DNA of 53,140 bases from an uncultured Pseudomonadota bacterium (lineage in GTDB: Bacteria > Pseudomonadota > Alphaproteobacteria > RF32 > CAG-239). Position numbers and translations under genes: made by a program. Positions 1 through 53,140 of this stretch are shown piece by piece. The notes below the pieces were generated by a model. It was given only the letters and a program-made list of their open reading frames with translations. It did not search any database and was not told the DNA's origin. How positions within the stretch are numbered: position 1 is the stretch's first letter; each line of letters opens with the position of its first letter. Where the stretch lies: positions 1 through 53,140 of the forward strand of contig CASGEB010000019.1 in the NCBI GenBank assembly GCA_949300375.1, read 5' to 3'.

Positions 1-1
1 T

Positions 2-454
2 TATTGTTATACGGGAAACACCAAGAAATATTCAAAATGTCTGACCGAATGCCGGCCGGGATACATTGAATGGTGCGACACCCCGGTAACCGATTGTGAA
101 ACTTTGGGCTATACGCAGACGGCGGAGGAATGTGCGAACGCGCCGGCTGTCGCCTGCCCGTTCAACGGCGATAAGTGGTATTGCAAAGATTACAGCAATG
201 TCCCAACCAGCGGATATTGTTGCGGCTATACCTACTATTGCGGATACTACGGAGGAACATCAAGTTCTTATGATTCTGATTGTCAGAGTTATTTTGGTAG
301 AAGCTGTTATCAAGAGTGCAAGAGTTATGGATACCCTGATTGTACTGATACGCACGCCAGCTGTCGAGCCTCAGGCGGTACCCTGGTCTTCCAGGGTTGC
401 GACTTCACCGGCCACTACCTCGGCAGCGGCGGCATCGGCTTCGCGTGCCAGTAG
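2..454 (+). CDS. Cysteine-rich secreted-family protein, 3' part only (cut by window start)
   Basis: The frame is open from base 2, so the start and any signal peptide lie upstream of the window. The visible 150 residues are very rich in cysteine. They contain a 'DCETLGY-TAEEC-CPF' block, followed by a C-terminal block with GYCCGY, YCGY, GRSCYQECKSYGYPDC and SCRASGGT. The same blocks recur in the genes at 714 and 11750, so this is one paralogous family. I know no named domain for it. By analogy with the intact copy it is exported and probably disulfide-bonded in the periplasm or at the cell surface. An internal TTG near 104 is not the real start, because the upstream codons are also family sequence. 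Confidence 0.75.
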   Translation, partial: YCYTGNTKKYSKCLTECRPGYIEWCDTPVTDCETLGYTQTAEECANAPAVACPFNGDKWYCKDYSNVPTSGYCCGYTYYCGYYGGTSSSYDSDCQSYFGRSCYQECKSYGYPDCTDTHASCRASGGTLVFQGCDFTGHYLGSGGIGFACQ

Positions 455-466
455 TCATCTCTAGCT

Positions 467-552
467 GTCATTGCCGGACTTGATCCGGCAATCCAGATAG
501 ACAAAGAAGCCATATGGTTGACCTGGATCCCCGGGTCAAGCCCGGGGATGAC
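467..552. repeat. Two palindromic intergenic repeats (alphaproteobacterial REP-like)
   Basis: Bases 467-495 read gtcattgccggacttgat then ccggcaatcca. Bases 525-552 hold ccccgggtcaagcccgggg flanked by ggat and atgac. Each can fold into a hairpin. Both match the dispersed 'gtcat-cc-ggg-cttga-ccc-gg-atcc' type seen in many Alphaproteobacteria. Translations across such repeats give meaningless 'VIPGLDPGI'-like peptides, so no gene is called here. Confidence 0.7.
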
Positions 553-672
553 AAATAAAAAAAAGAGTCCGGGACGGCAAATAAAAAAGAGTCCGGCAAT
601 GACAAGAAGAAAAAACTCGAAAATGACAAATAAAAAAAAGAGTCTGGGATGACAAATAAAAAAGAGCCAGGA
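547..672. repeat. Imperfect A-rich tandem repeat
   Basis: Several degenerate copies of a roughly 25-30 base unit (gacaaataaaaaa then agagtcc-ggga) follow one another between the palindromic repeats and the next cysteine-rich gene. They appear to be a decayed expansion of the end of the palindromic element. No coding potential is apparent. Confidence 0.5.
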
Positions 673-713
673 GATAACAGAATAGAAAACGGCAATTAAA
701 AAGGAGAAAAGTT

Positions 714-1306
714 ATGAAAAAAGGAATGTTAATAACCGTGGCGGGGATGGCGTTGCTGGCCGGAACCGCCGATGTCCGAGCCGCTTGTATTCCGACGCCA
801 GCCTCGGCTATAAATATACCGCCGCGCAATGCCCCGACGGCGGAATCGCCTGCCCGTTTGACACCACAAAGTTCTTCTGTATGGAGCCGCAAACCTGCGA
901 TTATACCTACACCGCCGAGGCCTGCGCCGCTAATTGCCAAAACCCCGGCTCCGCCTCCTGCTCAAAAAACGGAATAACCTATTACCAATCCTGCGGCTCC
1001 TCTAAATGCTCAAGCGGACAATCCTGCAATAACGGAACGTGTTATACCAAAGTTGAGGGAGGATATTGTTGTGGATATATCGACTATTGCGGATATGACG
1101 GCGGAACATCAAATGTAAGTGATAGCAGTTGTCAAAGCCATTGGGGTAAAAGTTGTTATGAACAATGCAAAACTTATGGTTATCCAGATTGTAATGATAT
1201 GCAGGATAGTTGTCGAGCCTCAGGCGGCACTCTGGAATTCCAATATTGTGGCTATGATGCCGTACTTAGAATTGACTATAATCCTATTGTCGAATGTTTA
1301 TACTGA
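714..1306 (+). pseudogene. Cysteine-rich secreted protein, frameshifted after the signal peptide
   Basis: A strong ribosome site (AAGGAG at about 699-704) precedes ATG 714. That frame encodes a good signal peptide (MKKGMLITVAGMALLAG..ADVRAAC) and then leaves the family sequence. The mature family sequence runs in another frame, from about 788 to 1306: LGYKYTAAQCPDGG, CPFDTTKFFC, CDYTYTAEACAANCQ, GSSKCSSGQSC, GYCCGYIDYCGY, CQSHWGKSCYEQCKTYGYPDC and SCRASGGT. Compared with the intact copy at 11750, the break falls around 788-800. A few residues, including one expected cysteine (the PDC motif), are also missing. A real frameshift, an assembly error or recoding could each explain it. A TTG at 785 could start the second frame but would give an unexported protein. 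Confidence 0.7.
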
Positions 1307-1369
1307 TAGTCGTTTTGATGTGTCTTCTTTTTCTTGGACATTCTGGTTTATTCTCGGACTCCACCCGAG

Positions 1370-1494
1370 AATCCACAGGCAACGGCCTGAGCGATCGGTT
1401 TGTTCGGTACCTTGAAACCCGCGATGCTCCGGCGGAAGTTGTGAATGACTTTGTGCTTTGAAATGTGGATCCCCGGGTCAAGCCCGGGGATGAC
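1370..1494. repeat. 125-base direct repeat, copy 1
   Basis: It begins aatccacaggc and ends in the ccccgggtcaagcccgggg hairpin followed by atgac. It is almost identical to copy 2 exactly 300 bases downstream. Visible differences are a single base near position 1382, one near 1465, and the hairpin loop. Confidence 0.8.
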
Positions 1495-1542
1495 AGAATA
1501 AAAAAATAAGGTACCCGGGGATGACAAAAAAAAGAAAGTGTC

Positions 1543-1579
1543 GGGGATGACCTGCACGGCAGGCGCGCGGCGAGTTGAA
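1543..1579. repeat. 37-base direct repeat, copy 1
   Basis: ggggatgacctgcacggc followed by aggcgcgc-gcg-gttgaa recurs at 1787-1823 with two base changes. In the second position it directly continues the 125-base repeat, so the two repeats form parts of one larger mobile or duplicated unit. Confidence 0.7.
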
Positions 1580-1669
1580 AGCACCGTGTTCCAGAGGCCG
1601 CGTTGCTCCATTGTTTTCTACGGTCAAGATTGTGCTTTGAAGTACTGTCATTGCCGGACTTGATCCGGC

Positions 1670-1795
1670 AATCCACAGGCGACGGCCTGAGCGATCGGTT
1701 TGTTCGGTACCTTGAAACCCGCGATGCTCCGGCGGAAGTTGTGAATGACTTTGTGCTTTGAAATATGGATCCCCGGGTCGCAGCCCGGGGATGAC
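1670..1795. repeat. 125-base direct repeat, copy 2
   Basis: Second copy of the block at 1370-1494. Here it is preceded by a full gtcattgccggacttgat-ccggcaatcca palindrome (1648-1675), so the block is bounded by palindromic repeats at both ends. The hairpin loop differs (tcgcag instead of tcaag). Confidence 0.8.
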
Positions 1796-1823
1796 CTGCA
1801 CGGCAGGCGCGCAGCGGGTTGAA
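1787..1823. repeat. 37-base direct repeat, copy 2
   Basis: Partner of 1543-1579. It overlaps the last bases of the 125-base repeat and ends 60 bases before the next gene's stop codon. Confidence 0.7.
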
Positions 1824-1882
1824 CACATAACATATTTACCGGCCAAAGAAAAAGTATGAAAAAAAGCCGCTCAGGCAAAAGC

Positions 1883-2329
1883 TTAATCCTTAAACCGGGC
1901 GGCAAAAACAAACTTATCCATACCGTTTATGGTTTTGACTTTGGGATTTTTCAACAGCCCGGGAAGCTCTTCTCCCCGAAAGACGCTGCGTTTGTCGGCA
2001 TTGTCTACAAAAGCCGTTATATTTCCCTCCGCCGAGGCAATCAAGCGGCGGCTTGCCACGCGCCAGACTTCCGTTATCTGTTCTTTGGGCAGGGTATCTT
2101 CCAACATTCCCAGCGCAATCAATTTTTGGCCGCAGGGCGTTTGGTCAATCATCATCGCCTGCGGATTTTTTTGCAGATAAGCAAAAGCCTTGTCTTTGTT
2201 TTCTTCCGTCGGCTGGTAGCTTATGCTATACAACACCAGAGAATCGGGCGGCGTTGACACGCTCTCTTCTTCCGCCGCCCGCATTGCCCGCTCATACAGC
2301 TTTTGCATTGGCTTTTTTATCTCTGACAA
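1883..2329 (-). CDS. Hypothetical protein in the clpB operon
   Basis: A 148-residue soluble protein I do not recognise. It has no signal peptide or membrane segment. The N-terminal part is helical and charged ([14 protein letters not shown]), and the rest has mixed alpha/beta character with a DQTPCGQKL segment. Its start overlaps the clpB 3' end by 38 bases. An internal ATG at 2308 would cut this to 17 bases. Either way it is probably translated by coupling with clpB and expressed in the same heat-shock transcript. By inference it could have a role in stress or proteostasis, but nothing in the sequence shows this. Confidence 0.65.
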
Positions 2330-4895
2330 TGTCCAATTCTCCGTTTACGACAATAATATTTGCCGTGTCGTTTTCTCCGATTTCGCCGTTCAAAATCTTT
2401 ACGGCCAGCTTGTTTTCAATCTGGTTTTTCAAAAGACGTTTGAGCGGACGGGCGCCATAAACCGGATCATATCCGTTATTGACAATCCAAACAAAGGCGG
2501 CATCATTGACATGCAGTTTGATGTTCTTTTCCGCCAGCCGTTTTTCAATGTTCTTAATCTGAATTTCGGCAATATCTTTGATATTGTTTTTATCCAGGCG
2601 ATGAAAGATTGTTATCTCGTCAATACGGTTGATGAACTCCGGGCGGAAAGATGCCTTAACAATATCCATTACCTGCGCCTTAATTTTGCGCGGATCATCG
2701 GATCCCGTGGCATTGGACAATATCTCCGAACCTAAGTTGGAAGTCATAATGATAATGGTATTCTTAAAATCTACCGTGCGGCCTTTGCCGTCTGTCAGAC
2801 GGCCGTCATCAAGCACTTGCAGCAAGACGTTGAAAATATCCGGGTGGGCTTTCTCAACTTCATCAAACAAGATGACCTGATACGGACGACGGCGGACAGC
2901 CTCGGTCAATACGCCGCCTTCTTCATAACCGACATATCCCGGAGGCGAGCCAATCAGGCGGGCAACGGCGTGTTTTTCCATATATTCGGACATATCAATC
3001 CGGATCATGGCCGTTTCGTCATTGAACAGAAATTCTGCCAAGGCTTTGCTCAGTTCGGTTTTACCGACGCCGGTCGGACCTAAGAACAAGAACGACCCTA
3101 TCGGCTGGCGGGAATCGCTGATACCGGCGCGGGAACGGCGGACGGCATTGGCAACGGCGGCAATGGCCTCTTTTTGTCCGACAACGCGTTTGCCCAAAAA
3201 TTCTTCCATATGCAGAAGTTTTTCTTTTTCGCCTTCCAGCATTTTATCAACCGGAATGCCCGTCCATTTGGAAACGACGGCGGCAATATTCTCATCGGTA
3301 ACGACTTCGCTGAAACCGCTCTTCTTTTGCTGGGAGACTTCTTCCGCCGCTTTGATTTTGTTTTCCAATTCCGGAATCAGTCCGTATTGCAGCTCGCCGG
3401 CTTTTTCATACTGGCCGTTGCGTTTGGCAATTTCAACCTCGATTTTGGCCTTATCCAACTTGTCTTTCAAACCGGTCAGATCTGCCAGCACCTGCTTTTC
3501 GGCTTTCCATTTTTCTTCCAAAGTTTTGGCTTTGGATTCAAGGCCAGAAATCTCGTAACCAATCAATTCCAAGCGCTGTTTGGACTTTTCATCGTCTTCT
3601 TTCTTCAAGGCCTCGCGTTCAATTTTGAGCTGCAAAATTTTGCGATCAAGTTCATCGAGTTCTTCCGGTTTGGAATCTATCGTCATTCTTAACGAGCTGG
3701 CGGCCTCGTCCATCAGGTCAATTGCTTTATCCGGCAGGAAACGGTCGGTAATATAGCGGTTGGACAAAGTTGCCGCAGCCAGCAAAGCAGAATCGGAAAT
3801 CCGGACACCGTGGTGAAGCTCAAATTTTTCCTTAATTCCGCGCAGAATGGAAATGGTTTCTTCAACCGTCGGCTCACCGATGAATACCGGTTGGAAACGA
3901 CGGGCAAGCGCAGCGTCTTTTTCTATGTATTTTTTATATTCGTTCAATGTCGTGGCACCGAGGCAATGAAGCTCACCGCGTGCCAAGGCCGGCTTTAAGA
4001 GATTGGAAGCGTCCATTGAGCCTTCGCTGGCGCCGGCGCCGACAATCGTGTGCATCTCGTCAATAAACAAGATGATGTTGCCATCTGATGCTTCAACGTC
4101 TTTCAGAACCGCTTTCAGCCGCTCTTCAAACTCACCGCGGAATTTTGCTCCGGCAATCAGCGCTCCCATATCCAGCGCCAAAAGTTTTTTGTTTTTAAGG
4201 CTTTCCGGCACATCATTATTGACAATACGAATGGCCAGGCCTTCAACGATGGCGGTTTTGCCGACGCCCGGTTCGCCAATCAGCACCGGATTATTCTTCG
4301 TCCGGCGCGACAAGACCTGAATCGTCCGGCGTATTTCGTGTTCACGGCCGATAACAGGATCAAGCTTTCCTTCTTTGGCGCGCGCCGTGATATCAACGGC
4401 ATATTTCTTCAAAGCCTCAAAGTTGTCTTCAGCGCTTTCGGAATCGGCCAAACGCCCTTTGCGGTATTCGTTAACCGCATTGTTCAGCTTGACCGCGTCA
4501 ACGCCGCTTTCGTGCAGAATTTTTTCCGCTTCGGTTCCTTTGCTTATGGCCAGAGCCTGCAAAATCCGCTCAATCGTTACAAACTTATCATTTGCCTTGT
4601 CCGCCAGCTTTTCGGCCTCCAGCATAACGCGGGTAAACTCCTGAGACATCAGGCTCTGCGTTCCCTGTCCGCTGACTTCAGGCAGCTTTCTTAAAGCCTC
4701 TTCCAGCTTTTGGCGAATCTGAATCAGGCTGCCGCCCGATTTGACAAGCAAATCCAGAATCGTGCCGTCTTTTAAGTCTATCAACACCTGCAAGAGATGT
4801 TCCGGCGTAATGTACTGGTGGCGGTGCTGCGCAGCCAGATTGATTACATCCTGAATGACCTCTTTTGATTTGTTGGTTAATTTTTCATAATCCAT
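2292..4895 (-). CDS. clpB: ATP-dependent disaggregase ClpB
   Basis: A cytosolic Hsp100 hexamer that works with DnaK to pull proteins out of aggregates. The 867 residues match the usual ClpB length. The order is the N-terminal Clp repeat domain (about 1-145), AAA1 with Walker A GEPGVGKT (207-214) and Walker [10 protein letters not shown], the long coiled-coil M domain (about 400-530, rich in K/E), and AAA2 with GPTGVGKT (about 605), [13 protein letters not shown] and the C-terminal small domain. The M domain separates it from ClpA/ClpC. AAGGAAGG lies about 9 bases before ATG. A heat-shock-type promoter sits 34-64 bases upstream, fitting control by the RpoH encoded at 8034. Confidence 0.97.
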
Positions 4896-4928
4896 AATTT
4901 AACACCTTCCTTTATATCGCTTAATATT

Positions 4929-4959
4929 TATATAGGAAAGGCGGTGGCAGGAAATCAAG
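4929..4959 (-). promoter_or_regulatory. Heat-shock (RpoH-type) promoter of clpB
   Basis: Read on the minus strand: CTTGAT (4954-4959), a 17-base spacer, then CCTATATA (4929-4936). This matches the alphaproteobacterial sigma-32 pattern (CTTG, 17-18 bases, CYTAT-T). It lies in the 74-base gap between the upstream metallophosphoesterase stop and clpB. Confidence 0.6.
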
Positions 4960-4969
4960 TTTTTTCAGA

Positions 4970-6118
4970 TTATTTTTCAGGCGTTAAATTAATCAGCGTA
5001 ATTTCGGACGGCGCCAATATCCGCATTGCCGGCCCCCAATATCCGGCACCGCGCGAGACATAAATATCCATATCGCCGTCTTTATATCTTCCGGCCAGAT
5101 ATTTGTTGTTATGCTTTGCCAAAATGTGAAACGGAAAAATCTGCCCGCCGTGCGTATGGCCGGACAACTGCAAATCAAATTTATTGCCCTGCAGGTTTAT
5201 TTTCGGGCTGTGAGAAAGCAGAATCTTATAATCGTTTTCCTGCGAACCCCGCAGCGCGTTTTTGAAATTATATTGAAATATCTGGCTGAACATTGCAATC
5301 CAGGCATCCGGAACGCCGGCAATGAAAATGCCGTATTTATCCAATCTTTCGCCTTTATTTATCAACGGGTGAAGTCCGAGTTTGCCGAACTTCATAAACC
5401 AGGCCGGAATGCCGGCCCACAAATCGTGATTGCCTAAGACGGAATAAACGCCTTCCGAGGCTTTAATCTTTTTTAAGACATTGAGTTTGGAATGTATGTT
5501 TATCAGCCGGTCGTCAATAATATCGCCGGCCAAAACAACGGCATCGGGCTTTAAGCCGTTTACCCTGTCAATGATTTTTTCCAGACGTTTTCGGGAACTC
5601 GTGCGGTTGATATGCAGGTCGCTCAAGAGGACGATTTTTGCCGGTTTTAATATTTTGGAACTGGAGATGTTAAGCTCCCGGACTTCCGGCACTTTGACCG
5701 CCTGATATACGCCGTAAAAAGAAATCAGCAGAGAAACAAACAGAACGACGACATTGCTTATTCCCAGGGAACGAGGGTTCTTGGGGTCAAGGTATTCCGG
5801 CGCATGACCGATGAGTTTTGCAATCCCGTGGGCAGCAAACCAGACTATGTCGCGTGCCATCAACAGACAAAAAATTATAAAAGCCAGGCCGAAAAGATAA
5901 TACATAAAGTTGCTTAACCCGGCGTAAACGTCTATATTGTCAATCAGTTTGTGCCGACGGACAAAGCCTAAGATTACCGGCGTAAACCAGGCGGCAAAAA
6001 TGACCGCTGCCAAAGGAATTTTCAGCCATATGCTAAAATTGTTGTATCCCAACAATATTTTGGATGTGATTATGGCGCAGGAAAATCCGACGATAAATGC
6101 AGCAACGGCAAAAGACAA
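4970..6118 (-). CDS. Membrane-anchored metallophosphoesterase (YkuE/YaeI-like)
   Basis: A calcineurin-like phosphoesterase tethered to the inner membrane. The N-terminal 140 residues carry about four hydrophobic segments (near 1-22, 33-53, 68-88 and 119-140). The catalytic domain follows with the full metal set: SDLH (D167, H169), GDIIDD (198-203), GNHD (229-232), LSHSP and GHTHGGQ. Family relatives act on phosphate esters such as lipid UDP-sugars, but the substrate cannot be told from the sequence. It ends 74 bases before clpB and follows the DUF4167 gene by 22 bases, so it may be cotranscribed with prmC and DUF4167. Confidence 0.88.
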   Translation of the reverse strand: MSFAVAAFIVGFSCAIITSKILLGYNNFSIWLKIPLAAVIFAAWFTPVILGFVRRHKLIDNIDVYAGLSNFMYYLFGLAFIIFCLLMARDIVWFAAHGIAKLIGHAPEYLDPKNPRSLGISNVVVLFVSLLISFYGVYQAVKVPEVRELNISSSKILKPAKIVLLSDLHINRTSSRKRLEKIIDRVNGLKPDAVVLAGDIIDDRLINIHSKLNVLKKIKASEGVYSVLGNHDLWAGIPAWFMKFGKLGLHPLINKGERLDKYGIFIAGVPDAWIAMFSQIFQYNFKNALRGSQENDYKILLSHSPKINLQGNKFDLQLSGHTHGGQIFPFHILAKHNNKYLAGRYKDGDMDIYVSRGAGYWGPAMRILAPSEITLINLTPEK

Positions 6119-6140
6119 ATGTGTTCTCCTTTTTCAGGAA

Positions 6141-6749
6141 TCAGACGGCTAAATCTTTTTTGCGGGTGTATTTGCGGCGCGGCGCAGTTTCGGCAGCGGC
6201 GCCAATCACTTCTGCTTTGGAATTTTCCGGGCTGATTTCAATTACCGTAAAAGATTTCGGAGCCAGCGGAGCCGTTTCGGGTTCTGATGAATTTTTTTCA
6301 CCGGAGGACGGAAAAGCCGCAAACATATCAACAACATTACCGGTAAGTTCTATGTCATCGGCCGGGTTGACCGCTTCGTCCGAAGAATCAAACAATTCAA
6401 CATGAGCGTCTTCATCATTTTCTATGGCGCTGCTGATAACATCAAGACCAGATGCTTCCTCAGAAATATCGGCAGTGTTTTCCAAGCGGGAGCGCTGAAG
6501 GTTGTTTTGGTTCCGCTTTTCGTTGATGTCGGTTACGATTTTGCGGTAATGCTCGGCATATTGGCGGAAGATTTCGGCGCTGACATAGTCGCTGTTGCTA
6601 TGTGCTTCTTTGGCCAATTCGTTATATTTTTTTATCAAATCCAGCGCTGTTCCGTTTATTTTGCCGGCAATACTGCAGCTGTCAAATTTATAATTCAGGG
6701 AATAAATCTGATTGTTATTATTACGATACTTACTGTTATTTTTTTTCAT
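6141..6749 (-). CDS. DUF4167 domain protein
   Basis: An alphaproteobacterial conserved protein of 202 residues. The N terminus is Asn/Lys-rich. The signature region (about 30-75) reads IAGKINGTALDLIKKYNELAKEA then a DYVSAEIFRQYAEHYRKI helix, which is the DUF4167 hallmark (GTA..V..KY..LARDA...GD...AE.Y.QHAEHY.R). The remainder is acidic and probably disordered, ending in a basic PRRKYTRKK tail. In other Alphaproteobacteria this gene also sits between prmC and clpB, as here. Its basic tails and disorder could suit nucleic-acid binding, but the function is unknown. Confidence 0.85.
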   Translation of the reverse strand: MKKNNSKYRNNNNQIYSLNYKFDSCSIAGKINGTALDLIKKYNELAKEAHSNSDYVSAEIFRQYAEHYRKIVTDINEKRNQNNLQRSRLENTADISEEASGLDVISSAIENDEDAHVELFDSSDEAVNPADDIELTGNVVDMFAAFPSSGEKNSSEPETAPLAPKSFTVIEISPENSKAEVIGAAAETAPRRKYTRKKDLAV

Positions 6750-6923
6750 ATATTTTTACCACACAAAGCTAATTATCAGAAAATTCTTCTTTTATGAATT
6801 ATTCAGACAAATATTGATATCCAATGTCATTTTTCTTGAGAAAAATAAGGCGCAAAACAAATAAATACAAGCACCAACAATGTGGATAATACAGATATTT
6901 TTTTTAATTGCAAATATTTTTTC

Positions 6924-7781
6924 TCAATTATGCAAAATTACGCATCGGGCAATTCCATTTAAATCTTTGCGAATCTGCTCTAATGCAAAACCCTGTTTTG
7001 TAAAAACGGCGGCAATTTCATCCGCCTGGCCGAAACCGGCTTCCAGCATAATATATGCGCCGGGACGCAAAATTAAAGGGGCGATTTCCGCCAGCCGGCG
7101 GTAATCCCGCAGCCCGTCGCTTCCGCCGTCCAGCGCCAAAAGAGGATCATGCTCCCGGACTTCTTCTTCCAAAGCGGGAATATCTTTGCTCGGAATATAG
7201 GGCGGATTAGAGACCATAAGGTCATATTTTTGGCCGAGATGGGCAACAATGTCTTTGTCAAACCATCCGGCATTCAGAAATTCTGCACGAGAAGACAAAC
7301 CCAATTTTTCCGCATTGCGTACTGCCACGGCTATGGCTCCGGAAGAAACATCCACGCCAGTACCCGCCATATCAGGAACATCACCCAAAACCGAAAGCAG
7401 AATGCAGCCCGAACCCGTACCGAAATCAACCATCTGCCGGAGTCCGCATTTTTGGGAAAATTCAACGGCCGCCTCCACCAGCGTCTCGGTATCCGGGCGC
7501 GGCGAAAGCACTTGTTCACTTACGATAAAGTCATATTTATAAAAGCCTTTCCGCCCCAAGATTTTACACAAGGGAAAATGCCGGAGCCGTTTGTTCAGCA
7601 TTGTTTCAAAAAAGACTTTCTGATGTCCGTCCGCAACAGCAGAAAAAGGCAATGCCTCATCTGCCGAAAGCCCCAGAGCCTCCAACAGCATCAGCCGTGC
7701 TTCCAGGCGCGGCGACGGAATTTGCGCTTCTGTCAGACGAGCAACCGCCGAATCATAAATTTCACTCACGGAACAGGGCAT
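6924..7781 (-). CDS. prmC: Release factor glutamine methyltransferase PrmC (HemK)
   Basis: Transfers a methyl group from S-adenosylmethionine to the glutamine of the GGQ motif in release factors RF1 and RF2, raising termination efficiency. The 285 residues have the usual N-terminal helical bundle that grips the release factor, followed by a Rossmann methyltransferase domain. Motif I is VDFGTGSGCILL (118-129) and the catalytic NPPY is at 192-195. Unlike many Alphaproteobacteria there is no prfA directly upstream. Instead the gene follows a small ORF and rpoH. A 174-base AT-rich gap separates it from the DUF4167 gene. Confidence 0.95.
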   Translation of the reverse strand: MPCSVSEIYDSAVARLTEAQIPSPRLEARLMLLEALGLSADEALPFSAVADGHQKVFFETMLNKRLRHFPLCKILGRKGFYKYDFIVSEQVLSPRPDTETLVEAAVEFSQKCGLRQMVDFGTGSGCILLSVLGDVPDMAGTGVDVSSGAIAVAVRNAEKLGLSSRAEFLNAGWFDKDIVAHLGQKYDLMVSNPPYIPSKDIPALEEEVREHDPLLALDGGSDGLRDYRRLAEIAPLILRPGAYIMLEAGFGQADEIAAVFTKQGFALEQIRKDLNGIARCVILHN

Positions 7782-7796
7782 AAACAGTCGCCGTTA

Positions 7797-8000
7797 TCAG
7801 ATTATTTTTTGCTTTAAATTTACAGCAGACGCCACTTCGGCAGCCCCAGTTTTGAGTTTTTGGGCACGGACGGCAGACAAACGTTCAGACATCCGGTCTT
7901 CAAAAGCTTTCCAGCAGAAGACCGACGACTTTTCTTCATCATAATAACAGTCCAGCTGAGGGCGGCAAAGCCCTTTGTCGATATTTTCCAATTCGGCCAT
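7797..8000 (-). CDS. Small hypothetical protein between rpoH and prmC
   Basis: A 67-residue protein when started at ATG 8000, which has GGTGA five bases upstream. TTG or GTG codons 7-12 bases further up have no ribosome site. The sequence is charged, with a CYYDEEKSSVFCWKAFEDRM segment, and has no membrane part. It fits neatly between the rpoH stop (33 bases away) and prmC (15 bases away), in the same direction, which supports a real operon member. I do not recognise the family. Confidence 0.6.
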   Translation of the reverse strand: MAELENIDKGLCRPQLDCYYDEEKSSVFCWKAFEDRMSERLSAVRAQKLKTGAAEVASAVNLKQKII

Positions 8001-8033
8001 TTCTCTCACCAAAGGGTTATCAGGTTAACAAAT

Positions 8034-8939
8034 TCAGGCGGCGTCTTTTTGACCGGACATTTCCGCCCGAACCAAAGAAGACAGCTTTTCAAAAGCCTTC
8101 TTTTCAATCTGGCGGATGCGTTCGCGGCTGACGCCCATCTTATTTCCGAGTTCTTCCAATGTCAGCGGATTTTCCGTTAACATACGGGCGCGGATGACTT
8201 CTCTTTCGCGCTCATTAAGCTGTGCCAGACTGCTGCGGAGAATTTTGTTCCGCAGGCTTTGTTCCTGGCGGCGGGAAAGACGTTCTTCAATATTTTGCCG
8301 GGAATCGACCAGCAAATCTATTTTTTCATTGTCGTCTTCATCCGAAACGGCAACGTTTAACGATTTGTCCCCGCCCATACGACGGTTCATCTCGACAACA
8401 TCGCTTTCATCGACGACCAGTTCTTTTGCAATTTTTTTAACCGCATCCGGCGCCAGTTCACGATTGTCATAGATGCCGAGACGCGCTTTCAACCGGCTCA
8501 GATTGTAAAACAGTTTTTTTTGAGCCGCTTTTGTTCCGATTTTGACCAAAGACCAGGAACGCAGAATATAGTCGTTGATTGACGCGCGAATCCACCAAAC
8601 GGCATAAGTCGCCAAACGGACTTTTTTATCAAGGTCAAATTTCTTGACCGCCTGCATCAAACCAATGTTGGCTTCCGATATAATATCGCTCATCGGCAGG
8701 CCGTACCGGCGATAAGACAAAGCGACTTTGGCAGCCAAACGCAAATGCGACGTTATCAACCGCTGGGCAGCCGACAAATCGCCCCTTTGCTGAAAGGCCG
8801 CGACCAAATCCAACTCTTCCTTATCCGTCAATATCGGGAATTTTTTGATTTTTTCCAAATACGAAAACAAGCTGCTGCCGTCAACGACTGCCGGTAAATT
8901 GTTTGAACTTCTTAAAACTAATTCTGATGAAGCAACCAT
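8034..8939 (-). CDS. rpoH: Heat-shock sigma factor RpoH (sigma-32)
   Basis: An alternative sigma factor directing RNA polymerase to heat-shock promoters, such as the one predicted for clpB. Region 2 has the canonical order: LRLAAKVALSYRRYGLPMSD, IISEANIGLMQAVKKFD, VRLATYAVWWIRASINDYILRSW. The 'SWSLVKIGT-AAQKKLFYNL' RpoH box follows. Region 4 ends with a helix-turn-helix (LTLEELGNKMGVSRERIRQIEKK). ATG 8939 (MVASSELVL, 301 residues) is preferred over an upstream TTG at 8948, since AGAGGTTGAGG lies in front of it. The leader contains an inverted repeat (separate entry). Confidence 0.95.
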   Translation of the reverse strand: MVASSELVLRSSNNLPAVVDGSSLFSYLEKIKKFPILTDKEELDLVAAFQQRGDLSAAQRLITSHLRLAAKVALSYRRYGLPMSDIISEANIGLMQAVKKFDLDKKVRLATYAVWWIRASINDYILRSWSLVKIGTKAAQKKLFYNLSRLKARLGIYDNRELAPDAVKKIAKELVVDESDVVEMNRRMGGDKSLNVAVSDEDDNEKIDLLVDSRQNIEERLSRRQEQSLRNKILRSSLAQLNEREREVIRARMLTENPLTLEELGNKMGVSRERIRQIEKKAFEKLSSLVRAEMSGQKDAA

Positions 8940-8976
8940 AAACCTCAACCTCTTTTCATATAATTTATGAATACTA

Positions 8977-8999
8977 ATTTAGATATATCTCATCTAAAT
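8977..8999 (-). promoter_or_regulatory. Inverted repeat in the rpoH leader
   Basis: ATTTAGAT, seven bases, ATCTAAAT: a perfect 8-base inverted repeat ending 37 bases upstream of the rpoH start. It could be an operator, or an A/U-rich RNA hairpin that melts with temperature. A weak sigma-70-like pair (TTGCAT, 16 bases, TACTAT) lies further upstream on the same strand, so the repeat would be transcribed. Confidence 0.45.
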
Positions 9000-9065
9000 T
9001 TCAATATCCACGGGTAAAGAATAGTACACTATTTTGATAAAAATGCAAGAGGCCGAATCTATTTT

Positions 9066-9557
9066 TTACTCATAAATAATAAAAAAATCGGAATTTGCCG
9101 ACGAACCGGGAAGAAAGTTTAAAATATCGACAATGACCTGATAGTTTTCAGGGCGAATCAACAGATAAACCGGAGAAACCCTTCCACCGGACGTGCTGCG
9201 GCACAGCCTCAAATCCTCGTCATTCAGACCGTCATTGATTTTTGCCATTAACATTTTATCGGCAACCGCAAAATTCTCTTTTTTATCAAACTCAGCCGGA
9301 GGAATTTCGGAAAAGCTCCGAAGATTGCGCAGCAAAAGCTGCCGATGCCGCCGTTCGATAAGGCTCAGGCGGGGCGTATTCTCAAAAAAAGACGTTATCT
9401 TGGCTTCCACCTGCTCTTTTAGTTTTTCATCACTGCACTGCGGCAGTTTTTTTTGCGTTTCTGCGGCGGCTTTCGGCAACGCGCCCAAACTTTCATCGGC
9501 CTGAGCCGGAAAATTCAGAACAGTCAAGATTGAAAGCAGCCACAGAAATTTTTGCAT
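9066..9557 (-). CDS. Hypothetical secreted protein behind asnS
   Basis: A 163-residue protein with a clear signal peptide (MQKFLWLLSILTVLNFPAQA, cleavage after AQA). AGGAG lies six bases before ATG. The mature part is charged and helical (coiled 'AAAETQKKLPQCSDEKLKEQVEAKI') with two further stretches including LRLCRSTSGGRVSPVYLLI. It starts 9 bases after the asnS stop, so the two are very likely cotranscribed. No family is recognised; a periplasmic location is inferred from the signal peptide. Confidence 0.75.
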   Translation of the reverse strand: MQKFLWLLSILTVLNFPAQADESLGALPKAAAETQKKLPQCSDEKLKEQVEAKITSFFENTPRLSLIERRHRQLLLRNLRSFSEIPPAEFDKKENFAVADKMLMAKINDGLNDEDLRLCRSTSGGRVSPVYLLIRPENYQVIVDILNFLPGSSANSDFFIIYE

Positions 9558-9566
9558 TCCAAACTC

Positions 9567-10955
9567 CTAGAAATTGATTGAATTCGGCGTTCTCGGGAAA
9601 GGGATGACATCGCGGATATTGCTGATGCCGGTTACCAGCATCATCATCCGTTCAAATCCCAGTCCAAAGCCCGAATGCGGCACAGAACCATATTTGCGGG
9701 AATCCAGATACCAGGCATAGTCTTCTTCTTTCATTCCGCATTCTTTGATTTTTTGCACCAGAACATCATACCGTTCCTCACGCTGCGAACCGCCGATCAT
9801 CTCTCCAATCCGCGGAACCAAGACGTCCATGGCCGCAACGGTTTTGCCGTCGTCATTCAGCCGCATATAAAAAGCTTTGATTTCTTTCGGATAGTCGCGG
9901 ACAATCACCGGTTTTTTGAAATACTGCTCGGCCAAAAAGCGTTCGTGTTCGGTCTGCATATCAATTCCGTATTCCGGCTTATATTCAAAATCATGTCCGG
10001 ATTTTTTCATAATCTCAATGGCTTCGGTATAAGTAATGCGGGCAAAATCATTATTGATGATATTGTCCAGCGTGTCTTTTAACGTCGGGTCGACAAACTT
10101 TTCAAACAACCCGATATCATCCAGACAGTGCTCCATAATATGCTTAACACAATAACGCACCATATCTTCCGCCACATCCATATTGTCATAAATGTCGGCA
10201 AAAGCCATTTCAGGCTCAATCATCCAAAATTCGGCGGCATGGCGCGCCGTATTGGAGTTTTCGGCACGGAACGTCGGGCCAAACGTATAAATATCGCCCA
10301 GCCCCATGGCATACATTTCTCCGTTGAGCTGGCCGGATACGGTTAAGTGCGCTTCTTTGCCGAAAAAGTCTTTAGAATAGTCGATTTTGCCGTCCGGAAG
10401 TTTGGGCAGATTTTCCATATCCAGAGTCGTTACCCGGAACATTTCGCCGGCTCCCTCACAATCCGAACCGGTAATCAGCGGCGTATGGACATAGCGGAAG
10501 CCACGGTCATGGAAAAATTTGTGAATGGCAAAAGCCAGTTCCGAACGAATCCGGAAAGCGGCGCCGTATTTGTTGGTACGCGGCCGCAGATGAGCTATCG
10601 TCCGCAGGTACTCGTCCGTATGTTTTTTCTTTTGCAGCGGATAATCATCATCGGCGATGTCATAAATCAAAATATCTTTGGCAACGATTTCAAATTTTTG
10701 ATTTCCGCCTTTTGATTCCACCAGTTCGCCGGTTACGGCAACGGACGAACCTGTTGATAATTTTTTGACATCTTCGTAATTATTGAGGTTATTATTGGCG
10801 ATAACTTGAATATTTTTAAGGCAGGAGCCGTCATTCAGCTCAATAAAAGAAAAATCTTTGGCATCGCGGCGGGTTCTGACCCAGCCTTTGACCAAAACTT
10901 CGGCCAGCGGCGCATCGGCAGCCAGCAAAGCTTTTATTTTTGTTCTTTGCAACAT
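9567..10955 (-). CDS. asnS: Asparaginyl-tRNA synthetase
   Basis: Class IIb aminoacyl-tRNA synthetase that charges tRNA-Asn. The 462 residues agree with bacterial AsnS (about 466). An N-terminal OB-fold anticodon-binding domain ([23 protein letters not shown]) is followed by the class II core: motif 2 ([24 protein letters not shown]) and motif 3 ([25 protein letters not shown]). The '[10 protein letters not shown]' end is typical of AsnS rather than AspS. GAGGAA precedes the start. The gene is divergent from the lipoprotein at 11095. Confidence 0.97.
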
Positions 10956-11033
10956 TGTTATTCCTCAATATTTTTTGTTATGTTCAATAATACCGTTTGG
11001 GAATATACAACAAGAAAGTTTAATTGTCCAGCA

Positions 11034-11062
11034 TTGACAAAGCCGCATATACAGATTAAATT
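11034..11062 (+). promoter_or_regulatory. Sigma-70 promoter for the 11095 lipoprotein
   Basis: TTGACA (11034-11039), a 17-base spacer, then TAAATT (11057-11062). The -35 is perfect and the -10 matches at four of six bases. Transcription would start about 25 bases before the ATG. Confidence 0.5.
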
Positions 11063-11094
11063 TTAAGCAGATTTATTTTACGGAGAATCGCATT

Positions 11095-11562
11095 ATGAAA
11101 AAGTTTGTTATTGTTCTTGTTTTGCCGCTAACCCTGCTGCTCGGAGCCTGTGCCGAAAATATCGGCGCCAACCATTATAACACATCCAGCGTCGGGCAGG
11201 TCAACCGGGCGGCCAGAGGAACTGTCGTTGCCGTCCGCCAGGTTACCGTTTCTGACGGAGACGGACAAATCGGAAAACTTTCCGGCGCAATCGCCGGCGG
11301 CGCTGCCGGTTCAATGATTGGCGGAAATGATGCCGTACGCGTTATAGGCGGTGTCGGCGGCGCCGTTTTGGGCGGCATTGTCGGAGATGCCGTGCAAGAA
11401 GGCGTTACCCGTCAAACCGGTTATGAATATACCATTCAGTTGGAAAACGGCGGGTTGGTAACCATTACGCAAGGAACGGACATTTTGCTGCAACCGGGAC
11501 AAAGGTGTCTGGTTTTATACGGCAAGCAAGCACGTGTCGTTCCGTATAATTCTTATTATTAG
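11095..11562 (+). CDS. Glycine-zipper outer-membrane lipoprotein (SlyB/17-kDa antigen type)
   Basis: A 155-residue lipoprotein. The signal peptide ends in a lipobox LLGAC with lipidated Cys19. The middle (about 62-100) is a glycine zipper, IGKLSGAIAGGAAGSMIGG followed by GGVGGAVLGGIVGDA, which forms tight membrane helices. The C-terminal part is the beta-rich domain (YEYTIQLENGGLVTITQ..PGQRCLVLYG) typical of SlyB/Pcp proteins. Family members sit in the outer membrane and stabilise it, responding to Mg or envelope stress. GGAGA precedes the start, and a strong hairpin terminator follows, so it is monocistronic. Confidence 0.88.
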   Translation: MKKFVIVLVLPLTLLLGACAENIGANHYNTSSVGQVNRAARGTVVAVRQVTVSDGDGQIGKLSGAIAGGAAGSMIGGNDAVRVIGGVGGAVLGGIVGDAVQEGVTRQTGYEYTIQLENGGLVTITQGTDILLQPGQRCLVLYGKQARVVPYNSYY

Positions 11563-11585
11563 AAAATATTACCTGAACAAAGGCT

Positions 11586-11640
11586 CCGCTTTTTGAACTT
11601 TCCGCCCCTCGGAAAAAAATTTAAAAAGCGGGTTTTTTAT
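11586..11640 (+). terminator. Rho-independent terminator after the SlyB-like gene
   Basis: CCGCTTTTT pairs with AAAAAGCGG across a loop that itself contains a small ccg/cgg stem. A T-run (gggttttttat) follows. Confidence 0.7.
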
Positions 11641-11686
11641 TGTCTCTTTTCTTAGCCAAAATCTCCAGTATACTTTTCATTATATA

Positions 11687-11715
11687 TTGACTATTCGTTT
11701 GAGCCGTGATATAAT
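11687..11715 (+). promoter_or_regulatory. Consensus sigma-70 promoter of the cysteine-rich gene
   Basis: TTGACT (11687-11692), exactly 17 bases, TATAAT (11710-11715). This is nearly perfect consensus, 35 bases before the ATG, and implies strong constitutive expression of the cysteine-rich protein. Confidence 0.75.
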
Positions 11716-11749
11716 TCCCTTATGTGTTTGTTTTGACGGGAGAGGTTTG

Positions 11750-12349
11750 ATGAAACAATATATTTTGGGGAGCGTTTTATGCTGTACCACTCTTATTTCC
11801 GGCTATGCCTTAGCGGCCTGCACACAAACGCCGGATTGCGAGACAATGGGATATGTATATACTGCCGACGAATGTCCGAACGGCGGGGTTAAATGTCCGT
11901 TTGATATCAGCAAATATTTTTGTTTCGCCCCGCAGACCTGCAATTATACTTATACCGCCGAAAGCTGTGCGGCTAATTGCCAAAATGTCGGTTCTTCCTC
12001 CTGTGTCAGAAACGGCACGACTTATTATGCTTCCTGCGGTTCTTCAAAATGTTCAAGTGGGCAAAACTGTTATAACGGGATTTGTTTTACCGAAGTTGCT
12101 GTAGGAGGATATTGCTGTGGATATACAACTTATTGCGGTTACACCGGAGAAACGTCACATTCTAATGACTCTAATTGTCAAAGTATGTGGGGCAGAAATT
12201 GTTATCAAGAGTGCAAAAGTTATGGACTTCCAGATTGTAATGATATGCAAACAAGTTGCCGAGCCTCCGGCAATACCCCGGTCTTTCGGGATTGTGACTA
12301 CGGAGGCAATGCTTCCTACTACTCTATTGTCTATTTTGGATGTCAATAA
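11750..12349 (+). CDS. Cysteine-rich secreted protein (intact family member)
   Basis: A 199-residue exported protein. ATG 11750 has GGGAGAGG in front. A TTG 63 bases upstream lies inside the promoter and is rejected. The signal peptide MKQYILGSVLCCTTLISGYALAA is followed at once by Cys. LAAC could be a lipobox, so it is either a lipoprotein or a soluble product of signal peptidase I. The mature part has about 23 cysteines in 176 residues, in three modules: PDCETMGY-TADEC-CPF-YFC; CNYTYTAESCAANCQ...SCGSSKCSSGQNC; and GYCCGYTTYCGY...CQSMWGRNCYQECKSYGLPDC-SCRASG. No known family is recognised. The many paired cysteines suggest a rigid disulfide-bonded surface or periplasmic protein. Confidence 0.85.
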   Translation: MKQYILGSVLCCTTLISGYALAACTQTPDCETMGYVYTADECPNGGVKCPFDISKYFCFAPQTCNYTYTAESCAANCQNVGSSSCVRNGTTYYASCGSSKCSSGQNCYNGICFTEVAVGGYCCGYTTYCGYTGETSHSNDSNCQSMWGRNCYQECKSYGLPDCNDMQTSCRASGNTPVFRDCDYGGNASYYSIVYFGCQ

Positions 12350-12373
12350 TTATTCCAGTCATTTAGAAAAAAA

Positions 12374-12401
12374 TAAAGGCTCATATCCGTATGAGCCTTT
12401 A
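12374..12401. terminator. Bidirectional terminator between convergent genes
   Basis: A perfect 11-base stem, AAAGGCTCATA/TATGAGCCTTT with loop TCCG. A-rich and T-rich flanks let it work for the cysteine-rich gene (plus) and the bactofilin gene (minus). Confidence 0.85.
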
Positions 12402-12417
12402 TTATATTATCATAAAC

Positions 12418-12942
12418 TTATTTAGAAACGCGTTTTTTGGGGCTGTTAGACGACCCGACGCTCAAAACCACCGTCTTGGGCGTGTTGGCAATTTCAACCG
12501 GACGCTCTGCCGCCGACAACGCCGTCTTATTTATCTGTTGAACCTGTTTGGAAGACGGTTGCAGACGGTCGGCCCTAATACAACTGCCGTCAATATATGC
12601 ACCCGGCTCAATCGCAATCGAATTGTGCGTTGCATCACCAATCATTCTGGCGCTTTTGGCAATAAACAGACTGTCAACATTAGCTTTGCCCTGCAATGTG
12701 CCGTAAAGTTCAAGTTTTTCTGTCTGAACAAGCCCTTTAATGCTTCCTTTTATTCCGATGACGAGTTCATCGCAGCAGACATCGCCCTCTATGCGGCCGT
12801 CAATATGTACAATACCGGAAGATATAAGGTTTCCGATGATTTTGCTGTCTTCGCTGATAATGGTCGGGACAGCGGAAGTTCCGCCGTTTTTATTCATTTT
12901 GCGGGCTAATTTCAAATATAAAAGCTTTTTAATTTTTTTCAT
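12418..12942 (-). CDS. Bactofilin
   Basis: A cytoskeletal polymer-forming protein of 174 residues. The central beta-helix (about 27-130) has the bactofilin signature: ISEDSKIIGNLISSGIVHIDGRIEGDVCCDELVIG, then repeated short beta rungs through GDATHNSIAIEPGAYIDGSC. The flanking N and C tails are basic and disordered. Bactofilins form nucleotide-free filaments at the inner membrane and recruit peptidoglycan enzymes to shape the cell. The M23 peptidase gene directly upstream (10 bases) is a known partner arrangement. Confidence 0.93.
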   Translation of the reverse strand: MKKIKKLLYLKLARKMNKNGGTSAVPTIISEDSKIIGNLISSGIVHIDGRIEGDVCCDELVIGIKGSIKGLVQTEKLELYGTLQGKANVDSLFIAKSARMIGDATHNSIAIEPGAYIDGSCIRADRLQPSSKQVQQINKTALSAAERPVEIANTPKTVVLSVGSSNSPKKRVSK

Positions 12943-12952
12943 CTCTCTGTCC

Positions 12953-14176
12953 TTATATTTTAGCTCTGATAAAAGGCATCGGATCTACCGGTACGCCGTT
13001 ATACAAAACTTCATAATGCAAATGCGGGCCGGTTGACCGTCCGGTACTGCCAACTTCTCCCAAAACGGTATCATATTTTACATCGTCGCCCTTCTTTACA
13101 TAAATTTTGTTCATATGGGCGTATTTTGTTCTGAAACCGTTGCCATGATTGACTTCGACCATATAGCCATAGCCGTTCATCCAGCCGGCATAAGTAACCT
13201 TTCCTTTTGCTTTGACGCTGATTTTGTTACCGGTACGGCTGGCCAAATCCACGCCTTTATGCACGGCGCGTTTGTTTTGGAAAGGATCCGGACGGGAACC
13301 AAACGGCGACGTCAACCAGTAACTCCAAACCGGCTTTCCTATCGGCACGGCTTTAACAACTTCGCGATAATATTCCAAATCCTGCACAGTGTCATAAATT
13401 GCGTTGACCTGCTGGTTGATTTCCTTATCCTTGATTTTTGATTTATCCGGTTCATATAAACCGCCTTTTCCTTCCTTCCGGTTGGCCAAAGCGTTAAAAT
13501 ACAAGCCTTTCTGCTTTAACGGCACGTTAATGCTGCTAAATGCTTTTTTGATTTTATCAACTTCTTTTGTGGCAATCTTTTTAACCTGTTCCAAAACCTC
13601 GGTTTCCGCGCCGCGAATGTCTTCAATGGCGTTTTCCAAGGCAGCGACCTTTTTCTTTAACTCATCGCGTTCGGAAATTGCAATGTCCCGCTGGAGCAAC
13701 GCCTCGTTAATCGTTACTTTTTCAGAAACAACATTCTCATCTATCCAATTATTTTCATTTTGAATTTGTTTTATCTTCTCTTCCAGAACGGCAGCACGGC
13801 GTTTGTAATTTTCAACATCGCTTTTCTTCTGGGCATCAGCCATTTTGGGGTCTGCCAAAACATCTTCTATCTTATCATGCAAAATGACAAAATTGGTCAT
13901 CAGGTCTAAATAAGCATCGCGGGTTTTTACAAGCTCAGCATCTTTACTATATAAAATATTGTCGGTTTTATTATACAAATGGTATGAGTAAAAGCTCCAT
14001 ATGCCAACCCCGAGAATCAGACATAAGGCGATAATCTGGGTACGGGAACTGATGGTAATCACCTGTGCCCGGCCCTGCGTGCGAAAAATAAACTCTTTGG
14101 CAGCAAAAAAGCGTCTTTTTTCTTTATAATTGGTATAATTATCTTTCTTTTTTCTGCCGAATATATTGAACTTCAT
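12953..14176 (-). CDS. Membrane-anchored M23 (LytM) peptidoglycan endopeptidase
   Basis: A 407-residue cell-wall hydrolase or regulator. A basic cytoplasmic tail (about 1-45) precedes one membrane segment (IIALCLILGVGIWSFYSYHL). A long periplasmic coiled coil follows (about 70-200), with the M23 domain at the C terminus. Zinc ligands are visible: H and D in VHKGVDLAS, and HxH in GPHLHYEV. The motifs look complete, so it is probably active on peptide cross-links. With the adjacent bactofilin it likely forms a shape-determining module. Confidence 0.93.
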   Translation of the reverse strand: MKFNIFGRKKKDNYTNYKEKRRFFAAKEFIFRTQGRAQVITISSRTQIIALCLILGVGIWSFYSYHLYNKTDNILYSKDAELVKTRDAYLDLMTNFVILHDKIEDVLADPKMADAQKKSDVENYKRRAAVLEEKIKQIQNENNWIDENVVSEKVTINEALLQRDIAISERDELKKKVAALENAIEDIRGAETEVLEQVKKIATKEVDKIKKAFSSINVPLKQKGLYFNALANRKEGKGGLYEPDKSKIKDKEINQQVNAIYDTVQDLEYYREVVKAVPIGKPVWSYWLTSPFGSRPDPFQNKRAVHKGVDLASRTGNKISVKAKGKVTYAGWMNGYGYMVEVNHGNGFRTKYAHMNKIYVKKGDDVKYDTVLGEVGSTGRSTGPHLHYEVLYNGVPVDPMPFIRAKI

Positions 14177-14339
14177 AATAAACCTTTAAATTTTAACAGT
14201 TTTTGCAAACGTGTTAGCTGTTTATAGCAAAAAAAAATCAAAAAATACAGCTTTTTTATGCCTTTATTCTTTTTGACACAAATAAGCTTTTGTTTTTTCT
14301 AAAAAATATCAGAATGATTTTTGTGGATTTTTTTATATT

Positions 14340-14666
14340 TTATTTGGTTGTTTCCGGTTCATCCAAAATAATAAACTCATCCGGACCAGCCATATTCAAC
14401 ACAACGCGAGCCCGTTCTTCCAGCATATCAAGATCAAGGCTCGATGAAGACAGCAGACGCACTTTGTCTTCCAGTCTGATCTTCTGGTTATGATAATTTT
14501 CGGCCATCCGCCGAGCTTCCGAAATCTCCTGCTTTAAATACATATAGCGCAAAAAACCGCGCTCACCGTTGACTGCGTGGTAGCCAAAATAAATAAACAG
14601 CAATATGCAAACCAGAAGCAACCCGGAATTTTTCAACCGGCTCTGGAGTTCTGAAAATATCCCCAT
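14340..14666 (-). CDS. ftsB: Cell division protein FtsB (DivIC family)
   Basis: A small bitopic divisome protein of 108 residues that forms a complex with FtsL and FtsQ to activate septal wall synthesis. It has one membrane helix (LLLVCILLFIYFGYHAV, about 16-32), then the 'GERGFLRYMYLKQEI' stretch typical of DivIC/FtsB, a coiled coil to about 85, and the LDMLEERARVVLNMAGPDEFIIL tail. It stands alone here. No enolase or pdh genes, its usual alphaproteobacterial neighbours, are nearby. Confidence 0.9.
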   Translation of the reverse strand: MGIFSELQSRLKNSGLLLVCILLFIYFGYHAVNGERGFLRYMYLKQEISEARRMAENYHNQKIRLEDKVRLLSSSSLDLDMLEERARVVLNMAGPDEFIILDEPETTK

Positions 14667-14757
14667 TTTTCTTTCCGTCTTTTTTATTATTCTTTATTTA
14701 TCAGCACACCATATTTAAGTTAAAAAAAAGTTACGGCAAACAATCTTTAAAACAAAA

Positions 14758-14790
14758 AAAAATTAAACCGACTGTAAACCGGTTTAATTT
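14758..14790 (-). terminator. Terminator of the 14812 lipoprotein gene
   Basis: The AATTAAACCG/CGGTTTAATT stem is followed on the minus strand by a long run of T (the plus-strand A-run at 14750-14760). Confidence 0.75.
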
Positions 14791-14811
14791 TTCTGTTTTG
14801 TATTTTACCGT

Positions 14812-15225
14812 TTAATAAGCAACACAGTTGTTGCCGCTCCAACGCCATCCGGTGATTATTCCGTTTTGAACAAGGAATGACGTCTGGCAGGTGTATTCGG
14901 CTTCATATCCGACCAATTCTTCCGTATTCATAAAGTTTGACGACGCTCCGGGATAAGGCTGGATGGTTATGTCATCCCCCGGTACATATCCTTCATTAAA
15001 AATGATATATTCGCTCGGAACATATACGCCATTGGCTTTAATATAGGTAATGATACTGTCGCCGTTGGCAAAAATTTTGGTATGTGCCGGACGCCCCCAT
15101 TCGGCCTCGAGTTCACCTGCCGGCCTGCCAACCCAGTTTTGCAGTTTTTTTCCGTAATTTTCCGAGGTTGCACAACTAAATAAAAAAATCGCACTCAGTA
15201 CCATCAGCAGAATCTTTTTTCCCAT
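14812..15225 (-). CDS. Small lipoprotein of unknown function
   Basis: A 137-residue protein with a lipoprotein signal peptide (MGKKILLMVLSAIFLFSC, lipidated Cys18). The N-terminal region has LQNWVGRPAGELEAEWGRP, resembling the 'W.G....L...WG.P' opening of several small BamE-like or uncharacterised proteobacterial lipoproteins. Two cysteines near the end (YTCQTS and NNCVAY) may pair. A ribosome site (AGGAGAGA) lies in front. It is monocistronic, with its own terminator. Confidence 0.8.
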   Translation of the reverse strand: MGKKILLMVLSAIFLFSCATSENYGKKLQNWVGRPAGELEAEWGRPAHTKIFANGDSIITYIKANGVYVPSEYIIFNEGYVPGDDITIQPYPGASSNFMNTEELVGYEAEYTCQTSFLVQNGIITGWRWSGNNCVAY

Positions 15226-15303
15226 TTTTCTCTCCTTTAGATATTATTTTCTGCCTTTTAGATAATATTCGAACGCTTTTTTTCAATATTATGAAAATTA
15301 ATA

Positions 15304-15332
15304 TTGCATTTTTGATTTTAAAAAGATAAATT
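15304..15332 (+). promoter_or_regulatory. Promoter of tRNA-Thr
   Basis: TTGCAT (15304-15309), 17 bases, TAAATT (15327-15332). It would start transcription within a few bases of the tRNA 5' end. Confidence 0.45.
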
Positions 15333-15341
15333 AGTGCCATT

Positions 15342-15417
<76 letters not shown>

Positions 15418-15433
15418 TTTTTATTTACGGCAT

Positions 15434-15631
15434 CTAAAAACTCCGGCCATTAAAATTGCCGAAGTTTGGGAATCCGGCGAAAATCATAGAGTATCGTTTT
15501 TCTCCGAAAATTATTGCGAAAATCCTCACTCTGAAAATTTATGACCGGCAGGAAAAGAAATTGAGGCAAAACATAATGTTTTGCGTTCCGGCGATTTATC
15601 CGCCTTATTCGATTTTTTTGAACAAAATTAG
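15434..15631 (+). pseudogene. C-terminal gene remnant next to tRNA-Thr
   Basis: One frame reads LKTPAIKIAEVWESGENHRV, SFFSENYCENPHSENL, an in-frame TGA at 15542, then PAGKEIEAKHNVLRSG, DLSALFDFFEQN and TAG (15629-15631). The composition on both sides of the TGA is protein-like and uses the same codons as neighbouring genes. It has no start codon, because the upstream frame runs into the tRNA. Best read as a leftover 3' end of a lost gene. No family is recognised. Confidence 0.35.
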
Positions 15632-15699
15632 TTAATTGTAATATTGACTTTTGGATACTATTGGAATAATCCTCCTTTGAGAAAAGTGCAAAAGTGGTT

Positions 15700-17619
15700 A
15701 TGATGTCGGCAAAACAAACAACTAAAGTTATTTCTGATATTTTCAACAACGCTTCAGGCGGGGTTGCCGTTTTATATAGCGGAACAACCGGCATCGGCAA
15801 GTCTTATGACTGGTTTCATTTTATTTCTCCGGCTCTTGCAGCAGACAAAAAATATTATGTTTCTTTATCCGGCATTACCAATACGGTCGGAATCAAAAAT
15901 GCATTACTCGCTGATTATTTTCGGCAAAACACACATCCGGTTGTCCGGGCATTATTGTTTTTGATATTTTTTGCCGCATCTTTAGCAATCATTTTTCCGC
16001 GACAGGAAAAGATTTTTAACCTGACAACATCAGAAATATATAATTTTATCAGCAATTTTTTTATTCTCGGCGCGCTGATTCTCGGGCTTTCTCTGGCAGC
16101 CTGGAAAATTTTTTCATTTTTTGCCTCCTTTATTTATAAATACAGCGGACGGCGGTCTCAAGACATTCTGCTAAAGTCAGTTATCTCATCAGCATCCGTT
16201 ATCTGTTTTGACGATTTTGAACAACTTTCCGAATCCAAAGCCCGTGAAGAGGCTTTGGCTTATTTTTTTGAACTGTCCAAAGGTTACGGCATAAAAATTT
16301 TAGTTATTTCCGGCAGTCCGGCAATTTCAAAGTCTCAAGAAAAATCTGACAGCCTCTTCAAGCAAGGTAAAATTTTTGATTACTGTTTTCAAAAAACGGA
16401 AGGGTATGATTTTGTCAGCGAGATAAAAAGAAAGCTGAAAGATTATCCCGAAGCTAAAGAAATTTTTCTGAGATTTTATACCGCTTTTGCCGATGTTCCC
16501 TGCTTTTTTGCCCTTGCACAAAATTTTAAAATCTGCAAAAAAGCCGCGCGCAACGTTAAACGTTTTTGCAGAGAAATCAATAAATTCGGACAACGTCCCG
16601 ATGACTATTGCATGGCCATCCGTTATGTCATAAGGATTAGTTTTTTTAATGAACTCGGCAACAGCGCTCTGATTGACAACAGCCGTTATTATAAAATCGA
16701 CCGAAACAATCCGTCCGGATTGTCCCCCGAAGATTTTATCGAAATGCTGGCTTTTGACGACAACAGGCATCATCTTGCTTACTTTCCCGAGTTGGAAAAA
16801 TTTATTTTAAGAAAACATTTTGACCGCGAAAGACTAAGAAACGAGCTTTATCCGGAAGAGCAGGAAGACCTGACTGATTTTGAAGAAACAATTTTTTCCT
16901 TTAACGGCAAAGAAATTTGCAACGGTCAAAAAAGCAAAATTGAAAAACGCCTGCTTATGGCTGAAGATATGCTCAAAAACAAGGACGGAAATTTGTTTTC
17001 CCGGCCGTCCAACTTTGTACAGGCATTCAGCCGTTACAGTTATGCCGTTTTTCTTTTGTATCCGGAAAACATTAAGCAAAAGCTTGATATTTTTCTTAAC
17101 CGGACAATAAAAGAATTTGACAAGTTTTCCAACAGCGCAATAGAGAGCCTGGCCGCGGAAATCTGGAACAGAGAGGCTGTCGGGACTTATTTTGCCAATG
17201 CGGAACATTGGAATATTTTGAAAAAGTACGGCAAACGCATCAAAAAAACCTTGGTCGGCATTCTTTATCTGAAAGCTTTTTTTAATCCGGAAAAACTTTG
17301 CAGCGACATGGAATCAAATTTTCCGGCAGCTGTTGCACAACTCTGGGGGTTGTCGCAAAAAATGCTTTTGCAAGAAAGTTTGGACAGGCTTTTTGAAGAA
17401 GACCCCGACCTTTATATTGACCTTGTCCGAGCCATAGAAGATTTCTTGCGGGAAAACGGGCAAAAACTATTTTGCCGGGAAATTAATCTGACGCCGCTGG
17501 TTACAAATTCATTGAACGGCAGCCTTGATTTTGTATTAAAAAATGCGCCATTTGTTTCATCTAACAGCATGAAACATTTATATGAGCTTAAAGACAATCT
17601 GGGAAAAATCCCGGGTTAA
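15700..17619 (+). CDS. KAP-type membrane P-loop NTPase (possible phage defence)
   Basis: A 639-residue protein. The P-loop motif SGTTGIGKS (27-35) lies near the N terminus. Two hydrophobic segments (about 82-100 and 117-145) interrupt the NTPase domain before Walker B VICFDDFEQL (D171, D172). A sensor-like ILVISGSP follows. Membrane helices inserted between Walker A and Walker B are the hallmark of KAP NTPases (Kidins220 and the phage-exclusion protein PifA). The 400-residue C-terminal part is helical and unrecognised. ATG 15700 is chosen over GTG 15694; the ribosome site is weak for all three candidate starts. It sits between tRNA-Thr and murD with no partner gene, and its stop codon overlaps that of murD. 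The defence role is an inference from family and context. Confidence 0.7.
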   Translation: MMSAKQTTKVISDIFNNASGGVAVLYSGTTGIGKSYDWFHFISPALAADKKYYVSLSGITNTVGIKNALLADYFRQNTHPVVRALLFLIFFAASLAIIFPRQEKIFNLTTSEIYNFISNFFILGALILGLSLAAWKIFSFFASFIYKYSGRRSQDILLKSVISSASVICFDDFEQLSESKAREEALAYFFELSKGYGIKILVISGSPAISKSQEKSDSLFKQGKIFDYCFQKTEGYDFVSEIKRKLKDYPEAKEIFLRFYTAFADVPCFFALAQNFKICKKAARNVKRFCREINKFGQRPDDYCMAIRYVIRISFFNELGNSALIDNSRYYKIDRNNPSGLSPEDFIEMLAFDDNRHHLAYFPELEKFILRKHFDRERLRNELYPEEQEDLTDFEETIFSFNGKEICNGQKSKIEKRLLMAEDMLKNKDGNLFSRPSNFVQAFSRYSYAVFLLYPENIKQKLDIFLNRTIKEFDKFSNSAIESLAAEIWNREAVGTYFANAEHWNILKKYGKRIKKTLVGILYLKAFFNPEKLCSDMESNFPAAVAQLWGLSQKMLLQESLDRLFEEDPDLYIDLVRAIEDFLRENGQKLFCREINLTPLVTNSLNGSLDFVLKNAPFVSSNSMKHLYELKDNLGKIPG

Positions 17620-18983
17620 GATTTTTTTATCAGGTTGTTTACAGTATCAATAAAATGCCGGCCGCGTTCCATAAAGTTTTTATAAACGCCAAAACTTGGC
17701 GCCGTCGGAGAAAACAGCACTATTCCCCCTTTGCCGGCCGTTAAAGTTTTATAGGCTTCAGAAACGGCTTCTTCCAGGGTTTGCGGCTGCAACAAAACAA
17801 AATCCGGACGGGTAACGTATTTTCTAATCGCTTCAGCCAGATAAGGGCCGCTTTGATATAAGGCGCAGACCATTTTGACTTTTGAATTTTCCTGCACATA
17901 GCGGGCATAATCGTCATAATTTTGTTCCAGATACTGCCCTCCGGAAATCAGCGCCAAATCTTCGTCAAAGCTTTTCATTCCGCCGATGGCCGCTTCCGGC
18001 GCCGTCGAGATACTGTCATTAATAAACAACACGCCATTGTGTGTTGCAACTTTTTGCAGACGGTGTTCCAGCGGCTCAAAACTTTTCAAAGTTTCAACCG
18101 CGGCATAAATATCCAGACCAAGCTCATTGAGGATTGAAAAAACGCCGGCGAGATTATCAAGATTGTGATTGCCGCTGATTTTGAGTTCATTAATATTGAG
18201 CAGCAATTTGTCCTGCCAATAAAGCTCCCTGCCCTCGGCGTGAAAATTTTGCAGCTGGTTATAAAATTTTTTATTTTTACCGGTATAAGGCGCACAATAT
18301 TCTTTCAGCTGCTCATTACGGTCGTTTACAAAAAACGAATCTCCTTCCCGCTGATTGGCAATCAGATGAATTTTGTCCCGGCAGTAGTTCTCGTGTCCGT
18401 GATGCCAATCGCTATGGACATAGTACAAGTTTGTAAACATGGCCAGATGCGGCGAATTGTGCAAATCGGCGGCCTGATAACTTGAAAATTCGCAAACGGC
18501 ATAATCATATTTTTCGTCAATCAATTCAATCATCGGCTTGCCGATATTGCCGCCCAGTCCGACATTCAGCCCCTGTGCTTTCATCATATGGTACATGGCC
18601 GAAACGCTGGTGCTTTTTCCTTTGGAGCCGCTGACACCGATGATTGTGCATTGCGGCTGGTTCATACGGACTTCATCCAAAAAAATGTCCGAAGAAGATG
18701 TTATTTCTATCCCGTCAGATTTGGCTTGCACCAGTTCATCGCGATACATACTGACGCCGGGAGATTTGATAATTACATCCGTCTTGAGCAAAATATCCTT
18801 TAACTCATCCCCGACAAAAATTTTCAGTTCCTTATATTTTTCGGGAAGGTCAAAAGCTTTGTCTCCGTAAACAAAAATTTGTTTGGCAATATTATGCTTG
18901 CGCAAATATTCCAGAACGGATGTTCCTTCTGTTCCCAGTCCCCAGAGCAGGATATTTTTATTTTGAAGATTTTTCAGCAGCAT
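17616..18983 (-). CDS. murD: UDP-N-acetylmuramoyl-L-alanine:glutamate ligase MurD
   Basis: Cytosolic Mur ligase adding glutamate to UDP-MurNAc-L-Ala in peptidoglycan synthesis. 455 residues. The N-terminal Rossmann part (ILLWGLGTEG) is followed by SPGV (74-77), the ATP loop GVSGSKGKST (116-125), and the central and C-terminal domains (EPLEHRLQKV..FINDSISTAPEA, FSPTAPSFG). ATG 18983 is chosen because AAAGGA precedes it and the protein start aligns with MurD. The longer frame to 19064 only reads into the upstream gene. It overlaps the MscS gene by 26 bases. The 'SDWHHGHENY' segment resembles MurD and also MurD2-type enzymes that use L-glutamate, so the stereospecificity is uncertain. Confidence 0.88.
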   Translation of the reverse strand: MLLKNLQNKNILLWGLGTEGTSVLEYLRKHNIAKQIFVYGDKAFDLPEKYKELKIFVGDELKDILLKTDVIIKSPGVSMYRDELVQAKSDGIEITSSSDIFLDEVRMNQPQCTIIGVSGSKGKSTSVSAMYHMMKAQGLNVGLGGNIGKPMIELIDEKYDYAVCEFSSYQAADLHNSPHLAMFTNLYYVHSDWHHGHENYCRDKIHLIANQREGDSFFVNDRNEQLKEYCAPYTGKNKKFYNQLQNFHAEGRELYWQDKLLLNINELKISGNHNLDNLAGVFSILNELGLDIYAAVETLKSFEPLEHRLQKVATHNGVLFINDSISTAPEAAIGGMKSFDEDLALISGGQYLEQNYDDYARYVQENSKVKMVCALYQSGPYLAEAIRKYVTRPDFVLLQPQTLEEAVSEAYKTLTAGKGGIVLFSPTAPSFGVYKNFMERGRHFIDTVNNLIKKS

Positions 18984-21450
18984 TCGCTTTTCCTTTCTTT
19001 TTGGCAGAGGCGTAAAACTGGCTGTCTGTTTCTTTGGAAACTTCACTACCTTGGTGAACGACAAGCTGGTTGAACGGTATTTCTATTCCTTCTTCGCGGA
19101 AACGGCGGTTTATTTCATAACGCAAATCGCTCGGAACCGTCCATCCCTCCCAAATATCATTGACATAAAACCGCAGTTCGAATTCCAGGCTGCTGGCGCC
19201 GAAATCCTGAAACAAAACATAAGGAGCCGGCTTTTTCAGCACTTTTTTATGATTTTGCGCCGTTTCCATCAAAATAGCTTTTACCTGGTCGGTATCCGAA
19301 CCATAAGCAACGCCGACATTTACCGCATAGCGCGCCCAGTTGTTGCTATGGGTCAGGTTGGTTACAGTTCCGGAAAGCAGCGAGGCGTTCGGAATAATCA
19401 CGCTGGAACGTTTGAACGTTTCAACTTCCGTTGAGCGGATATTAATCTGTTTTACTTTTCCTTCCTCGCCGTTGATTATGACCCAGTCGCCGACTTTTAT
19501 CGGACGTTCAAAAAGCAGAATAATCCCTGATACAAAGTTGTTTACCACATTCTGCAAACCTAAACCGATACCAACTGACAAGGCGCCGGCAACCAGAGCA
19601 AAATTTCTTAAATTGCCGCCCATTATGGCAAAAGACAAAAGGGCTGCTATCGTAAAGCCCAAAAAACCGAATCCGGAGGCCAGAGAATGTTTTAAGCCGT
19701 CTTCAATATCCATTTTGCCCAGAACGTTATTCAGCAGTCTGGCTTTCATTGAGCGGACAGCCGCAATGGAAAAGAAAAAAACAATCAGCCCGATTATAAT
19801 CGCCAGCGGAGATATTTCTATTCCGCCAACGTTAAAACCTGTCATCACTTTGATGGTGGTTTGAATCAGAATATCTGTTGAAACGCCCCAAAGGCTCAAT
19901 AACGCCAATCCGCCGAAAATGATAAAAATCGGGTCAAGAATTAAACCGGACCAAAAATTAATCTTGCGGATTATCTTGCGGCGCATACGAAAAGTATGTA
20001 CCCAGAAACGCCATAACAGCATTCGGTGCAAAGCTTCGTTTACGGCCTTGCGGAAAATAACAATCGCTCCGATAATCAGCACGGAAACGATAAGCTTGTT
20101 AAAGATAAAAGCAGAAAGGTACGGATAGCCGAATACCGAAAGAGAAAATACACCAAAGGCAAATATTGAGGTCAGAAAAGTAATTTTGATTGACCGGCTT
20201 AAAGTCTCGTCTTCGGTTTCATCATAAGAAATATCTTCTTCCCCACTTTCCGCTTTTTCTTCCGGAATATCTTCCCAGACCAAATGCTTGACAATCCAGG
20301 CAATGGAAAAGGCTTTAGCGGCATTGGAGACGGATGTCAGAAAACCTATCAGTTCAAGAGAATAGCCGGCTTTTTCGGCAACATGCTCCAGCCAGGCCGT
20401 TATCCCAATCAGCAAAATGCTGATATATACGGCGTGCGTTACCTTTATGGCCTTATCCGTTGAATAACTTATCAGCCGCCAGCGTTCATTGTAAGGCGCA
20501 AAGATTACCCGCGCAACGGCCTTGCATAAAATCATTATCAAGGTAAAATACAAAAAGCTGTTTATCAGAATGCCGAAAAAACCCACCGTCATGACTTGAG
20601 AATTGATCATCCATAACAACAATCCACCTATCAGAAACGCCGGGATAACGCCGTATCCAACCGCAACGGCTATTGCCGCCGCAACCTTACGCCCGTAAGA
20701 AATATGTTCCAAAGTATTATCATAGCCAAAATGACGCATAATGAAAAAGCGCAGATAAACCCCCAGCCACAAGCATAAAAGAAAGACCACCGTTACCGGC
20801 AGCAGATTGGATTTTACAAAGTCCCGACCTTCGCTATTGAGTTCCTGAAACCAGTCTACCGGCGAGCGGACGGCATCTATTCCGAACTCAACAAACAAGC
20901 GGGCATCATTAAAAAACACTGCCGGATAAACAAGCGGAAGCTGGCGTTCCAAAAGGTTGCCCAACAATTTTTGATTACGGACGTTTACAATCAGGCTGTC
21001 CAGTTCATCAATTTTGGTCAACATCAAATCGATTTCGGCAATTTTGCTTTTCAGCGAGGAGGCCTCTTCGTTAAACTCTTTCCTCTTATTGGCTATCAGC
21101 GGCGGTTCTGAACCGTCTTCCGGCGCTTCGCCGAGGGCATCTATCCGTTTTTGCACAAAATTCAACTCTTTTTCGACTTGTTTTTTGCTGTCGGACAGCT
21201 GCGTTCTGGTTTCGCTTAAAAATTTGACGGTATCGGAAATTTCGCTGACGGTAATTTTATTGCTTTTGAGCGTTTCTTCCGTCCGGGTCAGGGATTTGCT
21301 TACTTCCCGATAATTGACCTCCGGCGATGTGATGGATTCAACAACGCGCGTAACGGCATCAACTTCTGTTTTGGTTTCTTCCGTTTGGGCTGCTGCCGAA
21401 AATGCAAACAGAACGGATATTGCCAGAAAAACGCCCCAAAGCTTTTTCAT
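18958..21450 (-). CDS. Large MscS-family mechanosensitive channel
   Basis: An inner-membrane osmotic safety valve of 830 residues. A signal peptide (MKKLWGVFLAISVLFAFSAAAQ) leads into a periplasmic coiled coil (about 30-165). About ten membrane segments follow, then the MscS core near 620-800: LVAGALSVGIGLGLQNVVNNFVSGIILL pore helix, FERPIKVGDWV, and the beta/alpha C-terminal domain (GVAYGSDTDQVKAIL, PYVLFQDFGASSLEF). Length and layout resemble MscK/MscM-type channels and DUF3772 proteins rather than the small MscS. The 3' end overlaps murD by 26 bases, so the two are probably translationally coupled. Confidence 0.9.
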   Translation of the reverse strand: MKKLWGVFLAISVLFAFSAAAQTEETKTEVDAVTRVVESITSPEVNYREVSKSLTRTEETLKSNKITVSEISDTVKFLSETRTQLSDSKKQVEKELNFVQKRIDALGEAPEDGSEPPLIANKRKEFNEEASSLKSKIAEIDLMLTKIDELDSLIVNVRNQKLLGNLLERQLPLVYPAVFFNDARLFVEFGIDAVRSPVDWFQELNSEGRDFVKSNLLPVTVVFLLCLWLGVYLRFFIMRHFGYDNTLEHISYGRKVAAAIAVAVGYGVIPAFLIGGLLLWMINSQVMTVGFFGILINSFLYFTLIMILCKAVARVIFAPYNERWRLISYSTDKAIKVTHAVYISILLIGITAWLEHVAEKAGYSLELIGFLTSVSNAAKAFSIAWIVKHLVWEDIPEEKAESGEEDISYDETEDETLSRSIKITFLTSIFAFGVFSLSVFGYPYLSAFIFNKLIVSVLIIGAIVIFRKAVNEALHRMLLWRFWVHTFRMRRKIIRKINFWSGLILDPIFIIFGGLALLSLWGVSTDILIQTTIKVMTGFNVGGIEISPLAIIIGLIVFFFSIAAVRSMKARLLNNVLGKMDIEDGLKHSLASGFGFLGFTIAALLSFAIMGGNLRNFALVAGALSVGIGLGLQNVVNNFVSGIILLFERPIKVGDWVIINGEEGKVKQINIRSTEVETFKRSSVIIPNASLLSGTVTNLTHSNNWARYAVNVGVAYGSDTDQVKAILMETAQNHKKVLKKPAPYVLFQDFGASSLEFELRFYVNDIWEGWTVPSDLRYEINRRFREEGIEIPFNQLVVHQGSEVSKETDSQFYASAKKKGKANAAEKSSK

Positions 21451-21471
21451 ACCCGAATGTCCTTTCTTTTA

Positions 21472-22485
21472 CTAATGTTTTACCACCGCCAGCATCAGTT
21501 TCATAACCTCAAAGGCATTTTTGGCAATGCCGGCGCGCAGATTGTCGGCAACACACCAAAAACTAAAGCCGTTGTCAACCGAAACATCCTGGCGCAGGCG
21601 GCTGACATAAATCTCACTCTCGCCCTGAACATCGTTAATCGTTACATAGCCGCCGTCAACGTTCTTGTCAAAAACAACAACGCCTTTGGTTGCTTTCATC
21701 AGTTTTCTGACTTCATCGACATCGACTTCCGAGGCGCACTCAACGTTTACATATTGCGCTGAACCGATAAAAGCCGGAATAACCGCGCAATTGGCATGGA
21801 TTTTGATATCTCCGCCCCATATCTTCTTGGTTTGCGCGTTCATTGCCCATTCGCAGGCCGTTTCATCGCCGATAAATTCTTCTACCTGAGGAATGACGTT
21901 AAAAGCAATCTGTTTGTGAAAAACTTTTTGGTCATCGGCAAGCGTATCGTTCATAAAAATTTTGCGGGTTTGGTTGAAAAGCTCATCCATTGCGTCTTTG
22001 CCGTAAATAGACGTGGAAGAATAAGTAGATGCGATAATCCGTTTTATTGAATAATTTTTGTGAACTTCCGACAAAGGCAAAAGCATCTGAGCAACCGGCG
22101 CCGACGGAATCGCCACCAAACCGCGCGCCGCTTCCGTGACTTTTTCATCATTTACGCCGGCAATAACCAGCGGAACATCCGCTTCGGAAAAAAACGCATC
22201 CGAGCAGTCAACGACTTTTACCCCCCTGTTCAGAGCTTTTTGGACAAAGCGTTTTGACACGGCAGACGGGGTAGCGAATATGGCAATGTCAATGTCTTTA
22301 AAATCGTAATCGTCAAGGTTAAAGACATCCAATTCATCATCTTCGCCATAAGAAACCATTGTTCCGAGCGGCGCTTTAGAATCGAGAGCAACAACATCGG
22401 CGGCCGGAATGCCGTCTTCTTCCAAAAAACTTAAGACCTCGCGTCCCAGGCTGTCCTGGACTCCGGCAACAGCAATCTTTGTCAT
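21472..22485 (-). CDS. Catalytically dead aspartate-semialdehyde dehydrogenase homologue (USG-1-like)
   Basis: A 337-residue protein of the Asd fold. Conserved Asd landmarks are visible: the Rossmann start (KIAVAGVQDSLG), DCSDAFF, GKDAMDELFNQT, QIAFNVIPQVEEF, QTKKIWGG and the FWCVADNLRAG end. The active site is lost. The region of the catalytic cysteine (normally NPNCST) reads IPSAPV at 126-131, with Ala129 at the cysteine position. The later arginine/histidine region (TCVRVP..GHSE) reads NCAVIP..GSAQ. The same pattern (VPDSLTSQ) occurs in E. coli USG-1, a non-catalytic Asd paralogue. A true asd elsewhere is therefore expected. It lies between mscS and ftsI. Confidence 0.8.
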   Translation of the reverse strand: MTKIAVAGVQDSLGREVLSFLEEDGIPAADVVALDSKAPLGTMVSYGEDDELDVFNLDDYDFKDIDIAIFATPSAVSKRFVQKALNRGVKVVDCSDAFFSEADVPLVIAGVNDEKVTEAARGLVAIPSAPVAQMLLPLSEVHKNYSIKRIIASTYSSTSIYGKDAMDELFNQTRKIFMNDTLADDQKVFHKQIAFNVIPQVEEFIGDETACEWAMNAQTKKIWGGDIKIHANCAVIPAFIGSAQYVNVECASEVDVDEVRKLMKATKGVVVFDKNVDGGYVTINDVQGESEIYVSRLRQDVSVDNGFSFWCVADNLRAGIAKNAFEVMKLMLAVVKH

Positions 22486-22641
22486 TTTTTATCCTTTCTT
22501 TTTGGCCATAATTTACATCAAAATTCTTTATAAATCTCTAACACTTGTACTGCAGAGACAGGAAATGTCAATGTTACATTTTCGGATTTTTTGTTTTGAT
22601 ACTTTTGTTGTCAAAAAATTTTTACAGGACGCAATACGATA

Positions 22642-24393
22642 TTATCCGGAATAAGAGGCTTCGATAATCCGGCTGTTGCGCAGTTCATCAAGGTCATAAT
22701 TGGCCTTAATATTAAGCTGCGGCGCAATGGCCTCAATAATTTTGCCGGCAGTCGGCACGGTATTCCAGCCGGAGGTTACAAATCCCCAGCTTTCCGGCGT
22801 GGCTTTCGGCTCGTCCATCATTACCAACAAAGCATATTTGGGGTTGGATATCGGAAAAGCGGCAACAAACGTCGTCCGGACTTTTTTGTCGACATATTTT
22901 CCCTTTTCCGAGAGCTTGTTGGCCGTTCCGGTTTTGCCGGCGACTTCATAACCTTTGACATTCGCCCTTTTGCCGGATCCTTCAACAACAACCAGACGCA
23001 AAAGCTCCCGCATCGACTTGGAGGTCTGATAAGAGATAACGCGTTTGCCGGGATTCTTATGGTCTTGTTTTAACAAGGTTGGCGCATGATAAATTCCGCC
23101 GTTTACCATGGCGGAAAATCCGGTAATCACATGCAGAGGCGTTACGGCCAAGCCATAACCAAACGCGACCGTGGCGATTGTTCCTTCATCCCAGCGCCGC
23201 GGCACCAGCGGTTTTCCTCTCTCGGGGACTTCTATCGGCAGTTCATCCAGAAAACCGATTTTTTTCATAAAGTCCATTTGTTTTTCTTTGCCGCCGGCAG
23301 CAAAAGCCATTCTTGCCGAACCGATATTGGAAGAATAGATCAAAACTTCCGGAACGGAAAGCCAGCGGTTTTCTCCGCGGTAGTCTTTGATGACGTTATA
23401 ACGCAGCTTGAGCGGCTGAGTGGCATCAAATTTATCCGAAACCTTGACCTTGCCGCTGTCCAAAGACATTGCCGTATTAAAAACTTTCAGCACAGAACCC
23501 GGTTCATAAACGCCTTTGGTGGCCATATTGAACATCTGCTGCGGTTTTAACCGGCTTGTATCATTCGGATCAAAGTCGGGCAGCGAAATCATTGATAAGA
23601 TTTCCGCCGTATTGACATCCATCAAAATTGCGGTTGCACCCAGAGCATTATATTTTTCAACCGCAGCTTTCAGGTGCTCGCGAATCGTGTCCTGGATGCC
23701 GGCATCAATCGTCATCTGCAGCGGAATATCCGATTCGGTTAAACGGGAGTTTAACTTCTTTTCCACGCCGGATATGCCGAGATTATCAATATTGGTATTG
23801 CCCAGAATATGCGCAAACAACCCTTTGTGCGGATAGACGCGTTTTTCTCCGCTTTCAAATTCCAGACCCGGAATACCCAGGGCATTAATCTGATATTGCT
23901 GCGACGGCGTCAGGTTGCGTTTGATATAAACAAAACTGCCTCTGCGGGTCAATTTTTGCAAAATGTCCTCATACCGCAGCTCCGGCAGAATCCGGTTGAG
24001 TTTGACGGCGGCGCTTTTGGCATTTAAAATCTTTTTGGGATTGGCAAACAAATTAACCGTCGGCAGAGAAGTGGCGATAATAATTCCGTTGCGATCCAAA
24101 ATATCGGCACGTTTTATCGGGTTGGGCATATAGGCGTGAAGATACGGATTGTCTTCCACAGCAAAAGTTTTTTCGGCTTCTCCGCTAATGCAAACGGTAA
24201 ACAGGCGGACGGCGATTACGATATATACAAAGGCAAAAACGGCAATGGCCAGAAGCATACGGGCTTTGCAGGTAGAGAGCGAATCTTTTTCGCAAGAAAG
24301 TATGTTAAAAGCCATACTCTTGTTGATTTTGATTTCCTGTCCCGGAAGGTAAAAATTTCCCCGCCGGCTCCTGGATAAATATTTTCCCCACAT
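22642..24393 (-). CDS. ftsI: Penicillin-binding protein 3 (FtsI), septal transpeptidase
   Basis: A bitopic inner-membrane enzyme that cross-links septal peptidoglycan. 583 residues: short cytoplasmic tail, one membrane helix (MLLAIAVFAFVYIVIAVRLF, about 46-65), pedestal domain starting NPIKRADILDRNG, then the transpeptidase domain with EPGSVLK (S300, K303), SSN in YSSNIGS and KTG in AGKTGTAN. GGAG touches the ATG; an alternative ATG at 24315 has no better site. It follows ftsL by 20 bases in the mraZ-rsmH-ftsL-ftsI order. The usual next genes (murE, murF, mraY) are absent; the cluster stops here. Confidence 0.95.
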   Translation of the reverse strand: MWGKYLSRSRRGNFYLPGQEIKINKSMAFNILSCEKDSLSTCKARMLLAIAVFAFVYIVIAVRLFTVCISGEAEKTFAVEDNPYLHAYMPNPIKRADILDRNGIIIATSLPTVNLFANPKKILNAKSAAVKLNRILPELRYEDILQKLTRRGSFVYIKRNLTPSQQYQINALGIPGLEFESGEKRVYPHKGLFAHILGNTNIDNLGISGVEKKLNSRLTESDIPLQMTIDAGIQDTIREHLKAAVEKYNALGATAILMDVNTAEILSMISLPDFDPNDTSRLKPQQMFNMATKGVYEPGSVLKVFNTAMSLDSGKVKVSDKFDATQPLKLRYNVIKDYRGENRWLSVPEVLIYSSNIGSARMAFAAGGKEKQMDFMKKIGFLDELPIEVPERGKPLVPRRWDEGTIATVAFGYGLAVTPLHVITGFSAMVNGGIYHAPTLLKQDHKNPGKRVISYQTSKSMRELLRLVVVEGSGKRANVKGYEVAGKTGTANKLSEKGKYVDKKVRTTFVAAFPISNPKYALLVMMDEPKATPESWGFVTSGWNTVPTAGKIIEAIAPQLNIKANYDLDELRNSRIIEASYSG

Positions 24394-24413
24394 CTCCGTT
24401 GCTTCTGCGCTGC

Positions 24414-24800
24414 TTACTGTTCAAATTTCGCCAGTCTTTTCAATTCTTTGTTGCGGGCGGCGTAAGTCGAAATATTGCGTTGTGCAAGCATCCGCTTGTC
24501 AGCTTCTCCCCCCTCATAATCGAATGGTACCTGAGAATAGTTAATAATTTGTTCAGCACGAACCGGATTTAACGAAATATGTTTTTCAGCAAGCTGACGC
24601 AGACGCTTTGGAGAGTTGAGATGGCTCCATTCTGCTTTGAGAATATGAATAGTCTTAATATCCTCCTGAATATTTTTGTTGATGCCGATCAGCTGGTCTT
24701 CGAGATCCTGAACCTGATTCTTCATCACCAATATGCCTGAACCAAGCAGGAAGGTAAGAGTTACCCAAAGTGCAAAGGTTGCAGATCTTGTGCTATTCAT
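24414..24800 (-). CDS. ftsL: Cell division protein FtsL
   Basis: A small bitopic divisome protein of 128 residues that pairs with FtsB through coiled coils. One membrane helix near the N terminus (ATFALWVTLTFLLGSGILVM) is followed by a heptad-rich segment (VQDLEDQLIGINKNIQEDI) and the typical 'LKAEWSHLNSPKRLRQLAEKHISLNP' stretch. Position between rsmH and ftsI supports the call. The C-terminal 30 residues are basic and variable. Confidence 0.92.
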   Translation of the reverse strand: MNSTRSATFALWVTLTFLLGSGILVMKNQVQDLEDQLIGINKNIQEDIKTIHILKAEWSHLNSPKRLRQLAEKHISLNPVRAEQIINYSQVPFDYEGGEADKRMLAQRNISTYAARNKELKRLAKFEQ

Positions 24801-24833
24801 GTCGCTTTTTCCTTTCTGGGTTATGCGTTTTTA

Positions 24834-25567
24834 TTATCTTTTTACGGCAAAACGAAGTTTGGCCGAACGCGAACGTTTGTTTATCCCGGTTTCCTGCCGG
24901 GACGGAACAATCGCTTTTGAACATTCGGCAAACAACGAATCGTCATCCATTGTTTCTGCCTGCGGCCGATAGCGCGAAATATGGCGCCTGGAGCCGACGT
25001 TATTTTTGAAAAAAGTCTTTACAATGCGGTCTTCCAAAGAATGAAAGCTCACAACCACAAGCTTCCCGCCCGGATTGAGCCGGCGGGCCGCGCCTTCAAG
25101 GCCGTTTTCAAGTTCTTCCAACTCATTGTTGACAGCGATTCGGAGCGCCTGAAACGTCCGGGTTGCCGGATCAATGGCATTGGGAGTTTTATGAATGACC
25201 GAATATATGATTTCGGCCAGTTCTTTGGTTGTTTGAATGGGTTTATTTTGCCGCGCCTCAACAATCCGGGCGGCAATCCGGCGCGATTTTTTTTCTTCAC
25301 CGTACTTAAAAATCAAATCCGCGAGGTCTTTTTCTTCCGTATTATTAACAATATCGGCGGCGCTTGTACCGGAACAAGACATCCGCATATCCAGCGGGGC
25401 ATCTTTGGAAAAAGAAAATCCGCGTCCGGCCTCATCCAGCTGCATGGAAGAAACGCCTATATCAAAGACGGCGCCATCTACAGGTTCGGCAATCAAACTG
25501 GCGCAAGGCTTTGCAAAACCTCGCCCAACATTACCGGAAAATGTTTTTCATAACCGCCCGGGATCAT
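24834..25567 (-). pseudogene. rsmH: 16S rRNA m4C1402 methyltransferase RsmH, internal deletion and frameshift
   Basis: RsmH methylates N4 of C1402 in the ribosomal P site. The true N terminus is present: ATG 25567, overlapping the mraZ stop as ATGA, encoding MIPGGYEKHFPVMLGEVLQS then LAPV and a TGA. The family sequence resumes in another frame from about 25496: IAEPVDGAVFDIGVSSMQLD..GFSF..PLDMRM, then the conserved ATRTFQALRIAVNNELEELE and SFHSLEDRIVK. Roughly 65-70 residues are missing at the junction. These include the S-adenosylmethionine loop (DGTFG.GG.S), and the frame shifts. As it stands no active enzyme can be made. Genuine decay or an assembly deletion are both possible. Confidence 0.85.
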
Positions 25568-26037
25568 TGATTATTCTCCTTTGGCGCCAGAGACGGCCGG
25601 TTTTTCAGCACTTCGGCACGAATGCGCGCTTCTTCTCTTTCCCAGTTTTCCGGATTCCAGATTTGGAATTTGCGCCCTTTGCCGACAAAAACGGCCGTAT
25701 CGGTAATCTGCGCATGTTTCAGCAGTTTTTCGGTCAGGACAATGCGGCCGGTGCTGTCAAACGCAAAGCGTTTGGCATCGCCGAAAATCAGATTCGTCAA
25801 ATCATCCTGAGTTTGAGAGAAAAAGTCGAGCGAATTTTCCATGTCTGTTGCCAGTTTATCAAGCAAATCTTCCAGACAGCCTTCAATACAAGGGGATGTG
25901 AGGCTGCGGTAACAGACAATTTCGGTTGATAATTCTTTAACGATTGCGCGGTAATCTGAGGGCAAGGAAACGCGGCCTTTTGCGTCGACCTTGTTGATAA
26001 TCGTATCCATAAAGAGAAAAGTTTTTCTCAATGCCAT
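25564..26037 (-). CDS. mraZ: Transcriptional regulator MraZ
   Basis: A DNA-binding AbrB-fold protein that represses the division and wall cluster it heads. 157 residues with two SpoVT/AbrB repeats: INKVDAKGRVSLPSDYR near the start and AKRFAFDSTGRIVLTEKLLKHA in the middle, then FVGKGRKFQIWNPENWE. Start ATG 26037 (MALRKTF) is chosen since it keeps the alphaproteobacterial MALF-like opening. The ATG at 26073 lies within the promoter and operator. A further ATG at 26010 is possible. Four MraZ boxes directly upstream indicate autoregulation. Confidence 0.92.
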   Translation of the reverse strand: MALRKTFLFMDTIINKVDAKGRVSLPSDYRAIVKELSTEIVCYRSLTSPCIEGCLEDLLDKLATDMENSLDFFSQTQDDLTNLIFGDAKRFAFDSTGRIVLTEKLLKHAQITDTAVFVGKGRKFQIWNPENWEREEARIRAEVLKNRPSLAPKENNQ

Positions 26038-26063
26038 ACCCCTTGTTACCGTTAACAGATAAT

Positions 26064-26092
26064 TATATAGCATGGGAAAACATGGTATGCAA
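26064..26092 (-). promoter_or_regulatory. mraZ promoter
   Basis: On the minus strand: TTGCAT (26087-26092), 17 bases, TATATA (26064-26069, extended by AT). Two MraZ boxes lie in its spacer and -35 region, so MraZ bound there would block polymerase. Confidence 0.6.
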
Positions 26093-26107
26093 TGGGAATT
26101 TATGGTA
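26073..26107 (+). promoter_or_regulatory. MraZ operator: four TGG-boxes at 10-base spacing
   Basis: TGGGA at 26073, TGGTA at 26083, TGGGA at 26093 and TGGTA at 26103, each exactly 10 bases apart. The established E. coli MraZ site is TGGGN repeats separated by 5 bases, which is the same 10-base period. The array overlaps the mraZ promoter. Confidence 0.75.
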
Positions 26108-26265
26108 TTTTATAAAAAAATTATAACATATACAATATATAGTATAGCAACATTAAAAGATGACTACATATAGAAATAAAATAAAAATTTTTAATTTTTT
26201 CTGTGCAAAAGAATGGGGATAAACTTCAGGCGGGCGGAAAATCAGATTTCAGCACGCAATATTGA

Positions 26266-26294
26266 TTGACAAAATTTATAAAATTCGCTATAAA
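26266..26294 (+). promoter_or_regulatory. Sigma-70 promoter of the 26346 gene
   Basis: TTGACA (26266-26271), 17 bases, TATAAA (26289-26294): near consensus. The rest of the 26108-26265 interval is AT-rich with no gene seen. Confidence 0.7.
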
Positions 26295-26345
26295 AACAGA
26301 ACAAAAGATATTATTAAAAAAGATTATTAACTAAAAATTTGTGTT

Positions 26346-26852
26346 ATGGAAAAGAATGCAGATATTATTTTGGTTGTGACGGCTCTTGTCTTTTTTGTCA
26401 CTTATGTGATTATCATGAAATACATGAATCGCAGAAAAATAAAAATACAATCGGAGGCTTTGGAAAAACAGTTCAAAGAACACCTGATCGGTTTTGTAGA
26501 CGTCGGTTTTGAAAAATTTGTAGACGCCGATAAAAAAGATATTCCGGGATTGTCGGATCTTTATTGGGATGATGAGTTGGAAAACTGCTTTGCCGCCCGA
26601 TACATTCCTTATCAAATAGAATTGCCTTTATCTGATTTTCGGGCTTTTCACGGACATATACTGATGGATAAATCATATGAATTTGACGTTGCCTATATCA
26701 GCAGAGACAATGTTATCCTGAACTCTCCGGAGCTCGGCGATATGATTATTCCGTTAAATGAGGTTAGCTCCGAGCGTTTGGCCGAAAAGCTGAAGAATTG
26801 CGCCATAGGAAACAAATTCCTTTTGCCCGGCGGCATTTTGTTTGATGAATAA
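26346..26852 (+). CDS. Hypothetical membrane-anchored protein
   Basis: A 168-residue protein with one N-terminal membrane helix (DIILVVTALVFFVTYVIIMKYM) followed by a basic stretch, so the C-terminal domain is predicted to be cytoplasmic. That domain is acidic (DYWDDELENCF, DKSYEFDVAYISRDN) and I do not recognise it. A near-consensus promoter lies about 50 bases upstream, but no clear ribosome site precedes the ATG. It ends at a bidirectional terminator shared with recN. Confidence 0.7.
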   Translation: MEKNADIILVVTALVFFVTYVIIMKYMNRRKIKIQSEALEKQFKEHLIGFVDVGFEKFVDADKKDIPGLSDLYWDDELENCFAARYIPYQIELPLSDFRAFHGHILMDKSYEFDVAYISRDNVILNSPELGDMIIPLNEVSSERLAEKLKNCAIGNKFLLPGGILFDE

Positions 26853-26862
26853 AAAAAAGCAT

Positions 26863-26892
26863 AAAAAAGGCTCCTTTTCAGGAGCCTTTTTT
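26863..26892. terminator. Bidirectional terminator between convergent genes
   Basis: An AAAAAAGGCTCC/GGAGCCTTTTTT stem with loop ttttca. It serves the 26346 gene and the recN operon, and overlaps the recN stop codon by two bases. Confidence 0.85.
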
Positions 26893-28555
26893 ATGCACTG
26901 AGCAGAACTTTCGCTGCTGCCCGCGCTTCGTCGGAGACTGTTTCGCCGGCCAGCATCCGGGCGATTTCTTCGCATTTTTCGTCATTACTCAATTCGCGGA
27001 CGCGGGTTGTCGTAATATTGTCGACAGTATTTTTCTCAACTTTGAAATGATTATTTCCTCTGGCGGCGACTTGCGGCGAGTGAGTAACCACCAAAACCTG
27101 AACTCCCTGCGCCAAACGCGCCAGCCTTTCTCCCACGGCCTGTGCCGTTGCGCCGCCTACTCCGGCATCGACCTCGTCAAAAATCATTGTTTCCACACTG
27201 GAACTCTGCGCCAGATTGACTTTCAGCGCCAGCATAAAACGCGCCAGTTCTCCGCCGGAAGCAATCTTGTTAATCGGGCCTTGCGGCGAGTTCGGATTTG
27301 TCGCAACCGTAAACATAACCGTATCAAATCCGTTTTCGCCCCAATTTCCTTCTTCCAATTTTCCAACCTGGGTAACAAATCTGGCTTTTTCCATTTTCAG
27401 CGGAGGAAGTTCTTTCATTACTGCCGCATCAAGCTTGGCCGCCGCCTGGCGCCGGGCTGATGACAATTCATTTGCCGCTTTGACATATTCAAGCTTGGCG
27501 GCGTCTTCTTCTTTGCGCAGCCTGATCAGCCCTTCTTCGCCAAATTCAATATTATTGAGCTTTTGCTTTAAATCCGCCAAGACCTGCGGCAAAGCGTCTA
27601 TCTCAACCTGATGCTTGCGCGCCAGACCACGCAAGGCAAACAAACGGCTTTCGATTTCTTCCAGTTCATCGGTATCTACAGCCACATTAGAAGAAGCATT
27701 TTCTATCTGATTAACGGCTTCATCCGCCTCAATCATCGCCTGCTCCAGCGCATCTATGATATCGGAATATTTGCCGTCTACCATATCGTTGGCCTTATAA
27801 ATGGCTGACTGCGCCTGGCGCAGAGCCGATAAGACATCGGCGCCCCGGGTTAAGGCTCCATAGGCATAATTCAAATTTTCAATAATCTTTTCGGCATTCA
27901 TCAGTTCCAGGCGGCGTTTGCCAAGCTCGTCTTCCTCCCCGGCCGCCGGATTTATTTTTTCCAGTTCCGCAGTCCAATGGCGCAGGTTTTCTTCCTCGTC
28001 TTTGGCATGCAAAATATTTTCTTCCGCCTCCTGACGAGCCTTTTGAGCCGAACGATAAACAGCGAATCTGTTTTTGACATTCTCAAGCAAAAACGGATAA
28101 GCTCCGAAAGCGTCCAAAACATCGCGGTGGTTTGCCGGATTTAAAAGCCCCTGATTATCAAACTGTCCGTGGATTTCTACCAGATATTTGCCGATTTCTT
28201 TTAATAATTTGGCACTGACGGGCTGGTCGTTTACAAAAATTTTGCCTTTGCCGTCACGCGATAAAACGCGTTTGACAATCAGTTCGTCTTCAACTTCAAG
28301 CTCGTTCTCTTTAAAAAGCTGCCAGAGCGGATTTTCCTCTTTAGGCAGGGAAAAAGACGCGGCAACCGCCAGTTTGTCTTCGCCGTGGCGAATGAGAGAA
28401 GTTTCGGCCCGATTGCCGAGTACCAGCCCGACAGAATCCAACAGAATCGACTTCCCGGCACCGGTTTCCCCGGTCAGAACGCTCAGCCCGGGTTTGAAAT
28501 CCAAATCCAGTTTGTCAATAAGCACAACATTGCGGATAGACAGAGACTGCAGCAT
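26891..28555 (-). CDS. recN: DNA repair protein RecN
   Basis: An SMC-like ATPase acting in recombinational repair of double-strand breaks. 554 residues, the family's usual size. The N-terminal head (MLQSLSIRNVVLIDKLDLDF, Walker A TGETGAGKSI) and C-terminal head (signature IASGGELARFMLALK, Walker B TMIFDEVDAGVGG) flank a short coiled-coil arm. ATG 28555 is used since the protein starts exactly as in RecN. The longer frame to 28600 lies inside bamD. It starts 5 bases after the bamD stop, in the conserved lpxC-bamD-recN order. Confidence 0.96.
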   Translation of the reverse strand: MLQSLSIRNVVLIDKLDLDFKPGLSVLTGETGAGKSILLDSVGLVLGNRAETSLIRHGEDKLAVAASFSLPKEENPLWQLFKENELEVEDELIVKRVLSRDGKGKIFVNDQPVSAKLLKEIGKYLVEIHGQFDNQGLLNPANHRDVLDAFGAYPFLLENVKNRFAVYRSAQKARQEAEENILHAKDEEENLRHWTAELEKINPAAGEEDELGKRRLELMNAEKIIENLNYAYGALTRGADVLSALRQAQSAIYKANDMVDGKYSDIIDALEQAMIEADEAVNQIENASSNVAVDTDELEEIESRLFALRGLARKHQVEIDALPQVLADLKQKLNNIEFGEEGLIRLRKEEDAAKLEYVKAANELSSARRQAAAKLDAAVMKELPPLKMEKARFVTQVGKLEEGNWGENGFDTVMFTVATNPNSPQGPINKIASGGELARFMLALKVNLAQSSSVETMIFDEVDAGVGGATAQAVGERLARLAQGVQVLVVTHSPQVAARGNNHFKVEKNTVDNITTTRVRELSNDEKCEEIARMLAGETVSDEARAAAKVLLSA

Positions 28556-28560
28556 TTTGT

Positions 28561-29307
28561 TTACTTGCTCCCGATAATCCCCTTGGCTTTCTTTGTCCAT
28601 TTGCCATCCGGATAGTTGTAAGCCAATACTTTGGCTGCCGTACGAGCCTCGGAATTCAGACCGAGAATGGTATAAATTTCCACCTGACGGTAAAGAGCTT
28701 CTTCAATATGGCTGGTGGTCTGATACTCATTTACGACAACCGAAAAACGGTTCAGCGCCGAAAGATAGTTTTTCTGCCTGAGATAGTAGCGGCCGACTTC
28801 CATTTCTTTTCCGGCCAGGTGGTCGTTTGCCAAATCAATTTTCAGTTTGGCGTCCTGGGCATATTCACTGTCCGGGAAACGGTTGATGACCTGTTCAAAC
28901 GCCTCTTTGGCCTTTGCCGTATTGCTCTGGTCTTTGTCAACCGTTACAATCTGCTCATAATAACACAAGGCTTTCAGATAATAGGCATACGGCGCATCCT
29001 GGTTGCCCGGGTGATATTTAATAAAGCGATCCAGGCTCAGAATGGCATCATCGTATTTCTGATCTTTATAATAAGCGTAGGCTCCCATCAGTTTGGCCTT
29101 GGTCGCCCATTTGGAATAAGGGTGTTCCAATTCGACTTTTTCAAAAGTTTCCGCAGCTTTGGCATAAGACGTTTTTTCCAAAAGCTTGTGCGCCTGCGTG
29201 TAAAGCTCTTCCGCCGAGGCGTTTTCGTTGACCTCAGGCGCACTCGCACAAGCGCTTAACAAACTCAAACCGAACAAAACTGCAAAAAGTCCGAAAAGTT
29301 TTTTCAT
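28561..29307 (-). CDS. bamD: Outer-membrane assembly lipoprotein BamD
   Basis: Essential lipoprotein of the BAM complex that folds beta-barrel proteins into the outer membrane. 248 residues. The signal peptide ends LLSAC with lipidated Cys20, followed by about five tetratricopeptide repeats beginning SAEELYTQAHKLLEKTSYAKAAETFEKVELEHPYSKWA. These match the BamD signature (family YfiO/ComL). It sits between lpxC and recN with an 11-base gap to lpxC. Confidence 0.95.
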   Translation of the reverse strand: MKKLFGLFAVLFGLSLLSACASAPEVNENASAEELYTQAHKLLEKTSYAKAAETFEKVELEHPYSKWATKAKLMGAYAYYKDQKYDDAILSLDRFIKYHPGNQDAPYAYYLKALCYYEQIVTVDKDQSNTAKAKEAFEQVINRFPDSEYAQDAKLKIDLANDHLAGKEMEVGRYYLRQKNYLSALNRFSVVVNEYQTTSHIEEALYRQVEIYTILGLNSEARTAAKVLAYNYPDGKWTKKAKGIIGSK

Positions 29308-29318
29308 TTTTTCATCCC

Positions 29319-30170
29319 TTAAATGATTTTATAGTTGGAACTGTCCGCAAACAGTTTTTTCAAAAGCTGGTTGTTATGAAAATGTCCGGTACGGCTGGCG
29401 TGCAGCTGTCCGATTATCTGATGCCCGGCGCTGAACATATCGCCGACAGCATCCAAAACCTTGTGGTTGACACATTCATTTTTGACCCGGAATCCGCCCG
29501 GATTTAAGATTTTCTCGCCGTCTAAAACTATTGCATTATCCAAACTTCCGCCTTTAATCAACCCCAAAGACTGCAAATAATCAACAGCGGCTTTTTCAGT
29601 AAACGTCCGGCAGGGCGCAATTTTTTCTGCAAATATCTGCGGCGTTACGACATCGTTAAAGCACTGATGCCCGACAATTTTGGACGGGAAGTCTATTTCA
29701 AAACAGACTTTGAATCCTTCTTCCGCCGGAGACAGTTCTGCCGTATTGCCTTTTTCATCGGTAAAGCTGACCGTCTTCAGCACCTTAACATATTTGCGGG
29801 GAGATGCCTGTTCTTCTTTTTCGGCGGCAGACAAAGCGTCATAAAAAATTTTGCCGCTGCCGTCCATAATCGGAACTTCAGGGCCATCGACGTCAATAAC
29901 GGCGTTGTCTATACCGGCAACGGACAAAGCTGCCATAATATGCTCGACCGTCGAAACAACATTGCCTTTTTTATCTCCCAGACAAGTGCAGTTGCGGGTA
30001 TCGACAACATAATCATAGCGGGCGGGAATAACCGGTTTTTCCGGTATATCCGTCCGGCAAAAGACAATGCCATTGTCTACCGGCGCAGGATGTATTGTCA
30101 GACGTACGGGCAAGCCGGAATGCAGGCCGATACCGTTAATTTGCAAAGAATTTTTGAGCGTTTGCTGCAT
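29319..30170 (-). CDS. lpxC: UDP-3-O-acyl-N-acetylglucosamine deacetylase LpxC
   Basis: A zinc deacetylase performing the committed step of lipid A synthesis, which shows that the cell makes lipopolysaccharide or lipooligosaccharide. 283 residues when started at ATG 30170 (MQQTLKNSLQINGIGLHSG), the start that aligns with the family; ATG 30188 is an alternative. Zinc and catalytic residues are visible: H76 in TVEHIMAAL, H and D in NHKVLDAVGD, and the C-terminal HASRTGHFHNN. The ftsZ/ftsA genes that often precede lpxC are absent. RNase P RNA lies upstream instead. Confidence 0.95.
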   Translation of the reverse strand: MQQTLKNSLQINGIGLHSGLPVRLTIHPAPVDNGIVFCRTDIPEKPVIPARYDYVVDTRNCTCLGDKKGNVVSTVEHIMAALSVAGIDNAVIDVDGPEVPIMDGSGKIFYDALSAAEKEEQASPRKYVKVLKTVSFTDEKGNTAELSPAEEGFKVCFEIDFPSKIVGHQCFNDVVTPQIFAEKIAPCRTFTEKAAVDYLQSLGLIKGGSLDNAIVLDGEKILNPGGFRVKNECVNHKVLDAVGDMFSAGHQIIGQLHASRTGHFHNNQLLKKLFADSSNYKII

Positions 30171-30265
30171 TTGTTTATTTTCCCACATTATTTTTAATGT
30201 TTTTAGTTTTACACTAAAGAGTCGGAATTTGCAAATCAAATATCAAGAAGTCAAACAAGAAAATA

Positions 30266-30661
30266 GGGCAATCTGTAAGCCGGGTTCTGTATCATTAATA
30301 TTCCTGCTACTGAAATATCATGACGATAGCTATTCATCTTGACCGAACATCGCTGTCCGGCTCATCGCGACCTACCTCTGGAAGAAGCGGAGGCGCTTCA
30401 TACTGGTTTTCTGACAAGAAAACCGTGTCCTAACTTGGTCTTACATCGAGCAGGGTTTTCCTGGCCGGTTTTGTTACCAAAACCGCGGTGAGCTCTTACC
30501 TCGCCTTTTCAACCTTACCCCCGTATAGAGGGCGGTAACTTTCTGTGGCACTTTCCCTTGGATTTCTCCAGCCAGACGTTATCTGGTGCCCTGCCTCCGT
30601 GAAGCCCGGACTTTCCTCACCGGCGGATATTACATTCCGCGGCGCAGCTATCCGATTGCCC
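30266..30661 (-). ncRNA. rnpB: RNase P RNA, bacterial type A
   Basis: The catalytic RNA that matures tRNA 5' ends. On the minus strand the 5' end GGGCAATC pairs with the 3' GATTGCCC (helix P1). The invariant GAGGAAAGTCCGGGC is near the 5' end and ACAGAACCCGGCTTAC near the 3' end. The central GGTAAGGTTGAAAAGG region and the internal GAGCCGGACAGCGATGTTCGG segments fit P10-P15. The length of about 396 bases is typical. Confidence 0.95.
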
Positions 30662-30743
30662 GGATTTTACAATACAGGATATTTTTTTTATTGCAAGTTT
30701 TTTAACGTCTTATGTTTCTTTTTCCGCCTCCAAGAGAAACAGG

Positions 30744-30774
30744 CAAAGAAAAAGCCCCGCGGGGGAACGGGGCT
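30744..30774 (-). terminator. Terminator of the fliK-flgD-flgE operon
   Basis: On the minus strand an AGCCCCG/CGGGGCT stem is followed by TTTTTC, 31 bases after the flgE stop. Confidence 0.8.
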
Positions 30775-30804
30775 GACTTCAGGGGAAAATTCCGACTAAT
30801 CAGA

Positions 30805-33024
30805 TTAAGTTAATCTGGTTAATTCGTCGAGCATTTCATCGGCTGTCGTGATAATCTTGGTGGCGGCCGAATATGCCCGCTGAGTTACAATCATATTGGA
30901 GAACTCGGTTGCCAGGTCAACGGTCGAGCTTTCCAACGCATTGGAAGAGATTTCTCCGGCACCGTCCGTTCCGGCTCTTTTCAGCAAAGCCTGTCCGGAA
31001 TAATCCGTTTCAATCCAGGCATTACCTGTCAGAGACTCCATGCCGTTCGGATTGGCAAAAGTTGCAAGCGGCAGGATTGCAATCGGGCGGGTTTCGCCGT
31101 TATCAAACAATGCCGTTACAACACCGGATTCATCAATGCTGACGCCGGAATAGCTTCCGAATTTGGCACCGTCCTGGTTAATGTAGTTGGTCGTGAAGTC
31201 TCCGGATAAGTTGGTCAAACCGTCGTTGGTTCCGAGATTGCCCATTTCCAACGCAATTCTTACGCCCTCATTCTGGGCACCGGTCATATCCAAAGCTCCG
31301 TTTGCCCATTCGATTGACATTTCGGAAACATAATATTGTTTCGGCGTACCTTGCGAATCGAAACGGACAGCCGGAACAATCGAGCCTTGCTCGACTTGTT
31401 CGTCAACAACAAACTCGTTGGCAATGGTTACCGCTCCCGTGCCTAAATTTTCCCATACGCCGCCATCATTACGAACTCTGCCGTTGGCAATACCGGTAAG
31501 GTTGGCCGTCAGTTCAATATCAGGGCCGGTCGACGTCGGCAGGATTTGCAAAGAAGAACCGCTGGCGACAAAACGTCCCGGCTCAATAATGCCGTTGTCC
31601 GCGTCTTGAATCTCTGAAACAAGTTTGCTGACAACATCATTCGGAGAAACGTTTCCGCCGTCTATCAGGCCGCTGATATCGACAGCGACATTGCCGCCCG
31701 TCGCCGCGCCGCCATTGACAAATTCAAAGGTAACGCCGTTAATTTCTATGGTTTTGCCGACATAATCGCCCGGCGTTGTGGAAGTAAAGTTAATAACCGC
31801 ACCATTGGTCAGCATTTCTGAAACTTTATCAATTGTAAAGACACCGGTCGGAATGCCCGTCAGTTCGTTCGGATTGGAAGAACTCTGGACGCAGGACAAA
31901 GCGCGGCTGGCATCAATACGCAGAGCATCACCGGTAGAAGACTGGGTAATGCTGATACCGTTAGTCTGAACAGCAAACCTGTCTCCTTCCGGCAGCGTGT
32001 TTTTCAATGCATTAACAAAAATCTCTGAAAATTCGGCAACAGATACGGCAGAGGTAATATCAACGCCAACATTTGTTCCCTGCATTGTCGGATCTGTAAT
32101 TGTACCATTACCGAACTGGAAGTTATAAGTTGTTCCGTTGGTGGTAATACTGATAACCGAACCTGTCTCCGGAATGGAGGTAAACTCAAGCTGGCCGGCA
32201 GCGGCATATACCTGATCCTGACCGCGGATTTGCGTGTGCAAGCTAACATTGGAAGCCCCGCTCGGAACAGAAGTACTCATGCTCCAGCCGTTGGCGCTCG
32301 TCTTGTAATAATTCAGGCTCATATTGCTGGCATTGCCCAAGCTGTCATAAATCAGAGCGGAAATTTTATGATGTCCGCCGGTACCTGCAACCGGATCATA
32401 AATTTCATCGCCGGACGGAAGATTGGCGCCAAAACTAATCTGCGTGGTAGCCGTGGCCGTACCACCGATTGTGGCAAGGTTAATCGGCTGCAGGTTGCGG
32501 GAATCGATGATGTTGTCATTGATATATACCGTATCGCCATTGCTGTCGTAATAGGCTTTCATATAAGTAATACCGTTGATTTCAACCGTACTGGCCTGCG
32601 CATTACCGTCCCACGGCAGCAAAGACCATCCCTGAGCATAAAAGCCGCCGGTATTTACCAGATAGCCGGACTGGTCAATATCAAAGTCGCCGGCACGGGT
32701 ATAAGCCCACAAATCGCCTTCGCCCGGATTGGCTGCCTGATTGACAACAAAATAACCGTTGCCGCTGATGGCTACCGCCGTGGAAGAAGATACCGACGAC
32801 AACAATCCCTGTACATTAATCCCTTGTTTGGAAACCGGCTGAACACCGCCCGGGGAATAGTATGAGCTTGAAGTCTGTTTGGTCACCAAAGTTTGAAAAG
32901 AAGTGGTGTTGTTTTTGTATCCTACCGTATTTACATTGACGATATTATCAGAGATTGCGCCCATCGCATTAGACTGAGCAGCCAACCCCGAAATACCAGA
33001 CTGTAATGCACCAAATAAACTCAT
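30805..33024 (-). CDS. flgE: Flagellar hook protein FlgE, extended form
   Basis: Polymerises into the flagellar hook, the universal joint between rod and filament. Both conserved ends are present: SLFGALQSGISGLAAQSNAMGAISDNIVNVNTVGYK at the start and LESSTVDLATEFSNMIVTQRAYSAATKIITTADEML at the end, which form the D0/D1 core. At 739 residues it is much longer than the classical hook protein (about 400). The middle holds two similar insert modules of about 100 residues, each opening with 'I.I.G.TY/F.F..G' (near 295 and 425), which probably enlarge the outer domains. It follows flgD by 39 bases. A second hook-like gene lies at 35716. Confidence 0.93.
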   Translation of the reverse strand: MSLFGALQSGISGLAAQSNAMGAISDNIVNVNTVGYKNNTTSFQTLVTKQTSSSYYSPGGVQPVSKQGINVQGLLSSVSSSTAVAISGNGYFVVNQAANPGEGDLWAYTRAGDFDIDQSGYLVNTGGFYAQGWSLLPWDGNAQASTVEINGITYMKAYYDSNGDTVYINDNIIDSRNLQPINLATIGGTATATTQISFGANLPSGDEIYDPVAGTGGHHKISALIYDSLGNASNMSLNYYKTSANGWSMSTSVPSGASNVSLHTQIRGQDQVYAAAGQLEFTSIPETGSVISITTNGTTYNFQFGNGTITDPTMQGTNVGVDITSAVSVAEFSEIFVNALKNTLPEGDRFAVQTNGISITQSSTGDALRIDASRALSCVQSSSNPNELTGIPTGVFTIDKVSEMLTNGAVINFTSTTPGDYVGKTIEINGVTFEFVNGGAATGGNVAVDISGLIDGGNVSPNDVVSKLVSEIQDADNGIIEPGRFVASGSSLQILPTSTGPDIELTANLTGIANGRVRNDGGVWENLGTGAVTIANEFVVDEQVEQGSIVPAVRFDSQGTPKQYYVSEMSIEWANGALDMTGAQNEGVRIALEMGNLGTNDGLTNLSGDFTTNYINQDGAKFGSYSGVSIDESGVVTALFDNGETRPIAILPLATFANPNGMESLTGNAWIETDYSGQALLKRAGTDGAGEISSNALESSTVDLATEFSNMIVTQRAYSAATKIITTADEMLDELTRLT

Positions 33025-33063
33025 TTGTTTTCTCCTAAAGCATCTTTTTTAATAATTTTGCCA

Positions 33064-33810
33064 CTAGGCAGTTTCTTCCGTCTCATCCGCGCCGTCTTCC
33101 GGATTTTCCGGAGTTGTCGACACGTCTTTATCAAAGTATGTATCTTCCCGTATGGTAAGAATATCACCCAACGTGGCCGTTACGGCATCGCCAAGACCAA
33201 CATAGACATTTGAAGAATCGCTGGCAATTCCGGTTACGCGTCCGAAAACCGTCGTCGTAACATTAGCACTTGTTTCTCCACTTGCAACTTTCGTGCCAAC
33301 AACAATCTGATAGGCTCCGTCAGAGAGCTGGTTTCCGTTGGAATCCTTACCGTCCCAAGTAAATTCGTGCGTTCCGCTGCTTGTTTCTCCCGTTTCGGAA
33401 TAAACGACTTTTCCGTTCATATCTTTGACGGTAATCGTAACACTCTGAACATCTTTATCCAACGTATAGGCCGCTTTGGCTTTGCCATTTTCAAGAGGCA
33501 TAACATCGCCCAGAACCTGAACGGTTTTGCCGATATATGACACAGCCTGGGCTCCCAGATTAGAAACATTCAGCTGCAGCAACGTATCTAATTTGCTGTT
33601 GGTCTGGATAGCTTGTTCAACACTGGAATATTGAACCAATTGGTTGGTAAATTCCGCCGTGTCCATCGGATCAAGAGGATCCTGATATTGCAACTGCGTG
33701 GTCAAAAGCTGCAGAAACGTATTCATATCAGCGGAAAGCTGCTGGCTTGCAGAATTTGTTGCCGCACTGCTTGCGGCATAGCCTGTAATCGAACTGATAT
33801 CCGTTGTCAT
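33064..33810 (-). CDS. flgD: Hook cap/scaffolding protein FlgD
   Basis: Caps the growing hook and guides FlgE assembly. 248 residues. The N-terminal signature NTFLQLLTTQLQYQDPLDPMDTAEFTNQLVQYSSVEQ is the FlgD family block. The C-terminal half carries the FlgD Ig-like/Tudor region (VVYSETGETSSGTHEFTWDGKDSNG). The final 25 residues are acidic (ENPEDGADETEE). It lies between fliK (18-base gap) and flgE, the usual order. Confidence 0.95.
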   Translation of the reverse strand: MTTDISSITGYAASSAATNSASQQLSADMNTFLQLLTTQLQYQDPLDPMDTAEFTNQLVQYSSVEQAIQTNSKLDTLLQLNVSNLGAQAVSYIGKTVQVLGDVMPLENGKAKAAYTLDKDVQSVTITVKDMNGKVVYSETGETSSGTHEFTWDGKDSNGNQLSDGAYQIVVGTKVASGETSANVTTTVFGRVTGIASDSSNVYVGLGDAVTATLGDILTIREDTYFDKDVSTTPENPEDGADETEETA

Positions 33811-33828
33811 TTTCTTTCTCCTTTTAAC

Positions 33829-35565
33829 CTAAACCCGAATGTTTAATCCGGATTGACCGTCCCAACTGTTTTCTGCATAGCCGGACAAATTATCATTGCT
33901 AAAGTCGCTGTCCAGAGCTTCACCAATAAAGCGGCGCATTTCATAGCTGCGCTCCTGCTGTCCGGACTGAGCGTTATCTTCCCGACAGCTGAAGTTTAAG
34001 CTGTTTTCATCCGTCTGGAACCCGGCTTCTTCAAAAGATCTTTGCAAATTCTGTGCCTCTTTTTGAAGCATTTCCATTGTTTCCGGACGGCTGGCGATGA
34101 TTTCGGCCTGCAATCTGCCATTTTTGGCCAAATGCATTTTTATTTCAATATGCCCGAGTTCTTCCGGCTTTAACGAAATATCAATCTTGTCAACGCCTTT
34201 AACCGCCGATTTGGTAATATTAACCTTAACCTGCTCTATGGTTTCGCGGCTCATTCCTTTATATGCGTCATTAACCGGGGATTTCAGTTGTTCCGCCGTT
34301 CTGGCTTTGGCCGCATTGACAAATTCGCTGCCGCCGGCGGCTTGAGCCATTTGAACGCCTTTGACTTCCGTCGTTGCATTTTTGGCCACCTCAGCCGCAG
34401 TATCCGCATTATTGCCGGCCGAGACTGCCGCAACCGCATTGAGCGCCGGATTCTGAACAGGCTGAACACCCGCCGACTGCTGAGCAGTCATATTCGGGGT
34501 CTGCCCAAAGTTCTGCGCAGAACCTTTTCCTTCAGCCGACGGCTGGCTGAAAAGACGAAAACGGCTTTCTTCCGGTTTTACATCATCTGCCTTTACTTCC
34601 AGGTCGGCCGCCGCCATTGCCGCCAGGTCAGAAGTTTTCCGATAGGAAAAATTTTCCCCGGCATCTTTTATTTTAACATCTAACTTTATTTCTTCCCCGT
34701 TCAGTTCCAAATCTGCCAATTTGGCAACCGGCTCAGATAAATCATCAGCCATAACAGGAGATTCTGAATCCGACGGCAAAATCGTTGACGACGATGCCGA
34801 CGGCATTTTTCCTTTTCCGGCAGATTTATCGGTTTCGGCCACTTCCGGCGCAATCGGAGAAAATTCAACAGCCGTTTCTTCCGGCACCATCTGCAAAGAA
34901 GAAATATCAATAGTTCCGGAACTCTTTTGTTCCGCAGCCCCGGAAACCTTTTCAGCCGGAGAGGATGCCGCGGCGGCCATTTCCGTTCCGAGAGTTTCCG
35001 GAAGAACATCCGCAGCCGGAGCAGACCGGACAGGCTGTACGGCAGCGCCCTCAGAAGACGGCGCCGTTTCCAAAACGCCAACCGGCGTCTGAACATCCCC
35101 CATCAACAACAAAGACAAATCAGGAAGGACAGCCGCGCCCGCTTTATCATCTTTTTCTTCGTCGGCGCCACTCTCAACATCTTCCGAAACATTATTTTCC
35201 TCTTCCGCCGGACTGTTTTCTTTATTTTCCGCGCGTTTATCGTCTTCCGGGCGGGAAGTTTCTTTTTGTTCCGTTTTTTCAGCCTTGTCCTTTTCTTGAT
35301 TTTGGACACGGTCTTTATCACTTTTATTATTTACATCTTTTTCCGGCACATTATCTTTTTTGACATTTTCCGACGAAGCAAGTTTTTCCGCACTTACGTT
35401 TTCCTGAACTGCAAATTTAATCTCTTTGGAAAAATCGGGTATTTGCACCTGCGTCTCCAGCAGATTTGAAAAAGCGCCGCCGCCAAGACCATTATTGGCC
35501 GCCGTTCCGTTGCCGCGCGTCAGCATTGCGAGAGCCGCTGTATTATTGACATCTTTTACTTCCAT
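33829..35565 (-). CDS. fliK: Hook-length control protein FliK
   Basis: A secreted molecular ruler that senses hook length and triggers the switch to filament export. 578 residues. The long N-terminal part is disordered, rich in Ala, Glu, Lys and Pro with low complexity (about 60-400). The C-terminal Flg_hook domain (about 440-540) reads VKVNITKSAVKGVDKIDISLKPEELGHIEIKM..GRLQAEI, and interacts with FlhB. It is the first gene of the fliK-flgD-flgE operon and is preceded by a sigma-54 promoter at 35606-35622. Confidence 0.9.
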   Translation of the reverse strand: MEVKDVNNTAALAMLTRGNGTAANNGLGGGAFSNLLETQVQIPDFSKEIKFAVQENVSAEKLASSENVKKDNVPEKDVNNKSDKDRVQNQEKDKAEKTEQKETSRPEDDKRAENKENSPAEEENNVSEDVESGADEEKDDKAGAAVLPDLSLLLMGDVQTPVGVLETAPSSEGAAVQPVRSAPAADVLPETLGTEMAAAASSPAEKVSGAAEQKSSGTIDISSLQMVPEETAVEFSPIAPEVAETDKSAGKGKMPSASSSTILPSDSESPVMADDLSEPVAKLADLELNGEEIKLDVKIKDAGENFSYRKTSDLAAMAAADLEVKADDVKPEESRFRLFSQPSAEGKGSAQNFGQTPNMTAQQSAGVQPVQNPALNAVAAVSAGNNADTAAEVAKNATTEVKGVQMAQAAGGSEFVNAAKARTAEQLKSPVNDAYKGMSRETIEQVKVNITKSAVKGVDKIDISLKPEELGHIEIKMHLAKNGRLQAEIIASRPETMEMLQKEAQNLQRSFEEAGFQTDENSLNFSCREDNAQSGQQERSYEMRRFIGEALDSDFSNDNLSGYAENSWDGQSGLNIRV

Positions 35566-35605
35566 CGTTTTGACCTTTGCAAATAAATTAACTTTAGCCC
35601 GTTCT

Positions 35606-35622
35606 ATGCAATCTTCGTGCCA
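35606..35622 (-). promoter_or_regulatory. Sigma-54 promoter of fliK-flgD-flgE
   Basis: On the minus strand TGGCACGAAGATTGCAT: GG at -24 and GC at -12 separated by exactly 10 bases, matching consensus TGGCACG-N4-TTGCW. It lies 41 bases before the fliK start. Confidence 0.85.
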
Positions 35623-35663
35623 AACCCAATATCTTTATCCTTTTACCTTTTCAGCATCAACTC

Positions 35664-35680
35664 TGGCACAAAGATTGCAT
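35664..35680 (+). promoter_or_regulatory. Sigma-54 promoter of the second hook-like gene
   Basis: TGGCACAAAGATTGCAT on the plus strand, with GG and GC ten bases apart. It is divergent from, and almost identical to, the fliK promoter 41 bases away; the bases between could hold a shared enhancer-binding site. Confidence 0.85.
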
Positions 35681-35715
35681 ATAACCGTTTAAGATGAATT
35701 TTCGGAGAACAAAAA

Positions 35716-36936
35716 ATGGCATTAAGTATGTTTTATCCTTCAGTTACCGGCATGGAAGCACAATCCCATGCCATGTCGACAGTGAGCACCAATATTGCCA
35801 ATGTCAACACTGTTGGATATAAAAAGCAGGAAACATTGTTCCAGACTCTGCTCGGTTCCCAGCCTGTGGTAAAAGGCGGCGGAAATTCCGGCTTATCATC
35901 TTCAAGAGCCGATGTTTCCGGCGTGACGGCTTATGACCGGACTTATGTAACCTCAATGGGAACCATTCAGTCAACCGGGCAGACTTTTGACGTGGCAATC
36001 AACAATACCGGAAACGCTTTTTTTCTGGTTAAAGATTCCGGCGGATATTCTTATTATACCAGAGCCGGAAATTTTGAAACCCGCAGCGTGGACGGGACAA
36101 CTTATCTGATTGCGCCGAACGGTTATACCGTTCAAGGCTTTAAAGCCAACGCAGACGGAACCTTTTCCGCCACGCCGGAAGACATTATCATTGATCCGCA
36201 AGAGATTATGCCATCGAAAGCAACGGCTCAGATGGATATTGTCGCCAACGTTTCCGCAAACGAACCCAGCAATGTCTACAGCCTGACCGTCTACGGCCCT
36301 AACAATGACGGCCGGAATATGAGTATGATTTTTTCAAAGGTCGAAGGGCGCGCCAATACATGGTCTGTTGATTTTGTAATGGAAGACGGCGGAACCGTTA
36401 CCGGCGGCCCGATAGAGGTGATGTTTGACGAGAACGGCTCAGTGGTTTCGCCAAAATCTTTGGATATCGGCGTACAGTGGACGGAAGAAGCCGGCGGCGG
36501 AGCCAACAGCGTTAGTATTGACATTTCCAAAATGACACAATATGACGGCAGCAACCAACTGGTTAACGTTTCACAAGACGGATATCCGAGCGGACGCTTT
36601 GTCTCTTGTTATTTTGATGAAAACGGGGTTTTGAAGGGAAAATACACCAACGAAAAAACCGTTAATTACGCGCAGCTTGCCCTTGTCGGATTTGAAGCTC
36701 CGAATAATTTATACAATGTTTCCAATACAATGTTTCAGGCCAACGCCGATTGCGGGGAATCTTATTTTTTGAACGGAAACGGCATGATTACACCGGAAGC
36801 TCTGGAAAGCTCTACGGCTAATGTTGAAGAAGATTTTTCTAAAATGATTGTCGTTCAAAGAGCTTATTCCGTTAATGCATCCGCCTTTACCACCACGGAT
36901 GAAATGCTGCAGCTGTTGGTTGACTTGAAAACATAG
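35716..36936 (+). CDS. Second flagellar hook (FlgE-like) protein
   Basis: A 406-residue flagellar axial protein, the classical FlgE length. It has the N-terminal rod/hook motif (MFYPSVTGMEAQSHAMSTVSTNIANVNTVGYKKQ) and the C-terminal LESSTANVEEDFSKMIVVQRAYSVNASAFTTTDEMLQ. The middle lacks the large inserts of the 30805 protein. Its ends are closest to FlgE, although FlgF/FlgG-like rod proteins share them. It starts 36 bases after its own sigma-54 promoter, with CGGAGAA before the ATG, and ends at a strong terminator, so it forms a single-gene unit divergent from fliK. Confidence 0.85.
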   Translation: MALSMFYPSVTGMEAQSHAMSTVSTNIANVNTVGYKKQETLFQTLLGSQPVVKGGGNSGLSSSRADVSGVTAYDRTYVTSMGTIQSTGQTFDVAINNTGNAFFLVKDSGGYSYYTRAGNFETRSVDGTTYLIAPNGYTVQGFKANADGTFSATPEDIIIDPQEIMPSKATAQMDIVANVSANEPSNVYSLTVYGPNNDGRNMSMIFSKVEGRANTWSVDFVMEDGGTVTGGPIEVMFDENGSVVSPKSLDIGVQWTEEAGGGANSVSIDISKMTQYDGSNQLVNVSQDGYPSGRFVSCYFDENGVLKGKYTNEKTVNYAQLALVGFEAPNNLYNVSNTMFQANADCGESYFLNGNGMITPEALESSTANVEEDFSKMIVVQRAYSVNASAFTTTDEMLQLLVDLKT

Positions 36937-36960
36937 TTTACACATCCGGTATTTTTTTTG

Positions 36961-36999
36961 AAAAACAGTGCAACGACTTGCCGGTTGCGCTGTTTTTTT
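36961..36999 (+). terminator. Terminator of the second hook-like gene
   Basis: AAAAACAGTGCAAC pairs with GTTGCGCTGTTTTT, with one mismatch, and a T-run follows. Confidence 0.85.
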
Positions 37000-37121
37000 G
37001 TTTTGCCGAACTTTTCCGGGAATACAGCTTTATCCACCGGCGTCTTTGTTCCTGCTTTTTGCCTGTCTTTGCAGGAAATAATATATTTTTTATTTTTTTT
37101 TGCAAATTTATAAATTAATGC

Positions 37122-37150
37122 TGGACAAGACCAAAAATATACATTATAAG
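37122..37150 (+). promoter_or_regulatory. Promoter of tRNA-Phe
   Basis: TGGACA (37122-37127), 17 bases, TATAAG (37145-37150). It would start transcription about 20 bases before the tRNA. Confidence 0.55.
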
Positions 37151-37178
37151 TCTTTTCGACTGACAGACATCAGCTACT

Positions 37179-37244
<66 letters not shown>

Positions 37245-37254
<10 letters not shown>

Positions 37255-37292
37255 TTTATAACATCCCTTCGTTTTTGTGAGGGATTTTTTGT
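37245..37292. repeat. tRNA-Phe tail plus terminator, direct repeat copy 1
   Basis: Starts in the acceptor stem (ctgagcacca) and runs through the tRNA terminator, whose ATCCCT/AGGGAT stem is followed by TTTTTT. An almost identical 48-base copy begins at 37456, with one base difference. Confidence 0.85.
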
Positions 37293-37297
37293 ACTCA

Positions 37298-37313
37298 GCC
37301 GCGCAGACGGCGC
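37298..37313. repeat. 16-base direct repeat flanking the foreign-looking cassette, left copy
   Basis: GCCGCGCAGACGGCGC here and GCCACGCAGACGGCGC at 39268-39283 differ by one base. They lie on either side of the two-gene cassette, 1,970 bases apart. Confidence 0.45.
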
Positions 37314-37455
37314 TATGCTTGTCTTTGCGGGGACGGGTCTCCTTTGGCATCTAGGTGCGCGGCGGGGGCTTCCGCTCCCCTGGCTTACCAAGATGTTCCA
37401 AAGATTTTGCAGACAAAAGCCTGACGTCTGTCAGCCTTTTGCTTAGCAATTCCTA

Positions 37456-37503
37456 CTGAGCACCATTTATAACATCCCTCCGTTTTTGTGAGGGATTTTT
37501 TGT
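37456..37503. repeat. tRNA-Phe tail plus terminator, direct repeat copy 2
   Basis: Ctgagcacca, then the same ATCCCT/AGGGAT terminator hairpin and T-run. There is no tRNA body in front of it. Such a repeat is what an attachment site or a decayed second tRNA gene would leave. Confidence 0.85.
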
Positions 37504-37652
37504 GCTTATTGTAAAAATAAAGGGCAAGGGTAAAGCATTATAAAAAAGTATTCATCAATGACTGCAAGCCCTTTTTATAATCTTGAGAACTACTCTTGCC
37601 TCATCTTTGACGCATAACCCGTTGAACCTACGGAATTTACATTCAATCTACA

Positions 37653-37690
37653 AAAAAAGGAATCCAAAGTTTGGATTCCTTTTATTTTTT
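37653..37690. terminator. Bidirectional terminator downstream of the 37754 gene
   Basis: AAAGGAATCCAAA pairs with TTTGGATTCCTTT with essentially no loop beyond the stem tip, flanked by A and T runs. It probably ends transcription of the minus-strand two-gene cassette. Confidence 0.75.
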
Positions 37691-37753
37691 GTAAAGCGAA
37701 GACAAAAGCTGTTATTTTTACAGCTTGCGCCTCAGCTTCAACAGCTTTTGGAT

Positions 37754-37948
37754 TTAATCCCTGTCGATACGATCTCCACCCCAAATGTAACGGGTTTTGT
37801 AATCTTCAACAGAAAGGCCATGTTCACGTTCTTCTTTCTGCCAAGAATACTCCTTACCATCACCATGATATGAAGGTTCCGGATAGTTTGGGTTAGAAGT
37901 GTAACCTTTGTCTGAACTGCATGATGAACTCTTGTAGTCTTTTTCCAT
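37754..37948 (-). CDS. Small hydrophilic protein of unknown function
   Basis: 64 residues, rich in Ser, Lys, Tyr, Asp and Glu, with no hydrophobic segment (MEKDYKSSSCSSDKGY at the start, YIWGGDRIDRD at the end). No ribosome site precedes the ATG. The leader is A/T-only (aaataaattatatt), unlike most genes in this window. It follows the 37977 gene by 28 bases in the same direction. I do not recognise it. It could be a real small cassette gene or chance. Confidence 0.5.
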   Translation of the reverse strand: MEKDYKSSSCSSDKGYTSNPNYPEPSYHGDGKEYSWQKEEREHGLSVEDYKTRYIWGGDRIDRD

Positions 37949-37976
37949 AATATAATTTATTTGAAGATTTGAAAAA

Positions 37977-39119
37977 TTAGCGATCGAAAAAACTATTGTC
38001 CGGCGTATTTTGCAAGTAGGTTAAGAAATCACCTCCATCATAAGCGCCTGCAAATGCCTGATATTCAGCCACGTCTTGACGAATTTCCTTATCATAGCTG
38101 TCTTCCGTAAAGGAAGCGCGGGCGTATAAGTCCGCCACCAGAACATTAGTAACTGCGTCTTCATGATTAGAACCAAACAGAATTTCTTCATAATTCGGCC
38201 AGCCCATATTGGCGTAGTTTTTAATGAGTTCTTCCAGCTGAGTCCAGTCAAATTCCTTCACACCAGGCATCAAGAAACGTTCAGGCTTTGCTGAAGCCGT
38301 CGCGCCATCAAAGCCGATTGTGTCTTTGCACAAAGGGCCTACCGAAGCCTGAGCATAACCAAGCGAAAGTTCGGAAGGACGTCCGTCGACAACGTGGAAA
38401 CCAAGATACAACGGACAATGAATCAGAACAAAGTTCATTTTCACGTCTTTGTATTTTTCTTCCCGTGCGTGCCAAGCAAATTCAGCAACCACGCGTTTGT
38501 CGTACCACGGCTGTCCGGTGCAAAGAATGAATGTTACTTCTTTTCCCTGAGTCCGGGCAAAAGCGGCAAGCTCATCCAAGTTTCCGGCTGTGTCGGTGTC
38601 TTGACATACACGCGCATTTTCCCGAACCCAAGCAGATGGCGCCATAAGTTCCAAAATGTTCATATAAGTCTTGTTCTCAGCCTCAATCATTAAGCCTTCG
38701 GCGCGGTCAAACGTTTTACCAAACAAGCCTTTGTTGCCTTCTTTGCCTACAAGCAGCAACGGCAGCACAATACCTGTCTGTTTTGCATAGATACGTACAG
38801 CTTCCATCAGATACGCCGGCAAAGCCATTGTACCCGAAAATCCCACTAACACCGGGTTGGTTAAATCTTTCGGAATATTCGTTAGTTCACAGATACGGAA
38901 AACAGATTTTCCATCCTGCGCATTAATATATTCGAATTCTTCCCCAGGCTTACACCCGCCAATTTCTTCAGCCAGATGCAAGGTTCTAACGATATCGCCG
39001 TTAAATGCCCTCGGTTCAGTTACCTGAATTTTATCAGCAACGAACCGTCGACCGGCTGCATTACATTTGAAACCATTTTCCTTAGCTAACTCTTTTACTT
39101 TTTCAAAAATTGTACTCAT
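37977..39119 (-). CDS. Hypothetical protein, probably acquired
   Basis: A 380-residue soluble protein I do not recognise. It begins with an FEKVKELAKENGFKCNAAGRRFVADKIQV segment. The middle has the look of an alpha/beta fold (NPVLVGFSGTMALPAYLMEAV; VTFILCTGQPWYDKRVVAEFAWHA; NFVLIHCPLYLGFHVVDGRPSELSLGY). No catalytic motif can be named. The leader lacks any Shine-Dalgarno sequence and is A/T-only up to the ATG. About 50-75 bases upstream, TTGC, 19 bases, TATGTTG resembles a Bacteroidetes-type promoter (TTTG / TAnnTTTG). With the small gene behind it, this suggests a transferred cassette. Confidence 0.7.
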   Translation of the reverse strand: MSTIFEKVKELAKENGFKCNAAGRRFVADKIQVTEPRAFNGDIVRTLHLAEEIGGCKPGEEFEYINAQDGKSVFRICELTNIPKDLTNPVLVGFSGTMALPAYLMEAVRIYAKQTGIVLPLLLVGKEGNKGLFGKTFDRAEGLMIEAENKTYMNILELMAPSAWVRENARVCQDTDTAGNLDELAAFARTQGKEVTFILCTGQPWYDKRVVAEFAWHAREEKYKDVKMNFVLIHCPLYLGFHVVDGRPSELSLGYAQASVGPLCKDTIGFDGATASAKPERFLMPGVKEFDWTQLEELIKNYANMGWPNYEEILFGSNHEDAVTNVLVADLYARASFTEDSYDKEIRQDVAEYQAFAGAYDGGDFLTYLQNTPDNSFFDR

Positions 39120-39267
39120 AATGATAAAATTTTATTTAAAACATAAGAATATTTATTTCACACGTTCAACATATCATACTTCCACAAACAATGCAAGCAT
39201 TATTTTTGTCTATTTTAACAAAAATCTGCTTTTTGTATTTGATTTTAGAGTAACGCGTAAAATGCCG

Positions 39268-39283
39268 GCCACGCAGACGGCGC
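39268..39283. repeat. 16-base direct repeat flanking the foreign-looking cassette, right copy
   Basis: Partner of 37298-37313. It lies 149 bases upstream of the 37977 gene's start, in an otherwise AT-rich interval. Confidence 0.45.
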
Positions 39284-39358
39284 CTGGCGGATTTTTTATG
39301 GTTTTTTATTTTAAAAGGATTTTATAAGCGTTCCGAACAATTGAAAATCAGCCGGCAA

Positions 39359-40396
39359 TTACCAGCGGGCGCGGATTTCCGAAGCCAGTTTTTGCATAGT
39401 CTGACGGCCGGATTCTAAAATTTCACGGGTTTTTATCTTAAATAACAGAATTTTTACATAAGTTTCCATATCATCAGACAAAGGCATCGGCTCAGGCCTT
39501 TCCCGCGATAAGTCAATTGTTCTGCCATCAAATTTAAAAGTATAATAATGCGCGCTGAGCCGGCGATATTCTTCATCCGTATTGCGGGTCAATGCCGCAA
39601 AATCTTTTTCTCCCGCATAAGCGGCAATTTTTTCACGGAAAAGGCTTTCATACCCCGCAGAATGGTTCTGTTCCCAGATTTTACCGCCGGCAATAATCAA
39701 AACCCGCTGCTCCAAGCGGCTCATTTTTCCAAACTGCGGATAAAACAATCCGGCTTTGACAGCTTCGGCATAATATTCAGATTCCGGGCTGCCGTCAAAT
39801 ACCGCGTAGTCTCCGTTATCCAAAAATTTTTCCCTCTTTAACAATACCGAAGCTATACAGCCGGAAATTTCATCATCGCGCAGACTTTGGGCATAATCCC
39901 GCAGATTCAGACGGCTATTGTCGTATCCGGCATTTATGACATGCCGGTATTCATGAGCCAACACGGCCTGTCTGGCGTCAAAATCGTTTAACCTGGAAAT
40001 AACAGAGGTTTCATTATTCCAAACTCTTATATCCCGAAAATGATAAATGGTGATTTTTTTATTTTCTTCGTCAAAATATCCCAAATTTTGATACAAACCA
40101 TCGCCATTTGCAGCAAAAGGACAAAAATCGACCGTATCAACCTGATAGTCGACTTTTTTAAGTTCTTCACGCAGAGTATGCGAAAAAGGCCGATAACGCG
40201 GCGGTTTATCGGATGAAGGAAAACGGGCGGGATCTTTAAGCAATGCCATCTGCCGCATTTTTTCCTGCGCTCTTTCCCGCATATTTTCATTACGGTTGAG
40301 AGAAGACAACGAACTGAGGCCCAACAGCGCAATTACTGCGACCAATGTTTTTTTCTTCATTCCGTAAACAACAAATTTTGGTTTGGTGTACGGCAT
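39359..40396 (-). CDS. Putative zinc metallopeptidase with HEYRH motif
   Basis: A 345-residue protein. ATG 40396 has AAGGAA seven bases upstream, so a 12-residue N-terminal extension precedes the hydrophobic signal or anchor (MKKKTLVAVIALLGLSSLSSL). The mature domain has AVLAHEYRHVINAG (HExxH at about 151-155, preceded by hydrophobic residues), the zincin motif, with DDEISGCIAS about 20 residues later as a possible third ligand. The rest is helical and charged. It is predicted to act in the periplasm or at the membrane. The family is not identified, and the substrate cannot be inferred. Confidence 0.7.
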   Translation of the reverse strand: MPYTKPKFVVYGMKKKTLVAVIALLGLSSLSSLNRNENMRERAQEKMRQMALLKDPARFPSSDKPPRYRPFSHTLREELKKVDYQVDTVDFCPFAANGDGLYQNLGYFDEENKKITIYHFRDIRVWNNETSVISRLNDFDARQAVLAHEYRHVINAGYDNSRLNLRDYAQSLRDDEISGCIASVLLKREKFLDNGDYAVFDGSPESEYYAEAVKAGLFYPQFGKMSRLEQRVLIIAGGKIWEQNHSAGYESLFREKIAAYAGEKDFAALTRNTDEEYRRLSAHYYTFKFDGRTIDLSRERPEPMPLSDDMETYVKILLFKIKTREILESGRQTMQKLASEIRARW

Positions 40397-40589
40397 TTTT
40401 ATGTTCCTTGAAATTTGAATGCAAGTATAACATAATATTGCAATTATTCAAGTCAAAATTAGCCAAAAACGCTTTATTCGTCCAAAATAAAATTGTTGAA
40501 TTTGATATCCGTCGTTAATTTTTAAATCCGGCGCAAATTCTTAAAAAATTGTGATTTTTTTGAATATTTTTGTGCAAATTTATGTTTTT

Positions 40590-40617
40590 TTGAATATTTT
40601 TGTTGTTTTTTTATAAA
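40590..40617 (+). promoter_or_regulatory. Probable promoter of accBC
   Basis: TTGAAT (40590-40595), 16 bases, TATAAA (40612-40617). The 305-base gap upstream of accB is otherwise AT-rich. It contains a direct repeat (ttttttgaatatttttgt at about 40556 and 40585). Confidence 0.45.
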
Positions 40618-40647
40618 ATCCGAGGTAAGAAAGTTGATAATTGGTGT

Positions 40648-40667
40648 CCCCTGCGCAGGGGGTTTTT
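40648..40667 (+). terminator. Attenuator-like hairpin in the accB leader
   Basis: The perfect palindrome CCCCTGCGCAGGGG (40648-40661) is followed by GTTTTTA, the shape of an intrinsic terminator, only 34 bases before the accB start and after the likely promoter. It may end transcripts early or separate an upstream RNA. Confidence 0.5.
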
Positions 40668-40701
40668 AGCTTTTAACTTTTTTGAAAGAGAGAGAACATA
40701 A

Positions 40702-41181
40702 ATGTCTACCCCATTGGATACAAAAATTATCAGTAAGCTGGCTGAAATCCTTGACAGAACCAATCTGACAAAACTGGAATACGAAGATGAAGGCTGCCGG
40801 ATTTCCCTGTCCCGCGGCGGCGCTCCGGTTCCTCCTCCCGCAGCTCCGCTGCCGATGATGCCGGCTGCACCGGTTCCTGCCGCTCCTGCGGCCGCTGCAC
40901 CGGCTGCCGAGAATGTTCCGGCTGCTGAAATCGACTACAGCAAAGATCCGAATGCCGTTAAGTCTCCGATGGTCGGCGTTGTTTATCTTTCTGCCGATCC
41001 AAACAGCCCGGATTATGTCAAGCCCGGCGACAGCGTTGCCGAAGGCGATACAGTCTGCCTGATTGAGGCAATGAAAACTTTTAACCCGGTTAAAGCCCAT
41101 AAAGGCGGAAAAGTTTCCAAGATTTTGGTTGCCAGCGGCGATCCGGTTGAATACGGAGAACCGTTAATCGTTATTGAATAG
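40702..41181 (+). CDS. accB: Biotin carboxyl carrier protein of acetyl-CoA carboxylase
   Basis: Carries biotin between the carboxylase and transferase centres in malonyl-CoA synthesis, the first step of fatty-acid production. 159 residues: N-terminal region (KIISKLAEILDRTNLTKLEYEDEGCRISL), an Ala/Pro linker (about 41-75), and the biotinyl domain with EAMKTFN, biotin on Lys125. The usual motif is EAMKMMN; the TF variation is mild. GAGAGAGA precedes the ATG. accC follows 29 bases later. Confidence 0.96.
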   Translation: MSTPLDTKIISKLAEILDRTNLTKLEYEDEGCRISLSRGGAPVPPPAAPLPMMPAAPVPAAPAAAAPAAENVPAAEIDYSKDPNAVKSPMVGVVYLSADPNSPDYVKPGDSVAEGDTVCLIEAMKTFNPVKAHKGGKVSKILVASGDPVEYGEPLIVIE

Positions 41182-41210
41182 TTTGTTCCGCATTTATTTT
41201 TTAGGATAAT

Positions 41211-42566
41211 ATGATGTTTGAAAAAGTATTGATTGCCAACCGCGGCGAAGTTGCCCTTCGTATCCACCGCGCCTGCCGCGAGATGGGTATTCGTACGGTT
41301 GCCGTCCATTCAGAAGCCGACGCCAATGCCATGCATGTTCGTCTGGCTGACGAGGCCGTTTGTATCGGCCCGGCGCGTTCTACCGACTCTTACCTGAATA
41401 AATCGGCGATTATTTCCGCAGCTTTGATTACCGGGGCCGATGCTATTCATCCGGGGTTCGGCTTTTTATCAGAAAACGCCGATTTTGCCGAGATGGTCGA
41501 GGCTCACGGCATTACTTTTATCGGACCGACCGCAGAACAAATGCGTCTGATGGGAGATAAAATCACCGCGCGCAAAGCCGCACAGGAGGCCGGTCTGCCG
41601 ATTACGCCCGGGAGTCCTGCCCTTGAAAGCATTGAACACGCCAAAGAATGGGCCAATAAAATCGGATATCCGGTTATCGTCAAAGCTACGGCCGGCGGCG
41701 GCGGAAAAGGCATGAAAATCGCGTTTAACGACCAGGAAATGGAAGAAGCTTATACCATGGCCCGTGCCGAAGCCAAAGCCGCTTTTACCAGCGATGTGGT
41801 TTATATGGAAAAATATCTGCAAAAACCCCGCCATATTGAAATGCAGGTATTGGCTGACAAATACGGCCATGTGGTTCATTTGGGCGAACGCGACTGTTCT
41901 ATTCAGAGAAACAATCAAAAGGTTATTGAAGAAACGCCGTCTCCGGCCTTGAACGCAGAACAGCGTTATGAAATCGGCGAGATTGTCCGCAAAGCAATTG
42001 AAAAAATCGGTTACACAAGTGCAGGAACTCTGGAATTTTTGTATGAAGACGGACATTTCTATTTTATGGAAATGAACACCCGTCTGCAAGTGGAACATCC
42101 GATTACAGAGGCCGTAACAGGCATTGACATCGTGCGCGAGCAAATTCGCATTGCCAGCGGTGCGACCTTGGGATATACACAGGATGACATTCAATTCAGC
42201 GGCCATGCAATCGAATGCCGGATTAACGCAGAAGATCCGGACACTTTTGCACCCTGCCCCGGTAAGATTACCGAATGGCACGCTCCCGGCGGTCTCGGCG
42301 TCCGGGTTGATTCCGAGATTTATTCCGGTTACAGCATTCCGCCGTTTTACGACAGCATGATTGCCAAGCTGATTGTTCACGGAAAAACCCGCAATGCCGC
42401 TTTGATGCGTTTGCGCAGGGCATTGGAGGAATTTGTCATTGAAGGCGTTAAAACAACAATTCCGCTGCATCAGGAAATTATCTCTCAGGCGGAATATATT
42501 GACGGACAATACAATATCCACTGGCTGGAACATTTTATGGACGCCAAGAAAAACAAAGCCGCATAA
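41211..42566 (+). CDS. accC: Biotin carboxylase subunit of acetyl-CoA carboxylase
   Basis: An ATP-grasp enzyme that carboxylates biotin on AccB using bicarbonate. 451 residues, the standard length. The start MFEKVLIANRGEVALRI, the glycine-rich loop KATAGGGGKGMKIA, EKYLQKPRHIEMQVLAD, and the catalytic stretch FYFMEMNTRLQVEHPITEAVTGIDIV are all present. Two adjacent ATGs (41211 and 41214) give equivalent proteins. A hairpin terminator follows the stop. Confidence 0.97.
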   Translation: MMFEKVLIANRGEVALRIHRACREMGIRTVAVHSEADANAMHVRLADEAVCIGPARSTDSYLNKSAIISAALITGADAIHPGFGFLSENADFAEMVEAHGITFIGPTAEQMRLMGDKITARKAAQEAGLPITPGSPALESIEHAKEWANKIGYPVIVKATAGGGGKGMKIAFNDQEMEEAYTMARAEAKAAFTSDVVYMEKYLQKPRHIEMQVLADKYGHVVHLGERDCSIQRNNQKVIEETPSPALNAEQRYEIGEIVRKAIEKIGYTSAGTLEFLYEDGHFYFMEMNTRLQVEHPITEAVTGIDIVREQIRIASGATLGYTQDDIQFSGHAIECRINAEDPDTFAPCPGKITEWHAPGGLGVRVDSEIYSGYSIPPFYDSMIAKLIVHGKTRNAALMRLRRALEEFVIEGVKTTIPLHQEIISQAEYIDGQYNIHWLEHFMDAKKNKAA

Positions 42567-42584
42567 AAAATTGTCTTATGATAA

Positions 42585-42622
42585 AAAATATTTCCCTGAA
42601 AATTTCTGGGAAATATTTTTTT
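42585..42622 (+). terminator. Terminator of accBC
   Basis: An AAATATTTCCC/GGGAAATATTT stem followed by TTTT, 19 bases after the accC stop and just before the convergent alr stop. Confidence 0.8.
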
Positions 42623-42640
42623 GCGGCAAATTACGATACC

Positions 42641-43726
42641 CTATTTATACCGGCGCTCAAACCGTGGATTCTTGCCAAGCCGGGAAACAACCTCATAAGC
42701 GATGGTCCCGGCATCGCGCCCCATATCGTCCAGCGTATAATTTTCATCCAGCAGAAAAGCCCAATCTCCGCAGCAAACATCCGGTATGCCGGTAATGTCG
42801 CAGATTACGTTATCCATGGAAATCCGCCCGATTATGCGCGCCTCAAACCTTGTATTGCCCTTTTTGAAAAACACCTTGCCGACATTCGAGAGCGAACGCG
42901 GCAGGCCGTCGCCGTATCCGATTGACACAATGGCAATCCGGCGCAACGAATTGGCGCGATATGTGGCAGAATAGCCGACAAACTCGCCTTCCGGCAAATC
43001 CTCAACCTGCAAAACCGGAGCCGTTACCGTTATCAGACTCTGCATTCGGTTTTCGCGGTACGGAGCCGTATTGATGCCGTACATTGCCGCGCCGAGACGA
43101 ACCATATCAAACTGAAAATCCTGTCCGAGAAAGACGCCGTCGGAGGCCGACAGCGAAGCCGGCAGACCGGGGAAATACTCTGCCGTCAGGCGGCGGAAAT
43201 TTTCCAGCTGGCGGACATTCATAAAATGCCCCTGTTCATCGGCGCAGGCCAGATGCGACATAACATAAGAAAACTCGTTTTTGTCTTCCGCCGAAAGGGC
43301 AGCGAGTTCATTTTCCCGAAAGCCGAGGCGGTTCAGCCCGGTTTCAATATGAATAACCGGACGAATGCCGTCCAGGCGGCGGTTTTTCCAAAAATCCAGC
43401 TGCTGCGGGCTGCTGATGACCGGCGTCAGGCGGCATTTCTGAAAATCTTTGACGCTGTCTTTACCCATACCCTGCAAAACATAAATGGCTGCCTCCGGCG
43501 CCACGCCGCGGACAATTGCCCCTTCCACGCCGTGTGCAACAAAAAAGCTGCGGCAGCCGCCTTCCCGGTATAAAATTCCGGCAACCTCAGCCGCCCCGAG
43601 TCCGTAGGCATCGTCTTTGACAACCGCGGCCGGAACACTTTGCGGCGCCAGTTTGGACAACAGCTTGTAATTGGCAAGCAGATTTTGCAGATTAATTTCT
43701 AAAATCGGTCTTGTAAAAATTGCCAT
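42641..43726 (-). CDS. alr: Alanine racemase
   Basis: A PLP enzyme making D-alanine for peptidoglycan. 361 residues from ATG 43726 (MAIFTRPILEINLQNLLANY). A longer frame to 44389 only runs antisense to tatD and is rejected. The PLP lysine is Lys37 in VVKDDAYGLG (more often VVKANAYGHG). The second catalytic base, Tyr, is in VGYSATYRA. GISMDN-like RISMDNVICDITG is also present. It is divergent from tatD with only 39 bases between starts, so the two promoters must overlap. Confidence 0.94.
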   Translation of the reverse strand: MAIFTRPILEINLQNLLANYKLLSKLAPQSVPAAVVKDDAYGLGAAEVAGILYREGGCRSFFVAHGVEGAIVRGVAPEAAIYVLQGMGKDSVKDFQKCRLTPVISSPQQLDFWKNRRLDGIRPVIHIETGLNRLGFRENELAALSAEDKNEFSYVMSHLACADEQGHFMNVRQLENFRRLTAEYFPGLPASLSASDGVFLGQDFQFDMVRLGAAMYGINTAPYRENRMQSLITVTAPVLQVEDLPEGEFVGYSATYRANSLRRIAIVSIGYGDGLPRSLSNVGKVFFKKGNTRFEARIIGRISMDNVICDITGIPDVCCGDWAFLLDENYTLDDMGRDAGTIAYEVVSRLGKNPRFERRYK

Positions 43727-43765
43727 TTGTTTGTAAAATCCCGGTAAAATTTGAAAGTTATTACC

Positions 43766-44515
43766 ATGCAGTTTATGGACAGCCACATACATTTGCAAGA
43801 TTTTAAACAAAGATGTGCAACGGATATTATTGCCGGCGCGCGGAAAGCCGGCGTAAAAAAGCTGGTTTGCGCGGCGATTACCGAAAAAGACTGGCCGGCG
43901 ATTGCCGCTTTGGTTCATACATATCCCGATACGATTATTCCGGCGTTCGGCCTGCATCCGTGGCATACTTCCGAGGCTGAACACGGCTGGGAGAATCTTT
44001 TGGAAAAATATCTGCAGGATTATCCGACGGCTTTGGTCGGCGAGACCGGGTTGGATTTTTATCATAACCCGGACAGGGAAGCGCAGCAGAGAATTTTTGC
44101 CGAACAGTTGCGGCTGGCGAATAAATACAAACGTCCGGCGCTGATTCATGCCGTTAAAGCTCAGCAGGAAATGGAGATGTTTTGGGGATATATGCCAAAA
44201 AAATTTGTTATTCACTCTTATAACGGCAAATCGGAATTTTTGAAAAAAATTATTAAACAAGGCGGATATGTCGGTTTTAACTTTTCTATTTTGAAAAATC
44301 CGGCCCGGCAAGAGGTTTTGCAAAGCGTTCCGGCAGACCGAATCCTGTTGGAGACCGACGGCCCGTATCAAGGCCCGGTACACGGGCAAGAAGTTTATCC
44401 CGAGAATCTGCCGGAACTGGCAGCCGAAATTGCCGTTCTGCGCGGGGAAAATACGGAAGATCTGGTTCAGAAGATCTATGAAAATTCACTATTTTTAACC
44501 GAAGGACAATATTAG
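43766..44515 (+). CDS. TatD-family metal-dependent hydrolase
   Basis: An amidohydrolase-fold nuclease or deoxyribonuclease. 249 residues from ATG 43766; a TTG 15 bases earlier and an ATG at 43775 are alternatives, and none has a clear ribosome site. Metal-binding residues are visible: HIH (H7, H9), the Glu in LVGETGLDFY, and later histidines in LIHAVKA and VIHSYNG, with Asp in LLETDGPY. TatD proteins process DNA and RNA ends, but the exact substrate here is unknown. The next gene starts one base after its stop. Confidence 0.88.
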   Translation: MQFMDSHIHLQDFKQRCATDIIAGARKAGVKKLVCAAITEKDWPAIAALVHTYPDTIIPAFGLHPWHTSEAEHGWENLLEKYLQDYPTALVGETGLDFYHNPDREAQQRIFAEQLRLANKYKRPALIHAVKAQQEMEMFWGYMPKKFVIHSYNGKSEFLKKIIKQGGYVGFNFSILKNPARQEVLQSVPADRILLETDGPYQGPVHGQEVYPENLPELAAEIAVLRGENTEDLVQKIYENSLFLTEGQY

Positions 44516-44516
44516 G

Positions 44517-45266
44517 ATGAAAAAATTGGTATTAATTCATGGCTGGGATTATAAGCATTATACTTCACAAACGCAAAGTACTGATGTATGGGATAATCGT
44601 AGAAAATTGGTTACTGGTTTACAAAAATTTTTTGATATCAAAATTATTACCCTTCCTGGCTTTTGTGGAGAGAAAGAACCTGATTACCCTTGGAAACTGG
44701 AAGATTTTGCTGATTTTATTGAGTTGCAGTTGCAAAAAGATAAATTCAACCCGGATTATATTTTAGGTTATTCGTTTGGCGGTGCAGTTGCTCTTAGCCA
44801 TAAATTAAAATATAATAAAAATAAAATAATTTTAGTTTCTCCTGCAATAAGCAGAAAATATAAAGAAAATTCTGCGGCTCATAATAAAGTTAAATACTTT
44901 GCCAAGTTTTTACCCAATTATTTAAAAAATATTTTAAGAGATCAATATATTTCTAAGGTCTTAAAAAACCCGTTTTATGCTAATGGAACTAATTTTTTGA
45001 AAAAAACTTATTTAAATATAGTCGGCATTGATATGAGTGAAAAACTTAAGATATTGGATAAAAATGATTTTATAATTATTTTCGGAGAAAAAGATACTGC
45101 TACACCGCCATGGCTTTTACTTAACACTATTCCGGAAATACAAAATAATGTTATTATTGTGCAAAATGGTACCCATGATATTGCCAATACGCATACACAA
45201 AAATTAATTAAAGAAATTGTTACTTTTGTTCATACAAACAGAGAATATAAAAATGCAAAAAGATGA
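44517..45266 (+). CDS. Alpha/beta-hydrolase, AT-rich
   Basis: A 249-residue cytosolic protein of the alpha/beta-hydrolase fold. It has an LVLIHGWD oxyanion turn near the start, a nucleophile elbow GYSFGG (Ser of GxSxG, about residue 88), the acid region FGEKDTATPP, and a C-terminal catalytic His in NGTHDIANTH. The RBBP9/YdeN-like serine hydrolases are the nearest type by look; the substrate is unknown. The DNA is clearly more AT-rich than tatD and tcdA on either side, which suggests insertion by transfer. It overlaps the tcdA start by 14 bases. Confidence 0.82.
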   Translation: MKKLVLIHGWDYKHYTSQTQSTDVWDNRRKLVTGLQKFFDIKIITLPGFCGEKEPDYPWKLEDFADFIELQLQKDKFNPDYILGYSFGGAVALSHKLKYNKNKIILVSPAISRKYKENSAAHNKVKYFAKFLPNYLKNILRDQYISKVLKNPFYANGTNFLKKTYLNIVGIDMSEKLKILDKNDFIIIFGEKDTATPPWLLLNTIPEIQNNVIIVQNGTHDIANTHTQKLIKEIVTFVHTNREYKNAKR

Positions 45267-45993
45267 GAGGTTTATGCGCACGGAGATTTTGCTCGGCGAA
45301 GACGGTATGGAGCGTCTGAAAAATGCGCGGGTAATGGTTGTCGGTCTCGGCGCGGTCGGCGGCTATGCGTTAGAGGCTCTGGCCCGGGCGGGAATCGGCA
45401 CGCTGACGCTGGTTGACTTTGACGTTTTTGACCGCAGCAACATCAACCGTCAGATTTTGGCGCTCGAATCGACAATCGGCATAAAAAAAACCGAAGCTGC
45501 CAAACGCCGGGTGGCCGAAATCAATCCCGACTGCAAAGTTGTTGTCAAAGACGTCTTCGTCAATGCCGACACCCTGCCCGCTCTGCTGGCCGAAAAGCCG
45601 GATTTTGTGGTTGACGCAATTGATGCCCTTAACCCCAAGTGCTGTTTGATTGAGGCGCTTTATCATGCGCAGATTCCGTTTATTTCTTCAATGGGTGCGG
45701 CCTTAAAAACTGACCCGGCGAAAATAAAATACGGCAGGCTCGGCGCCACCCAAAACTGCGGTCTGGCAAAGTTTATTCGTAAGCGTTTGAAGAAACGCGG
45801 CATTGATCTGAATAAAATTTTCTGCGTCTCGTCCGAAGAACAGGTTGACGGCGGTTTTATTGAAAACGAAGAAGGCGAAACCGCCGGCGGGCGCGTGCGC
45901 AATACGCTCGGTTCGCTGCCGACCATCACGGCTATTTTCGGACTGATAATCGCCAACGAAGCCATTAAACAAATTGCCCGTTTTTCAAAATGA
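45253..45993 (+). CDS. tcdA: tRNA threonylcarbamoyladenosine dehydratase TcdA (ThiF/E1-like)
   Basis: Cyclises t6A37 to ct6A in ANN-decoding tRNAs using ATP. 246 residues. The Rossmann ATP site VMVVGLGAVGGYALEALARAGIG, LVDFDVFDRSNINRQ, the DAIDALNPKCCLIEAL segment and the C-terminal GSLPTITAIFGLIIANEAIKQI are typical of TcdA/CsdL. ATG 45253 is chosen because it keeps the 'DERF..TE.LLG' N terminus that aligns with the family. ATG 45274 has a closer AGAGG but would drop it. The upstream 45217 start is not needed. Confidence 0.88.
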   Translation: MQKDERFMRTEILLGEDGMERLKNARVMVVGLGAVGGYALEALARAGIGTLTLVDFDVFDRSNINRQILALESTIGIKKTEAAKRRVAEINPDCKVVVKDVFVNADTLPALLAEKPDFVVDAIDALNPKCCLIEALYHAQIPFISSMGAALKTDPAKIKYGRLGATQNCGLAKFIRKRLKKRGIDLNKIFCVSSEEQVDGGFIENEEGETAGGRVRNTLGSLPTITAIFGLIIANEAIKQIARFSK

Positions 45994-46005
45994 AAGGAAA
46001 AAATT

Positions 46006-47238
46006 ATGCCTCTTGCCGCCCCAAAAGCCCTGCGATTGCAAATCGCCCTGATGGGAAAGGTTAATGCCGGAAAATCGAGTCTTCTGAATTTGGTTACCGG
46101 ACAAGAAACGGCCATTGCCTCCGCCGTTCCCGGAACAACAACAGATATTGTGGAAAAAAATCAGGAGCTTCTGCCGATTGGTCCGGTTACCTGGCTGGAT
46201 ACCGCCGGATTTGGCGACGATACGGAACTCAGCGCCCAGAGAATCGAAAAGACCCGCAAAGCTTTTGACCGTGCGGACGTTATCGCGCTGGTTCTTGACT
46301 CCCCATCACCCGGCGCCGAAGAACAATTTGTTATTTCCGAAGCGCAAAAACGCCGTTTGCCTTTGATAAAAATTTACAACAAAGCCGATACCTATTCCGC
46401 CCCGGCAGACGGTATTGCCGTTAATTCTCTGGACAAGGCATCGCGCGACAAGGTTCTCGGACAATTAAAATCCGCTCTTCTCAATATCTGCCCGGATGAG
46501 TTTATTCATACGCCGCCTTTGTTCGGCGACCTGGTTCCGCAAGGCGGTTTTGTACTTTTACTTGTTCCCATCGACAAAGAAGCCCCCAAAGGGCGGCTCA
46601 TTATGCCGCAGGTTCAGGCTATCCGGGAAGGACTTGATTATAACCTGATTGTCAATGTTGTTACGGAAAAACGTTATGCCGAAGCTTTAGCCTCCTGCAA
46701 AAAAGCGCCCGACCTGGTGATTTGCGACTCTCAGGTGGTAGACCTTATGGCTGCACAAACGCCGCCGGAAATCAAATGCACAACCTTTTCCACGCTGTTT
46801 GCCCGGCTGAAGGGCGATCTGGCAAAGTTTGCCGAAGGAGCGGCGGCAATCAGCCGGCTGGAAAACGGCGACAAAGTTCTGGTGGCCGAATGCTGCACCC
46901 ATCACGCCGTGGAAGACGATATCGGCAAAGTTAAAATTCCCCGCTGGCTGAAAGAAAAAACCGGCAAAGACCTGCAAATCGACTTTTGCTCCGGGCGAGA
47001 TTTTCCGGAAAAACTGCCTGCTTACAAACTGGTTATCCAGTGCGGCGGCTGTATGTTCGGGCGGCGGGAGATTTTATCACGCATCGGCATTTGCGAAAAC
47101 AACGGCGTTCCGATTACCAATTACGGCATTGCCATCTCGGAGATGAAAAACGTTCTGCCCCGGATTTTGGAGCCGTTCGGCGAGATTTGGGAAAGCTATA
47201 AAATGGCAAAAAACGGCGGCGATAGTCCGGAATATTAA
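46006..47238 (+). CDS. hydF: [FeFe]-hydrogenase maturation GTPase HydF
   Basis: Scaffold on which HydE and HydG build the diiron subcluster before it is passed to [FeFe]-hydrogenase. 410 residues: a TrmE-like GTPase domain (GKVNAGKSS at 17-25, VPGTTTDIV, LDTAGFGDD, IYNKAD), a dimerisation domain, and a C-terminal iron-sulfur domain with ECCTHHAVEDDIG and later IQCGGCMFGRRE, which supply the cluster ligands (C.H and CxxC). These features set it apart from TrmE and Era GTPases. HydE, HydG and the hydrogenase are not in this window. The gene shows a hydrogen-metabolising, oxygen-sensitive lifestyle. Confidence 0.93.
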   Translation: MPLAAPKALRLQIALMGKVNAGKSSLLNLVTGQETAIASAVPGTTTDIVEKNQELLPIGPVTWLDTAGFGDDTELSAQRIEKTRKAFDRADVIALVLDSPSPGAEEQFVISEAQKRRLPLIKIYNKADTYSAPADGIAVNSLDKASRDKVLGQLKSALLNICPDEFIHTPPLFGDLVPQGGFVLLLVPIDKEAPKGRLIMPQVQAIREGLDYNLIVNVVTEKRYAEALASCKKAPDLVICDSQVVDLMAAQTPPEIKCTTFSTLFARLKGDLAKFAEGAAAISRLENGDKVLVAECCTHHAVEDDIGKVKIPRWLKEKTGKDLQIDFCSGRDFPEKLPAYKLVIQCGGCMFGRREILSRIGICENNGVPITNYGIAISEMKNVLPRILEPFGEIWESYKMAKNGGDSPEY

Positions 47239-47310
47239 ATTTTCTTTAAGGTCTTTCGGTTAAACTGATTAGTAATCAGGTTTTTAGCCAGCAAGGATGA
47301 AGTAAAAACA

Positions 47311-48180
47311 ATGAAAATGATAAAACCAATCGTCAATATCTCCAAAATCATAAATGCTTATGATACGGTTGTGGTTGGTTTGGAAGGCGTTATTTGTGCC
47401 GGAAATTCGGTGAAAGTTGATGCCGTTAACGCATTGATTAACATTAAAAAAGCCGGAAAAAACATTATCCTGCTGACCAGTTCCGCCAAGCGGACGGCTG
47501 AAATTGCCGACTTGTTCCGCCGCAACAAACTGCCGCCGGAAATATTTTCAAGCATCGTTTCTTCCGGCGAGATTATGCATTATCTGTTTAAAGCTTCCGA
47601 CAGTTCTCTGGCAAAACTCGGACGGAATTATTATCTGGCAGGCAACCCGACCGATGCTTCGGTTTTTGCAGGACTGGCAGATTATCATAAAGTTTCTTCT
47701 CTGGCGCAGGCTGATTTTATTTTTATCGGCAGCGTTAAAAGCCCTGACGACAATATTGAAACTTATCTGCCCCTTTTGGAACAGGCTGCCAGTATGTCTG
47801 TTCCGATGGCGGCCGCCGGAAATGACGCATCCAGCTATCTGGACGGCGAAATCTGTTTGGCAGCGGGGGCGATTGCCGAACAATATGCCGCTCTTGGCGG
47901 CAGAGTGATTACCGTAGGAAAACCGGATCAGAAAATCCTTTCTTATGCTTTGGAAGACCTTCCGCATTTTGCTCCGGAGCAAACACTGCTCATCGGCGAC
48001 AATATCACGTCCGACATCCGGGCGGCCAATCTCGCCGGGCTGCATTGCGTTTTGGTTTCCAAAGGCGTTCATGTCAATTATCTGGGCGAAGGGTATATTC
48101 CCGATGTGGCAAAGACAAGGGAAATTTCCATTAATTATGATGCTTATCCCGATTATGTGATTTCTAATTTGAGGTGGTAA
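47311..48180 (+). CDS. HAD-family class IIA protein lacking the catalytic aspartate
   Basis: 289 residues of the NagD/TIGR01459-like HAD type. Motif I, normally DxDG or DxWG, reads VVGLEGVI, so the nucleophile Asp is Gly23 and the second acid is Glu25. Motif II (ILLTSS), the motif III lysine (VGKPDQK) and motif IV (LLIGDNITSDIRAANLAG) are intact. The fold and metal-binding acid are kept but phosphatase activity is unlikely. A binding or regulatory role is inferred. AAGGATG precedes the start, and the 48182 gene begins one base after its stop. Confidence 0.85.
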   Translation: MKMIKPIVNISKIINAYDTVVVGLEGVICAGNSVKVDAVNALINIKKAGKNIILLTSSAKRTAEIADLFRRNKLPPEIFSSIVSSGEIMHYLFKASDSSLAKLGRNYYLAGNPTDASVFAGLADYHKVSSLAQADFIFIGSVKSPDDNIETYLPLLEQAASMSVPMAAAGNDASSYLDGEICLAAGAIAEQYAALGGRVITVGKPDQKILSYALEDLPHFAPEQTLLIGDNITSDIRAANLAGLHCVLVSKGVHVNYLGEGYIPDVAKTREISINYDAYPDYVISNLRW

Positions 48181-48181
48181 A

Positions 48182-48772
48182 ATGAATTATAAAGACAAAT
48201 TTCCCGTTATTCTGATTATTGCCGTTCTGGCGGTGGTTTTTATTACCATTCCATATTACAACCCCAAAAAAGAAATGCTTAAACGTTCTTTGCTGCCGGA
48301 GCTGCTCTCTAAGGAAAATGTCGTTACTTTTGACGAGATGAACCACTTTCTGGAAACATGGTCAACCTTTATTACAAAAAAATATCATCTCGACGGCAAA
48401 GAAAAAATAGATTATCACATTGACAAACCAAAAAAAGCTTTTCCACTCAGCACGCTTAAATGGATTGAAAGCCAGGGATGGGATGTTGACCGTTTTTTTG
48501 AAATTGAAAAACGCCTGCGCGCCATTACGGCTTATGCCACCCGCAAAAAAGGAAGCGATAAAATCATCCGTTCGCTGGAAAATCAGCTGGCGCTGACAAC
48601 CGATCCGGAGATGACGCGCAACATTATGGCGATGATTGATGAACAAAGCGCTATGCATAAAGATACAAAAGGCGTGAAATTTTCAGACAGCGAAGTCAGG
48701 ATGGTTATGCCGAACTTGGAAATCGTCAAAGATATTCTGGACGGCAAGGCTATTTACCGGCCGGCTTATTAA
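48182..48772 (+). CDS. Hypothetical membrane-anchored protein
   Basis: 196 residues with one N-terminal membrane helix (FPVILIIAVLAVVFITIPYYN), followed by a helical, charged domain (STFITKKYHLDGKEKIDYHIDKP, RLRAITAYATRKKGSDKIIRSLE). Not recognised. It is coupled to the HAD gene (one-base gap, GAGGTGG ribosome site inside the HAD 3' end), so the two may act together. It ends 9 bases from the convergent ABC-F stop. Confidence 0.75.
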   Translation: MNYKDKFPVILIIAVLAVVFITIPYYNPKKEMLKRSLLPELLSKENVVTFDEMNHFLETWSTFITKKYHLDGKEKIDYHIDKPKKAFPLSTLKWIESQGWDVDRFFEIEKRLRAITAYATRKKGSDKIIRSLENQLALTTDPEMTRNIMAMIDEQSAMHKDTKGVKFSDSEVRMVMPNLEIVKDILDGKAIYRPAY

Positions 48773-48781
48773 ACGGATTTT

Positions 48782-50593
48782 CTATGCTTTTTCCAGCTCT
48801 TCTTTAAGCATTTGGATTTCCAGCCATTCGTTTTCTTTTGTTTCGATTTCGTTTTGCAAAGCGGTCAGTCTGGCGCTCAGTTCGGCAAAGCGCGCCGGAT
48901 TTTTGGCATATAAATCAGGATTGGACAATTCTCCTTCGCAAAGGCTGATTTCTTCTTCGGCTTTGGCAATTTCCTGCGGCAGAACCTCCAGCAAACGCTG
49001 TTGTTTATAACTCAGTTTTGCTGTTTTTTTGTTTTCCGCCTCCGGCTTTTTCTCCACCTTTTTGACAACTGTTTTTTTCTCCGGTACGCGTTCGATCTTT
49101 TCCTGCAACTTTTGTAATAGTTCGGAATAACTTCCGGCATGTTCATAAACCGTTCCGTCGCCTTTCATATAAATCACCGAACTGACCACCCGGTCAAGAA
49201 AATCGCGGTCATGGCTGACAATCAGCACCGTCCCCTGATAATCATCCAGCACTTCCTGCAGCAAATCGAGCGTATCCATATCCAAATCATTGGTCGGCTC
49301 GTCCAAAACCAGAAAATTTGACGGTTTGGCCAGCGACACGGCCAGCATCAGCCGGTTTTTCTCTCCGCCGGACAGCGCCGAAACCGGACAATTTGCCTGA
49401 TCTGGCCGAAAGAGAAAATCTTTCAGATAAGCCACAACATGACGATACTGCCCATGCACAAAAATATGGTCGCCTTTGTCGCACAAGGTCTGCCACAGGG
49501 TTTTGTTCAAATCAAGCGTCATGCGGTTTTGGTCAAAATAAACTTCCTCAAGATTTTTGCCAATCCGCACTGATCCGCTGTCAGGTTCCAGACGTTTTGT
49601 CAGCAGCTTGATTAACGTTGTTTTGCCGGCGCCGTTCGGTCCGACGATGCCGATTTTGTTGCCCTTGATAATGCGGGTGGAAAAGTCTTTCACAATCTCG
49701 CGGCCGCCAAAAGATTTGCACAAATGTTTGGCCTCGATAACCATTTTGGAGCGAAAACTGCCTTCTTCCACATTCAGATTGACGCTGCCGATTTGCTTAA
49801 TCTGTTCCCGGCGTTCCTGCCGCAGCTGCTGCAACCGGCGCAGCCTGCCCATATTGCGTTTGCGGCGGGCGGTTACGCCTTTGTGCAGCCACTCGGTTTC
49901 TTCCTCGATTTTTTTGTTCAGATATTTCTGCTCGATAATCTCCTGGTCAATGACCTGATTTTGCCATTCTTCAAAAAACTTAAAACCTTTGTTGTTGCGG
50001 CGGAGAATGCCTCTGTCCAGCCAAAAGGTTGTTTGCGAAACATTGCTCAGAAACATCCGGTCATGAGAAATCAGCACTACGGCGCCGGCAAAATTTTTGA
50101 TGATTTTTTCAAGCTTTTCTATTGTGGCAATATCAAGATGATTGGTCGGCTCGTCAAGCAGCAAAATGTCCGGTTCGCCGATAAGCGCCCTGGCGAGGGC
50201 TGCCTTTCTGCGTTCGCCGCCGGAAGACTGCTCCGGATGCTGCGACTCGGCAATTCCGAACTCTTCAATCAGGATATCGGCTTTATAATCCAGATTTTCG
50301 TCATTTTGCGGCAGGCCTGATTTGACAACTTCCCGCAAGGTCTGATAACCGGAAAAATCCGGCTCCTGCGGCATATAAGAGATTTTGACGCCGGGCTGGA
50401 TGAAAATTTCGCCCGAATCCGGCTCCTGCGCGCCGCAAATGACTTTTAAGAGGGTTGATTTTCCCGAGCCGTTGCGCCCGACTAACGAGATTTTATCGCC
50501 GCGGTTGATATACAAGTCAACGTTGCTGAACAACTGATTGGCGCCAAAGCTGAGCGCAGCGCCTTTTATGGTATAAACAGGAGCTTCGGCCAT
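48782..50593 (-). CDS. ABC-F ATPase, Uup-like
   Basis: A soluble twin-ATPase protein that binds ribosomes and resolves stalled or misfolded states; it is not a transporter. 603 residues. ABC1 has GRNGSGKSTLLK and signature SSGGERRKAALARAL. A linker with charged helices (about 215-275) contains the arm region. ABC2 has GPNGAGKTTLIKL and LSGGEKNRLMLAVSL, and both have LDEPTN Walker B motifs. The C-terminal 90 residues form a Lys/Glu-rich linker and coiled coil, as in Uup. Which ABC-F subgroup is meant cannot be fully settled without alignment. Confidence 0.92.
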   Translation of the reverse strand: MAEAPVYTIKGAALSFGANQLFSNVDLYINRGDKISLVGRNGSGKSTLLKVICGAQEPDSGEIFIQPGVKISYMPQEPDFSGYQTLREVVKSGLPQNDENLDYKADILIEEFGIAESQHPEQSSGGERRKAALARALIGEPDILLLDEPTNHLDIATIEKLEKIIKNFAGAVVLISHDRMFLSNVSQTTFWLDRGILRRNNKGFKFFEEWQNQVIDQEIIEQKYLNKKIEEETEWLHKGVTARRKRNMGRLRRLQQLRQERREQIKQIGSVNLNVEEGSFRSKMVIEAKHLCKSFGGREIVKDFSTRIIKGNKIGIVGPNGAGKTTLIKLLTKRLEPDSGSVRIGKNLEEVYFDQNRMTLDLNKTLWQTLCDKGDHIFVHGQYRHVVAYLKDFLFRPDQANCPVSALSGGEKNRLMLAVSLAKPSNFLVLDEPTNDLDMDTLDLLQEVLDDYQGTVLIVSHDRDFLDRVVSSVIYMKGDGTVYEHAGSYSELLQKLQEKIERVPEKKTVVKKVEKKPEAENKKTAKLSYKQQRLLEVLPQEIAKAEEEISLCEGELSNPDLYAKNPARFAELSARLTALQNEIETKENEWLEIQMLKEELEKA

Positions 50594-50608
50594 TTCTTCC
50601 CCGAAAAA

Positions 50609-51025
50609 CTAAATGTCTTCTTCAATCAGGCGGTTGCCTTCAATCTGCCATTCCAGCCCCTTAGCCGCCCAAAGAAAAAAGTCGTCCACCTTTTCCGGTT
50701 TAATATCAATGGCCGCGCAGATGTCATAAATATTGTGCATTTCAGAATCGGTCAGGTCATGGTCGGCCAAGGTCATCAAAATCATATCACGGACAATAAA
50801 ACGCTTGATTTTGATGTTGTGAATCTGCCCGAGCATGGCAATCAGCTCTTCAGACGTTTTAACCTTTTTTATCTGCGCCAAAGGGATTTTTACCTCGCGG
50901 GCCTTGTTTTTCATAAACTCGCGGCGCTGTTCGCTTTTGGTATCTCCGGCTGTCAGCACATAAGACAAAGCCGCGAGATATATTTGTTTTTCTTCTTGAT
51001 TCCAGGCATTTAGCAGTTGATTCAT
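50609..51025 (-). CDS. TerB-like helical protein
   Basis: 138 residues from ATG 51025 (MNQLLNAWNQEEKQIY). The much longer frame to 51559 runs antisense to flbT and is rejected. All-helical, with a repeated pattern: YLAALSYVLTAGDTKSEQRREFM in the first half and MILMTLADHDLTDSEMHNIYDIC in the second. This resembles the TerB fold (paired helical repeats with acidic residues), though I would not insist on the family. It follows the ABC-F gene's start on the same strand with a 15-base gap, so the two may be cotranscribed. Confidence 0.6.
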   Translation of the reverse strand: MNQLLNAWNQEEKQIYLAALSYVLTAGDTKSEQRREFMKNKAREVKIPLAQIKKVKTSEELIAMLGQIHNIKIKRFIVRDMILMTLADHDLTDSEMHNIYDICAAIDIKPEKVDDFFLWAAKGLEWQIEGNRLIEEDI

Positions 51026-51163
51026 ATTTTTTCCCTTTTTCGCTACAATATGACTTCTCTTATAACAAATAAAATAAAGATTTGCAAAAAAAATAATTTT
51101 ATTATAACTTATTAATAATTCATTAAGCAAAAAGCTTAAAACTGCACAATAAAGGAGAACGCT

Positions 51164-51565
51164 ATGCCTTTGAAGATTGAACTTAAACCGCATGAAAGCA
51201 TTATTATCGGCGCATCGCTGATTACCAATGACGGGGAAAGAACCCGCTTTTACATTGACGGCAATGTGCCCATTTTGCGCGAAAAGTTTATTATGCGCGA
51301 AAAAGAGGCCAACACGCCGTCCAAACGCGTTTATTTTGTGGTGCAGCAAATGTATCTGGAAAAAGGCAACCGCGAATTGCAGAATTTGTATGTTGAATAT
51401 GTCCGCGACCTGCAAAACGCCGCGCCGAGTCTGATTCCGTATATTATGCCGATTAGCGAGAATATTTTGAAAAACGAGTATTATGCCGCCATCAAATGCG
51501 CCGGCAAACTGGTGGAAAAAGAAAACGAGTTTTTTGGCGAGACGTTGAGCGGCACGCAAAAATAA
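51164..51565 (+). CDS. flbT: Flagellin synthesis regulator FlbT
   Basis: A post-transcriptional repressor typical of Alphaproteobacteria. In Caulobacter it binds flagellin mRNA leaders and promotes their decay until the hook is finished. 133 residues. The family pattern is visible: LKIELKPHESIIIGASLITNDGERTRFYIDGNVPILREKFIM, then TPSKRVYFVVQQMYL and the LQNAAPSLIPYIMPISENILKNEYYAAIKCAGKLVEKE tail. AAAGGAGAA precedes the ATG. It lies directly upstream of the flagellin gene on the same strand, with its own terminator in between. Confidence 0.93.
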   Translation: MPLKIELKPHESIIIGASLITNDGERTRFYIDGNVPILREKFIMREKEANTPSKRVYFVVQQMYLEKGNRELQNLYVEYVRDLQNAAPSLIPYIMPISENILKNEYYAAIKCAGKLVEKENEFFGETLSGTQK

Positions 51566-51596
51566 CCGGTTTCTCCTTTATGCAAGGACTGCAAGG

Positions 51597-51624
51597 GCCC
51601 TGATTCTGTTATCAGGGCTTTTTT
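51597..51624 (+). terminator. Terminator of flbT
   Basis: A GCCCTGAT/ATCAGGGC stem with loop TCTGTT, followed by TTTTTT. Confidence 0.9.
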
Positions 51625-51625
51625 A

Positions 51626-51909
51626 TTATTTACGACTCGGCAAAATCAGTTGAAATATTAGCCATATATTAATAAATTTCCGGTATCCTTTCAGACAGAT
51701 TAGATTTCTCTGCGTGAGTCGGAGAAAAATAATTTGGTTAGCATCTGCTTGAAATACCGTGATAAAATCTTATATAAGCTTTTGTCGGGGTAGAAAATAG
51801 TTGATAAAAACCCAAATTTATGATATATTACACCTTGTATTGTCAGGATGACAATCACATGGTTTTAACCTAAAACACGTTATGTGTTCCAAAGAATTGG
51901 AGAAAGAAA
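51626..51909. other. Intergenic region with flagellin promoter and leader
   Basis: No gene is seen. It holds the flagellin promoter (51801-51829) and an untranslated leader of about 75 bases. A ttctc/gagaa inverted repeat lies near 51709-51728. No sigma-54 (TGGCAC-N5-TTGC) site was found, unlike the hook genes. Confidence 0.6.
51801..51829 (+). promoter_or_regulatory. Sigma-70-type promoter of the flagellin gene
   Basis: TTGATA (51801-51806), 17 bases, TATATT (51824-51829). It predicts a leader of about 75 bases before the ATG, enough for FlbT binding. Confidence 0.55.
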
Positions 51910-53140
51910 ATGGCTGATATTTCACTTACTGCAAGTATGCGTTCTAACCTGCTGTCCTTGCAACAAACCCAAGATTTGATGGATCAAACACAGGAACGGT
52001 TGTCTACCGGTAAAAAGGTAAACTCCGCGATTGACAATCCGTCTTCTTATTACACCGCACAATCTTTGACCAACCGCGCTTCTGACTTGTCCTCTTTGCT
52101 GGACAGTATGGGTCAGGGTATTCAGACGATTCAGGTTAAAATCAATTGCCAACTCGGCTCGTGATATTTCCAACAACATGAAAACCAAAGTTTCTACCAC
52201 TAAAGAACCGAACGGAGAAACAAAAGAAGCCGGAAATATTTATATTGATACTCGTACAAATATGGAAGAGGTCAATATTACGGCAGCAGCCAGTAGTGCT
52301 GCTGGAAAAGGCGAACTGACTTTGGTTGTTGACGGTAAAGAACATAAAATAACTTTTGATCAAGGTGCCAGTGCCAATGCGGCCACTAATGCAGGGCTTA
52401 TTAAAGCCGCGATTGATGATCTGAACCTTGGCCTCACAGTTACTGATGGCGGTTCCGGCGCATTGAAAATTAGCGGCGAAGGCAAAACGATTTCCGTTGC
52501 TGCTGCTGATACGGTTGCAACCGGCGCTGAAAAAGCTACGGCAATAAAAATTGATGCAAATTCCGATGTTAATGCAATTATGGAAAAGATTAATGGAAAT
52601 GCCAATGTTAAGGCTTCGCTTGAAAACGGCAAGTTAGTTGTTACAGCTAAAGAGGGCACAGGCACTGCAGCAGAAGCGGAACGACCGATTGTCGTATTCG
52701 GCGATGATGCTGTTGACGAAGTTCTCGGTTCTTCTTTCGGCGGTACGATTGATACGAAAGTTACCGATGAAGAAGCTATTGCTGAACGTAACAAATATGT
52801 TGAACAGTACAACGAGGTTCTGGAGCAGATTGACGCTTTGGCTAAAGACGCTTCCTACAAGGGTATTAACCTGTTGCAGGAAAACGACCTGAAAGTCATC
52901 TTCAACGAAGACCGTTCTTCTTCTATCGAAATTAAAGGTGTTGATGCCTCTTCTAAAGGTCTTGGTCTTGAGACGGTTGAAAAAGGCGGCTGGAATATGG
53001 ATACGGCGATTGATGATGCGATTAGTCAGGTTGAAGGCGCGATTACAGAACTGCGTTCTATGGCCAGCGACTTTGGTAACAACTACTCCATTGTTCAAAC
53101 CCGTGAAGACTTTACGGAAAACCTGATTAACGTATTGGAA
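51910..53140 (+). pseudogene. Flagellin, internal deletion and frameshift, cut by window end
   Basis: Filament subunit gene. From ATG 51910 (GGAGAAAG ribosome site) the D0/D1 start MADISLTASMRSNLLSLQQT..RLSTGKKVNSAIDNPSSYYTAQSLTNRA runs to GIQTIQVK, then quits in frame at TGA 52162-52164. From about 52146 another frame continues the flagellin sequence (IANSARDISNNMKTKV) and stays open to the window end. It passes an insert domain (GELTLVVDGKEHKITFD) and reaches the C-terminal core (LRSMASDFGNNYSIVQTREDFTENLINVLE). About 20 residues normally found between 'TIQ' and 'AKSIANSAR' are missing at the junction. Real decay, paralogue recombination or an assembly collapse among similar flagellin genes are possible. 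Confidence 0.85.

Follow-up and report, generated by a model that had tools for sequence, protein, structure and literature searches.

The closest described counterparts of the gene analyzed here are P-loop NTPases of the KAP superfamily. Tmn, a KAP NTPase with two transmembrane segments, blocks several coliphages (PMC11846954), and QatA, the KAP protein of the qatABCD system, forms heptamers or octamers (PMC13279940). Single-gene, membrane-associated KAP defense is already known from Tmn and from PifA, the phage exclusion protein of the F plasmid, and the nearest family of our gene, a soluble one, is catalogued in PADLOC-DB as the candidate PDC-S49 (PDLC05029-05031), so that the proposal in a first-pass annotation of a defense system "not yet described" was too strong. 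Guilt by embedding is the approach that yielded the PDC candidates, most of which are putative (PMC12988326).

We analyzed a stretch of 53,140 nucleotides from an uncultured alphaproteobacterium (hereafter the window), which contains a gene for a KAP-like NTPase with two predicted membrane helices inside its P-loop domain. We lean toward the view that it encodes an accessory single-gene, inner-membrane-tethered P-loop NTPase acting as a phage-defense protein. The features of the locus are as follows:

15342-15417, + strand: tRNA-Thr(CGT), in every carrier inverted with respect to murD
15468-15631, + strand: frameshifted remnant of a CatB/Vat-like hexapeptide acetyltransferase gene (codons about 154-205), intact in G096, G097, and G099
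15703-17619, + strand: gene for the KAP-like membrane NTPase (638 aa; an uninterrupted ORF under purifying selection, with orthologues in three other genomes)
15781-15804, + strand: Walker A/P-loop GTTGIGKS, residues 27-34 (GIWGIGKT in the G097 and G096 orthologues)
15940-15996, + strand: predicted transmembrane helix 1, residues 80-98 (Kyte-Doolittle 2.6; a helix in the AlphaFold model)
16045-16113, + strand: predicted transmembrane helix 2, residues 115-137 (Kyte-Doolittle 2.1; a helix in the AlphaFold model)
16198-16230, + strand: Walker B VICFDDFEQLS, residues 166-176 with D170, D171, and E173 (from motif and model)
16405-16581, + strand: helical, lid-like end of the homology detectable with PDC-S49 relatives, residues about 235-293 (from profile and structure comparison)
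16582-17616, + strand: all-helical C-terminal region, without a detectable relative outside the genus clade
17616-19064, - strand: murD, convergent, the conserved border of the insertion site (TIGR01087, 296 bits)

The NTPase and Its Membrane Hairpin

The NTPase gene is present in a single copy in the window genome as an intact ORF on the + strand that encodes 638-641 amino acids depending on the start codon (15694/15703-17619, with the TAA ending at 17619). The possible starts are GTG 15694 (641 aa) and ATG 15700/15703 (638-639 aa), of which the ATG is more likely, and residues are counted here from ATG 15703. The layout described in the first-pass annotation, with two membrane segments between Walker A and Walker B, is borne out (residues 27-34; 80-98 and 115-137; and 165-173, reading SVICFDDFE), as are the neighbors that it named, a tRNA (tRNA-Thr) and a gene remnant (the acetyltransferase). 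All four orthologues in the genus, counting that of the window, retain the frame, the motifs, and the hairpin; in G096 the second helix alone clears the hydropathy cut-off.

Two nearly invariant positions are changed in the window protein. Its Walker A has no tryptophan where KAP proteins usually have one (GxWGxGK to GTTGIGKS, W29T), and the arginine of DDxER is replaced by glutamine (R174Q), both changes being common only to the window and the 85% identical G099. With these substitutions the activity of the window NTPase may be altered, while the catalytic residues K33, S34, D170, D171, and E173 are unchanged.

The full AlphaFold model is of moderate confidence (mean pLDDT 66), and our interpretation is therefore confined to the NTPase half, in which the P-loop core is well predicted, with core strands bearing both Walker motifs and long helices at the hairpin. 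As both Walker motifs would be cytoplasmic, the hairpin is predicted to enter and leave the inner membrane from one side. The NTPase-half model aligns with TnsC, MuB, ORC/Cdc6, CED-4, and ZAR1 (Z 12-15 over about 185-250 residues, rmsd 3.5-5.4), matches that indicate a predicted assembling ATPase core with a lid and imply no function.

Relationship to PDC-S49 and the KAP Superfamily

Two features that mark KAP NTPases, the paired Walker motifs of an ASCE/AAA+-like P-loop NTPase and membrane segments between Walker A and Walker B (residues 27 and 166, respectively), are both present. Searches of Pfam, NCBIfam, PHROGs, and PADLOC with the window protein nevertheless gave chance matches only, with no match to the Pfam KAP model (PF07693), to which the best orthologue reaches 13.8 bits against a cut-off of 20, and none to any PADLOC model, PDC-S49 included. 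The PADLOC PDC-S49 models do match the G097 and G096 orthologues (E 3e-10 and 1e-13, respectively), over parts of the NTPase only, and tblastn recovers plasmid proteins annotated as KAP family NTPases. A literature search for PDC-S49 by name found no paper.

The link to KAP becomes apparent through intermediate relatives. A profile search of viral contigs yielded 21 relatives; a profile made from the genus alone found none in viral contigs, and tblastn of an orthologue found none in phage records. An alignment of 20 members drawn from the viral-contig relatives and the genus clade (A3) includes 18 that match PADLOC PDC-S49 and 17 that match Pfam KAP at E 0.01 or better. In local hhalign comparisons with reversed-sequence controls, the NTPase half of the genus clade (about residues 1-293) matches the PDC-S49-like set at P 1e-21 to 2e-24 (reversed, 0.19), and the PDC-S49-like set matches the KAP loci at P 8e-14 (reversed, 0.61); compared directly with KAP, the genus clade matches weakly (P 5e-4) and over Walker A only. 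In view of the Pfam result we call the window NTPase KAP-related rather than a curated KAP member, and the earlier designation "KAP-type NTPase" is right at the superfamily level, only via intermediate relatives, and lacks a direct Pfam match.

PDC-S49 shares with the window NTPase an NTPase domain of about 290 residues, the single-gene organization, and the motifs G.WG.GKT..W, YVSLFG, ICxDDLER, and EKVxD. The window NTPase is by its predicted sequence features not a strict member of PDC-S49, because its C-terminus differs, that of the window clade having no detectable relationship to that of PDC-S49. The hairpin is a further difference: none of the 31 relatives checked (19 and 12 in two sets) has paired membrane helices at this place in the P-loop domain, the nearest case being L135 with one borderline segment. 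The hairpin could be a gain in the window clade, or was retained there and lost elsewhere; it looks like a gain.

The C-terminus, roughly 340 residues, is known from four genomes, all belonging to the same genus. A search of 289 genomes of the class turned up nothing similar beyond that genus other than one chance match full of stops; plasmids gave no match and PDB sequences nothing beyond chance, in agreement with its first description as unrecognized. Comparison of the C-terminal halves of the genus clade and the PDC-S49-like set gave P 0.06 (reversed, 0.096), with low sensitivity owing to a query of four similar sequences, and the separate model of this region (mean pLDDT 58) is too poor for a structure search.

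Insertion Site, Distribution, and Selection

We found the NTPase gene in 4 of the 152 genomes examined from the bacterial family, all in one genus, and the other three orthologues are 85, 55, and 50% identical to that of the window. In all four carriers the gene lies between murD and tRNA-Thr(CGT) (the G099 contig ends within the tRNA), whereas in three genomes of the same genus (G095, G098, and G100) and three of the family (G061, G068, and G072) murD is followed directly by tRNA-Thr. At these empty sites the tRNA is co-oriented with murD, while in the carriers the tRNA-Thr, acetyltransferase, and NTPase genes are inverted relative to it. This pattern of site and orientation is explained by a single insertion that was then inherited vertically. 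In the window, the 3' ends of the NTPase gene and of the convergent murD overlap by 4 bp. Vertical conservation in a fixed context had been named in advance as grounds against a defense role; it is indeed found within the four carriers, but the sister lineages have a clean empty site, and the gene is therefore an accessory insertion rather than a housekeeping gene. Assignment to a housekeeping AAA family was rejected on the empty sites and the patchy presence.

Between the window and G099 the NTPase gene has a dN of 0.082, a dS of 0.442, and a dN/dS of 0.185, which rules out a chance ORF. For two neighbor genes in the same pair the values are dN 0.010, dS 0.29-0.36, and dN/dS 0.03-0.04. The similar dS indicates shared descent with the neighbors, and the NTPase is under purifying selection yet evolves fast, with a dN about eight times theirs.

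The tRNA-Thr has other peculiarities. In G061, which belongs to another genus, genes that look foreign and may come from a phage immediately follow the same tRNA (L048:6398-16001), and the tRNA may thus be a recurrent integration site. In six genomes, a second copy of about 48 nt of its 3' half stands downstream of the intact tRNA, at a distance of about 256-275 bp (L008:12565-12935, L007:12600-12936, L009:8910-9250, L044:5420-5800, L045:1-385, and L031:1140-1560). The spacer is homologous among genomes and contains GCGTTGCTA-GCTCTGGCTCGTAAATGTT, and the region has the tRNA as its sole match in Rfam. Most copies of the repeat track the sequence of their own tRNA, which suggests gene conversion or recurrent integration as candidate origins. 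The window lacks the repeat, which was removed by a 734-bp deletion.

The same deletion (relative to G097) destroyed the acetyltransferase gene of the window, joining the sequence behind tRNA-Thr (up to 15467) to codon about 154 (from 15468), with a frameshift after the junction. Where intact (G096, G097, and G099), this gene encodes 205 residues and lies between tRNA-Thr and the NTPase gene. Its nearest models are CatB and Vat, far below their cut-offs, and the copies in the family genomes likewise score well under the cut-offs set for known resistance models. It occurs in 28 of 136 family genomes (e.g., G026:C10:45559 and G087:C74:8909, besides 26 others), most copies outside the genus being 64-77% identical. 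As these are nearly always genomes without the NTPase, it is an independent accessory gene. Elsewhere in the window, 785-1306 and 11687-12349 code for two similar cysteine-rich proteins that appear to be secreted (CPFD...C..PQTC.YTYTAE.CAANCQN); similar genes are seen in L043 and L045, and the group looks like an expanded family specific to the lineage.

Genomic Context of Relatives

The window locus sits among housekeeping genes with no defense gene adjoining, and the defense context described here is that of its relatives, given as a list of cases in which the viral-contig relatives are biased toward phages by the collection itself. Six viral-contig relatives (L050, L052, L053, L055, L056, and L065) end beside the P2-type portal gene gpQ (phrog_68). 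On the opposite side, L052, L056, and L065 have the replication nickase gene gpA (phrog_91), confirmed by search; in L050 and L055 the upstream gene is gpA-like by position and start sequence, and in L053 fragments lie upstream of the NTPase relative. P2-like phages carry a published hotspot for anti-phage systems between gpA and gpQ (PMC9122126). Of the other relatives, one is embedded in a type I restriction operon on an Aliarcobacter plasmid (L010), one from the same bacterial family as the window lies beside HsdS and PDC-S31 (L042), two are near PDC-S73 and PDC-S15 (L131 and L129), and one is about 5 kb from an OLD-type gene (L136). We also observed that the relative at L042:477-1097 (G075), next to split HsdS genes, has no membrane helices by eye and is broken by a TAA.

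There are counter-examples. In two related genomes a PDC-S49-like gene lies between genes that are modA/modB-like by eye (L126:6928-10673 and L127:3379-7162), a place among putative molybdate transporter genes that reads as a non-defense insertion site, and the relatives L037 and L130 are found among ordinary-looking genes. The earlier proposal of a candidate phage-defense gene is partly supported, by the apparent association of relatives with defense and not by the window locus itself, whose context is neutral.

Possible Function

We infer a defense role from these relatives, and sensing, assembly, and membrane action from the architecture. The homology of the NTPase half to PDC-S49, the patchy presence of the gene, and its fast yet constrained evolution also speak for this reading, as do the structural matches of the NTPase half. 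The cytoplasmic C-terminal helices would sense an infection cue and gate an AAA+/STAND-like NTPase domain, which the hairpin would hold at the membrane and which would bind ATP and assemble; assembly is plausible because QatA, itself a KAP protein, forms oligomers (PMC13279940). The assembled complex might then disturb the membrane, or block phage replication there, so that the infection is aborted. What argues against defense, besides the lack of an adjoining defense gene, the lack of a match of the window protein to any defense model, and the two changed motif residues, is the C-terminus, where specificity would presumably lie, since it is not detectably shared with the defense-associated relatives. 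A more far-reaching form of the proposal, which we put forward tentatively as a possibility that may well fail, is that in one alphaproteobacterial genus a soluble KAP-related defense family gained a hairpin in its P-loop domain and swapped its C-terminus, and so became a new single-gene membrane system with an all-helical phage sensor or effector not seen elsewhere. If this is true, an otherwise soluble defense family can newly acquire membrane helices within its P-loop ATPase, and soluble PDC-S49 and the membrane variant form a natural pair for the contribution of the hairpin to KAP-type immunity.

KAP proteins are not all defense proteins, and a KAP-like membrane NTPase could have been recruited to another role in the genus, such as envelope stress or membrane organization, and inherited vertically beside murD. 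Such a role would agree with the constant place of the gene and its vertical descent in the four carriers, with a C-terminus and hairpin unique to them, and with the lack of defense neighbors. It seems unlikely to us, however, as the murD-tRNA-Thr junction is intact in the six genomes without the NTPase, three of them in the same genus, the dN is well above that of the neighbors, and relatives occur in phage defense hotspots.

It is improbable that the gene is a former defense gene whose function is being lost in the window lineage: the ORF is full length, the five catalytic residues are intact, and a dN/dS of 0.185 at a dS of 0.44 between the window and G099 speaks for continuing constraint, against which stand the W29T and R174Q changes common to these two genomes and the destruction of the adjacent acetyltransferase gene in the window. 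That gene is found on the same strand about 66-73 bp upstream of the NTPase gene in G096, G097, and G099, which would suit a system of two genes in which the acetyltransferase partners the NTPase, for instance as a modification enzyme or antitoxin-like protein. We consider such a system highly improbable, since the acetyltransferase resembles CatB/Vat xenobiotic acetyltransferases and has been lost in the window while the NTPase is still full length, and we rejected it as a partner because it occurs nearly always where the NTPase is absent.

Comparison with Known Systems

A single-gene membrane NTPase in phage defense, the reading that we prefer, can be set beside three kinds of described proteins. 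STAND and initiator AAA+ ATPases (CED-4, ZAR1, ORC/Cdc6, and TnsC) have a core plus helical lid like that predicted for the window NTPase (Z 12-15), but at 9-15% identity only the fold is shared, and we know of no membrane hairpin in the core of these ATPases. PifA and QatA belong to the same KAP P-loop superfamily, but their PADLOC models do not match the window protein, while classical KAP loci, as a positive control, do match. QatA, like the window NTPase, also carries a C-terminal domain without an assigned role (PMC13279940). Tmn, going by its published description, is like the window NTPase a single-gene, KAP-type NTPase with two transmembrane segments (PMC11846954). This resemblance is at most one of architecture, and the hairpin of the window clade was probably gained independently of that in Tmn.
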